Shown here piece after piece: positions 1-49,299 of a stretch of 49,299 nucleotides of DNA (position 1 is its first letter; each line of letters opens with the position of its first letter). Source of the DNA: Smithella sp. Its GTDB lineage: Bacteria > Desulfobacterota > Syntrophia > Syntrophales > Smithellaceae. Below the pieces are notes generated by a model. It saw only the letters and a program-made list of their open reading frames with translations. It did no database searches and was not told where the DNA came from. Location of the stretch: positions 1-49,299 of the forward strand of contig JAAYKU010000289.1 of NCBI GenBank assembly GCA_012522275.1, given 5' to 3'. Made by a program: the position numbers and the translations under genes.

Positions 1-49
1 CAATCAGGCCGTGCCGTCGTTTTCAGGATCGGCAGGTTGAAAATGACAT

Positions 50-595
50 CTACTTTGTTTTTGAGGCGGCCAGGGCATAAAGCAGAGCGGTCAGACGCGG
101 TGCATCCTTGTCCACGCAGGTATTGCGGACCCTATTGTTTCTATCAATGAGATTGGCATGATTCGCTTCGGACGAGTCGCTGACTTTTATCGGGCCCAAG
201 CCGCGGAAATTGGAACCATTGCCGTCGAAAACAAATCCCTTGATCATCAGCTTGTCGCCCGCTGCCTGAGCCGCCTGGTCCGGCTTCCAGTAAAACACCG
301 CCAAGGCGCTTGTGATCACCGGATTTCCGGAGCCGATCAGCGTCAGGCCTTTGTTGAGCGTAAGTGTCTTTGTCCACACAGCATCACCGGAAATAATGAT
401 GGTGTCTCCCATTTTCGCCTTGAGCACACAGCTTCTCACCGAATTGTAATCGGCGCTGCTGTGCCATTTGGGGCTTGACCCCCTGCAGGCGCCAAAAGCA
501 TGGCCGGACAGGAAAACACCGGCAAAGGCCGCCAAGATTAAAACAAAATATTTCTTTTGGTTCATTTTAAGCCTCCTGTATTTGGTTATCGCCAA
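50..595 (-). CDS. Secreted protein with an N-terminal parallel beta-helix-like segment, probably truncated
   Basis: Signal peptide-like N-terminus (KKYFVLILAAFAGVFLSGHAFG) followed by GDTIIISGDAVWTKTLTLNKGLTLIGSG, typical of right-handed beta-helix proteins; ends after only 181 aa. Confidence 0.5.
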   Translation of the reverse strand: MAITKYRRLKMNQKKYFVLILAAFAGVFLSGHAFGACRGSSPKWHSSADYNSVRSCVLKAKMGDTIIISGDAVWTKTLTLNKGLTLIGSGNPVITSALAVFYWKPDQAAQAAGDKLMIKGFVFDGNGSNFRGLGPIKVSDSSEANHANLIDRNNRVRNTCVDKDAPRLTALLYALAASKTK

Positions 596-771
596 AGATT
601 CCGCAAACGTCAGTGACTGATGTCACTTCGGAGGCAGCATGGTTTCGGTTCATGATAAAAATGTCTCGAATTAAAAAATACGGGCGACACAATTATAAAT
701 AGTTAAGCAGGTAACTTGTGCCGTTATTGGGCGTTAACTTAAAAATGCTGACATGGCTTCTGATAGCTTGA

Positions 772-808
772 GCGGGCACAGACCGTTGCAGTCTGTGCCC
801 GCGTTTTT
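772..808 (+). terminator. Intrinsic terminator, + strand polarity
   Basis: GCGGGCACAGAC-cgttgca-GTCTGTGCCCGC, perfect 12-bp stem followed by GTTTTTT. Confidence 0.7.
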
Positions 809-847
809 TCAAGACACGGGAAACGCGCAAGCCGGGCAAGCGTGCGC

Positions 848-2674
848 TTAGTCCTGATACAGGTTTTCCAGCAGATGACCGTACTTTTCCATGACCACCC
901 GCCGTTTTAGTTTCATCGTCTGGGTGAGCATGCCGTTATCGAGCGTGAAATCTTCCATGATGAAATCGAATTTACGCGGGATTTCATAGGAGCCAATGCT
1001 CTTGCGCAGGTGATTTTGCACTTCGGCGGTGAGCAGTTCCTTGAATTTCCGTCCTGCGGGGTTGGCCGGATCGAACAGGTCTTTCGGATCAACAGACAGA
1101 TTCAAGTCGCCGGCCAGTCTTTTAAGCAGGGCCATGTCGGGCACAATCAGCCCCACATTATACTCACGTCCGGCACCTGCAACCACGGCGTTCAATATCC
1201 AGGGCAGCACCTTCATTTCGAGCTCTACTGTTTCCGGGTGAACGTATTTGCCGTTGGCCAGCTTGTATTCCTCTTTGAACCGGCCGGTAATGTATAAAAA
1301 GCCGTCGTCGTCCAGGTAGCCGCGATCTCCTGTGCGCACGCCGCGCATGCCGTCTTTTTCCACTATCACTTCCGCGGTCTGCTGGGGTTTTTTGTGGTAG
1401 CCGAGCATGCACTGGGGCCCGAAACAGATGATCTCGCCGTCGTCGCCGTCCTCACCGGTACGCGACCTGTCGATCACTACCTTTGTTTTGTTGATCGGTT
1501 TGCCGACGGAACCCAGTCGGTTTCCCATCAAGGGCGAATTGATCGTAATCGCCGGTGAGGTTTCACTAAGACCATAGGCATCATAAGTCGGAATGCCCAC
1601 ATCGATAAAAAACTTGGCGATCTCCACGTTCATGGGAGCACTGCCGGTTACCGCATTATCCAGCCTGCCGCCGAAGCGCTCGCGTATTTTGGCCAGAACA
1701 ATTTTATCCAGGATTTTGAATTTCAGGCCGGCCCTGCCCGTTTCACGCTTGGCTTTCGCCGCCGCCAGCGCCGCTTCAAAAAGCTTCAGTTTGAGGCCCC
1801 CCTCCTCGCGCATTTTCGCCCACACGCCGTTATAGACACGGTTAAAAATTCTGGGAACGGTAATCATAAAGGTGGGCTTCACCTTAGGCAAATCGTCAAT
1901 GAGCGTTTCGACCGAGCCCATGATGCCGATGGACGCTCCCCTCATCATAAAAGCATGCAGATCGGCCGTGATTCCGAATGAGTGCGCCCAGGGCAACATC
2001 GAAATGCAGCGGCTGTGCTCGGTGAGGTTGGGAAACCAGGCCAGGCCTGCTTTGACGTTTTCCGCAAGGTTGCCGTGTGAGAGCAAGACCCCCTTTGGTT
2101 CACCCGTTGTGCCCGATGTGTAGATGAGCACGGCAACGTCCGAGAATTTCGGCTTCACCGAAGATACGGGGTTTTTTGCGCCGGCCGCTTCCAGCGCAGC
2201 CATCGTATTTTCGCCCGAACCTTCAATCAGGTATATTTTTTGAAGAGTTGGAATTTCATCGGCAAAACTATTCACCTTTTCCAGAATCTCCGGTTTGGAT
2301 ACCAACAGAACCTTCACTTGTGCGTCCCGGATGATGTATTTCCACATGGAGACAAGTTCTTTTTCATACATCGGCACATAGGCGGCGCCCAGCCCCTGTG
2401 CGGCTATTTCGCCGATAAACCACTCCTTGCGGTTGTTGGCGATGATTCCGACGTTGTCACCGGCGCGCACTCCCGCCGCGTAAAGCCCGCCCCTTAAATC
2501 GTCGACACGCCTGGCGATTTGCCGGTAGGTGACCCATTGATACTCACCTGCGGCGTCCTTCTCTCCAATGAACTGATTGTCCGCATAACGGCCTGCGCTC
2601 TGTTCAAAGAAATCCACCAGATTGTCCGGCGGCTCATACACATCGCTGTATTCTCCATATTCAAAAATCGCCAT
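848..2674 (-). CDS. AMP-dependent long-chain acyl-CoA synthetase
   Basis: AMP-binding motif YTSGTTGEPKGV, GLSETSP and TGDRGYLDDDGFLYITGR motifs; 608 aa. Confidence 0.93.
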   Translation of the reverse strand: MAIFEYGEYSDVYEPPDNLVDFFEQSAGRYADNQFIGEKDAAGEYQWVTYRQIARRVDDLRGGLYAAGVRAGDNVGIIANNRKEWFIGEIAAQGLGAAYVPMYEKELVSMWKYIIRDAQVKVLLVSKPEILEKVNSFADEIPTLQKIYLIEGSGENTMAALEAAGAKNPVSSVKPKFSDVAVLIYTSGTTGEPKGVLLSHGNLAENVKAGLAWFPNLTEHSRCISMLPWAHSFGITADLHAFMMRGASIGIMGSVETLIDDLPKVKPTFMITVPRIFNRVYNGVWAKMREEGGLKLKLFEAALAAAKAKRETGRAGLKFKILDKIVLAKIRERFGGRLDNAVTGSAPMNVEIAKFFIDVGIPTYDAYGLSETSPAITINSPLMGNRLGSVGKPINKTKVVIDRSRTGEDGDDGEIICFGPQCMLGYHKKPQQTAEVIVEKDGMRGVRTGDRGYLDDDGFLYITGRFKEEYKLANGKYVHPETVELEMKVLPWILNAVVAGAGREYNVGLIVPDMALLKRLAGDLNLSVDPKDLFDPANPAGRKFKELLTAEVQNHLRKSIGSYEIPRKFDFIMEDFTLDNGMLTQTMKLKRRVVMEKYGHLLENLYQD

Positions 2675-2722
2675 ACCCTTTACCCCTCCCGTTTTTGTTG
2701 GTGGATCCGCCCATGAATTTGG

Positions 2723-2751
2723 TTGACATATGATAACAACCGCATTATAGT
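2723..2751 (+). promoter_or_regulatory. Sigma-70-type promoter for tRNA-Gln
   Basis: TTGACA - 17 nt - TATAGT, about 65 bp upstream of the tRNA. Confidence 0.75.
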
Positions 2752-2814
2752 CCTGCCCGCATCGCGCAAATGTAGTTTAACTTACATCTGTCGGGCTTAT
2801 CAAGAAAATTCAAC

Positions 2815-2888
2815 TGGGGAATCGTTCAATGGTAGGACAGCGGACTCTGACTCCGTCAATCAAGGTTCGAATCCTTGTTCCCCAGCCA
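2815..2888 (+). tRNA. tRNA-Gln (anticodon CTG), CCA encoded
   Basis: TGGGGAA...TTCCCCA acceptor stem, GGTTCGAATCC T-arm, anticodon loop CTCTGAC, 3' GCCA. Confidence 0.95.
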
Positions 2889-3137
2889 TTTTATCTCGAG
2901 ACAATCCTGTTTTAGCCACCGACACCTTAGTCGGAAAAGATACAAACTTCACGCGGAATATTTCCATGGAAAAACGTATATTTATCACGGACTAACACAA
3001 AGGAGCTAATTTTCAAGAAGTTTGCACACCCTGCTGCCGGGAACAAGCGACCGTGTTCATCAGAGGCTGATAAAGATGGCTTTTTACTGCCTGAAAGCAC
3101 GTTTTCAAAAGTATGCTGCAGGACCAAATATCCATAG

Positions 3138-3461
3138 TTGAATAAGATGAAAACATGGAAACTGGACAGAATCAGCGGCGCAACACCACAGATCATGGAT
3201 TACTGCCGTCAGATATACCATCTGTATACCACGGTCACAGATCGCGAGTACTTCCGCCTGGCCCCCAGAGGAGGCAACAACCCGGGCACATACAGAAGAT
3301 TTCATGAAAAAATGAAGGAAGTCAGTGCACGCCATCCGGATGAGACGCTCATGCTTGAGTATTCTTTTTATTTGAACGGCAACAGCAAGCGCACAAGGAC
3401 CATCGTCTATAAAAACGGCATGGATATACCCGCGGCCGCTCAATTCCCTCCGGATGAATGA
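3138..3461 (+). CDS. Hypothetical protein, 107 aa
   Basis: Open frame of charged, protein-like composition between tRNA-Gln and glnS; weak RBS, family not recognised. Confidence 0.4.
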   Translation: MNKMKTWKLDRISGATPQIMDYCRQIYHLYTTVTDREYFRLAPRGGNNPGTYRRFHEKMKEVSARHPDETLMLEYSFYLNGNSKRTRTIVYKNGMDIPAAAQFPPDE

Positions 3462-3466
3462 AAAGG

Positions 3467-3496
3467 GCCGGCGGCGGCCATTGGCCGCGTACCGGC
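3467..3496. repeat. GC-rich hairpin
   Basis: GCCGG..GCGGCC-att-GGCCGC..CCGGC directly after the 3138-3461 ORF; no T-tract. Confidence 0.5.
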
Positions 3497-3521
3497 ATTT
3501 GATCATTAACCTTGAAAACTT

Positions 3522-5207
3522 CTAGCCTCTGGCGGCAACTTTGGTCCAGCTGTCCCGCAGTGACACGACGCGATTAAAAACCGGTCTGCCGTCTTTCGTG
3601 TCCTTTTCATCGGCGCAGAAATATCCCAGCCGTTCAAACTGGTATTGCGAGCCTGGTGCCGGATTTTTCAAGCTCTGTTCCACATAGCAGGTGGTCAGGA
3701 CTGTCAGGGAATTCGGATTGAGATACTCGAGGCAGTTTTCCATGCTTCCCGGGTCTTCAACCGTGAACAGGCGCTCATACAGGCGCACCTCGGCGGGCAC
3801 AGCGTGAGCCGCTGAGATCCAGTGGATAACGCCTTGGACCTTGCGTCCGTCGGCCGGCGGGGCATTCCTGGTCGCCGGGTCATATGTGCAGTTAATCTGC
3901 CTGATCTCACCCGTCTTTTCGTCTTTTTCCATGCTCTGATACTTGACGACGTACGCATTGCGCAGACGAACTTCGCGGCCCGGCCCCAGGCGGTTGTATT
4001 TTTTGGGCGGATCCTCCATAAAGTCGTCGCGCTCGATATACAGCACTTTGGAAAAAGGAATTTTTCTTGTTCCCATGTGGGGTTTCTGCGGATGGTTTGC
4101 GCAGTCGAAATCCTCCATCTGGCTTTCCGGGTAGTTGTCAATCACCACTTTCAACGGCCTGAGCACACACATGGCTCTGGGGGCCCGCTCGTTGAGATCA
4201 TCGCGGACGCAATGTTCCAAGAGAGCCGCATCGACCAGGTTGTCGTTTTTGGCCACGCCTATTGCCGCGCAAAAATTACGGACGGCCTCCGGCGTGTAGC
4301 CGCGCCTGCGCATACCGGAAACAGTAGGCATACGCGGGTCGTCCCAGCCGTGTACATGATTGTTTTGAACCAGTTCAATCAGCCTGCGCTTGCTAAGCAC
4401 CGTATAGCTGACATTCAGGCGGGCAAATTCAATCTGTTTGGGGCGCTCAGCCGGAATCAACCGCTCGACAATCCAGTCATACAAAGGACGGTTGTTTTCA
4501 AATTCCAGCGTGCAGATGGAATGAGTGATGCGCTCCAGCGCGTCGGAGAGGCAATGGGCAAAATCATACATCGGGTAGATGACCCATTCATCTCCCGTGC
4601 GGTAGTGGGTTTCCCTTTTGATGCGGTAGATGACGGGATCACGCATGACCACATTCGGAGCCGCCATATCGATTTTGGCGCGCAGGACCTGGCTGCCGTC
4701 GGCAAATTCACCGGCGCGCATCCGCGCGAAAAGATCCAGGTTCTCTTCCACGGAGCGGTTGCGGTAAGGGCTTTCCCTGCCCGGTTCGGTAAACGACCCC
4801 CGGTATTCGCGGATTTCTTCCGGGGTGAGGCTGCACACGTACGCGTCACTCTTTTTGATGAGTTCAACTGCAAACTGATACAGCCTTTCGAAATAGCCGG
4901 AAGCGTAATACAGGCCTTTCCCCCAGTCAAACCCCAGCCAGTGAACATCGCGGATAATGGATTCAACATATTCCATGGACTCGCCGGCCGGGTCCGTATC
5001 GTCCAGGCGCAGATTGCATGTGCCTCCGTACTGCCGGGCCAAACCGAAGTTAAGACATACGGACTTGGCATGCCCGATATGAATATAGCCGTTTGGTTCG
5101 GGTGGAAAACGCGTGGCCACACGTCCGTCGTGCTTGTTCGTCTTGAGGTCTTCGTCGATAATGTCGCGTATAAAGTCGTTCGGGGCGTGATTTTCAGCTT
5201 CTGGCAT
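3522..5207 (-). CDS. glnS: Glutaminyl-tRNA synthetase
   Basis: [17 protein letters not shown] (HIGH motif), [15 protein letters not shown] (KMSKS-like); 561 aa. Confidence 0.96.
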
Positions 5208-5255
5208 AACGTCAAAAAACTCCTTCAGGTTACTTTTTTATAATTTGATGGCGCG

Positions 5256-6299
5256 TCAGGCGCCAATCGCTTTTTTTAAATGGTTCATGTCCAGATTTCC
5301 ACCCGACATGATTATGACTACTTTCTTGCCCGCCAGTCTTTCACGTATTTTACAGGCTGCAACCAGCGCGACTGCGCCGGCGGACTCGGCCAGGTTGTGC
5401 GTTGCCGTCAGCGCCAGCGCCACCCCCTGAAGGATCTCCTCCTCGGACAGCAAAACGACATCGTCAATGCTGTCGCGAAGAATCACATAAGGCAGATGAA
5501 ATACCGTCCGGGCCGCAAGGCCGTCGGCCAGAGTATCGGCCTCGTCAAGGGTAATGATTTCCTTTTTCTTCCAGGACTCATAAAAGGAAGGCGCGTTTTG
5601 GGGCTCCACGCCGATGATTTCCACAGATGGCTTGATGGCGCGCACAGTTTTTAAAATCGACGCGCAGCCCGCGCCGCCGCCGATCGGGCAGATAATCGTG
5701 TCCACCTCCGGCAGGTCTTCCATAATTTCCATTCCCAGGGTGGCAATACCATTAAGAATTTCCGGCTCGTTGCCCTGCTCGACATAGTAATAGCCGGCAC
5801 TGTCCACCAACTCATCGCAGTAGGACTGTGCATCATAGAAATCCGCGCCGCGGATAATCAACTCCGCCCCATAGTTTTCAATTATACGGTTGATTTCCGG
5901 GTTGTTGTTTTCCGGAACAACCACCGTGCAGGGCACCTGAAACCATTGTCCGGCCCAGGCCATGGCCAGACCGTGGTTACCTCGTGTGGCCACCAGAATA
6001 CCGGCCTCCAGCTCTTCCCTCGATATGTGATGGTAAAAATTAAGCGCCCCCCTGATCTTGAAAGATCCTGTCGGGTTGTGATTTTCGTGCTTGACGAAAG
6101 CCTCGCAGCCGATCAGGCGGGAAAGCTCGGAATAGAAGATGAGGTTGGTCCGGTTGAGGTATTTCCTGATGATGGACCTGGCCATAAAAGCGCGGGCCAG
6201 GTTAACCTGTTCGCTTGCCGCCTCATATTTTTTCAGCATAAGCCTGCCCTCCAGTTTTTGCCGTTTAGTCTTTTTTACCACCTTTTTAACGGCTGTCAA
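5256..6299 (-). CDS. PLP-dependent threonine/serine dehydratase, short form without ACT domain
   Basis: ENHNPTGSFKIRGA PLP-lysine motif, GGGAGCAS, SGGN; 347 aa; alternative Met start near 6239. Confidence 0.88.
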   Translation of the reverse strand: MTAVKKVVKKTKRQKLEGRLMLKKYEAASEQVNLARAFMARSIIRKYLNRTNLIFYSELSRLIGCEAFVKHENHNPTGSFKIRGALNFYHHISREELEAGILVATRGNHGLAMAWAGQWFQVPCTVVVPENNNPEINRIIENYGAELIIRGADFYDAQSYCDELVDSAGYYYVEQGNEPEILNGIATLGMEIMEDLPEVDTIICPIGGGAGCASILKTVRAIKPSVEIIGVEPQNAPSFYESWKKKEIITLDEADTLADGLAARTVFHLPYVILRDSIDDVVLLSEEEILQGVALALTATHNLAESAGAVALVAACKIRERLAGKKVVIIMSGGNLDMNHLKKAIGA

Positions 6300-6330
6300 G
6301 ATGGCATGCTTTTGTTGCGTATCCGGAAGA

Positions 6331-7623
6331 TCAACTCAACTGGTTTAAAATCATCCGGGCATGCCTTTTTGCCGCTCCTCTATTGGCCAACACGACTTCC
6401 TTCGCTCTTTCGCCGCGGTGGGCGAGGCCGGCCGGATCGCCCAGCATCCTCAAAATACCTTCCAGCAGCTCATTTTCGTTTACAATCCTGATGCCTGCGC
6501 CCGCCTCTTCCATCAAAGCAGCTTCCCGGTGAAAGTCATCCATAAAGGGACCGTAAAAAATGACCTTGCCCCAAGCCGCGGCCTCCAGAAGATTCTGCCC
6601 TCCTTTCGGCACCAGCGAGCCCCCGCAATAAACAACAGTGGCAAGGGAATAAACTTTAAAAAGCTCACCGATCACATCAACCACAACCGCTGTTTGTTGC
6701 CGCCTCTGGCCCGCACTTTTCATTTGTGAAAACGTGACGGCTCCGGGCAGGCCGGACTTGTCCAGCAGTCCGATAATTTCCTCGGCACGCCTGATGTCGC
6801 GCGGCACCAGTATCAGAGTGAATTCCGGATAGCTCGCTGACAGCTTCTTATACACGGAAATAATGATTTTTTCTTCACCCGGGTGGGTGCTGCCGGCTAC
6901 AAGAAATTTTTCCTCCACCCCGGCATGGAAAAGCCGGATCGCTTCCTGATGGAATTCAGGAGAGGTCGCGACCGTCAGTGCGTCATACTTGCTGTTTCCC
7001 AACGCTTTAACCTGGTCTTTTCCCATACCCATCTGGACCATTCTTTGGGCGTCGAGATCCGTAATCATTCCCGCGCCATCCACATCTTGCAAAACCGGAC
7101 GCCAGAAAAAACGGGTGCGCCGATACTTTTTAAATGAACGGGTCGAAATCCTGCCGTTTACCATCACGACCTTGATACGGTGCAACCGACAGGAGGCTAA
7201 AAAATTCGGCCAAAGCTCGGTTTCGACAAATGCGAAAACATCAGGGCGGACCAGGCCGAGCATTCCAGAGACAACCGGAGGAATATCCAGCGGAAAATAA
7301 ATAAAGGCGTCTGCGCCGGTAACTGTCTTTTGCGCCAGCTCCTGCCCTGTTTCCGTGGAGGTGGAAAAAATAATTCGGAGATCAGGCCTGATTTTTTTCA
7401 ATTCAGACACAATGGGCGAGGCGGCGTTTACTTCACCTACAGATACCGCGTGTATCCAAAGACGCGGGCCCGGCCCGATATTTTCAAGCAGGCGGCTTTG
7501 CCGGAAGCCCAGCTTCTGCAAAAAGCTGCGGCGGTATTTTCCCGTAAAGAGCATCTTGAGCAAAAAAAACAACAGGCCGGGAAGTGCTAAAATCAGCAGC
7601 ACAATATTGTACAAGAGTCTCAT
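6331..7623 (-). CDS. waaA: 3-deoxy-D-manno-octulosonic acid (Kdo) transferase
   Basis: WIHAVSVGEVNAA, ETELWPN, VNGRIS, GGSLVPKGGQNLLEAA motifs; start placed at MRLLYN. Confidence 0.93.
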   Translation of the reverse strand: MRLLYNIVLLILALPGLLFFLLKMLFTGKYRRSFLQKLGFRQSRLLENIGPGPRLWIHAVSVGEVNAASPIVSELKKIRPDLRIIFSTSTETGQELAQKTVTGADAFIYFPLDIPPVVSGMLGLVRPDVFAFVETELWPNFLASCRLHRIKVVMVNGRISTRSFKKYRRTRFFWRPVLQDVDGAGMITDLDAQRMVQMGMGKDQVKALGNSKYDALTVATSPEFHQEAIRLFHAGVEEKFLVAGSTHPGEEKIIISVYKKLSASYPEFTLILVPRDIRRAEEIIGLLDKSGLPGAVTFSQMKSAGQRRQQTAVVVDVIGELFKVYSLATVVYCGGSLVPKGGQNLLEAAAWGKVIFYGPFMDDFHREAALMEEAGAGIRIVNENELLEGILRMLGDPAGLAHRGERAKEVVLANRGAAKRHARMILNQLS

Positions 7624-7806
7624 CGATTTATCTTTGTTGTTTTCAGTGCCCCTGTCAAGCAAAAAGCCGGGGCCTCTGATATGCCACTCCACGAACCGGT
7701 CTCATCGAGTTTTTCCTGCTCACGGTGCTCGAAACCGGACAGGCTATTCGGGTTGACAGGCTTTATTCTTTAGTATATCCGGTACACTCCATAAAGGAGA
7801 ATTACC

Positions 7807-8466
7807 ATGAAGATGATTGCCCCATCAATTCTTTCCGCTGACGGCGGAAGACTTAGCCAGGAGATTCAGGCAGTGGAAAAAGCCGGCGCCGACTGGATAC
7901 ATGTCGATGTAATGGACGGACAATTTGTGCCAAATATCACCATGGGACCCGCCATCATCTCCGCGGTGCGCAAGGCGACGAAATTGCCTTTTGACGTTCA
8001 TCTGATGATTAAAAATCCCGAAAACTATATCGGGGCCTTCGCCGATGCGGGTGCTGATTACATTACGGTGCATGTGGAAGCGGCCAGCCACCTCCATCGC
8101 ACACTCGGCCTGATCAGAAAAGCAGGGAAAAAAGCCGGCGTTTCCTTGAATCCGGCGACACCTCTTTGTCTTGTGGAGGAAATTCTGCCGGAGATCGACC
8201 TGCTTCTCATCATGTCGGTCAATCCGGGCTTCGGGGGACAGAAATTTATTGAAAGCTCCCTGGCAAAGATAAAAAAAGCGGCGGATATGATCGCCGGGCT
8301 TACACAAAAGCCTCTGCTTGAGGTTGACGGAGGAGTCAATCTGCAAAATATCTCTTCCATCGCCGGTGCGGGCGCGGACGTTCTGGTCGCGGGTGCGGCG
8401 GTCTTCGGCACTCCCGATTACGCTCAGACCATCACCGCCCTCAAGGCAGCGGCCAACCGGGCCTGA
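7807..8466 (+). CDS. rpe: Ribulose-phosphate 3-epimerase
   Basis: [54 protein letters not shown]. Confidence 0.96.
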
Positions 8467-8542
8467 TTATCCCCGCGCCGGCCGTGCAGACCATAAGGGC
8501 AACCCGTCTTGGTGGCTAAAGCCGTCCTCAATGTCCGCCCGT

Positions 8543-9400
8543 TTATTTTTTACCGTAATCATAGACGCCACGGCCGGACTTGCGCCCGAGGTTGCCGGCG
8601 CGAACCAGTTTGCGCAAAAGCGGCGAGGGCCGATACTTATCGCCCAGCTCCCGGTGCATGCCTTCACAGATTCTCAGCTGCGTGTCCAGCCCGATCAGGT
8701 CACCCAGCGCCAGCGGACCGATGGGATGGTTGCACCCCAGCTGCATGGCCTTGTCAATATCCTCCGGCGTTGCCAGGCCTTCGTCAAGCACAAAAAAAGC
8801 CTCGTTAATCATGGAGCACAAAATACGGTTGACGACAAAGGCGGGCGCCTCTTTTACCATGACTACTTCCTTGCCGATTTTCCTGCCCCAGGCCACGGCA
8901 ATTTCCACTGTCTCGTCCGAGGTCTGCTGGCCGCGGATGATTTCCAGAAGGCGCATCACCGGAACAGGATTGAAAAAGTGCGTGCCGATGAAACGCTCCG
9001 GCCGGCTGGTAATGGCGGCCATTTCCGTAATGCTCAGGCCCGACGTGTTGGTGAAAAAAAGACAATGCGGCGGAACAATCTCTTCTAATTCCGCATAGAC
9101 TTTTTTCTTCAGGTCCATCAGCTCGATCACCACTTCCACCACGACATCCGCATCACCGGCTGCCTCTTTTAAATCAAGTGTCGGCTCTATTCGTCCCAGG
9201 ACGGTCTCCATCTGCTCCCTGGTTATTTTTCCTTTTTCCACATCACGGGCCAGGTTCTTTTTAATCGTGTTCATGCCGTTGTCGATGAATCGCTTTTCAA
9301 TGTCTCTCATCGTCACATCAAACCCCGCCGCGGCGCACACCTGTACAATGCCGCTGCCCATCAGACCGGCGCCCAGTACACATATTTTTTTGATTTCCAT
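8543..9400 (-). CDS. hbd: 3-hydroxybutyryl-CoA dehydrogenase
   Basis: GAGLMGSGIVQVCA Rossmann motif, FTNTSGLSITEMA, GTHFFNPVPVMRLLEII; 285 aa. Confidence 0.94.
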   Translation of the reverse strand: MEIKKICVLGAGLMGSGIVQVCAAAGFDVTMRDIEKRFIDNGMNTIKKNLARDVEKGKITREQMETVLGRIEPTLDLKEAAGDADVVVEVVIELMDLKKKVYAELEEIVPPHCLFFTNTSGLSITEMAAITSRPERFIGTHFFNPVPVMRLLEIIRGQQTSDETVEIAVAWGRKIGKEVVMVKEAPAFVVNRILCSMINEAFFVLDEGLATPEDIDKAMQLGCNHPIGPLALGDLIGLDTQLRICEGMHRELGDKYRPSPLLRKLVRAGNLGRKSGRGVYDYGKK

Positions 9401-9536
9401 GACAACCTCCGTGTGGTTTATGATCTGCGGGGCAAAACCCGCTCAAAGTTGTTGAAGCAGAGCAAAGCTAACAGAAGGCGAACCCCCGCGTCAAGTGGAA
9501 TGCGGGCAGAATTTTCATTGAAGCTGCGGCATCAAT

Positions 9537-10079
9537 ATGTCAGAATCGGCCATGCATATTTTAATTGACGGTTATAATCTGATCCGACAATCAGCCGACC
9601 TGCGCCGCTTGGAAAGGCACAGCCTCGAGGCGGGCCGCAAGGCTCTGATCGACTGGCTAGCCCGATACCGCCTCCGGAAACAGCATCGTATCACCGTGGT
9701 TTTCGACGGCTGGGCCGGCGGTGCACCTCACGAAGAGCGCGACTACTCGTCGGGAATTGAGCTGATCTACTCAGGCCTGGGCGTCAAGGCGGATGAAATC
9801 ATAAAAAGAATCACCGCCTCGACTGATGAGGAAATCCTGGTCGTTTCCTCGGATCGTGAAATAACCTCATTTGCGGCACGTAGGGGAAAAGCGACATTGT
9901 CCTCCCCCGAGTTTGAGACGATCGTCAACAGGCTGTCGGTCACTCCTGATTACAGCGGGATGCCGGGGCAGGAAGAAGGCAATGAGGATGAGGACAGGCG
10001 CCCGACGGGGAAAAAAGGCCCCTCCCGCAGGCTTTCCCGGGCGCAAAAAAGGGCGCAGGCAAAAATCAGGAAGCTGTAG
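9537..10079 (+). CDS. NYN-domain (YacP/DUF901-like) protein
   Basis: ILIDGYNLIRQ, ITVVFDG, VVSSDREI motifs; basic C-terminus. Confidence 0.85.
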   Translation: MSESAMHILIDGYNLIRQSADLRRLERHSLEAGRKALIDWLARYRLRKQHRITVVFDGWAGGAPHEERDYSSGIELIYSGLGVKADEIIKRITASTDEEILVVSSDREITSFAARRGKATLSSPEFETIVNRLSVTPDYSGMPGQEEGNEDEDRRPTGKKGPSRRLSRAQKRAQAKIRKL

Positions 10080-11424
10080 AGCAGGCTTTGACTAAAAAGC
10101 GCTCCAGAAGGAGCTGCGGGTCTGTCGCGGATGATTTCATGGCAAGGTCCATCTCCAGCAGGTCATTCATGAATATCAGCAGACCCTCGTAAGAAAACCG
10201 GCCGCAGTTGCGAAGCGCGTTGAAAATCACAAAGGGATGCTTATTTACCAGGAGATCCTGCCCGTGGGCCGACTCAGCAAAAAGACCGGCCAAGGCGGGA
10301 TAGATGTTTTTCTGAAAAGCGCCATACTGGGTATGGGCGGTGACTTGGGGAAGCTTCCCTGAACGTGTCAGAATCAAAGCCTGTAAAAGATGGCGTATTT
10401 CGCGGCTGATCATCGTCAGGATCATCAGGTGATGCTCCCCCTGACCAAGCAGGACCGCCAGAGCCGCCAGAGCCGCTTTTGTGTTTTTCTCGGCAAGTGC
10501 ATTGGTCAGATCAAAAACCGAATCCTCCTTGGTCCGGCTGACGACCGCTTCGACGTCTTTTTCATCAATAACCGGCCGTTCGCCCGTATACAAGATGAGT
10601 TTTTGCAGTTCATTCAAAGATGAACGCAGTTGATAGCCGGTCTTTCCCCCGAGCGCGGCCCACGCACCGGAGGTCAGTCTCTTGCCGTACCGGTCAAACA
10701 GCTTTTCCGCCTCGTCTTTGAGCGCTTGACGCGAGGTAGCTTCTGTCTTGGCACGGCCGAAGTGCAATACAATACCCGCCTTATCGATCACCTTGAAGAG
10801 CTTTTTTCTTTTGTCAACCGCTTCGGCCGTCAGGATCAGGCAATTCCCCTGCGGGAGCCCCTGTGTCAAAAGTTTTTCATATTGTTCGGCTGCATCGGTT
10901 GTGCTTACGTATGTCCTTCCCCTGGCTGTGCAAATTTCCACAATGCGGGGCAGCCATTTATTCCGGTCGTCGCCCACATCACCCTCCACTGCCTTGCGCC
11001 ACTGTTCGTCGGTTATTTTTTGCCAGCCGTTGCCTTGCATATCTTCCCAGGCAAAGCCGGATATTTTCAGAAAATTAAGAAAATATCCCGCCGCTTTATC
11101 CGGGTGCTCGTTGAGGTTTTCACGAATTTTTCTGATCAGATCGCCCAGGTTTTCACGCGACTGAAAAATCGTTGTCCCTTTTACCACGACTGCTTTTGTG
11201 CCGCCCAAGAGAGACCGGGTCAGCAGATGATCCTTCAGGAGATCGAAATCTGCATTGTCGCCGTCGAGAGAGAAAAGACCGAAATCCCGGTCCGCGGCAG
11301 GAATGATATGCTCCAGCAGATCGTTGAGCGTCTCCTGAATAAGGTACTCCTCCTCGCCGTACAACAGATAACACGGCGCGGCCTTTCCCTTTTTTAATTC
11401 CGCAAGCGCTTGCTCCGGAGTCAT
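10066..11424 (-). CDS. holA: DNA polymerase III subunit delta, enlarged by an internal segment
   Basis: CYLLYGEEEYLIQE N-terminus, KRKKLFKVIDKAG, ISREIRHLLQ; 452 aa. Confidence 0.88.
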   Translation of the reverse strand: MTPEQALAELKKGKAAPCYLLYGEEEYLIQETLNDLLEHIIPAADRDFGLFSLDGDNADFDLLKDHLLTRSLLGGTKAVVVKGTTIFQSRENLGDLIRKIRENLNEHPDKAAGYFLNFLKISGFAWEDMQGNGWQKITDEQWRKAVEGDVGDDRNKWLPRIVEICTARGRTYVSTTDAAEQYEKLLTQGLPQGNCLILTAEAVDKRKKLFKVIDKAGIVLHFGRAKTEATSRQALKDEAEKLFDRYGKRLTSGAWAALGGKTGYQLRSSLNELQKLILYTGERPVIDEKDVEAVVSRTKEDSVFDLTNALAEKNTKAALAALAVLLGQGEHHLMILTMISREIRHLLQALILTRSGKLPQVTAHTQYGAFQKNIYPALAGLFAESAHGQDLLVNKHPFVIFNALRNCGRFSYEGLLIFMNDLLEMDLAMKSSATDPQLLLERFLVKACSTAS

Positions 11425-11453
11425 GGAAAACCCTCAACAGAAACAAAAAAGAT

Positions 11454-12104
11454 TTAAATAATGACGTATTTTTTGATGTGCCTGACGACCGCTTCCGGGT
11501 CATCGATCACCTGGATCATCTCCAGATCAAAAGGCAGGATCATTTCTCTTTTGAGCATGGTGTCTTTAAGCCAGTCCAAAAGCCCCTGCCAGTATTCGCT
11601 CCCCATCAGTATAACGGGAAAACTGCGTACTCTTTTGGTCTGAATCAGCGTCAGGGCCTCAAAGAACTCATCCATTGTCCCATAGCCACCGGGCATGATC
11701 ACATAGGCGACCGCATATTTAATAAACATGACTTTACGGATAAAAAAATACTTATAATCAAGTGGAATATTGGCATAAGGGTTTGGTTTTTGTTCGAAAG
11801 GCAGTTTGATGTTCATGCCCACGGATTTACCGCCGGCTTCGGCCGCACCTTTATTGCCGGCTTCCATAATGCCGGGACCGCCTCCGGTAATGACCGCAAA
11901 ACCATTTTCCACCAAAAGCCGCGACAGCTCTTCCGCCATCCGGTAGTATTTATCCTCCGGGTTGATTCTGGCTGAACCGAAAATACTTACCGCATTTTCC
12001 ACATTGGACAGGATTTCAATAGACTCCACGAATTCCGCCATGATGCGGAAAATACGCCACGCTTCTCCCTTAGCTAAGGAATCGATAAGATACTGCTTTT
12101 CCAA
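11454..12104 (-). CDS. TIGR00730/LOG-family Rossmann-fold protein
   Basis: GGGPGIMEAGNKGA and PGGYGTMDEFFEALTLIQT motifs. Confidence 0.9.
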   Translation of the reverse strand: MEKQYLIDSLAKGEAWRIFRIMAEFVESIEILSNVENAVSIFGSARINPEDKYYRMAEELSRLLVENGFAVITGGGPGIMEAGNKGAAEAGGKSVGMNIKLPFEQKPNPYANIPLDYKYFFIRKVMFIKYAVAYVIMPGGYGTMDEFFEALTLIQTKRVRSFPVILMGSEYWQGLLDWLKDTMLKREMILPFDLEMIQVIDDPEAVVRHIKKYVII

Positions 12105-12184
12105 TACACACCCCCTTCCCGCATATTATAATGATACGGGAATGCCCCATCAAATGCCGGTAAATAAAGAGACGGGGTAATAAG

Positions 12185-12394
12185 TTAATTGCTGCGCCGA
12201 CGCTGAACTTTGGCCAGTCTGCGGCGAGCTTCGATTGTTTTTCTTTTCTTTTTGACCGATGGTTTTTCGTAAGCCCGACGCACCTTCAGCTCCTTGAACA
12301 GACCGCTTTTGGACAGTTTATTTTTCAAAATTTTGAGGGCTTTCTCCACATCATTGTCAATGACCTTTACTTCCAATTTCCTTCCTCCTTGCAT
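12185..12394 (-). CDS. rpsU: 30S ribosomal protein S21
   Basis: Small basic protein with EKALKILKNKLSKSGLFKELKVRRAYEKPSVKKKRK; RBS AAGGAGG. Confidence 0.95.
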   Translation of the reverse strand: MQGGRKLEVKVIDNDVEKALKILKNKLSKSGLFKELKVRRAYEKPSVKKKRKTIEARRRLAKVQRRRSN

Positions 12395-12515
12395 CTTTTC
12401 TAATAATTTTTATCTGATTATTTTGACTTTTAAACACAAAAAAAGGGCAGCACGGCACAAAAGGGCAAAACCTCCCGTACCGTCAAACCACCCTTGATTT
12501 CCAACAGATTTTAAA

Positions 12516-12640
12516 TCACGCTCCTCGCTCGGGAATCACAGCCGCGTCAGCCAACCCGTCCATCGTGATTCCGTACGGCATGGCCGTATTCAGAATGTCC
12601 TTGCAAAACCCGTTTTCAAATTCGGGCCGTAAAACGTACA
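12516..12640 (-). pseudogene. Possible C-terminal remnant of an unidentified gene
   Basis: Frame VLRPEFENGFCKDILNTAMPYGITMDGLADAAVIPERGA* with protein-like composition; AT-rich non-coding-like DNA lies upstream. Confidence 0.3.
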
Positions 12641-12767
12641 AATGGACAAGTATGCGTATATGAAATGAATAAAAAATGCAACTAAAATAAAATCGCTCGC
12701 CACGTACGGAAATATTCGCCGGACAAAGCTTTGTTCAATATCCAAAATGCACTTCAAGCCCGGGCAG

Positions 12768-13598
12768 TCAGACTGCCTTAAACGCCTCTTTGCGGCGCTG
12801 GCAATTCCAGGCATCGCTTGCATACTTTTGCACCAATTCATGGGCCAAGAGCTTCTCTGAAGCTGTCAGCCTCCCTTCTGAAAATTCAATGCCCAGCTCT
12901 TCAGAGATACCTTTTTGCAAAGCAAGGCTTAAATATTGCTCACTCACAGCATGAGCGCTCAGATCGTTGACCGCGGTTACTGAATTTCTGAGCCGGCTGC
13001 ATACTGTTGCTGAAGACGAAGGAAGAGTCAGAGAGACCGTTTCCGGGGCGTCAAAAACCATAAGCATCGAGCCATGCTGCAGAAAACCGCCACGTGTGCG
13101 CACCTGGGCGCTGCCGCAAATTTTTTTCCCGCCGACAAGCAACTCCCGGGCGGAAGGAACAAAAAAGCATGCAGAGGACAGGGGGGATTTTTTCGGTAAG
13201 CCCCTGCAGTCGTCCGCCGCGGGATCCGCCCCGATCCCGAGCATGGACAACCCGCGCGCCAGCCCGCGGCTGATCAGCTCATAAGAGCGTATAATATCAT
13301 CTGGAAATTTTTTTTCCGAGCCGGGCGCCGTCAGCGAATAGGCAACCTCATGGCGGTGATAGACTGCCTTTCCACCGGTCATTCTGCGCACGATATCCAC
13401 ACCGGCGTCCCGGCAGCGCTCAAGATTGATTTCTTTAAGGTCTTGGAAATAGCCGATGGAAACGGCCGGAGGTGACCAGCCGAAGAAACGCAGTGTCGGT
13501 TTTTTTTGTTTGGCGGCTGTTTCCCGGAATATCGCCTCATCAATGGCCATATTCTCAAAAGCGCTGAATGTCCGGTACGTAAGCAGCCGCCACTTCAT
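12768..13598 (-). CDS. lplA: Lipoate-protein ligase A family protein
   Basis: RRMTGGKAVYHRHEVAYSL, KKICGSAQVRTRGGFLQHGSML motifs. Confidence 0.92.
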   Translation of the reverse strand: MKWRLLTYRTFSAFENMAIDEAIFRETAAKQKKPTLRFFGWSPPAVSIGYFQDLKEINLERCRDAGVDIVRRMTGGKAVYHRHEVAYSLTAPGSEKKFPDDIIRSYELISRGLARGLSMLGIGADPAADDCRGLPKKSPLSSACFFVPSARELLVGGKKICGSAQVRTRGGFLQHGSMLMVFDAPETVSLTLPSSSATVCSRLRNSVTAVNDLSAHAVSEQYLSLALQKGISEELGIEFSEGRLTASEKLLAHELVQKYASDAWNCQRRKEAFKAV

Positions 13599-13606
13599 AA
13601 AGGCTG

Positions 13607-14002
13607 TTATTCAGATTCCTGCTGCATGATGAAATCATGATAGCCGGCAGCATCCAGAAGATCATCCAGTTGGGAAAGATCGTCCATCTCGATCACTATC
13701 AACCAGCCTGTGTCGTGAGGATCGCTGTTGATAATACCGATATCATCGTTGATGTCTTCATTGACACTGACTATCGTCCCGCTGACGGAAGCGATCAGAT
13801 CGACAACTGCTTTTGTCGATTCAATCGAGCCGAAAGCTTCGTCGCGTTCGACATAAATGTCCGCTTCCGGAAGTTCAATGGACAGTACTTCGCCCAGGCT
13901 TTCCTGGGCATAGTCCGTAATGCCCAGTGTGGCCGTATCCGTGTCCACCCGTACCCAGATGTGTTCGCGACTATAAAGGAGGTCCTCAGGAAAAACTTTC
14001 AT
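13607..14002 (-). CDS. gcvH: Glycine cleavage system H-type lipoyl carrier protein
   Basis: HIWVRVDTDTATLGITDYAQESLGEVLSIELP and lipoyl-lysine motif GSIESTKAVVDL. Confidence 0.94.
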   Translation of the reverse strand: MKVFPEDLLYSREHIWVRVDTDTATLGITDYAQESLGEVLSIELPEADIYVERDEAFGSIESTKAVVDLIASVSGTIVSVNEDINDDIGIINSDPHDTGWLIVIEMDDLSQLDDLLDAAGYHDFIMQQESE

Positions 14003-14019
14003 AACGCCAACCTCAGACT

Positions 14020-15102
14020 TTATTTAATAACTGTAAGTTTTTTATCCAATTTTGTCAGAATTTCGCAACCATTTTTTTTCACCAGAATCGTGTCCTCAAT
14101 CCGGATTCCCCATTTTCCCGGATAATAGACCCCCGGCTCAACCGTAACTACCATTCCTGCAGACAGGATATCCGGCGACTGCAAAGCCAGGCGCGGAGCC
14201 TCATGAACCTCCAGTCCGACACCATGGCCGGTAGAGTGTACAAAGCGGCAGCTGTATTTCTTCCCCAGCATTTCGCGAACGAGCCGGTCCACGGACGCCG
14301 CGGTCACTCCCTCCCGGATATAGGCTATGGCCTCATCATGAGCCCTGAGCGTGGCACGATAAGCATTTTTTTGTGCGGCTGTCAATTCCCCAAACGCCAG
14401 CGTGCAGGTTTCATCGGAACAGTATCCCTGATACTTGACGCCGAAATCAATAACAACAAAATCGCCTTTTTCAATTTTCCGTCCCGAAGGCCGCGCATGC
14501 GGCAGGGCTGAATTTTTCCCTGAAGCGACGATGGTTTCGAAGGCGATCTGCTCGGCCCCCCTGCGCCTGGCCTCACGCTCCAATCGTAGGGCAGTTTCGA
14601 TTTCTGTCCAGCCCGGTCGTATCTCGTCAACAATCACGGCCAGCGCCCCGGAGGCGATCGCCGCGGCTTTTTTCATCGAGGAAATTTCGTATTTATCTTT
14701 TTTCGCCCTCAGGAATTTCAACTCGTCAGTCAGGGGGATAAATTCTGTCTTTTCTACTTCACGAAGCAGATTTTGATGCATTGCCACGCTCATGACGACT
14801 GCTTCAAAGCCTGTTTTCCGCGCGCCGAGTTTCTTTAGCGCCTGACGGATTCCGGCAAATTTATTTTCATACTCAAAAACAGAAACATGCTGCGCTTCGT
14901 ACGCTGCCTGAAGCGTATAGCGACCGTCAACCAGGAGCACACAGTCCTTAAGCCCGACCATCAAAGTCGCTTCACTGCCGGTAAATCCCGTGAGGTAGCG
15001 GATATTATTCATGTCCGAAAACATGACCGCATCGAGGCAGCAGCTTGTCATAAGTTTTTTTATGAACTTAATTCTGGAGGAAAAATAGGAGACGGCACAC
15101 AT
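14020..15102 (-). CDS. M24-family Xaa-Pro aminopeptidase
   Basis: VVIDFGVKYQGYCSDETCTLAFG, HSTGHGVGLEVHEAP, VTVEPGVYYPGKWGIRIEDT. Confidence 0.94.
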   Translation of the reverse strand: MCAVSYFSSRIKFIKKLMTSCCLDAVMFSDMNNIRYLTGFTGSEATLMVGLKDCVLLVDGRYTLQAAYEAQHVSVFEYENKFAGIRQALKKLGARKTGFEAVVMSVAMHQNLLREVEKTEFIPLTDELKFLRAKKDKYEISSMKKAAAIASGALAVIVDEIRPGWTEIETALRLEREARRRGAEQIAFETIVASGKNSALPHARPSGRKIEKGDFVVIDFGVKYQGYCSDETCTLAFGELTAAQKNAYRATLRAHDEAIAYIREGVTAASVDRLVREMLGKKYSCRFVHSTGHGVGLEVHEAPRLALQSPDILSAGMVVTVEPGVYYPGKWGIRIEDTILVKKNGCEILTKLDKKLTVIK

Positions 15103-15117
15103 TATTTTAGCTGATTG

Positions 15118-15879
15118 TTATTGCATGGACTGCAGATAATTTCTTGCCTTTTGCCCGAAAGGTGACTGAGGGGCAAGCTCAACGACCTGCTGAAATGACT
15201 TTTTGGCTTTCACCTTATCCTTGACATCCAGATAAGCTTCTCCGAGAAAAAAGTGCGCGTCATAAAGAGACGGGTTGAGCAAAACCGCTCTTTCCAGATG
15301 CGCTATTGCCTGGGGGCGATTGGACTGCTTGAGATAAACCAGCCCGAGGCTGGCTTCTATCTCCGAACGGAGTGTCCCGAATCTATCCTGCCTGAGCGCC
15401 TCTGTGAAGCGCTGCATCGCCATGTCATAATCATTGAGGCCATAGTATGACCGGCCTGAGTTGTAAAGAGCATGCTCCGGGTTGGCATATAAATGATTGG
15501 CCAGCGCCTTGTCAAAGTGTGGCAGTGCTTTGTCCCATTGGCCCATTTCATTGTAAATCGCGCCGATATAATTATGGGCTTCGGAATAATCGCTTTTGAA
15601 CAATACCGCTTTCTGAAATCTTTGCAGCGCCAGATCCCTCAAGCCACGACCGAGATAGGCGATCCCCAGATGATAGTTGATTTCCGGGTCGTCCGGTGCA
15701 TATTTGTCAGCTTCGAGCAGTTCCTTGAGAGCTCCCAGATACTGGTGCACTTCCAGCAAAGCAACACCTTTTTTCAGGTAGGCGTCTGCCTGGTCACGGT
15801 GCCAGGGCGTGTTTGTGCATGACCATGAAAGGAGAAAGAACATTAAAACAAATATAACGGCCAGACTTCTGGATTTCAT
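15118..15879 (-). CDS. TPR lipoprotein, PilF/PilW-like
   Basis: Lipobox-like LLSWSC, several TPR units (YHLGIAYLGRG, HNYIGAIYNEMGQWDKALPHFDKAL), downstream of pilQ. Confidence 0.8.
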   Translation of the reverse strand: MKSRSLAVIFVLMFFLLSWSCTNTPWHRDQADAYLKKGVALLEVHQYLGALKELLEADKYAPDDPEINYHLGIAYLGRGLRDLALQRFQKAVLFKSDYSEAHNYIGAIYNEMGQWDKALPHFDKALANHLYANPEHALYNSGRSYYGLNDYDMAMQRFTEALRQDRFGTLRSEIEASLGLVYLKQSNRPQAIAHLERAVLLNPSLYDAHFFLGEAYLDVKDKVKAKKSFQQVVELAPQSPFGQKARNYLQSMQ

Positions 15880-15923
15880 ATTAACCACCGGACCCATAAA
15901 AACGTATTTATGCACATCAAACG

Positions 15924-15960
15924 AAAAGACCCCTTGTACATTCATACGCAGGGTCTTTTT
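15924..15960. terminator. Bidirectional hairpin between pilQ and the TPR lipoprotein
   Basis: AAAAGACCC...GGGTCTTTTT inverted repeat in the intergenic gap. Confidence 0.6.
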
Positions 15961-15977
15961 GCACGGGCAATTACATG

Positions 15978-17720
15978 CTAATATCTGTTACGGCAACGAT
16001 CCAGTTCTTCCATGCCGTCACATTCATCTTTGATATATCCCGATCCGGCCATGATCTTGGGAGTGATAAATATCAGTAGTTGACGCTTTTGCCTGGTGAT
16101 ATTTTCTGTTTTGAACAGCCACCCCAGTACCGGAACTTTATAGAGCCAAGGAAGTCCACTTTCTACCTTATCGTCCTGATGCCTTGACACGCCCCCGATC
16201 ACTACCGTATCGCCGTCCTGAACCACAATCTTGGATTCCACTTCATTTTTCCGGATGGGAGGGTTGCCTTGCAGCTTTTCACCCTGCGCATAGTCAGGTG
16301 TGTCATTCGTCGCTTTGATTTCCATGGAAATCCGTCCCTCATCCGTAATTCTCGGTTTGACTTCCAGGCTCAATATGGCCTCCTTGAAAGTGACCGTGGC
16401 CGGAGAATTTCCCGAAGAGGGCGTCACATAGGGAACATCATCACCCTGCTTGATGACCGCTTTTACATTGTCCATTGTTACCACCTTGGGCGATGAAATG
16501 ACTTTGCCCTGAGTGGTTGCTTCCATAGCCTGAAGTTGAGTTTCAATAAAACCCTTGGCCCCCCCGAAGACAAGGCCGAAAGTAGGCCCGAGCACGGAGG
16601 ACGGGAAATTAACCGCCGCCATATACAGAGGGTTGGTCGAAGCCCCATCCGTCCATGTAATCTGGTCGGGATATACCGTTTTTTCGGCTCCTGTCTGCGT
16701 GAGCGGATTGGTGGCGCCGGAGAAACCAAAACCATACTTCCGGGACGACCCGTGCTGGCCGAATCCCCATTGCACGCCCAGATTTCTCACAAATTCTTCA
16801 GATGCTTCCACGATTTTCGCTTCGATCAGGATCTGACGCAGTTTACCTTTTTCAATCAATACTTCAAGCTCTCTGGCCTTGCGCGCGTCTTCGGCTTTTT
16901 TAACCTCTTCTTCCGCCTGTTTTTTGTCAGCTTCGTCCTTTTTCTTGCGCTCCAGAGTCATGACACTGACTACATTTCCCATCTGTTTTTTGGTGAGACC
17001 ATGAATTTCAAGGATAGCGTCAAGTGCCTGTGTCCAGGGGACATTTTTCATCGTCAATGTCACCTTGCCTTTGACATCATCACCGGAAATAATGCTCAAG
17101 TTCCCGTATTCGGACATCAGCCTCAAAACGCTTTTAATGTCTGCTTCCTGAAAATCCAGCGATACGATGCGGTCCGTGTATCTTCTGGCCGTTCCTGTAG
17201 AAAGAATTTCCTGTTCTTTTTTTTCGGCCTGCACCTCTTTGGCTTTTTCTGCAGCTCTCTGTTTTGCCAGAAGCCCCTCTTCGATGCTGGAAATATTAAA
17301 GTCTATGACAATGAGCTTTCCTTCCTGTCTGATGGAATAAGGAACTTTTTCTTTAAGGCTGACACGCAGATTGACCCATTGCTTGCCTGCACCCGTCTGT
17401 TGCTGGGCTCTTACTCCGACCACATTGAGCAGCTGTCCTTCACCGACATTTTCCCGCATGTTTCCCGGGGCAAAGAGGTTTTCCAACCTGATCAGCAGGC
17501 TGTTGTCCGCCTGAATCGTGGGCGTCCCGAGCAGGGGCTGCTCAGATACGACAAGACTTACCCTTTCGCGCCCCGGAAACTTTTCAAAAAGCACATTTTC
17601 CAGATATCCGGTATTTTTATTCTGCTGAGCCTCCGCCTCTGTCCACAGCATGGCGGCAGCATATAAAAAAACCCACAGGATCAAGAAAACGGGGATCATT
17701 TTGGATAAGCATTTTTTCAT
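15978..17720 (-). CDS. pilQ: Type IV pilus secretin
   Basis: AMIN-like N-terminus, DIKSVLRLMSEYGNLSIISGDDVKGKVTLTMKNVPWTQALDAIL, secretin domain with VVIGGV and VPVLGWLFK. Confidence 0.95.
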   Translation of the reverse strand: MKKCLSKMIPVFLILWVFLYAAAMLWTEAEAQQNKNTGYLENVLFEKFPGRERVSLVVSEQPLLGTPTIQADNSLLIRLENLFAPGNMRENVGEGQLLNVVGVRAQQQTGAGKQWVNLRVSLKEKVPYSIRQEGKLIVIDFNISSIEEGLLAKQRAAEKAKEVQAEKKEQEILSTGTARRYTDRIVSLDFQEADIKSVLRLMSEYGNLSIISGDDVKGKVTLTMKNVPWTQALDAILEIHGLTKKQMGNVVSVMTLERKKKDEADKKQAEEEVKKAEDARKARELEVLIEKGKLRQILIEAKIVEASEEFVRNLGVQWGFGQHGSSRKYGFGFSGATNPLTQTGAEKTVYPDQITWTDGASTNPLYMAAVNFPSSVLGPTFGLVFGGAKGFIETQLQAMEATTQGKVISSPKVVTMDNVKAVIKQGDDVPYVTPSSGNSPATVTFKEAILSLEVKPRITDEGRISMEIKATNDTPDYAQGEKLQGNPPIRKNEVESKIVVQDGDTVVIGGVSRHQDDKVESGLPWLYKVPVLGWLFKTENITRQKRQLLIFITPKIMAGSGYIKDECDGMEELDRCRNRY

Positions 17721-17732
17721 GGTATTACCTCT

Positions 17733-18239
17733 TTATATATTTTTGCGCAGTTTCAAAATAATTCTTTTCACTTTTTTCCCATCAGGCTCATCAACAGCTA
17801 TCCGGTCTGCCAGAATCTCACTGACTTTACCGTTGTTCAGTCCGATTCGCGTACCGATAAAAAGCGGGTAAAACTTTTTCCCCGCGTCTTCCACAATGGC
17901 AACTCGACGGATATTGTCCCCGATAACTCCGACAAGCCTGAAACTTTCTGTCGCCGCTCTCTGAAGGGGAAAAATCGATTCCGCCTTTTTTGCCGCTTCC
18001 GTTTTGGAGGGACGAATATCTATGTTGATGAAAGGTTTGAACGGGTCCGGCTTGCCCAGGGGATTGTAACTGTAGACATCATCCTGCGCATACGCGGCAG
18101 GAGCGGGTAGATGCGCTTCCGCAGCTAAAGGCGTCACTCCCTGCGATTCCGGCCTGCCGGCCTGTTCCGCTAATGAGCCGAAACACCAGGAAAACAGAAC
18201 AAGCAAACTTAATGATGAGATGATTTTACTTTTTTTCAT
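17733..18239 (-). CDS. pilP: Type IV pilus assembly lipoprotein
   Basis: YNPLGKPDPFKPF, FRLVGVIGDN; located between pilO and pilQ. Confidence 0.88.
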   Translation of the reverse strand: MKKSKIISSLSLLVLFSWCFGSLAEQAGRPESQGVTPLAAEAHLPAPAAYAQDDVYSYNPLGKPDPFKPFINIDIRPSKTEAAKKAESIFPLQRAATESFRLVGVIGDNIRRVAIVEDAGKKFYPLFIGTRIGLNNGKVSEILADRIAVDEPDGKKVKRIILKLRKNI

Positions 18240-18957
18240 TTTGTTTTTCACTTGTCTTTTCTTTGTCAATAAACATATACGTTTTCACCATGCATGACGA
18301 GGTAATCAAGTATCCTCGGCCCTTTATCTCTTTTCTGTCCCCCATGACAATACCGGACACATTGACAATTCTGGGCAGCTTGGACACTTTTTCAAAAAAA
18401 TGAACAATGTTTTGAAAATTGCCCAGCACAGTTACCTTCACCGGTATCTCTTCATAAAAAGGCTCCGGCTCCGGCTCTTCCTTTGCTCCCTTTTTTTTGC
18501 CGCCGGCTTTTCTTGCCGCCCCTTTCTGGTCGGTAGGCTTCATCATGTCCGAAACTTTAGCCGCCCCGGCCATGGATGGGTCCAGAGTTTTCGGCACGGC
18601 GGCTTTCGGTTCAAAAAGCAGGAACTCCACACCCGCTTCCGCACCAGCCAGAGCAACAGAATGAAAAAGACCTGGTATTTCCCGCTGGTCGGGAAGTTTC
18701 AGCAGGGCGACCTTGTAATTCTCTTCAAGGGCCTCCACCTCGGCTTTATATTTGTCGTAATCTCCGGCAATTTTTTCCTTTTGTTTAATCTGAACCAGCA
18801 TATCCTGATATTCAGTCTCGAGCCTCTCTTTTTTGGCCAAAACATCAGACAGGAAGTAAACATAATAAAAATATCCGACAAGGCAGATAACACCGATGAC
18901 AATCAAAGCTTTTGCCTGCGGAGATAATTTTTTGATATCATCAAAGGTGATGGCCAT
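18226..18957 (-). CDS. pilO: Type IV pilus assembly protein
   Basis: Single TM then coiled coil, VTVLGNFQNIVHFFEKVSKLPRIVNV; operon position. Confidence 0.9.
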   Translation of the reverse strand: MAITFDDIKKLSPQAKALIVIGVICLVGYFYYVYFLSDVLAKKERLETEYQDMLVQIKQKEKIAGDYDKYKAEVEALEENYKVALLKLPDQREIPGLFHSVALAGAEAGVEFLLFEPKAAVPKTLDPSMAGAAKVSDMMKPTDQKGAARKAGGKKKGAKEEPEPEPFYEEIPVKVTVLGNFQNIVHFFEKVSKLPRIVNVSGIVMGDRKEIKGRGYLITSSCMVKTYMFIDKEKTSEKQNEKK

Positions 18958-18959
18958 AA

Positions 18960-19508
18960 TTAAAATCCTTTTTTCATTTTACAAGAAAAAATAAACTGCT
19001 GAAGCGTCACCCCCGCGATCTCCACTTTTTTTGACGAAATCAGCTCAATAGACTTTATGGAGGCATAATTCTCAATGGTCTTCATGAAATTAGCGGCCGC
19101 GATATTGTCACGCCCCACCCCTTCAACTTTCAGGTTGTTGCCATTTTGGTCTATCTTGACCACCCAAATTTCATTGGGGGGCACCAGCATGGCCAAATCG
19201 TCAAGTGTTTTAACAGGAAGCAACCTGTTTTCCTCCAGGTTGTTTATAACGTCGAGTTTCAGTTCCAGCAGCGCTTTTTGCTTCTTGAACTTTTCCAGAT
19301 CACCGATTTTCGCATTGAGCATCTGCAATGTCTGCCTGGAGTCGGCAACCCTGGTCTCAAGAGACGCCACCTGCGAGGAAAAATGCAGATATGTCCATAT
19401 GAGCGCGAGAATGAAAATGGCAAACAAGCCGACAATGATGGTTAGCTGCCTTGAGACATTTTCTTTCTTCTGCTTCTCGTGATATGGTAGTAGATTTATC
19501 TTGATCAT
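18960..19508 (-). CDS. pilN: Type IV pilus assembly protein
   Basis: MIKINLLPYHEKQKKE N-terminal signature. Confidence 0.92.
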   Translation of the reverse strand: MIKINLLPYHEKQKKENVSRQLTIIVGLFAIFILALIWTYLHFSSQVASLETRVADSRQTLQMLNAKIGDLEKFKKQKALLELKLDVINNLEENRLLPVKTLDDLAMLVPPNEIWVVKIDQNGNNLKVEGVGRDNIAAANFMKTIENYASIKSIELISSKKVEIAGVTLQQFIFSCKMKKGF

Positions 19509-20584
19509 TTGTCACCCATTTTCCTTAAGCCCAATCCAATGGCTACCGCACCGATTGTCTTGATGCTTTCGAGTTTTCCGGGATCGATATTTTTTTTGTT
19601 GTAATTTATTTTTATCAACGGATTTATCACTTCCGTTTCAATGTTCAATCGCTCCGACAGATGGCTTTTCAAACCGGCAATCCTGGATGAACCTCCACAC
19701 AGATAAACGTGCTTAATATAATCTCCACCGAATGTGGAGCGAAAATAATCAACTGATCTTTCGATTTCCGAACAAATAGGTTCCGCACACTCCAGTATCG
19801 CATTTCTCAGCTCAATATTATCGTCTTCGCCGCCGGAAATTCCGTCCACCTTCATGCTTTCCGCTTCTTCCGCAGATACCTGATACCGCTGCTGCAGGCC
19901 TTCTGTAATCGCATTTCCGGCCAGGGTGAAATCCCTGGTGAAAACGGACATCCCCCCCTTGATGACGTTGATGTTCGTCAGGCTCGCGCCGATATTGACA
20001 ATGACAATAATTTCGTTGCTTTCGTAGTCATAATTTTCCTCATACATGGTTTCCAGGGCAAAGGAATCTACATCCATAATCATGACATTCAGTCCGGCAG
20101 CCGTGATTGCATCGACATAACCGCTGACATCCGATTTTTTAGCGGCGACAATGATCACATCCATTTGATTGGGGTTGTATTCGTTGTCCCCGAGTATCTG
20201 GAAATCATAATTGACATCATTCATGTTGTCAAAAGGAAGGTATTTGCCGGCTTCATCGCGGATCAGTTCGCGCAGGTCTGTTTCTGCCATCTGGGCGAGG
20301 GTTACTTTTTTGACAATGACAGAATTGCCGGAAAGAGACGTGACAATCCCTTTTCCCCTGCAGCCGGAGTTACGGAAAAGTTCTTTGACCGTTGCCGTCA
20401 GCGCAACGGGATTTTCCAGAGCTCCTTCAACAATAACCCCCGGAGGAAGCGGAATCTGACGAAAACGGTTAAGAACGTAACCGCCCGACGCGCTGACAAT
20501 TTCTGCCAGCTTCAGGGAATTTGATCCGATATCCAGGCCAACAAGCTTTTTTTTGCCAGTAAATAATTCTTTCAAATCCATCAA
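19505..20584 (-). CDS. pilM: Type IV pilus assembly ATPase-fold protein
   Basis: KKLVGLDIGSNSLKLAEI, YLCGGSSRIAGL, actin-like fold motifs. Confidence 0.94.
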   Translation of the reverse strand: MMDLKELFTGKKKLVGLDIGSNSLKLAEIVSASGGYVLNRFRQIPLPPGVIVEGALENPVALTATVKELFRNSGCRGKGIVTSLSGNSVIVKKVTLAQMAETDLRELIRDEAGKYLPFDNMNDVNYDFQILGDNEYNPNQMDVIIVAAKKSDVSGYVDAITAAGLNVMIMDVDSFALETMYEENYDYESNEIIVIVNIGASLTNINVIKGGMSVFTRDFTLAGNAITEGLQQRYQVSAEEAESMKVDGISGGEDDNIELRNAILECAEPICSEIERSVDYFRSTFGGDYIKHVYLCGGSSRIAGLKSHLSERLNIETEVINPLIKINYNKKNIDPGKLESIKTIGAVAIGLGLRKMGDK

Positions 20585-20613
20585 AGCACCGTCAATCTTC
20601 TTAGATAATCACT

Positions 20614-20880
20614 TCATTTTGACAACTGGTAAACAATATCGCTTTCTTTGACCATGCCCAGCTCTCTTCTGGCAATTGACTCGATATACGCCGGGTCGCT
20701 TCTTAACAAAACTATCTTTTCCCCCAGTTCCCTGTTGTGCGCCTCCAAGGAGTGATTCTCGCCTTTGAGCTGCGCCAGTCTTTTCCCCATCAGATAGTTG
20801 TCAACCAGCCCCCTGTTGCCGAATGTTATGAGAAGAGCCATTAAAAACAAAAAGGCGATCAAATACCGGCCTATTTTCAT
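20614..20880 (-). CDS. ftsB: FtsB/DivIC septum formation initiator family protein
   Basis: Short TM plus coiled coil, LKGENHSLEAHNRELGEKIVLLRSDPAYIESIARRELGMV. Confidence 0.85.
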   Translation of the reverse strand: MKIGRYLIAFLFLMALLITFGNRGLVDNYLMGKRLAQLKGENHSLEAHNRELGEKIVLLRSDPAYIESIARRELGMVKESDIVYQLSK

Positions 20881-20924
20881 TGCTATGCATTGCCTCCACA
20901 CCCGGACCCATATTATCCATGCCT

Positions 20925-21185
20925 TTATTGGGGAAACACTTCTATGAAAGATTTTTTCAGAGCTTTGGCCACCTTTAATTTTGAGTTCTTCCGCGTAGGC
21001 AGCCCCTTTTCCATCTTCGCGATCGTCTGCGGCGTCAATTCCGCCCTCCTGGCAAGCTCGGATACGCTAAGCGGAATAGCCTCCCGAAACTTTCTAACCT
21101 TGTTTTTGGCGCTCTCATCCATAAACATTAAAGCAATTGTTTTCAATTTTTCCTTTATGGAACTATAATTAAAAGCAAAAGTCAA
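20925..21185 (-). CDS. XRE-family HTH regulator
   Basis: IPLSVSELARRAELTPQTIAKMEKGLPTRKNSKLKVAKAL HTH_3 pattern; start may be the internal MFMDES. Confidence 0.8.
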   Translation of the reverse strand: MTFAFNYSSIKEKLKTIALMFMDESAKNKVRKFREAIPLSVSELARRAELTPQTIAKMEKGLPTRKNSKLKVAKALKKSFIEVFPQ

Positions 21186-21394
21186 TAAAAAATGTTTAAT
21201 GATAATGAATTTTATTTAATCTTAATTAATTTTCGCCATCAATACAAAACATCATTGCTTTTTATATCGGACTTATGCAACAAAACATTAGGACAAAAAA
21301 GGTATTTTGTGACCACAATCACGACACCAAGTCTAAAATGTCTGTGTTTTTAATAATATCTGATGGTTACAAGATCAGCGCCCGGAGCGCAGGC

Positions 21395-22570
21395 TTAAAA
21401 TTCAACTGAAGGCAGGCTCTGCTGCGGTTCGCCCAGCAAAAATTTACCGCTTTTAATCCAGTCTTTAAGAAGGTTGGCAATTTGGTTGGCCTTATAGTAA
21501 CTGGAAAGAGGCGCTGTAATAACTTTTTTCCCGTCGATTGTGACGGCGCCGCTACGCAGTTCTTCATAGCTTACCTGGGCCACCGGCTTCATATTACCCT
21601 TCGGATAATCCATACTGTAGTCAAATACCTGCGTGTAGATGTCTGCGTCTTTGATCGAGGTATATCGCGCCATATCTTCGTCCAAAATGGGGATGGGTAC
21701 ACCGATACCCACGAAAAGAGAAACACCGTAGCCTAAAATACTGGCGCCGGTGATCCATTCCGGGCTCATTTCCTTCATATTGCCGATAACCGCAATGGTA
21801 CCCGCTCCTTCCGTCGGCACGCCGTTGGCGCTGCGCATCACATGCGGGTTGTGCTGCGTGCCGGGCCAGGCGATAAATCCCTGGGCGCCACCTAAAAATA
21901 TCCTGGTTCCGACACCTATCGTACGGTAATAAGGATCGTTAAAAAGTGGGCTGAGCTGCCCGGATGTGGAGTAGGAAGCATTGGCCATACGGGGACGCAG
22001 CATTCCCATGTAAGTGTAGATCGTTTTGTCCGACAGGTTCACCGCACAATTATAGTTTTGATAGGCGTTGCGCGGATTGAATAAAAAGGCGTCCCTCAGA
22101 TCACCAATGGTAATGTTTTTCTCGAATTTACGTGCCGGATAACAGTCGGTCCCGTAGCCTTCGGCCCTCAACCGCACCGCATTGCCGGCAATCAGGTCTT
22201 CAATTACGTGACCGCCTCCGTAATTGAATTCGCCCGGATAGACGCTGTTGAGCGGATCCCCCTGCGCCACTTCCGTAGCGCCCAAGTAGCAGTCGACGGC
22301 GGCGATACCGCCATACGCCAGGACGTCATTGAGCCAGACCTGCGAAGCGCGGATACGCGGCGAGGTATGACCGAAATTCAAAAATGCCCCCGATGAGCAC
22401 ATAGCGCCGAATGTTCCGGTCGTCACAACGTCAACCCTGTGCGCCGCCTCGACATCGCCGTGACGCTCCACAATATCGATCATTTCTTCCGCCGTCACCA
22501 CAACGGCGCGACCCCGCCGGATCTTTTCGTTTATCTCTTGAAACGACTTATTGACTTTGTGTTTTTTCAT
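21395..22570 (-). CDS. DUF39 homocysteine biosynthesis family protein
   Basis: VVTTGTFGAMCSSGAFLNFGH and YPGEFNYGGGHVIEDL motifs; 391 aa. Confidence 0.85.
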   Translation of the reverse strand: MKKHKVNKSFQEINEKIRRGRAVVVTAEEMIDIVERHGDVEAAHRVDVVTTGTFGAMCSSGAFLNFGHTSPRIRASQVWLNDVLAYGGIAAVDCYLGATEVAQGDPLNSVYPGEFNYGGGHVIEDLIAGNAVRLRAEGYGTDCYPARKFEKNITIGDLRDAFLFNPRNAYQNYNCAVNLSDKTIYTYMGMLRPRMANASYSTSGQLSPLFNDPYYRTIGVGTRIFLGGAQGFIAWPGTQHNPHVMRSANGVPTEGAGTIAVIGNMKEMSPEWITGASILGYGVSLFVGIGVPIPILDEDMARYTSIKDADIYTQVFDYSMDYPKGNMKPVAQVSYEELRSGAVTIDGKKVITAPLSSYYKANQIANLLKDWIKSGKFLLGEPQQSLPSVEF

Positions 22571-22643
22571 GGGCCGGGTTTATCGATGAAATTTTTTGTT
22601 TTTCATATCACATTTAAAGGCAAATGCAAAACGCAAAGGGAAA

Positions 22644-23087
22644 TCATGTGTGCCCGAAACCGCCGTCGCCTCTTTCTGTCGGAGTGAGATTGACGGCTTC
22701 AACCCATTGCACGCGGCAGACGCGCTGAACCACCATCTGCGCCAGGCGCATGCCTCTTTTGACCGCAAACGGCCGCGCACCGTGATTGATAACGACGAGC
22801 GCGATCTCGCCGCGGTAATCCGCATCGATGGTGCCGGGAGAATTCAAAAGTGTGACCCCCTGATGAACGGCCAGGCCGCTGCGCGGCCTGATCTGCGCCT
22901 CATAACCTTCCGGCAGCATAACGGCAATGCCCGTCGGAATTTTAGCGCGCTCGCCGGGTGAAATGATCTGTTCGTCAGCCACAGCGGCACAAATATCCAT
23001 CCCCGCCGCCTGCACGGTCATATAAGCCGGCAGGGGAATATCTTCGTTGCCGGCCGTTTTCTGAATATGTATCCGTATGGTTTCCAT
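22644..23087 (-). CDS. dut: dUTP diphosphatase
   Basis: AGMDICA, RSGLAVHQGVTLLNSPGTIDADYRGEI, RMAQ-like RLAQMVV, GDGGFGHT. Confidence 0.94.
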   Translation of the reverse strand: METIRIHIQKTAGNEDIPLPAYMTVQAAGMDICAAVADEQIISPGERAKIPTGIAVMLPEGYEAQIRPRSGLAVHQGVTLLNSPGTIDADYRGEIALVVINHGARPFAVKRGMRLAQMVVQRVCRVQWVEAVNLTPTERGDGGFGHT

Positions 23088-23093
23088 GAATGA

Positions 23094-23126
23094 TAAAATC
23101 CGTGCCCGCATTTGTGCGGGCACGGA
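23094..23126 (-). terminator. Terminator downstream of pnp
   Basis: TCCGTGCCCGCA-caaa-TGCGGGCACGGA followed by TTTTAT on the minus strand. Confidence 0.75.
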
Positions 23127-23137
23127 CCTGTCATCTA

Positions 23138-25255
23138 TTACACTTCTGCGCCGAGCGCTTCTTTACGGCTGAGGCGAATCTTGCCCTGCTTGTCGACTTC
23201 CAGAACCTTGACCATAACCTCATCGCCCTCCTGAAGCACGTCCGTGACTTTAGCGATTCGTTCCTTGGCGATTTGAGATATATGCAGCAGGCCTTCCGTT
23301 CCAGGCAGAATCTCGACAAAAGCACCGAAATCAACAATCTTTTTGACCGTGCCGCGATAAATCTTCCCGACCTCCGCCTCTTCGGTCAGCCATTTGACCA
23401 TCGCCACGGCGCGCGCCGCCATTTCCGCATCCGCAGACGCGATGGTCACCGTGCCGTCATCTTCAACGTCAATGGTAACGCCTGTCTCGCTTATGATCTG
23501 GCGAATGTTCTTACCTCCCGAACCGATCACCGTCCGTACCTGGTCTTCCTTAACTTTGACGGTCGTGATCCGCGGTGCATACATAGAAATATCCGGACGG
23601 GGAGCGCTCAACGTTTCACGAAGCTTGCCGATGATGAGCAACCGTCCGTCACGCGCCTGGACCAGCGCCTGGCGTAGAATATCCTCTGTGAGGCCGTCGA
23701 TTTTAATGTCCATCTGCATCGCGGTAACTCCTTTTTCCGTACCGCAGACTTTAAAGTCCATATCGCCGGCGTGGTCCTCATCACCCAGAATGTCGGACAG
23801 AATCACCACTTTATCTCCCTCCTTGAGCAGGCCCATGGCGATGCCGGCGACTATATCCCGCACAGGCACGCCCCCGTCCATCAGACACAAAATTCCACCG
23901 CAGACAGTAGCCATGGACGACGACCCGTTGGAAGAGAGGATCTCGGAAACAATCCGTATCGTGTAGGGAAACTGCTCCGCCGTCGGCAGCACGGGAACGA
24001 GTGCTTTGCGCGCCAGCGCTCCGTGGCCTATTTCCCTGCGCCCGGGGGACCTCAAGGGTCTGGCCTCGCCCACGCTGTACGGAGGGAAATTGTAATGCAG
24101 CATAAACGAACGGAGCTCTTCACCGCCGACATAGTCCATTCTCTGTTCATCTGAAGACGTCCCCAGGGTCAGAGCGGTCAGGGCCTGCGTCTCGCCGCGG
24201 TTGAACAGAGCCGACCCGTGGGTACGGGGCAGAATGCCGACCTCGCTGCTGATCGGACGGATGTCCGTGGATGACCTGCCGTCAATCCTCTTTTTATCAT
24301 TTAAGATCATGTCGCGCAGAATACGTGATTCCAGTTGCTCGATGATGGCCGCGACCTTCTTGCAAAGGATCGGATCATCACCGCCGATGCTTTTGACTGC
24401 CGCTTCCCGAACCTCTCCAAGCTTCCCCTGGCGCTCCAGCTTGCGCGGCATATCGTAGCCTTCCCGCAGCCCCGGCAGAGCCGCCTCGCTCACCTTCGCT
24501 ATCAGAGCCTCGTCAGGTGTTTCTTCCTGCACCGCACGCTTGGCCTTCCCGACCACCTCGCTTACCTGGTCCTGCAGGTCAATTATCGGTCGGACAGCTT
24601 CCAGGCCGAATTTGATGGCTTCGATAATGACATCTTCCGTCACCTCTTTGGCCTCCCCTTCCATCATCACCAGCTCCACGTCGTAGGGACGCCCGGCACT
24701 GCCCGGCACTGCCTTGCGGCCTACCAGAAAAAGGCTCATCTCGCTTTCCAGCATCTGCTGTGCGGAAGCGTTGGCCACCAGTTCACCATTGATACGTCCG
24801 ACGCGCACGCCGGCTATCGGACCTTTGAAAGGGATGTCCGATATCCCGAGTGCGGCCGAAGCGCCGACCATGGCGGCTACATCCGCGTCGTTTTCCTTGT
24901 CCACTGAAAGCAGTGTGGCCACCAGTTGCGTCTCGCAATGGTAGTCTTTGGGAAACAAAGGACGGATCGCCCGGTCAATGATTCGTGAGGTTAAAATCTC
25001 GTGCTCATTGGGGCGCCCCTCCCGCTTGAAAAAGCCACCGGGAATTTTTCCGGCGGCAAAAGTCATTTCCTGATAATCCACCGTGAGCGGCAAGAAATCC
25101 ACTCCCTCGCGCGCGATTCTCGATGAAACAGCCGTCACCAGCACGACCGTGTCGCCATAGCTTACCAGCACAGAACCGTCTGCCTGCGCCGCCACATAAT
25201 TTGTTTTGATCGTGAAATTTCGTCCTGCGAAATCCATGCTGAATGTGTTATTCAT
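23138..25255 (-). CDS. pnp: Polynucleotide phosphorylase
   Basis: GGFFKREGRPNEHEILTSRIIDRAIRPLFP, KH and S1 domains at the C-terminus; 705 aa. Confidence 0.98.
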   Translation of the reverse strand: MNNTFSMDFAGRNFTIKTNYVAAQADGSVLVSYGDTVVLVTAVSSRIAREGVDFLPLTVDYQEMTFAAGKIPGGFFKREGRPNEHEILTSRIIDRAIRPLFPKDYHCETQLVATLLSVDKENDADVAAMVGASAALGISDIPFKGPIAGVRVGRINGELVANASAQQMLESEMSLFLVGRKAVPGSAGRPYDVELVMMEGEAKEVTEDVIIEAIKFGLEAVRPIIDLQDQVSEVVGKAKRAVQEETPDEALIAKVSEAALPGLREGYDMPRKLERQGKLGEVREAAVKSIGGDDPILCKKVAAIIEQLESRILRDMILNDKKRIDGRSSTDIRPISSEVGILPRTHGSALFNRGETQALTALTLGTSSDEQRMDYVGGEELRSFMLHYNFPPYSVGEARPLRSPGRREIGHGALARKALVPVLPTAEQFPYTIRIVSEILSSNGSSSMATVCGGILCLMDGGVPVRDIVAGIAMGLLKEGDKVVILSDILGDEDHAGDMDFKVCGTEKGVTAMQMDIKIDGLTEDILRQALVQARDGRLLIIGKLRETLSAPRPDISMYAPRITTVKVKEDQVRTVIGSGGKNIRQIISETGVTIDVEDDGTVTIASADAEMAARAVAMVKWLTEEAEVGKIYRGTVKKIVDFGAFVEILPGTEGLLHISQIAKERIAKVTDVLQEGDEVMVKVLEVDKQGKIRLSRKEALGAEV

Positions 25256-25298
25256 TCAATTTCCTCCATCTTTTCTGATTGTTGTCCGAGGCAGAAAA

Positions 25299-25384
25299 TT
25301 CAAGGGCGAAACGCAAAAGCCGATTGGCGCGGGCATTGTTTGGTGCTTGTCCGGCCGGTCGCGCTTTTTCCTTCCGCCCTTGAA
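25299..25384 (-). promoter_or_regulatory. Long stem-loop between rpsO and pnp
   Basis: TTCAAGGGCG (25299-25308) pairs with CGCCCTTGAA (25375-25384), with an inner AAAAGC/GCTTTT helix. Confidence 0.6.
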
Positions 25385-25392
25385 TATGTTTG

Positions 25393-25659
25393 CTATTTTC
25401 TGAGACCCAGACGTTTGATTATGCTTCTGTACCGCTCGACATCATTGTCCTTGATGTAATTGAGCAGCCTTCTTCTTTGCCCTACCAGTTTCAAAAGCCC
25501 ACGTCGGGAATGATGGTCCTTCTGATGAGATTTGAAATGTTCGGTCAGATATTCAATTCTGGCGCTCAGCAGAGCGATTTGCACCTCAGGTGATCCCGTA
25601 TCCTTCTCATGTGTCCTGTAGTCTTCAATTAATGCCCTTCTCTTTTCCGAAGTTAACAC
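25393..25659 (-). CDS. rpsO: 30S ribosomal protein S15
   Basis: [53 protein letters not shown]. Confidence 0.98.
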
Positions 25660-25710
25660 GTCCGTACCTCCCTTTTGTTGATTCCTTATTTCTCAGTTCT
25701 CTTTAACAGG

Positions 25711-26640
25711 TTATTTAAATACCCTCAACAGCCTGGCCGCCTGCGTATTTTCCTTCCCGCGGCTTATCTCTACAGCCGGCATCTGCATTTCGGCCAGGGC
25801 AACCAGCTCACCGTTGGGACCGGTAAACTTTATCATATCTCCGACGACAAGGAAAGAATGAACATTGTGCCGGAGCATATGGGCATCCGGTTGAAAACCG
25901 TCCCGCAGCCTGCGCGCCGTCGAATCATCAACGACAACGGCAGGGATATAAGGCACAGACTCCTGCATGGACAGCATCCGGTCCAGTAGTTCCTTTCTCT
26001 TCTCTTCACCTTCACCCGCCACCAAAGACACGGCCATACTTTCCGTAAAAGGTCCGCTTTTCACTCTTCGCAACCGGCAAAGGCACGCGCCGCATCCGAG
26101 TGCCTGTCCCGCGTCGGAGCAAATCGTCCTGATGTACGTCCCCGCGGAGCAGACAATGTCGAACGTCACATGAGGGTAGTCAATCTCCCTCACCTTCAAG
26201 TCGAAAACCTCAACTTCACGCACGGTGCGCTCTGGAAATTCGCCGGCCCGCGCGTACCGATACAGGGGCTTTCCCTTGTATTTGACGGCCGAAAAAGCCG
26301 GGGGCAGCTGTTTGATTTTACCTGCAAACCCGGCAAGTGTTTTTATTATCTCCTCCTGGCGGGGCATGAGCTCACAGCGGCCGGTAATTTTTCCTTCCGT
26401 GTCCTGCGTGTCTGTCTGCACCCCCAAGAGCATGACCGCCCGGTACGTTTTATCGGCCACGGATAAAAACTGCGCCAGCTTTGTCGCCTCGTTTACGCAG
26501 ACAGGCAAAACACCTGTCGCCATCGGATCGAGCGTACCGAGATGTCCTGCCTTCCGGGCGCGCAGGATCCTTTTTACTTTCGCCACGACATCATGGGAAG
26601 TGCACCCGGCCGGTTTGTCTATCACCACGATGCCGTTCAT
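25711..26640 (-). CDS. truB: tRNA pseudouridine(55) synthase
   Basis: GIVVIDKPAGCTSHDVV, GHLGTLDPMATGVLPV, CSAGTYIRTI. Confidence 0.97.
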   Translation of the reverse strand: MNGIVVIDKPAGCTSHDVVAKVKRILRARKAGHLGTLDPMATGVLPVCVNEATKLAQFLSVADKTYRAVMLLGVQTDTQDTEGKITGRCELMPRQEEIIKTLAGFAGKIKQLPPAFSAVKYKGKPLYRYARAGEFPERTVREVEVFDLKVREIDYPHVTFDIVCSAGTYIRTICSDAGQALGCGACLCRLRRVKSGPFTESMAVSLVAGEGEEKRKELLDRMLSMQESVPYIPAVVVDDSTARRLRDGFQPDAHMLRHNVHSFLVVGDMIKFTGPNGELVALAEMQMPAVEISRGKENTQAARLLRVFK

Positions 26641-26646
26641 AAAACT

Positions 26647-27597
26647 CTATAATTCCTTGACCGCTTCGTATATCAGCGCTTTCACCACCTCAATATTGCC
26701 GCTTATCCGGCAGGCGGCGGCATTGGTGTGCCCCCCGCCCCCGAACCTGCCGGCTATTTTCTCCACATTGACTCTGCCTTTGGACCTCAGGCTCACCTTG
26801 AATTTCTCCTCTTCCATCTGCGTGTATAAAACGGCAATATCGATTCCCCTGACCGTCCGCGGCACGTCGACAAATCCTTCCGTGTGATCCATCGTCGCCC
26901 CCGCCCGGCGCAGGTGCTCGAAGGTGACCGTCATGGAGGCAATCCTGTTTTCCAGGTCAATTTCGACCGTTTCCATCGCCGCCGCCAGCAGCTTCAGCTT
27001 TGCCGGCGAATCACTCTCATAGATATTTTCGGAAATCCATTGCGGGCTGGCCCCGCCTTCTACGAGGTCTCCCGCCGCCCTGAGCGTGTCGCGTCCGGTA
27101 TTGGAATAGCGGAAACCGCCTGTGTCCGTCAAAATAGCCGCGTACAGATTTGTGCAGATATCACTGGTCATCTGTGCGTTCATGGCCTTCATCAGGCGGT
27201 ACAGAAGCTCGCCGGTGGAGCTGGCCTTTGGATCGAGCATGCTCAATCTGGTAAATCCCCCGTTGGAAACATGGTGATCAATGTTGATGAGAGTCTTGAT
27301 TTCCGTCAGGTAAGGAAGAATGCTCCCGACCCGCTCCGCTTCTGAACAGTCCAGAATGAATCCCACATCATATTCTTCAGGGTTGTCTACAGTGTGAACG
27401 ATATATTCAGCGGCGGGCAAAAACCGGTATTGCTCGGGTGTTGGATCCTGATTGCACACGACAGCCTGCTTCCCCAGCCCTTTCAGCATCAAATACAAAG
27501 CCAGCTCCGAGCCGAGTGCATCTCCGTCTAGCCGCACATGCGACGTTATGAAAAATCTATTCCCGGATTGAATGGCCGTCTTTATTTCTTCAACCAT
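26647..27597 (-). CDS. nrnA: DHH/DHHA1 oligoribonuclease / pAp phosphatase
   Basis: TSHVRLDGDALGSELAL, NIDHHVSN, RFGGGGHTNAAAC; start placed at MVEEIK. Confidence 0.92.
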   Translation of the reverse strand: MVEEIKTAIQSGNRFFITSHVRLDGDALGSELALYLMLKGLGKQAVVCNQDPTPEQYRFLPAAEYIVHTVDNPEEYDVGFILDCSEAERVGSILPYLTEIKTLINIDHHVSNGGFTRLSMLDPKASSTGELLYRLMKAMNAQMTSDICTNLYAAILTDTGGFRYSNTGRDTLRAAGDLVEGGASPQWISENIYESDSPAKLKLLAAAMETVEIDLENRIASMTVTFEHLRRAGATMDHTEGFVDVPRTVRGIDIAVLYTQMEEEKFKVSLRSKGRVNVEKIAGRFGGGGHTNAAACRISGNIEVVKALIYEAVKEL

Positions 27598-27949
27598 CAC
27601 TTTCGTCCTCTTCGGCGATCTGTGCGAGCAGTTTTTCAATGCGGCTGCCGTAGGCGAATGACTTGTCATGCACAAAAATAATTTCCGGCACCGAACGCAG
27701 CCGCAGGCGGCTCCCCAGCTCACGGCGTACAAATCCTCTGGCCCTGCTTAAACCCTCTTGAATATCTTTGCCGCACTCGTCCTTGCCCATTTCTACAAAG
27801 TATATCCGGGCGCTTTGCAGGTCATCTGACATTTTGACGCCCGTGACCGTCACGGCCTGCAGTCGGGGGTCCTTGACCGCCTTAAGCAGAATATCGGACA
27901 TTTCTTTCATGACCAGTTCACCGACTCTATCCGCCCTTTTAAAAGTCAT
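27590..27949 (-). CDS. rbfA: Ribosome-binding factor A
   Basis: RADRVGELVMKEMSDIL, RSVPEIIFVHDKSF; operon position. Confidence 0.94.
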   Translation of the reverse strand: MTFKRADRVGELVMKEMSDILLKAVKDPRLQAVTVTGVKMSDDLQSARIYFVEMGKDECGKDIQEGLSRARGFVRRELGSRLRLRSVPEIIFVHDKSFAYGSRIEKLLAQIAEEDESDG

Positions 27950-28277
27950 CGTACTTACCTGTTTCCCAATCCGCGGCTTCGAGAAAATCAGAAACGACCA
28001 TCAATTCGACTTTAGATGAGATCACCTCGGCAACCTTCAGTGCATCGATAAACCGCAACAAGTGCTCGACCTTGCCGTTGACAAAGCGCGATTCATTTCC
28101 TGTGATCGCAAAACCTATTTGCGCTGACCGGTGGCTGTCAAGGTCTCCTACCTGTGAGATGGAAATATTAAACTCATTTTGCACGCGCTTTAAGATTTTA
28201 TTTAAAACGCTTTTTTTTTCCTTCAAAGAGCCGGACATGGGAATCCGCAATTGAATTATACCGTAGGCGATCACCAT
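27939..28277 (-). CDS. DUF503 (YlxP-like) protein
   Basis: SGSLKEKKSVLNKILKRVQNEFNISISQVGDLDSHRSAQIGFAI. Confidence 0.9.
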   Translation of the reverse strand: MVIAYGIIQLRIPMSGSLKEKKSVLNKILKRVQNEFNISISQVGDLDSHRSAQIGFAITGNESRFVNGKVEHLLRFIDALKVAEVISSKVELMVVSDFLEAADWETGKYDDF

Positions 28278-28299
28278 AATGGTTCATCAAAAGACTGCC

Positions 28300-30921
28300 C
28301 TATAATTTCCTCTCGAGTGTCTCCACGATATAAGACTCGATGACGTCCTGTACATGAATGTCATTGTAGCCCTCGATGCCGATGCCGCAGTCAAACCCGG
28401 CGAGCACCTCTTTGGCATCATCCTTAAACCGTTTCAGAGACAGTAATTTTCCATCGAAAACAACCACACCGTCGCGCAGCAGGCGGACACCGGCCGCCCG
28501 CGTAATTTTTCCATCCGTCACATGACAACCGGCAATAATGCCGATTTTGGGGACTTTAAACAGCTCACGCACCTCGGCGCGGCCCTGCACGACCTCTTTA
28601 TACTCCGGATCCAGAAGCCCTTCCATCGCCTGTCGCACATCGACAATGACACTGTAAATAATGTCGTAGAGTTTGATCTCCACGCCTTCCTGCTCGGCCA
28701 GTTCGGTCACCCGGGCGTCCGGGCGGACGTTGAATCCGATAATGATCGCGTTGGACGCAGAGGCCAGCATGATGTCCGTCTCACTGATCGCGCCCGTCGA
28801 GCTGTGGATCGTCTTGATGTGGACATCGTCGGTGGACAGCTTGTTCAGAGCGTCAGACAGGGCTTCGATTGCCCCTTGCACGTCCGCCTTGATGATAATG
28901 TTGAGCTCCTTGGCACCTTCCTTTATCTTCTCGTAGAGCTGCTCGAGGGTAATTTTGGACGTTGTGGAAAGTTCCTTTTCCCGCGCTTTTCTGTGCCAGT
29001 ACCCGGCAATGGTGCGCGCCTTTTTTTCATCCTCCACACAGATAAATTCCGCGCCCGTCTGCGGCACACTGGAAAACCCGATGACCTCCACCGGCATCGC
29101 AGGGCCCGCCTCTTTGACGCGCCTGCCCTGATCGTCGATCATCGCACGAACCCGGCCGAACTCCGCCCTGGAAACAAAAGCATCTCCTTCACGCAATGTT
29201 CCCTGCTGAATCAGCACCGTCGCCACCGGACCGCGGCCGCGGTCGAGCTTGGATTCGATAATCGTTCCGTGCGCGGACAAAGTAGGGTCTGCCTTCAGCT
29301 CGAGCACATCGGCCTGTAAAAGGATCATCTCCAGCAGCTCTTCGATGCCGATTTTCTTTTTGGCCGATACCTCGCAAAAGATAGTATCACCGCCCCACTG
29401 TTCCGACAAAAGCCCGTGTTCGGTCAGCGCCTGTTTGATCTTCTCCGGATCCGCTCCCTGCTTGTCGATCTTGTTGATCGCCACAATGATCGGTACACCG
29501 GCAACCTTGGAGTGGTTGATGGCCTCCACCGTCTGATCCATCACGCCGTCATCGGCCGCGACAACCAGCACGACAACGTCCGTCACCTGCGCCCCGCGGG
29601 CGCGCATGGCGGTAAACGCCTCATGGCCAGGCGTGTCGAGAAACACGATATCACGGCCGTGCAAATGAACATGATAGGCGCCGATGGCCTGCGTAATACC
29701 GCCCGCCTCGCCGTCGATGACATTGGTCTGGCGAATCGCATCCAGAAGTGACGTTTTCCCATGATCGACATGTCCCATGATCGTCACAATCGGAGCCCGC
29801 GGCAGAAGGTTTTCCCCCGAGGACTGAGGTATCAGCGTGGACTCTTCAAATTCCTGTTCCGCTTTTTCCACCTGAAAGCTGAACTCCGCCGCCACCAGTG
29901 AGGCAATGTCAAAATCGATGGACTGATTGATGGTCGCCATGACTCCCATGCCGATCAGCTTGTTGATGACATCGCCGGCTTTGATACCCATCCTCTTGGC
30001 CAGCTCTCCGGTGGTGATCGTCTCGCCGACGCGGAGGCGGCGCTTGATCGCTTTGGGCACAGTGATTTCGGTTTTCTTCATCTTGATGGGAGCGGATTTT
30101 TTTCCCTCCTTCCACCTGGCGAAAACCACTTCACGGTCATCATCTATTTTTCTGACTTTTTTGTCGCCTTTCTTTTCGGCAAACTTGCGGCGCGGGACGT
30201 CTTTTTCCTCTTCGATGAAAACTTCTACCGGACCTTTCCCTCTTTTTTTCGTTTTTTCCGTCTCTGTTTTGATGGCCTGCTCCGGCAGGGCGGCAGCGAC
30301 TTTTTCCGCCGGCTTCTGAAGGGTCTTTGTCGGAGCCTCTTTCTTCTCTTCCGGCCTGGCCGCTTTGTGCCGGGACATCATAGGCGGACGCACAGGAAGG
30401 ATCACGGGCGGCTGTTTGGGCTTTGAAGGGCCAACGGGCAAAACCGGCTTCGCTTCGGCTGCCTGCGCATCAGTCGCTTCGCCGGCGGATACCGCGTGCA
30501 CGTCTTTTCTTTCCCCGGAAACGCCCTTTGTCTCTTCCTTAACCGGCGGCACAGACTTCATTACAGGCTGCTTTTCTTCGCCTACCTCTGTTTCTGCCTG
30601 CGTTTTTGCAGCATCGTCCAGCCTCGCTTCTCTTGCCTCCTTCGGCACGACGTCCTCGTCCGCCTGCACCTCTTCGTCGGGAGCTTCCTCTACGGGCACG
30701 CGCACCGCACGGCGGCGGATAACCGTGGTTCTGATCCTTTCCTCCACAATTTGCCGCGGCGCTTTCGCCTGCAGATCCTCCTTGACGCGATCTATATCTT
30801 CTTCTTCCAAAGTGCTGGCATGGGATTTGACCGTGATGCCCAATAATTCAAGGCGCGCAATCAGATCCTTGCTTTCCATGCCCAGTTCTTTGGCCAATTC
30901 ATAAACTCGCTTTTTCGCCAT
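28300..30921 (-). CDS. infB: Translation initiation factor IF-2
   Basis: [42 protein letters not shown]; 873 aa. Confidence 0.98.
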
Positions 30922-30961
30922 CCCCGAAACTCCCTTCGGTTAAACACCCGCTTCGCGCAAA

Positions 30962-32221
30962 CTATTCTTTATTACCACTCGTTTCCTCATCCAAAAGCCT
31001 GATGGCCTCCTCAATCCATTCATTGCCTGATTTTTCGCCGACGCCGGGAATCTCGGCGATCATTTCCGCTTCCGTCGCCGCCAGCATGCCAATGCTTTTA
31101 ATACCGTGAGCAAAAAGCTTTTCTGCCATAGCCGGCCCGATACCGGGAATCCTCGTCAGGGCCTTCTGCCCATCATCATCTTTTTCAGTGGCCATCGTTT
31201 CGCTCTTGACATCTATTTTCCATCCTGTCAGTTTGACCGCCAGGCGGACATTCTGCCCGTTTTTTCCGATGGCCAAAGATAGCTGATCATCGGGAACAAT
31301 CACCGTCATGGCCCGGTTTTCTTCATCGACAAACACCCTGTTTACCTTTGCCGGGGAAAGCGCGCTGGAAACATACTTGGCCGAGTCTTCCGTATAGGGA
31401 ATAATATCTATCTTTTCGCCGCGCAGCTCCTGAACCACACTTTGCACACGCGTACCGCGCATGCCTACGCAGGCGCCTACCGGGTCGATATCCTTGTCTT
31501 TGGCCTTCACGGCGATTTTGCCGCGCCTGCCCGGCTCGCGCGCCACGCTGACAATGTCGATGAGCCCTTCGGAAATTTCCGGTACCTCAACCTCAAAAAG
31601 CGCTTTGAGAAAAGCCGGGTGAGTTCTCGACAAAATGATCTGCGCACCTTTCGTATTCTTTTTCACGTCAACCAGATATGTGCGGATACGCTCGCCGCGC
31701 TTATAGGCCTCCCGATGAATCTGCTCCGTCGGGGGAACCACACCTTCGGCGCGTCCCAGATTGACAACAATGTTTCCCCCCTCGAAACGCTGCACAAAAC
31801 CGTTGATCAGCTCGCCTTTGCGATCCTTGTACTCATCATAGATGTTGTCCCGTTCCGCGTCCTTCACGCGCTGAATGATGATCTGCTTGGCCATCTGCAC
31901 GGCAATCCGGCCGAAGGAGCCTGCGTCAATTTTCATCCCCAGGGAATCACCCGGCTCTGCGCCCTCATCCAGCGTGCTTCTGGCCTCTTCCTGGGAAATT
32001 TGTGTCTCCGGATCAAGAACATTATCGACAACCGTCTTGAACTGAAAAACTTCGATTTCTCCGGCTTCATCATTATAACTGGCTTCGATATCTACATTTT
32101 GCCCCATCTTTTTTCTGGCCGCAGTCAGCATTGCCGCCTCGAGTGCCTCTATAATGACAGCCTTGTCGATACCTCTGTCTTTCACCATCTGTTCAATCAG
32201 ACGCTTAAGCTCTTGAAACAT
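30962..32221 (-). CDS. nusA: Transcription termination/antitermination factor NusA
   Basis: S1 and KH domains (GACVGMRGTRVQSVVQELRGEKIDI, AIGKNGQNVRLAVKLTGWKIDV), C-terminal HhH region. Confidence 0.97.
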   Translation of the reverse strand: MFQELKRLIEQMVKDRGIDKAVIIEALEAAMLTAARKKMGQNVDIEASYNDEAGEIEVFQFKTVVDNVLDPETQISQEEARSTLDEGAEPGDSLGMKIDAGSFGRIAVQMAKQIIIQRVKDAERDNIYDEYKDRKGELINGFVQRFEGGNIVVNLGRAEGVVPPTEQIHREAYKRGERIRTYLVDVKKNTKGAQIILSRTHPAFLKALFEVEVPEISEGLIDIVSVAREPGRRGKIAVKAKDKDIDPVGACVGMRGTRVQSVVQELRGEKIDIIPYTEDSAKYVSSALSPAKVNRVFVDEENRAMTVIVPDDQLSLAIGKNGQNVRLAVKLTGWKIDVKSETMATEKDDDGQKALTRIPGIGPAMAEKLFAHGIKSIGMLAATEAEMIAEIPGVGEKSGNEWIEEAIRLLDEETSGNKE

Positions 32222-32272
32222 TGATAACCCTCCATTTTTCTTCTCCGGAACCGCAACACTCACAGCCCGTCA

Positions 32273-32761
32273 CTATCTCTGGGGAACCACCGGCGCATCA
32301 TCAACCAGATTGGCTTTTATAATCTGCTGTCTGGCAATGGCATACTGTGTACCGGACACTTCCAGGCGGACAATTTTCGCTCCATCCTCATCCGCATAAT
32401 CGGTGAGTATTCCCTGAAAGTTTTTCATGCCGTCGATTTTCTCAGACGTTCTGATGCGCACGCAGCTGCCTTTGTATCTTATGAAATCGACGTCGCGCGA
32501 GATAGGACGATCCGGTCCGGGCGACGACACTTCCAGCGTATAAGGCCCACGCGTCAGGTCGTGGACATCCAGTATATCGCCCAGTTGGTTGCTGACGGCC
32601 GCGCAGTCATCAAGGGTCACGCCTGCGTCCTTGTCCAGAAACAGACGGAATACCCAGCGGGAATGCATCTTGATGCACTCCACATGAATCAGCTCCATGT
32701 CTTCCGATTCAGCCACCGGCCGGGCCAGCTCCCAAATTTTATCTTTTAGCTCATTGTACAT
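32273..32761 (-). CDS. rimP: Ribosome maturation factor RimP
   Basis: LIHVECIKMHSRWVFRLFLDKDAGVTLDDCAAVSNQLGDILDV, YTLEVSSPGPDRPI; start set at MYNELKD. Confidence 0.94.
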   Translation of the reverse strand: MYNELKDKIWELARPVAESEDMELIHVECIKMHSRWVFRLFLDKDAGVTLDDCAAVSNQLGDILDVHDLTRGPYTLEVSSPGPDRPISRDVDFIRYKGSCVRIRTSEKIDGMKNFQGILTDYADEDGAKIVRLEVSGTQYAIARQQIIKANLVDDAPVVPQR

Positions 32762-32774
32762 AAAAACCGCTTCA

Positions 32775-32803
32775 GAAAATAAAAAAGTGGGCGACAGCCC
32801 ACT
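32775..32803 (-). terminator. Intrinsic terminator between tRNA-Gly and rimP
   Basis: Minus strand AGTGGGC-tgtc-GCCCACT followed by TTTTTATTTT. Confidence 0.75.
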
Positions 32804-32910
32804 CCAGCGTACAACTATCAGCAATGGTCGGATAGCTGCTACCATATTAAAAATGGCGACGCAAGCAATATTTATAACCGGAGGCGTGTCGCCTTGAGGC
32901 TTACGGCAAA

Positions 32911-32985
32911 TGGAGCGGGCGACCGGGCTCGAACCGGCGACGTCCAGCTTGGGAAGCTGACATTCTACCACTGAATTACGCCCGC
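32911..32985 (-). tRNA. tRNA-Gly (anticodon CCC), CCA encoded
   Basis: GCGGGCG...CGCCCGC acceptor stem, GGTTCGAGCC T-arm, anticodon loop TTCCCAA. Confidence 0.95.
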
Positions 32986-32999
32986 TCAGGGAAGAAGGA

Positions 33000-33027
33000 C
33001 TTTTATTCAACGGGTGCTTTTTGTCAA
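33000..33027 (-). promoter_or_regulatory. Probable promoter of tRNA-Gly
   Basis: Minus strand TTGACA - 16 nt - TAAAAG just upstream of the tRNA. Confidence 0.55.
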
Positions 33028-33416
33028 GAAATATTTACGGACAGCCACAGGGCTTGAGCAAAGCCCCGCCTGTAGCGACTCTTTTTTCCGTTTGCGTATC
33101 CGGACGACCGGCTCCGTTTTTTACAAAACCGGGACACCGCCGCAGGCAGACTGTCTGCGAGTACCAGCCCTTCGGGCTATTGTGCCTGTCACCGTCGGAC
33201 AGATTACCGCTGTGTCGGGCAAAGGTATAAAGCGATGAGTGCTTTATCGTGGGATCACGTCAGATTGATCGCTACACAACATTGGCAGCATGCAGCAGCT
33301 TCATGACTCAGCCGCATTCTTTTCGGTCTTCCATGATCAAGACGTTGATATATTGACATTGCAGCCGCAGAGATGCTAAAAAACAAGTTAAACATACGCT
33401 TGAGGCGGCTCTGCTT

Positions 33417-34280
33417 ATGGCAAAGATTCCCGAACAAATAATCGATTTCCATGTGCATTTGTTTCCCGACAGGCTTTTTGACGCCATATGGGATGCCTTT
33501 GTCCGACATTACGACTGGAATATCATTCATCGCCATTATTATAAGGAGTGTATCGAACGTTTGAACCAAGGAGGGGTAGGCGTCATTGTTTATTCCAACT
33601 ACGCTCACCGTGCCGGCATCGCAGAGGGACTCAACCGGTGGAACGAAAGCATCCTTCAGGAATATGACCATCTCTACTGCTTCGCCGCGTATCACCCGGA
33701 CGATCCTCATGCACTGGACATGGCCGGACGGCTTCTTGAAAATCCGAAAATACTCGGGTTTAAACTCCAGCTCCTGGTACAGAACTTCTATCCATTCGAT
33801 CCCCGACTCTTCCCCTTATACGAGATGGTCATCGAAAAAAACAAGCATCTCCTTTTTCACACAGGGACAGGGCCGGTAGGGAATCAATATGTCGGTCTTG
33901 AATCTTTCATGAGGGCACTGCAAAAATTCCCCGACTTGCCCGCCACCGTTGCCCATCTGGGGGCGCATGAATATGAGGGCTTCATCGGCCTTTTGGACGG
34001 GCACCCGAATTTGTACCTCGATACAGCCTTTTGCTTTCTGCCGCCGCCATATCAGGGATATACGCTTGGCCCCGGTTATCTTGAAAAATATAAATCGAGA
34101 GTTTTATACGGATCAGACTATCCCAACCTGATCACACCGCGGGAGTCGGAAATTGAAAACCTTTTGGAAATGGGCCTCTCGCAGGACTTTTACGATAAAG
34201 TTTTCCATGACAACGGCATTGCCCTCATCCGCTCGCTGACAGGAAAACCCGGCGGTGAAGTGCCTGACGCTCAAGCTTGA
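33417..34280 (+). CDS. Amidohydrolase-family TIM-barrel metal-dependent hydrolase
   Basis: IIDFHVHLFPD N-terminal HxH, LLFHTGTGP, ATVAHLGAHE, LYGSDYPN. Confidence 0.88.
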   Translation: MAKIPEQIIDFHVHLFPDRLFDAIWDAFVRHYDWNIIHRHYYKECIERLNQGGVGVIVYSNYAHRAGIAEGLNRWNESILQEYDHLYCFAAYHPDDPHALDMAGRLLENPKILGFKLQLLVQNFYPFDPRLFPLYEMVIEKNKHLLFHTGTGPVGNQYVGLESFMRALQKFPDLPATVAHLGAHEYEGFIGLLDGHPNLYLDTAFCFLPPPYQGYTLGPGYLEKYKSRVLYGSDYPNLITPRESEIENLLEMGLSQDFYDKVFHDNGIALIRSLTGKPGGEVPDAQA

Positions 34281-34389
34281 CGGACAAAACGTCAACAATG
34301 TCTATCGATGCGGTTTTCGAACTGATTTGTCCGCCCCGGCCATTCAATCCTGATTTCCCCCTCCCTCAAAAAATGGACCGCCTATATAC

Positions 34390-34409
34390 GGTCTCATAAT
34401 TGTGAGACC
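34390..34409. repeat. 20-bp near-perfect palindrome
   Basis: GGTCTCATAATTGTGAGACC in a roughly 450-bp ORF-poor gap. Confidence 0.6.
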
Positions 34410-34744
34410 TTTGCGCAATTTCCACAAATTAATTAAGATGGCCATTACTACGAAAATAGAATCATTGGATTATTTTCATGTCCACGTGACGTCACGGGGG
34501 CATGAACGTTTCGTGTACAGACAGTAATCCAGCATTATTAATATTGATTGTGCCGGCTCCTCCCATGGCAAAAAGCAGTTGCCTACAGGCGATAGCTTAT
34601 GGGCTGCAGGTCAAATGCTGAATAACAATTTTCCATTGCCACTCATCACTTGGCACTGACTTCTGATCTCTATAATTTTTCCACCATCGACTATCCAACC
34701 CACCATGCACCATAACTATAAGTCATGAGCGATAGCCTTTCGCC

Positions 34745-35443
34745 CTAATCAGGGCGCTGCTTGAGCACCACCAGCGCGTCGACAACAACCGGTTTGGGAC
34801 CGGACAGAATCACGGGGTTGAGGTCGATTTCCATAATGTCCGGGTTTTCCAGGCCGATGCGGCCGATGCTGATGAGCATTTCCGTCAGGCGCTTTTCATC
34901 CGCCGCCTCCATACCGCGCACGGCATCGAGAATCTTGTGGCCTTTAATCTCTTTCATCATTTCCCGCGCGTCATAGGCCTCCAGCGGGGCACGGCGAAAA
35001 GAGACGTCACGCAGGATTTCAGTAAAAATCCCTCCCAGCCCAAACATTACGCACGGGCCAAACTGCGGGTCGCGGGTAAGCCCCATGACCAGCTCGCGCC
35101 TGCCTTTGACCATCTCCTGGACCAGCACCCCTCCTTCAAATCCCTCCATGCCCGCCATGATTTCACGATACGCTTTTTTCGCCTCCGTGGCGGTGCGGAC
35201 ATCCACGTGGATCAGCCCCTTTTCCGTTTTGTGGGCGATGTCGGCTGAACAGCCCTTCATCACCAGCGGAAAGCCGATTTTCTCTATGGCTTTGGGCAGG
35301 CCGTCTTTGTCTTTGAGAAGAATTTCCTTCGTGATGGGAATGCCATAGGCGGCAAGAAGCTGCTTTGATTCATACTCCGAAAGCGCCTTGCGCCCTTTCT
35401 TCACCGCTTTCTCAATGATTTTGGCTGCTTTATCGTTTTTCAT
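34745..35443 (-). CDS. ADP-forming acyl-CoA synthetase, ATP-grasp (beta-type) subunit
   Basis: SEYESKQLLAAYGIPITKE, KGCSADIAHKTEKGLIHVDV, LVMGLTRDPQFGPCVMFGLGGIFTEI. Confidence 0.9.
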   Translation of the reverse strand: MKNDKAAKIIEKAVKKGRKALSEYESKQLLAAYGIPITKEILLKDKDGLPKAIEKIGFPLVMKGCSADIAHKTEKGLIHVDVRTATEAKKAYREIMAGMEGFEGGVLVQEMVKGRRELVMGLTRDPQFGPCVMFGLGGIFTEILRDVSFRRAPLEAYDAREMMKEIKGHKILDAVRGMEAADEKRLTEMLISIGRIGLENPDIMEIDLNPVILSGPKPVVVDALVVLKQRPD

Positions 35444-36941
35444 TTTCTCTCCTTCCATAATATGTGTTCATGTGGGCTATCGCCCTGATCGCTTCGTGCA
35501 ATTCATCAAACACAGGAATGCCGCGCCGGACGTATTCCTGCCGCGTTGATGCGATAAGAGAGGTGATGTCCATGTTCCCGGGACCGCGCCGGGCATTGGG
35601 CAAAACCGCCACCACCGGCTTGCCGGTTTTATTTATCACGTCGTCCACCGCTTCAACAAGTTCTTTATAAGGCACCATTTTATCAATCGGCACATCAAGC
35701 ATAATAGCATAGGGGTTGTAATGGAAAAGCAGCGAAACGATGATCTGCAGCTCAATACGCGGGTCCTGCGCCGCATTCAAAAGAACTTTTTTCAAAACAG
35801 AGGGCGCCACCAGTGGATTGGCCACGTCCACGGGGTTGATTGCGCTTGATCCCGGTCTCGGAAGAAGGCTCTCGATACGCTCGCGAATATCGCCTGAAAG
35901 CGGGGGTATATCAATGCCGTGTCTTTCGGCGATGTCACAGGCGGCCACGCCGATGGCCCCTCCGCCGCCGATCACGGCAATATTGCGGAAAGACTTTTTT
36001 GGCAGCAGCGAAAAAGCCGTGACGGCCTGCATAAGCTCCTGAGTATCGAAAACCTGCACGGCGCCTGTCTGCTTTAAAACGGAGCTCCAGATAACGCCGC
36101 TTCCGCCCATCGAGGCGGTGTGGCTGGCGACGCTTCTGGCGCCGGCCTTCGAAAGCCCCCCTTTAAAAATGATGACCGGTTTGCGTGCGGCCGCGGCTTT
36201 GAGTTCGCGGAAAAAAACATCACCATCTTTGATGCCTTCAATGTACATCGAAATAACTTCCGTTTCCGGATCGCCTGCCAGATGACAAAGAAGTTCAGCC
36301 TCCCGCAGGTCGGCGCCGTTGCCGAAACTGACCATCTTGCTGAAACGGACTCCCCGCCATTGTCCCGCGTGCGCGAAATCGATGGCCATGCCGCCGCTTT
36401 GCGCCAGAAAGGCCACATTTCCGCTTTCCCGCGACAAGTCCGGACCGGGCAGCATCGTCAGACCGCTTCGGGGGCAGTAGATGCCAAAGCAGTTAGGGCC
36501 GACAACCCTGATCCCCCGCGAGGCTATTTCACGAATCTGATTTTCCAGTTGTACCCCTTCCTTGGTTACTAGTTCACTGAAACCGGAAGAAAGAATTTCC
36601 GCTCCTGCCACGCCGATTTTCAAACAGGCCTCCAGAGCCGGGGGTACCAATTTCGCGGCCACGGCAATAACGGCAAAGTCCACCCTGTCCGGAATATCCT
36701 CCACCCGCCTGTAAATTTCCAGACCGAAGACACTGCCGCCTCTGGGGTTAACAGGATAAATTTTTCCCTCAAAACCCATCTCCATGAGTACCCTGAGCAT
36801 ACCGGTCCCGAAGCCGGCGGCGTTTTCATCCGCCGAAACACCTAGAATCGCAATTGATTCAGGGTGAAAGATTCTTTCGAAATCCGCGTTCGGAAACTGA
36901 CTTTCCTCCGGGGCGCGTGCCTGTTTTTTCCGCACCGACAT
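35430..36941 (-). CDS. ADP-forming acyl-CoA synthetase, CoA-binding (alpha-type) subunit
   Basis: PESIAILGVSADENAAGFG, IRVVGPNCFGIYCP, FLAQSGGMAIDFAH, SHTASMGG; 503 aa. Confidence 0.9.
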   Translation of the reverse strand: MSVRKKQARAPEESQFPNADFERIFHPESIAILGVSADENAAGFGTGMLRVLMEMGFEGKIYPVNPRGGSVFGLEIYRRVEDIPDRVDFAVIAVAAKLVPPALEACLKIGVAGAEILSSGFSELVTKEGVQLENQIREIASRGIRVVGPNCFGIYCPRSGLTMLPGPDLSRESGNVAFLAQSGGMAIDFAHAGQWRGVRFSKMVSFGNGADLREAELLCHLAGDPETEVISMYIEGIKDGDVFFRELKAAAARKPVIIFKGGLSKAGARSVASHTASMGGSGVIWSSVLKQTGAVQVFDTQELMQAVTAFSLLPKKSFRNIAVIGGGGAIGVAACDIAERHGIDIPPLSGDIRERIESLLPRPGSSAINPVDVANPLVAPSVLKKVLLNAAQDPRIELQIIVSLLFHYNPYAIMLDVPIDKMVPYKELVEAVDDVINKTGKPVVAVLPNARRGPGNMDITSLIASTRQEYVRRGIPVFDELHEAIRAIAHMNTYYGRRENEKR

Positions 36942-36992
36942 GATTTACCTCCGTTTTGAGAACAGCATATCTTGTATACAAAATATACCGTC

Positions 36993-37487
36993 CTATTTGC
37001 GCAAATCTTTGAGCAACCTGATCAAAAGCAGCCTCTCCTCCGTGTTGAATACGGAAAGGACTTTCCGGTTGAGCTTTTCCGTCTCCTGGATGAATTCGTC
37101 GCGCAGCTTCTGTGACTTGTCCGACAACTTAATACTCAAAACCCGCCGGTCTTCCCTGACCGTGCTTTTCACGATCCAGCCCGCTTCGGACATGCGGTCG
37201 AGTACGCCGGACAAAGTGGCGCTGTCGAGAGCCAGACGCCTGCCCAGCTCTCCCGCGGAGAGATCCTCTTCTTCATAAAGAGCGTGCAGAACCAGACCCT
37301 GCATGGGCGTCATGCCATACGGCAGAAGGCGGGCCTTGAAAGTGCCGTAAACCTTCTGATTGGCCTTTGATAGAATAAAGAGAATGACGTCCTGATAACT
37401 GATCATATAGAACAACTGCCTGACTTCGCGCGTGAAGGGCAGGTGTTCATCCGGCATCATCGGCGGCGACACCTGTACCCGTTTCAA
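36993..37487 (-). CDS. MarR-family transcriptional regulator
   Basis: MTPMQGLVLHALYEEEDLSAGELGRRLALDSATLSGVLDRMSEAGWIVKSTVREDRRVLSIKLSDK wHTH; TTG at the ORF start, so the start is uncertain. Confidence 0.93.
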   Translation of the reverse strand: MKRVQVSPPMMPDEHLPFTREVRQLFYMISYQDVILFILSKANQKVYGTFKARLLPYGMTPMQGLVLHALYEEEDLSAGELGRRLALDSATLSGVLDRMSEAGWIVKSTVREDRRVLSIKLSDKSQKLRDEFIQETEKLNRKVLSVFNTEERLLLIRLLKDLRK

Positions 37488-37568
37488 ATTCCACGTCCGG
37501 GGGCGGGAATATTATTTAGCATACAAAATAAATAAACGGACGGGGCAAGTCAAGCTGATTCTGGACAC

Positions 37569-37600
37569 AAAAAAAGGAATCAGCAAAGTGACTGATCCCC
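37569..37600 (-). terminator. Terminator of tRNA-Arg
   Basis: Minus strand GGGATCAG..CTGATTCC followed by TTTTTTT; partially bidirectional. Confidence 0.7.
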
Positions 37601-37609
37601 TGTTTTTAT

Positions 37610-37686
37610 TGGCGCGCCTGGTAGGATTCGAACCTACGGCCCCCAGATTCGTAGTCTGGTGCTCTATCCAGCTGAGCTACAGGCGC
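37610..37686 (-). tRNA. tRNA-Arg (anticodon ACG), CCA encoded
   Basis: GCGCCTG...CAGGCGC acceptor stem, GGTTCGAATCC T-arm, anticodon loop CTACGAA. Confidence 0.96.
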
Positions 37687-37711
37687 GCTCACTGACCGTA
37701 AATGAAGGAGC

Positions 37712-37739
37712 CCTATAGCATATTATCGGCCCGATGCAA
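37712..37739 (-). promoter_or_regulatory. Probable promoter of tRNA-Arg
   Basis: Minus strand TTGCAT - 16 nt - TATAGG. Confidence 0.5.
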
Positions 37740-37864
37740 AATAAAAATACAGCCGCACAGCAGCTGTATTTCTTACGCAGCAGTCATCTTTGACTTGCAG
37801 GGCAATCCGTAGTAAGGAAAAATTAAAACTCATTGTCCTGATCTTCTAGTGAAAGGTGCTTTTT

Positions 37865-40030
37865 ATGGCCGACAGACCATACCGAGCGTCCCGCCGCGAC
37901 AGTTTTGTCTTTCCCCGCGGCGAAGAAAAACCCGCCGTTGACCGCGAAGCATCGGCACCCCTGCCCGCCGGAGATGTTTTGGCTCTTGCGGGAGCGGCAG
38001 GCGTGGGGCTTTATGTTGTTTACGACGCCTGTTTCAGCTACACCAACGCTCATCTGGCAAAACTCCTTTCCTATCCGGGCGCACGCGATCTTGTCGGCAA
38101 AAATCTCTCCGAAGTAATCCATCCCGAGGATTGCCGCCTGCTGCCCGCGGACACTCCCCCCGGCGTGGATCCTGACGCTCTCATCGTACGCCTGCTGAAA
38201 AAAGACGGAGGCATTTTGCCTGCCGCGCTGACTTGCCGGAGTATTGATTTTCAGGGGGTAAAGGCCCGCGCCGGGTGCGTGATCAGCATAGACACCATGG
38301 TACACAGACTGGGTGAACTGGAAGATTCACTAAAGCGCTATGAAACCATCCTCGATGACGTCAATGTCCAGCTCAGTGAAATTGACCTGCACGGTAATAT
38401 CACTTTTATCAACGACGCAGGCTGCCGGACGTGGAAACTGCCGCGCGAGGAGCTGATGGGAATGAATTACCGTCACTACATGAAGGACAGGGACATCCGG
38501 GAATATGATCGGCTCTACAAAAAGGTTTATTTTACCGGCATACCGATGCAAAACGTGATCCTGGAGGTGACGGACCGCGAAGGCGTGCAAAAAACGATTG
38601 AAAAGTCTGTCTCGCTGGCCCGCAATGCGGCAGGCTTGATTTACGGTTTCCGCATGGTATCGCGCGATGTGACGGAAAAACGCGAGGCGGAAAAGAAACT
38701 GGCCGAACAGCGTCTGCGCCTGGAGGCCATTTTCAGCAGCGTGAAAGACGCGATCATTACGGTTGACCCGGATTTTGCCGTCATCGATGCCAACAAATCG
38801 ATCGAGAGCATCTGTCCGGTACAGGTGTGCGATATTACCGGACAAAAATTCACCGCCTGCACAGGCCTCTGCGGACAGGCATGCGCCGAAGTCCTCAAGC
38901 AGACCCTGGAGAAAAAAACGGCGGTACGTGAATACCGGATTGAATGCGACCACAAGGCGAGGCCTCAGCAGGTGGTGAGCCTTTCGAGCTCGCCTTTGAT
39001 CGACCCGCAGGGAAATTTCATGGGCGCGGTGATGGTTATCCGTGACGTGACCCTTTTGCGCGACGTGGAGCGCGAGCTCCGGGAGCGTCACCAGTTTCAG
39101 CGGCTGATCGGGCGCAACAAGACCATGCAGAACATATACAGCCTGCTTGAGGATCTGGCGGGCCTGGACACAACCGTTTTGGTCACGGGTGAAAGCGGGA
39201 CGGGGAAGGAACTGGTCGCCCGCGCCTTACACTACAGCGGCAACCGGGCGTTCAAGCCCTTTACCACGGTAAACTGCTCGGCGCTGGCGGAAGGTCTCCT
39301 GGAAAGCGAGCTGTTCGGTCATGTGAAGGGGGCGTTCACCGGCGCCATCAAAGACAAACAGGGGCGCTTTGCCGCAGCCGAAGGGGGGACTATCCTGCTG
39401 GATGAAATCGGCGACATTTCGCCTCTGATGCAGCTCAAGCTGTTGAGAGTCCTTCAGGAAAAGGAATTTGAAATGGTGGGCGATTCCACCCCCCGGAAGG
39501 CGGATGTGCGCGTCATCGCCTGCACGAACAGGAACCTGAAGGAGAAGGTCAAAAAAGGAGAATTCCGTCAGGACCTTTACTACCGTCTCAAGGTGGTCGA
39601 AGTAGAACTTCCGCCACTGCGCGAAAGGCTTGAGGACCTGCCTTTGCTGGTGGACCATTTCCGTCGGAGGTTCAATGAAAGATTCGACAAGAACATCGAA
39701 GGAATATCCATCGAAGTGCTGGGTCTGTTCATGGGTTACACCTGGCCCGGAAATGTGCGCGAGCTCGAACATGTGATGGAACATGCCTTCGTGCTGTGCC
39801 GCGGCGGCACCATCACCTTGCGTCACCTGCCGGCCGACATCACAGCGGCGCGGCAGTCCAGGGACCTGCCACGTATGAAAAGCAAAGCTACGCCCGCTCA
39901 TGAGGCGCAGGCCATACGCGACGCCTTGAATAAAACCGGCTGGAACAAGTCCAAGGCCGCGCGCCTACTGGGCATCGGACGACGGACAATTTACCGGAAA
40001 ATCACAGACTATCAGCTCCGCGATGATTAG
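37865..40030 (+). CDS. Sigma-54-dependent transcriptional activator with PAS sensor domains and Fis-type HTH
   Basis: VTGESGTGKELVARALHYSG, GAFTGAIKDKQGRFAAAEGGTILLDEIGD, C-terminal KSKAARLLGIGRRTIYRKI; no receiver domain. Confidence 0.95.
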   Translation: MADRPYRASRRDSFVFPRGEEKPAVDREASAPLPAGDVLALAGAAGVGLYVVYDACFSYTNAHLAKLLSYPGARDLVGKNLSEVIHPEDCRLLPADTPPGVDPDALIVRLLKKDGGILPAALTCRSIDFQGVKARAGCVISIDTMVHRLGELEDSLKRYETILDDVNVQLSEIDLHGNITFINDAGCRTWKLPREELMGMNYRHYMKDRDIREYDRLYKKVYFTGIPMQNVILEVTDREGVQKTIEKSVSLARNAAGLIYGFRMVSRDVTEKREAEKKLAEQRLRLEAIFSSVKDAIITVDPDFAVIDANKSIESICPVQVCDITGQKFTACTGLCGQACAEVLKQTLEKKTAVREYRIECDHKARPQQVVSLSSSPLIDPQGNFMGAVMVIRDVTLLRDVERELRERHQFQRLIGRNKTMQNIYSLLEDLAGLDTTVLVTGESGTGKELVARALHYSGNRAFKPFTTVNCSALAEGLLESELFGHVKGAFTGAIKDKQGRFAAAEGGTILLDEIGDISPLMQLKLLRVLQEKEFEMVGDSTPRKADVRVIACTNRNLKEKVKKGEFRQDLYYRLKVVEVELPPLRERLEDLPLLVDHFRRRFNERFDKNIEGISIEVLGLFMGYTWPGNVRELEHVMEHAFVLCRGGTITLRHLPADITAARQSRDLPRMKSKATPAHEAQAIRDALNKTGWNKSKAARLLGIGRRTIYRKITDYQLRDD

Positions 40031-40098
40031 AGTCGCTTGCCCGCTTTTGCCTGCGTTCATTGCACACGGGATGCCGTTTAGAGAAAGGAATAACGTTT

Positions 40099-40506
40099 AT
40101 GGATGAAATGCTGATGATGGGAAAACAGGTTCTGGCGGCGCAGCCGTTCAGTGTTTTGATCGGAGCCGAGCTGACCGGCTTTGCCGTGGGGTTCGCCGAA
40201 CTGAAAGTGCCCGTGAAGCATGAACTCAAGCAGCAGCACGGCTTTTTACATGGCGGCGTTGTAAGCTATGCTGCCGACAATGCGCTTACCTATGTGGGAG
40301 GCAGCGTGCTGGGGCCCGCCGTCGTCACGTCGGAATTCAAAATCAATTATGTAAGACCGGCGGTAGGAGATTACATTGTCGCGCGGGCATCGGCGGTATA
40401 CGCCGGGAAAACGCAGGCGGTATGCCGCTGCGATGTTTATGCCGTCAAGGATCAAAAAGAAAGCCTCTGCGCGACGGCGCAGGGCACCATCACAAAAATC
40501 AGCTGA
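40099..40506 (+). CDS. PaaI-family hotdog thioesterase
   Basis: QQHGFLHGGVVSYAADNA motif, EFKINYVRPAVGD. Confidence 0.88.
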   Translation: MDEMLMMGKQVLAAQPFSVLIGAELTGFAVGFAELKVPVKHELKQQHGFLHGGVVSYAADNALTYVGGSVLGPAVVTSEFKINYVRPAVGDYIVARASAVYAGKTQAVCRCDVYAVKDQKESLCATAQGTITKIS

Positions 40507-40549
40507 TCCTGATAAGAACAATATTTCCTTCTTTGCAGCGATCCGGCGT

Positions 40550-41314
40550 TCAACTGAATTTCGAGAAATCCGGCTTGCGACGCTCGAAAAAGGCCGAAAA
40601 CGCCTCTTTGGCCTCCGGCGACTGAAGCATGGCCTCGAAATATTCACTTTCCTGCATCATCTGAGTGACAACCGCTTCTGTATCGCGCAATTTCATCAGG
40701 CGTTTGGTGGTGCGCAGCGATGAAGCAGGCAAAACCGCCAGCCTAGCCGCCCGGCCGTAAGCGTAGGTGAGGAGCTCCTCCGGCGGCAGCACCCGATTGA
40801 TCAGCCCCATCTCGAAGGCCTGCTCGGCCGAAAAGGATTCCCCGAACAGCAGAAGTTCGGCGGCGCGATGGTAGCCGATTATCTCCGGAAGAAGTTTACT
40901 TGATCCGAATTCCGGGCACAGGCCGAGTCGGGGAAACTGCATCGAAAATTTCGTGCCGGCCGCCGCATAGATCTGGTCGCAGTGTAAAAGCATCGTCACG
41001 CCGATGCCGATGGCCATGCCGGATACGGCGGCCAAGACCGGCTTGGGCATGGACAGGAGATTACGCATGAACTGCGCAACCGGCTTCTCTTCAAGGCTTC
41101 CCCTGGTGTTCATGAAATCTTCCAGATCGTTGCCGGCGGAAAACACCTCCGGCTTGCCGCAAAACAGCACAACACGCACCGATGGGTCATTTTCTCCGTC
41201 CGCCAGCGCGTAGGCGAGCATTTTGTACATGGCCGATGTGATCGCGTTCTTCTTCTGCGGCCTGTTGAACTCGATGGTCAGGACTCCTTCTTTTTTGGCT
41301 GTGGTGATTTCCAT
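40550..41314 (-). CDS. Enoyl-CoA hydratase/isomerase family protein
   Basis: FNRPQKKNAITSAMY, SAGNDLEDF, AAVSGMAIGIGVTMLLHCD, LFGESFSAEQAFEMGLINRV. Confidence 0.92.
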   Translation of the reverse strand: MEITTAKKEGVLTIEFNRPQKKNAITSAMYKMLAYALADGENDPSVRVVLFCGKPEVFSAGNDLEDFMNTRGSLEEKPVAQFMRNLLSMPKPVLAAVSGMAIGIGVTMLLHCDQIYAAAGTKFSMQFPRLGLCPEFGSSKLLPEIIGYHRAAELLLFGESFSAEQAFEMGLINRVLPPEELLTYAYGRAARLAVLPASSLRTTKRLMKLRDTEAVVTQMMQESEYFEAMLQSPEAKEAFSAFFERRKPDFSKFS

Positions 41315-41352
41315 ATATTTTCTCCCGTCTGGTTTTATGATTGCATGACACT

Positions 41353-42330
41353 TTACGACCGGCCTTCTTTTTCCGGCGGGTTGTCTGCAGGCTGCCTGCA
41401 ATCCTGGTGAGGGCTTCGGCCTGCCAGGCACAGAAGCTGCCCGTCATTACAACTGTTGCATTCAAATTGCAAGGTCGGATGGTCGACATTGAACCTGCCG
41501 GCCAGCATCGCGCGGACTCGGTCCGCCAGTTCATCGACCCGGCCGAGCATCTGATCGGGAACGGTGATATGTACAGCCAGCGCGATACTGTCGGATGATA
41601 GCTTCCAGACATGCAGGTCGTGAATTTTTGTAATACCGTCCAGGCCTTCCAGGGCATCGCGGATTTCTTCGAGGTTCATACCGGAGGGTGTCGCGTTCAT
41701 CAGAATCAGGAAGCTTTCCCTGATGAGCCCCCAGCCGCCGTAAACAATCATGGCCACGATGAGCCATGAAAACACAGGGTCGAGCCAGTACCAGGGTTTG
41801 AACATCCAGATGATGCCCAGCGTCACGACCCCGAGGGAGGTTGCCGCGTCGGCCAGCATATGTAAAAACGCGCTTTTCATGTTCAGGTTCACCTTCGCGC
41901 CCGCGCGCAAAAGCCCGGCGGAAAACATGTTGCCGGCAAAGCCCAGAAGAGCAATCCAGATCACGAGCCGGCCGCTGATCGGCCGGGGCGTGAAGATCCT
42001 GTGCCAGGCCTCGGCTGCGATATAAAAAGCCGCTCCGTACAGAAGAGCCACGCTGATCAGCGTGGCGAATATTTCTACGCGTTTGAAGCCGAAAGTATGT
42101 CTCAGTGTCGGCTGGCGCCTGCCGATAATGAGCGCCGCATAGTTGATAATAAGTGAAACAAAGTCGCTTAAATTGTGCACGGCGTCGCTGATGAGCGCCA
42201 TACTGCCTGACACAATGCCTCCGGCGATCTGCACCACGGGTATCAGAAAATTGATCACTATCGAAACCAGCAGGCGTCGGCCCCACGATTTTTCCTGGTC
42301 ATGCCTGTGGCTGTGCGTATCAGTCATCAT
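41353..42330 (-). CDS. Cation diffusion facilitator family transporter
   Basis: SGSMALISDAVHNLSDFVSLI, ADAATSLGVV, six-TM pattern, cytoplasmic domain ITKIHDLHVWKLSSDSIALAVHI. Confidence 0.93.
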   Translation of the reverse strand: MMTDTHSHRHDQEKSWGRRLLVSIVINFLIPVVQIAGGIVSGSMALISDAVHNLSDFVSLIINYAALIIGRRQPTLRHTFGFKRVEIFATLISVALLYGAAFYIAAEAWHRIFTPRPISGRLVIWIALLGFAGNMFSAGLLRAGAKVNLNMKSAFLHMLADAATSLGVVTLGIIWMFKPWYWLDPVFSWLIVAMIVYGGWGLIRESFLILMNATPSGMNLEEIRDALEGLDGITKIHDLHVWKLSSDSIALAVHITVPDQMLGRVDELADRVRAMLAGRFNVDHPTLQFECNSCNDGQLLCLAGRSPHQDCRQPADNPPEKEGRS

Positions 42331-42429
42331 ACGTAAATAGTAGCGCATCTTCCGTGAGAGGTCAATTGTGCCTTTGTTTCGGCAAGAACCTGCTTTCGCG
42401 CCACCGTCCCGAGATGATACTGTTTTTTG

Positions 42430-42458
42430 TTGACAAAAGTCTTTCGAGAAATTAGAAT
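42430..42458 (+). promoter_or_regulatory. Sigma-70-type promoter for the cimA leader
   Basis: TTGACA (42430-42435) - 17 nt - TAGAAT (42453-42458). Confidence 0.8.
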
Positions 42459-42491
42459 AGGAAAAATTAGCTCTCAGAGATCGTGGTGAAT

Positions 42492-42563
42492 ATGCTTATC
42501 AGCACCGGAATCATTATGAACATCATTATAATTAGCTTCCGCACAGGAGGCCCGGCCGTGTAG
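42492..42563 (+). CDS. Putative isoleucine-rich leader peptide, 23 aa
   Basis: ATG...TAG encodes MLISTGIIMNIIIISFRTGGPAV with 7 Ile codons, located between a promoter and an intrinsic terminator. Confidence 0.75.
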   Translation: MLISTGIIMNIIIISFRTGGPAV

Positions 42564-42592
42564 TAGGCATACTTTAGACATACTAAATTCCG

Positions 42593-42629
42593 AACCGCCG
42601 CCGGCCGCAAAACCGGCGGCGGTTTTTTT
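42593..42629 (+). terminator. Attenuator-type intrinsic terminator upstream of cimA
   Basis: AACCGCCGCCGG-ccgcaaaa-CCGGCGGCGGTT followed by TTTTT, perfect 12-bp stem. Confidence 0.85.
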
Positions 42630-42722
42630 ATGCGGACAACAGCGAGCCGAAAAGCCCGGGGTTCCGGCGGCCGCCGACGGAAAAAAGCACATGCAGATAA
42701 TACTGCCTGAAGGAGACAGGTT

Positions 42723-44300
42723 ATGACCAAAAAAAATATTTTAATTTACGACACGACGCTGCGCGACGGCACGCAAGGCGAGCAGATCACTTTTTCCGCG
42801 GAGGAAAAGCTGCGCATCGCCCACAGGCTCGACGATATCCATTTCCATTACATCGAGGGGGGCTGGCCCGGCTCCAATCCCAAGGATGCGCGTTTTTTCG
42901 AGCTGGCCAGGCAGGCGGAGTTTAAACATGCCCGACTGACCGCTTTCGGTGCTACACGTAAACCAAACATCCTGCCCGGGGCATGCCCCAATCTCAAGGC
43001 GCTGGTCAAGGCCGGCACACCGGCGGTAGCCATTTTCGGCAAGTCCTGGGATCTGCATGTCACAGACATCCTCAAAACAGATCTGGAGGAAAATCTGTCG
43101 ATGATCCGCGATTCTATCGCTTATCTGAAAGATCTGGGCAAAGAGGTTCTCTTCGACGCGGAGCATTTTTTTGACGGATACAAGCAAAACCCGCGCTACG
43201 CGGTACGCGTCGTCAGGGCTGCGCTGGAGGCGGGTGCGGACAAAATTATCTTTTGTGACACAAACGGTGGTACCATGACACATGAGCTCACCGATATCGT
43301 CAAAAAAATGCTCCGTATTGTTGATCCGGCCATCTCAGGCATCCATCTGCACAATGACTGCGGCCTGGCGCTGGCCAACTCCATCGCGGCGGTGCGCGAA
43401 GGGGTCCGGATGGTGCAGGGGACTGTCAACGGCTACGGTGAGAGGTGCGGCAACACCGATCTGATTTCGCTTGTCGGCAATTTGCAGATAAAGATGAAAA
43501 TGCAGTGCCTGCCTGCCGAATCCATCCGGCAGTTGACAAATCTGTCGCTGTATGTGAGCGACGTGGCCAATATACCCCCTCTTACCTCGCGGCCCTTCGT
43601 CGGGCGCAGCGCATTTGCACACAAAGGAGGGGTTCATGTCAGCGCCGTGACGAAAAACTCCCTGGCCTATGAGCATATGGACCCTGAGCTGGTCGGTAAC
43701 AGCCGCCGCGTGCTTGTTTCTGACATGGCCGGAAAAAGCAATATCGAATACAAGGCCCGGGCGCTGGGGATCGACCTGAAAAAGAAAAATGCCCTCAATA
43801 AAGTCGTGCAACAAGTCAAGTATATGGAGGACAGAGGCTATCAGTTTGATGCGGCCGACGGCTCCCTTTCCGTTTTGATGAAAAAGACCATCGGCGAGTT
43901 TATAGAGCCATTCACGCTGGAGTGCTTCAGTGTCGTTACCTCCCGCATGCTGGACAATCCCGCCATGTCCCAGGCCACTATAAAAATATCCGTAGGAGGA
44001 GAGGAGGAGCTCACCGCCGCCGAAGGCAACGGCCCGGTCAATGCGCTCGACCACGCGCTGCGCAAGGCGCTGACAAAATTCTATCCCCAGATCCGCGACA
44101 TGCACCTGGTGGATTTCAAGGTGCGCACACTGGAGGGCTCTGAAGGCACGGCGGCCGGCGTGCGGGTTTTGCTCGATTCTACGGACGGCTCCGAAATCTG
44201 GAGCACGACGGGCGTGTCCGAAAATATTATCGAGGCCAGTTGGCAGGCCCTGATAGACAGTATCGAGTACAAGCTCAGCAAGGATAAGAAAAAGAAATAG
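42723..44300 (+). CDS. cimA: (R)-citramalate synthase, LeuA/NifV-like family
   Basis: IYDTTLRDGTQGEQITFS, HLHNDCGLALANSIAAVREG, QGTVNGYGERCGN, AHKGGVHVSAV; C-terminal regulatory domain. Confidence 0.92.
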   Translation: MTKKNILIYDTTLRDGTQGEQITFSAEEKLRIAHRLDDIHFHYIEGGWPGSNPKDARFFELARQAEFKHARLTAFGATRKPNILPGACPNLKALVKAGTPAVAIFGKSWDLHVTDILKTDLEENLSMIRDSIAYLKDLGKEVLFDAEHFFDGYKQNPRYAVRVVRAALEAGADKIIFCDTNGGTMTHELTDIVKKMLRIVDPAISGIHLHNDCGLALANSIAAVREGVRMVQGTVNGYGERCGNTDLISLVGNLQIKMKMQCLPAESIRQLTNLSLYVSDVANIPPLTSRPFVGRSAFAHKGGVHVSAVTKNSLAYEHMDPELVGNSRRVLVSDMAGKSNIEYKARALGIDLKKKNALNKVVQQVKYMEDRGYQFDAADGSLSVLMKKTIGEFIEPFTLECFSVVTSRMLDNPAMSQATIKISVGGEEELTAAEGNGPVNALDHALRKALTKFYPQIRDMHLVDFKVRTLEGSEGTAAGVRVLLDSTDGSEIWSTTGVSENIIEASWQALIDSIEYKLSKDKKKK

Positions 44301-44434
44301 CCGCGCGGCTTTTTACGGTGCGCCTTGATTTGCCGAATATCCGGTTTTTCACGAAACCGTCACTGTTGTATCTTTTTTTTAAATACCGTTTGCGCCCATT
44401 GCCAAATGCCGGTTTTGCTGATATGGGAAAATAA

Positions 44435-45061
44435 TTGAAACGGGAGCTTCACACGGTGTTGTCCATCAACAGTCAGAATCCGCAAATGCGCCTCATCCAG
44501 AAAACGGTTGCGGTCTTAAAAGAAGGCGGAGTAATTATCTATCCGACGGATACGGTTTACGGCCTCGGCTGCGGCTTATCCAACAAAAAAGGCATTGAAA
44601 GAATATACGAAATTAAAAGGAGAAGCAAAAAACGCCCCTTAAGCTTTGTCTGTTCCAATCTCAAGCACATCAGCCAGTACGCCCAAGTCACGGATTACGC
44701 GTATAAAACAATGAGACGCTGTCTGCCCGGGCCCTACACTTTCATTCTGGAAGCATCGCGCCTCGTGCCGAAAATGATTCTACCGAAAAGGCCGACCACA
44801 GGCATCCGCGTGCCGGACAACCAGATTTGCCTGGCCCTTATTCGCGAACTCGGAGAGCCGATCATCAGCACCAGCGTCCAGACGCAAGACGGGGAAGATC
44901 TCGGCAATCCCCTGCTCATCAACGAACATTTCGGACGTATTGTCGATTTGATCATCGACGGCGGAGTGATCATTCCCGAGCCGTCGAGTGTCATCAGCCT
45001 GGTGGACGACACGATTGAAATCTTAAGGACAGGAAAAGGCGACGTAAGCGCCTTCGAATAA
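44435..45061 (+). CDS. L-threonylcarbamoyladenylate synthase (YrdC/Sua5 family)
   Basis: GGVIIYPTDTVYGLGCGLSNKKGIERIYEIKRRSKKRPLSFVC, TTGIRVPDN, EPIISTS. Confidence 0.93.
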   Translation: MKRELHTVLSINSQNPQMRLIQKTVAVLKEGGVIIYPTDTVYGLGCGLSNKKGIERIYEIKRRSKKRPLSFVCSNLKHISQYAQVTDYAYKTMRRCLPGPYTFILEASRLVPKMILPKRPTTGIRVPDNQICLALIRELGEPIISTSVQTQDGEDLGNPLLINEHFGRIVDLIIDGGVIIPEPSSVISLVDDTIEILRTGKGDVSAFE

Positions 45062-45153
45062 CATACAAGGCCTTTTCAGCAGATCGCACACCGGGGCGGG
45101 CGGCAGGCCCTCCCGAAACGCACGGTGCCTGAAGTGGCCCAAAAAGGACGGTT

Positions 45154-47031
45154 ATGAAACACATTATGCTCGTCAACGCCGTGCATAAGGAACAAATGCG
45201 CATGGCTACGGTTGACGAAAACGGCAAGTTGATTGAATTCAACATTCAAATGGCGGTGAAAGAGCCGATCACCGGAAACATTTACAAGGGAAAAGTCCTC
45301 AAAGTCGAACGCGGCCTTCAGGCTGCATTTGTCGACTACGGTGGCGTCAAAGACGGCTTTCTCCCGCTTCGCGACGTGAGCACGGAATATTTTACGGAGC
45401 ATGCCGGCGCTACAGGCGGCAGGCCGGGGCTTAAATCCGGCCAGGAAATCATTGTTCAGGTTGTCCGCGAGGTAACCGGAAACAAAGGTGCGCTACTGAC
45501 ATCGTACGTTTCCCTGCCCGGACGCTATCTGGTGCTTCTGCCCAATAAACTCTGCGGCGGTATCTCACGCAAAATCGATGATGAAGAAGATAGGCAGAAA
45601 ATAAAATTTCTCATGGAACAGATCAAGGTCCCGGAAAATATGGGTTTTATCGTCCGGACCGCCGGCATCAACCGCACCAAACAGGAAATCCAGCGCGACT
45701 ACCAGTTTCTGATGCGCCTGTGGAAAGACATTTCCCGCAAGGCCGACAGTGTGACCGCCCCATATTTTCTGTATCAGGAAACGGATTTCGGTGTGCGCTC
45801 CCTGCGCGACTACCTGACACCGGAGGTTGAGGAAATACAGGTCGACGATGTAGAAACTTTCCGGAAAATGCGCGCATATCTGAAAGCCGTAGCTCCGAGG
45901 AATTTGCGGATCCTCAAGCAGTACAAGGAAAAAGTGCCGATCTTCGACCGGTTTGAGCTCGAAGAGCAGATTCGCGTCATTTATCAGGAGCGCGTAGAGC
46001 TCAAATCGGGCGGCTATATCATCATCAATCCCACAGAAGCCATGATCACCATCGACGTCAACTCCGGTCGCGGCTCCAACAAAAGGAACATTGAAGAAAC
46101 GGCTTTCAAAACAAATGTCGAAGCCTGTGAAGAAATCGCCAGGCAACTGAGGCTGCGCGACCTGGGCGGGCTTATCGTCATCGATTTCATCGACATGATC
46201 GACAAAAAGCATATCGCGGAAATTGAAAAGGTTTTTAAAAAAGCGCTCAGCATGGACCGCGCCAGAATTCAGCTTTCACGTATTTCCAAATTCGGACTGC
46301 TGGAACTCTCACGGCAGAAAAAACAGTCCACCATTCAGGAAATCAGCTACAACACCTGTCCGTACTGCAAAGGCACGGGACTGAGGCCTTCACTGGAGTA
46401 TGCCTCACTAGTGGCGTTTCGCAAGATTGAATCGGAGGCGGTCAAAGGCATCTATACCGAGCTGAAAGTCAGTCTGCCCAATGAAATTGCCCTGTACATT
46501 CTCAATAACAAACGGGTAGAGATCATGAAGATGGAAAGCACCTTCAGCCTGGGACTTCTTATCGAAGGAAGACCGGATATGGCATGGGATAACTTTGAAA
46601 TCCAGCCTTCCCTGAAGGAAAAAAACCTGCAGGTCAGTGTCATGCAGGGTGTCCCATTGCTTAAACTTGCCGCTCAAACCGAGCCGGACGGTGAGGCCGA
46701 TATCAAAGCAGAAGAGGAGCAATCCCTTCCCACCGATGAAATAAAGGAGAAAAAAGGCAACCGACGATCTCGCCACAGAAAAAAGAAAAAAGTCGCGGAC
46801 CAACTCGATGTATCAATCCCGCCGGACGACATACTGGGAGGCGCCCTTTCTTTCACCCATCCCCGCGTACCACAGGGAGCTGCCGCGCTTGTTACCGTGA
46901 AACCTTTAAAAAACATCAGCCCCCTGCCGGACGACTTTTATCCCATGGAGCCGGCGTACGATCTTTTCGCGCCTGCACCGGAAAACGGACGCACGCCGGA
47001 TGAGCCGGAAGACGTCGAAGGACAGGATTGA
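45154..47031 (+). CDS. rng: RNase E/G-family ribonuclease with C-terminal extension
   Basis: GNIYKGKVLKVERGLQAAFVDYG, GRGSNKRNIEETAFKTNVEA, GLIVIDFIDM, Zn-link CPYCKGTG. Confidence 0.95.
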   Translation: MKHIMLVNAVHKEQMRMATVDENGKLIEFNIQMAVKEPITGNIYKGKVLKVERGLQAAFVDYGGVKDGFLPLRDVSTEYFTEHAGATGGRPGLKSGQEIIVQVVREVTGNKGALLTSYVSLPGRYLVLLPNKLCGGISRKIDDEEDRQKIKFLMEQIKVPENMGFIVRTAGINRTKQEIQRDYQFLMRLWKDISRKADSVTAPYFLYQETDFGVRSLRDYLTPEVEEIQVDDVETFRKMRAYLKAVAPRNLRILKQYKEKVPIFDRFELEEQIRVIYQERVELKSGGYIIINPTEAMITIDVNSGRGSNKRNIEETAFKTNVEACEEIARQLRLRDLGGLIVIDFIDMIDKKHIAEIEKVFKKALSMDRARIQLSRISKFGLLELSRQKKQSTIQEISYNTCPYCKGTGLRPSLEYASLVAFRKIESEAVKGIYTELKVSLPNEIALYILNNKRVEIMKMESTFSLGLLIEGRPDMAWDNFEIQPSLKEKNLQVSVMQGVPLLKLAAQTEPDGEADIKAEEEQSLPTDEIKEKKGNRRSRHRKKKKVADQLDVSIPPDDILGGALSFTHPRVPQGAAALVTVKPLKNISPLPDDFYPMEPAYDLFAPAPENGRTPDEPEDVEGQD

Positions 47032-47079
47032 ACGAAACAAACACCGCGCTGCGCCAACGGCATTCAAGGAGGTACTTTC

Positions 47080-48066
47080 ATGGTAGAAAATCTGGCGAAA
47101 AATCTTTACCGAATTATTATTCCCCTGCCCAACAGTCCGCTTAAGGACCTGAATTCCTACGTCATCAAGGGCGGGGATCGTAACCTGATCATCGATACGG
47201 GTTTTAACCGCACCGTATGTTACGAGGCCATGCAGCAGGGCTTAAACGAGCTGGCGATCGATTTGAACCGCACCGACTTCATGCTCACACACATGCATGC
47301 CGACCACACGGGACTCGTGGAAAGACTGGCCACCGACTCGAGCCGGATATTTTTCAGCCGCATCGATTCGCAGGTTTTCGATGAAGAAAACAGTTGGCAG
47401 CCGCTGATCGACTTTGCCGAAATCAACGGCTTTCCGGCCGACGAACTGCAAAGAGCCCTGCACAGCCATCCCGGCTTCAAATACAGCCCGGCGCGGAAAC
47501 CTGTTTTTACGCTGATCGAAGACGGAGATATCATCGAATGCGGCGATTACCGCCTGCGCTGCATTGCCACACCGGGGCACACACAGGGGCACATCTGCCT
47601 GTATGAAGAGCGCAAAAAGCTGTTTTTCACCGGGGATCACATTCTCTTTGACATCACGCCGCACATCGAATCGTGGGCCTACACCACCAATTCGCTGGCC
47701 GATTACATGGACAGTCTGGATAAGGTATATAACCTCGAGGTGGACATGGTTCTGCCCGGTCACAGGAATTTTCTGGGAGATCTGAAAAGCAGGATCGACG
47801 AGCTGAAGGCTCATCACCGCGACCGGGCGGATGAAGTGCTGGATGTGCTGGGCGACAAAACGATGAACGGCTATGAAATCGCCGCCGGGATGACCTGGGA
47901 TATCGACTGTGAAAGGTGGGAGGATTTTCCCATTGCCCAGAAATGGTTCGCCACCGGCGAAGCCATCGCTCACCTGCGTTATCTGGAGAGCGAAGGAAGA
48001 ATACATCGCGATACGAGCGGTAAAATCGTTACTTTTCGTTCGGTCAATGGCCGGCAGACCGGATAA
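47080..48066 (+). CDS. MBL-fold metallo-hydrolase
   Basis: LTHMHADHTGL, ATPGHTQGHICL, FTGDHILFD, VLPGHRN; C-terminal winged-helix-like region. Confidence 0.92.
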   Translation: MVENLAKNLYRIIIPLPNSPLKDLNSYVIKGGDRNLIIDTGFNRTVCYEAMQQGLNELAIDLNRTDFMLTHMHADHTGLVERLATDSSRIFFSRIDSQVFDEENSWQPLIDFAEINGFPADELQRALHSHPGFKYSPARKPVFTLIEDGDIIECGDYRLRCIATPGHTQGHICLYEERKKLFFTGDHILFDITPHIESWAYTTNSLADYMDSLDKVYNLEVDMVLPGHRNFLGDLKSRIDELKAHHRDRADEVLDVLGDKTMNGYEIAAGMTWDIDCERWEDFPIAQKWFATGEAIAHLRYLESEGRIHRDTSGKIVTFRSVNGRQTG

Positions 48067-48094
48067 ATCTCCGGCGGGAACGCGAAAAAAAGCT

Positions 48095-48132
48095 TATGGG
48101 GAAAAGGCAGCCGCCTTTTCCCCATATTTTTT
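48095..48132. terminator. Bidirectional terminator between convergent genes
   Basis: TATGGGGAAAAGGC-agcc-GCCTTTTCCCCATA, 14-bp stem with T-runs on both strands. Confidence 0.85.
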
Positions 48133-48590
48133 CAGAAAAAGATCATTCCCAGCGATTCGGCGATGCAGGCAGGTTTTTCCTGTCCCTCGATTTCAATGGT
48201 GTGAATCTGTGACATCAGCAGGCGGTTGCCCGGCTTTTCTTCGAGCGATTTCAGAACAATCCGGTCGCGGATTTTCGAGCCTGTTACCACCGGGTTGAGA
48301 AAGCGCACCTTGTCCAGGCCGTAATTGATGGACATTTTCGAGCCTTCCATCTTCAGGGGCACCTGATAGCTGAAAAAAGGCAGGTGAGACAGGGTCAGAA
48401 AGCCGTGTGCAATCGTGGTGCCGAACGGCCCGGCCGCCGCCTTTTCCTTATCCACGTGAATCCACTGATGATCCTTGGTGCTGTCGGCAAACTGATTAAT
48501 CTGATCTTGTGTAACCTCCGTCCAGTCGGACACAAAGATTTCTTTCCCGATATGTTTTCCCATATCCTGCAATACCGATTCGATCGACAT
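48132..48590 (-). CDS. MaoC-family hotdog dehydratase
   Basis: WTEVTQDQINQFADSTKDHQWIHVD, GTTIAHGFLTLSHLPFF, LNPVVTGSKIRDR. Confidence 0.92.
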   Translation of the reverse strand: MSIESVLQDMGKHIGKEIFVSDWTEVTQDQINQFADSTKDHQWIHVDKEKAAAGPFGTTIAHGFLTLSHLPFFSYQVPLKMEGSKMSINYGLDKVRFLNPVVTGSKIRDRIVLKSLEEKPGNRLLMSQIHTIEIEGQEKPACIAESLGMIFF

Positions 48591-48658
48591 ATTTTTTACT
48601 CCCTTCCTGTTTTATGAGCGTGCATCATAATCCTTTTGCCTGGTTTGGGCAATACGGA

Positions 48659-49299
48659 TTATTCCAGCGCTTCATTGACCTTGCCTTGCGCTTCTTTCGC
48701 TTCTTTCACAATCCTCTCGAACAGTTCCGCCACCGTCGGCTGGTCGTGAATCAGACCCTGCACCTGCCCTACCGGCAACACGCCCGTTTTGGAATCTCCA
48801 TCCTCGGTGGCCACCTTAATGGCCTTGAAGGCGTTGGCCATATAGGCCAGTTGTTTGGCATTGGCGTAACCGGAAAGCAGCACGCCGATAAAAAGCTTCA
48901 GATAAGGAATGCCGGCCTGGGCGGCGATGTCGCGGGAGTTAAAAAACGCAGCCGGCCAGCTCAGTCCCTTTTTAATCGCTCTTTTGGCCGCGTCCGTTTT
49001 CATGACCCGGCACAAAATGCCGTCGAAGCGCTTGGAAAACAATGTGTCGTAAACATCTTTTTCCATGGTGAGTTTTTTGTAGTTCTCATGCAGCGGGCTT
49101 TCCTTGGTGGTCATGAGCCTCGTGCCCATCGCCACGCCCGAAGCACCCAGCGCCAGCGCCGCGGCCAGACCCCGGCCGTCGGCAAAACCGCCCGCGCCGA
49201 TCACAGGTATTTTCAGATTTTCGGCCAGATGTGGAATCAGGACCAGCGAAGTGACGTCCTCTCCGTGAGCCGCCGCCTCCTGCCCGGTGGCGAGAATCG
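48659..49299 (-). CDS. Nitronate monooxygenase / NPD-family flavoprotein, 5' end beyond the window
   Basis: VIGAGGFADGRGLAAALALGASGVAMGTRLMTTKESP; the frame stays open to the window edge (ILATGQEAAAHGEDVTSLVLIPHLAENLKIPVIGAGG). Confidence 0.9.
   Translation of the reverse strand, partial: ILATGQEAAAHGEDVTSLVLIPHLAENLKIPVIGAGGFADGRGLAAALALGASGVAMGTRLMTTKESPLHENYKKLTMEKDVYDTLFSKRFDGILCRVMKTDAAKRAIKKGLSWPAAFFNSRDIAAQAGIPYLKLFIGVLLSGYANAKQLAYMANAFKAIKVATEDGDSKTGVLPVGQVQGLIHDQPTVAELFERIVKEAKEAQGKVNEALE

Follow-up and report, generated by a model that had tools for sequence, protein, structure and literature searches.

A predicted isoleucine-responsive transcription attenuator upstream of the citramalate synthase gene in Smithella and its relatives

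The DNA preceding cimA, the citramalate synthase gene, in a 49,299-nt stretch of a Smithella sp. genome (hereafter the window) very probably encodes a ribosome-mediated transcription attenuator that ties expression of this gene to charged tRNA-Ile. An Ile-codon attenuator of cimA had been proposed in an earlier note on this DNA, and the proposal is now supported, at the level of comparative sequence analysis, by a conserved Ile-run open reading frame (ORF), a terminator and a covarying antiterminator. The parts, their conservation, an Ile-specific coding constraint and covarying, mutually exclusive helices were established computationally.

In the classical scheme of attenuation, a short ORF with many codons for the regulatory amino acid is combined with exclusive 2:3 and 3:4 helices and a U-tract terminator, and the stop codon lets a ribosome completing the ORF mask segment 2. 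Here, transcription would start past the promoter at 42430-42458 and a ribosome would translate the leader. With ample Ile-tRNA, this ribosome would reach the stop codon at 42561 and cover segment 2 (42551-42561), leaving segment 3 to pair with segment 4, and transcription would end near 42625. With scarce Ile-tRNA, the ribosome would stall at the Ile codons (42510-42533) and segment 2, left free, would pair with segment 3 once it is made; no terminator would form and RNA polymerase would enter cimA. Leader translation, stalling on uncharged tRNA-Ile, termination and readthrough themselves are steps that we infer.

Results

Genomic context of cimA

The cimA gene (42723-44300, plus strand), the presumed regulated gene, encodes a 525-amino-acid protein recognized as citramalate synthase by the TIGR00977 equivalog model (712 bits for a cut-off of 450). 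A gene for a CDF-family metal transporter (41353-42348, minus strand) diverges from it. On its 3′ side lie the genes of a threonylcarbamoyladenylate synthase (44435) and then of an RNase E/G (45154), and the leader should therefore serve cimA first.

Elsewhere in the window (5256-6299, minus strand), a threonine/serine dehydratase-like protein is encoded that consists of the catalytic domain only, the regulatory domain being absent, and that scores below the family cut-offs; it could possibly supply 2-oxobutyrate from threonine, in parallel with the citramalate route. Unlike in relatives, neither ilvD nor a biosynthetic ilvB was detected in this assembly (G000), which hinted at a different role for CimA. 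This idea was rejected, as 36 of the 40 genomes searched have ilvD, among them 17 of 19 further members of the genus; the absence of both genes from an assembly that is about 95% complete most likely reflects missing contigs.

Promoter and leader peptide

Re-reading of the sequence confirmed the sigma-70-type promoter described earlier (42430-42458, plus strand), made of TTGACA at 42430, a 17-nt spacer and TAGAAT ending at 42458, with 11 of 12 consensus matches. At the family level, TTGACA-17-TANNNT precedes cimA in 31 of the 32 loci whose upstream sequence is long enough, and the remaining one has a 16-nt spacer.

The leader peptide ORF, MLISTGIIMNIIIISFRTGGPAV (42492-42563, plus strand), runs from the ATG at 42492 to a TAG at 42561-42563, directly followed by a second TAG at 42564. 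Its reported 23 codons and 7 Ile were found again, the latter at codons 3, 7, 8, 11, 12, 13 and 14. The control region (42510-42533, plus strand) reads ATC ATT (ATG AAC) ATC ATT ATA ATT and has homologous codons in 33 leaders of the family, of which the window is a GC-rich, slightly divergent member whose leader is without the last Glu codon. We agree with the earlier judgment that the leader ribosome-binding site is weak, which counts against an attenuator.

Shuffles of the region and windows along the 49 kb served as the null for Ile-rich ORFs. Among 5000 dinucleotide-shuffled versions of the region, one reached six Ile within 8 codons of a short ORF, and the RNA from 42465 to 42640 has a folding z score of -4.15. 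Both tests are suggestive only; it is conservation that decides on function.

Conservation and coding signature of the leader

A CimA match was found in 58 of the 59 searched genomes, that of the window included, some of these matches being only distant family members. The upstream DNA of the best matches formed the compared set of 50 loci (L082-L131), drawn from the Smithella genome itself, its family and its order. The arrangement seen in the window, with an Ile-rich short ORF and then a terminator before cimA, recurs in 48 of the 50 loci, and the terminator is found in 50/50 of the own-family and own-order cimA loci. The two exceptions, L116 and L127, both members of the order, have fewer Ile codons but retain the RNA part. 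Aligning the leaders, a check suggested in the earlier note, revealed an Ile-run ORF and a terminator conserved in close and distant relatives, together with an antiterminator helix that covaries; a lack of such an ORF or terminator in close relatives was what the note had named as refuting the proposal. Extra DNA lies between the terminator and cimA in L085, L101, L103, L105 and L110, and is partly palindromic in L085 and L103.

In an alignment of the 33 family leaders anchored at the stop codon, five columns encode Ile with at most one exception per column: their first two bases are invariant, the third is a mixture of ATA, ATC and ATT, and a single ATG is the only amino-acid change. After the Ile run, third bases are nearly fixed (TTC, CCC, GGA, GGC, CTG, GTG) while amino acids vary. 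Judged by these substitutions, the Ile stretch is constrained as codons and the stretch located 3′ of it as RNA.

Terminator, antiterminator and early hairpin

The predicted intrinsic terminator (42592-42630, plus strand) comprises a hairpin at 42592-42625, with a 13-bp stem, an 8-nt loop and a stability of -26.7 kcal/mol, followed by a T-tract. It had been described previously with a 12-bp stem, which is extended here by one pair, and is located 28 nt past the leader stop and 97 nt ahead of cimA.

As attenuation requires, the shared middle strand (segment 3) must fit both of its partners. Segment 2 is CCTGGCCGTGG in leaders of the family type, where its partner in the terminator arm is CCGCTGCCAGG; the other families of the order have CCTGATAATGG or CCTGATAGTGG instead, with CCGTTATCAGG as the partner arm. 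Pairing of the antiterminator helix amounts to 89.4% over 49 sequences, and both sides have changed in 37 cells, compared with 12 in shuffles; these counts overstate the number of events since related sequences are non-independent. Its covariation score is 0.267 versus 0.181, a value of 0.267 being reached by 0 of 500 shuffles, and all slides score lower. The terminator helix is likewise conserved with covariation. Moreover, the 3′ regions of the leaders pair best with their own type of arm (-19.4 kcal/mol for the GCCAGG type versus -12.5 and -10.8 kcal/mol), and when a leader is matched with an arm of another main type, about 4-9 kcal/mol of duplex stability is lost.

In the window, segment 2 (42551-42561, plus strand), the 5′ strand of the antiterminator and the homologue of CCTGGCCGTGG, overlaps the last codons of the leader, and segment 3 (GAACCGCCGCCGGCCG; 42592-42607, plus strand) serves as both the 5′ arm of the terminator and the 3′ strand of the antiterminator. 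The sequences found at the two segments are CCCGGCCGTG and ACCGCCGCCGGCCG, respectively. The CGGCCG/CGGCCG match proposed earlier as the antiterminator does exist; its 6 bp are nevertheless the off-register part of a longer helix of about 11 positions, formed by 42551-42561 with 42595-42605, of which 8 are paired in the window. Two registers are nearly equal there, one of them being this shifted CGGCCG register. The 2:3 helix of the window itself is assigned by homology, because its own pairing is not better than that of shuffles of its GC-rich sequence (p = 0.37).

A CGGAA/TTCCG pairing that brackets the Ile codons, also proposed in the earlier note, is present as written but is not conserved in relatives. 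The conserved early hairpin is P1 (GCUUCC-GCACA-GGAGGC; 42535-42551, plus strand), which lies between the Ile codons and segment 2 and pairs 42535-42540 with 42546-42551. Of 54 order-level leaders, 40 have a P1 stronger than in shuffles (p<=0.1), and 42531-42552 of the window folds at -9.4 kcal/mol. It keeps its position and its stem while its sequence differs between lineages, for example in L114, L117 and L127. A search for a protector 1:2 helix competing with 2:3 placed P1 mostly beside segment 2 and not across it. P1 could possibly act as an RNA polymerase pause hairpin.

Folding in the presence of a ribosome

The RNA was folded with an assumed ribosome footprint masked, either as made up to segment 3 or at full length. 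With the A-site Ile codon at 42498-42522 and the RNA made to segment 3, both P1 and the 2:3 helix form (-24.5 to -26.4 kcal/mol); with stalls at 42525-42531, 2:3 still forms (-17.4 to -20.0 kcal/mol). A ribosome on the stop codon leaves segment 3 essentially unpaired (-2.4 kcal/mol) and prevents 2:3. Folding under stalled and non-stalled conditions, another check suggested earlier, thus indicates that stalls on Ile codons permit 2:3 before segment 4 is made and that a ribosome at the stop blocks it. Under this assumed footprint, the geometry fits the claim that a stall would free segment 2 and a ribosome at the stop codon would mask it. In 60 of 62 cases where the leader stop is in frame, its distance to the first position of the segment 2 core is 9-15 nt.

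For the full-length RNA with a stalled ribosome, the terminator is favored at equilibrium (-34.3 kcal/mol versus -24.8 kcal/mol with the antiterminator forced), and with segment 4 present, the terminator has the lower energy in all the cases folded. Antitermination must therefore win kinetically.

Distribution in the phylum

Two covariance models were used, R1 being the first model of the element and R2 a second one trained on all types. In the Smithella genome, the cimA site alone scores with R1 (89.7 bits, the next hit having 19.3); no further copy of the element rises above noise in this search. Across 395 genomes of the phylum, R1 also found elements in other orders, and R2 placed them in 51 of the 395 at E<=1e-4. 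Strong matches have leaders rich in Ile, Leu and Val (ILV) and lie before cimA, ilvD, ilvB and leuA, as identified by NCBIfam. In the ilvD type, the core is often GGTTGATAATGG and the arm CCGTTATCAGCC, a double compensatory change with respect to the cimA type. Outside the order, hits weaker than about 40 bits often turned out to be common terminators lacking an ILV-rich ORF; such weak hits were not counted.

The cimA loci of other phyla, used as a negative control, reached about 20 bits at most, versus 49-120 bits for the cimA elements of the order. An Ile-rich short ORF of the same density was found in 1 of 72 of these loci, L034 from Acidobacteriota (2841-2962), directly 5′ of cimA and with a weak model score; it is possibly an independent case. 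In L158 (1526-2766, plus strand), an attenuator of the kind described here, again with a leader rich in ILV, stands before a gene that is not biosynthetic and encodes an acyl-CoA dehydrogenase, for which the closest NCBIfam model, below its cut-off, is acryloyl-CoA reductase.

A broader reading describes a phylum-level family whose core, UGAUAAUGG:CCGUUAUCA, is reused before cimA, ilvB, ilvD and leuA and doubles as a two-codon mini-ORF, (A/G)UG-NNN-stop, on which a ribosome would park. Reinitiation from the overlapping leader stop (UGAUAAUG) would often reach this mini-ORF, and a ribosome parked on segment 2 would hold the terminator state, a step that the classical model of attenuation does not have. 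Where the main ORF ends in another frame, the stop two codons past the start-codon position is kept in 15 of 24 elements, and the U of the core (A/G)UG forms a U.G wobble instead of a C-G pair in 48 of 59 rows. Elements combining a kept (A/G)TG-NNN-stop with an off-frame ILV-rich leader are those of L009, L114, L125, L126, L150, L159, L160, L165, L184, L187, L200 and L206. We regard this broader reading as unlikely; the (A/G)UG-NNN-stop over the core is, all the same, the part of the element most likely to hide something new.

Amino-acid specificity of the leaders

At the order level, cimA leaders contain 31% Ile, 5% Leu and 5% Val, while Leu is abundant in those from outside the order, alongside Ile and Val. 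Both leuA leaders are rich in Leu and Val. Judging from its sequence, the ilvB operon of the Smithella family carries a second type of attenuator, different from that of cimA, with a Val/Leu-rich peptide (e.g., LVLTVVVVLMGSAASYL) and its own terminator. Such leaders stand 5′ of ilvB in L224, L225, L226, L227 and L228, and a GC-rich terminator of their own (GCCGCGGGCCCC...GCCCGCGGC) comes after them. Because ilvB has this separate leader, the cimA leader of the family appears to report Ile alone.

Two further arrangements were observed. In L230, a member of the order, one ilvB gene follows an Ile-run leader and a second ilvB gene a Val-run leader, so that these paralogues are apparently under different amino acids. 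In the cimA leaders of L005, L155, L173 and L177, a hairpin of the GCAACAGGG...CCCTGTTGC type lies between Ile codons and Leu/Val codons and perhaps splits two sensing regions.

These compositions bear on the possibility that a constitutive terminator or attenuator, with a translated leader acting by coupling or upon a different signal, only adjusts the basal level of cimA, with no response to amino acids. The dominance of the terminator at equilibrium is in its favor, but it does not account for a codon constraint specific to Ile, for covariation in the 2:3 helix or for the match between leader composition and downstream pathway (Ile for cimA, Leu/Val for ilvB and leuA), and we consider it improbable, well behind an Ile-responsive attenuator.

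Still less credible is an Ile T-box or another tRNA- or ligand-binding riboswitch, in which the leader RNA would itself sense tRNA-Ile or isoleucine and the ORF would be incidental. A terminator and an alternative helix do precede an amino acid gene, as such a riboswitch would have them. However, the only Rfam matches of the window are tRNA genes at other positions, and a search of 18 related loci yielded, even with the threshold relaxed to E<=1, nothing but weak hits to unrelated sRNA models. The T-box covariance model (RF00230) matched neither the window nor these 18 loci, and in the same sequences the Leu (RF00512), Thr (RF00506), His (RF00514) and Trp (RF00513) leader models gave no match at gathering score. 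Besides, an aptamer does not explain why variation in the Ile codons is confined to synonymous third positions, and the RNA from promoter to terminator is short and largely coding.

Equally hard to credit is a real Ile-rich membrane peptide whose transcript ends at the terminator, cimA having another promoter: the ORF is conserved and small hydrophobic peptides exist, but non-Ile residues drift at bases 1-2 while downstream third bases stay fixed, the reading frame of the C-terminus differs between lineages, and the residues past the Ile run track RNA pairing and not peptide sequence.

Discussion

The predicted Ile-responsive attenuator of cimA shares its leader ORF, alternative 2:3 and 3:4 helices and U-tract terminator with the gamma-proteobacterial attenuators of ilvGMEDA, ilvBN, leuABCD, thrABC, his, trp and pheA. 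It differs from them by its target, citramalate synthase, by a leader rich in Ile alone, by its host, from a Thermodesulfobacteriota-type lineage, by an antiterminator/terminator core whose sequence is conserved across operons and families, and by P1, which adjoins segment 2 without necessarily competing with 2:3.

The amino acid leader families of Rfam are those of His, Trp, Thr and Leu only, seemingly of gamma-proteobacterial origin; isoleucine/valine and phenylalanine attenuators are known without being in Rfam (PMC3766115). Branched-chain leader peptides likewise control termination before ilv genes in Corynebacterium (ilvBNC; PMC11857589, PMC10272879) and, with a Leu-rich peptide, in Staphylococcus (PMC5794164). 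These belong to other phyla and to ilv operons, with no cimA, a distinction drawn from their descriptions and not from sequence. Isoleucine T-box leaders also place branched-chain genes under the control of tRNA charging, but bind the tRNA directly, without translation. In the freely accessible literature, we found no description of a leader-peptide attenuator of cimA or of delta-proteobacterial attenuators, and PMC2965389 and PMC545781 make no mention of branched-chain attenuators in the delta-proteobacterial group. The mechanism is thus a known one, of which the cimA element, as predicted here, is a further case without an Rfam family.

Leader-peptide attenuation would extend, with this element, to a large anaerobic group for which the searched literature gave no description of it. 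The citramalate route commits carbon to isoleucine without threonine. In the Smithella lineage, cimA is seemingly gated by isoleucyl-tRNA alone and ilvB by valine and leucine; such separate gating would handle the shared enzymes of the branched-chain amino acids through separate leaders. The composition of a leader could also help to tell which product a LeuA/CimA-family enzyme serves. The covariance model can annotate the branched-chain operons of this group, and amino-acid sensing in syntrophs that are hard to culture becomes predictable from sequence.
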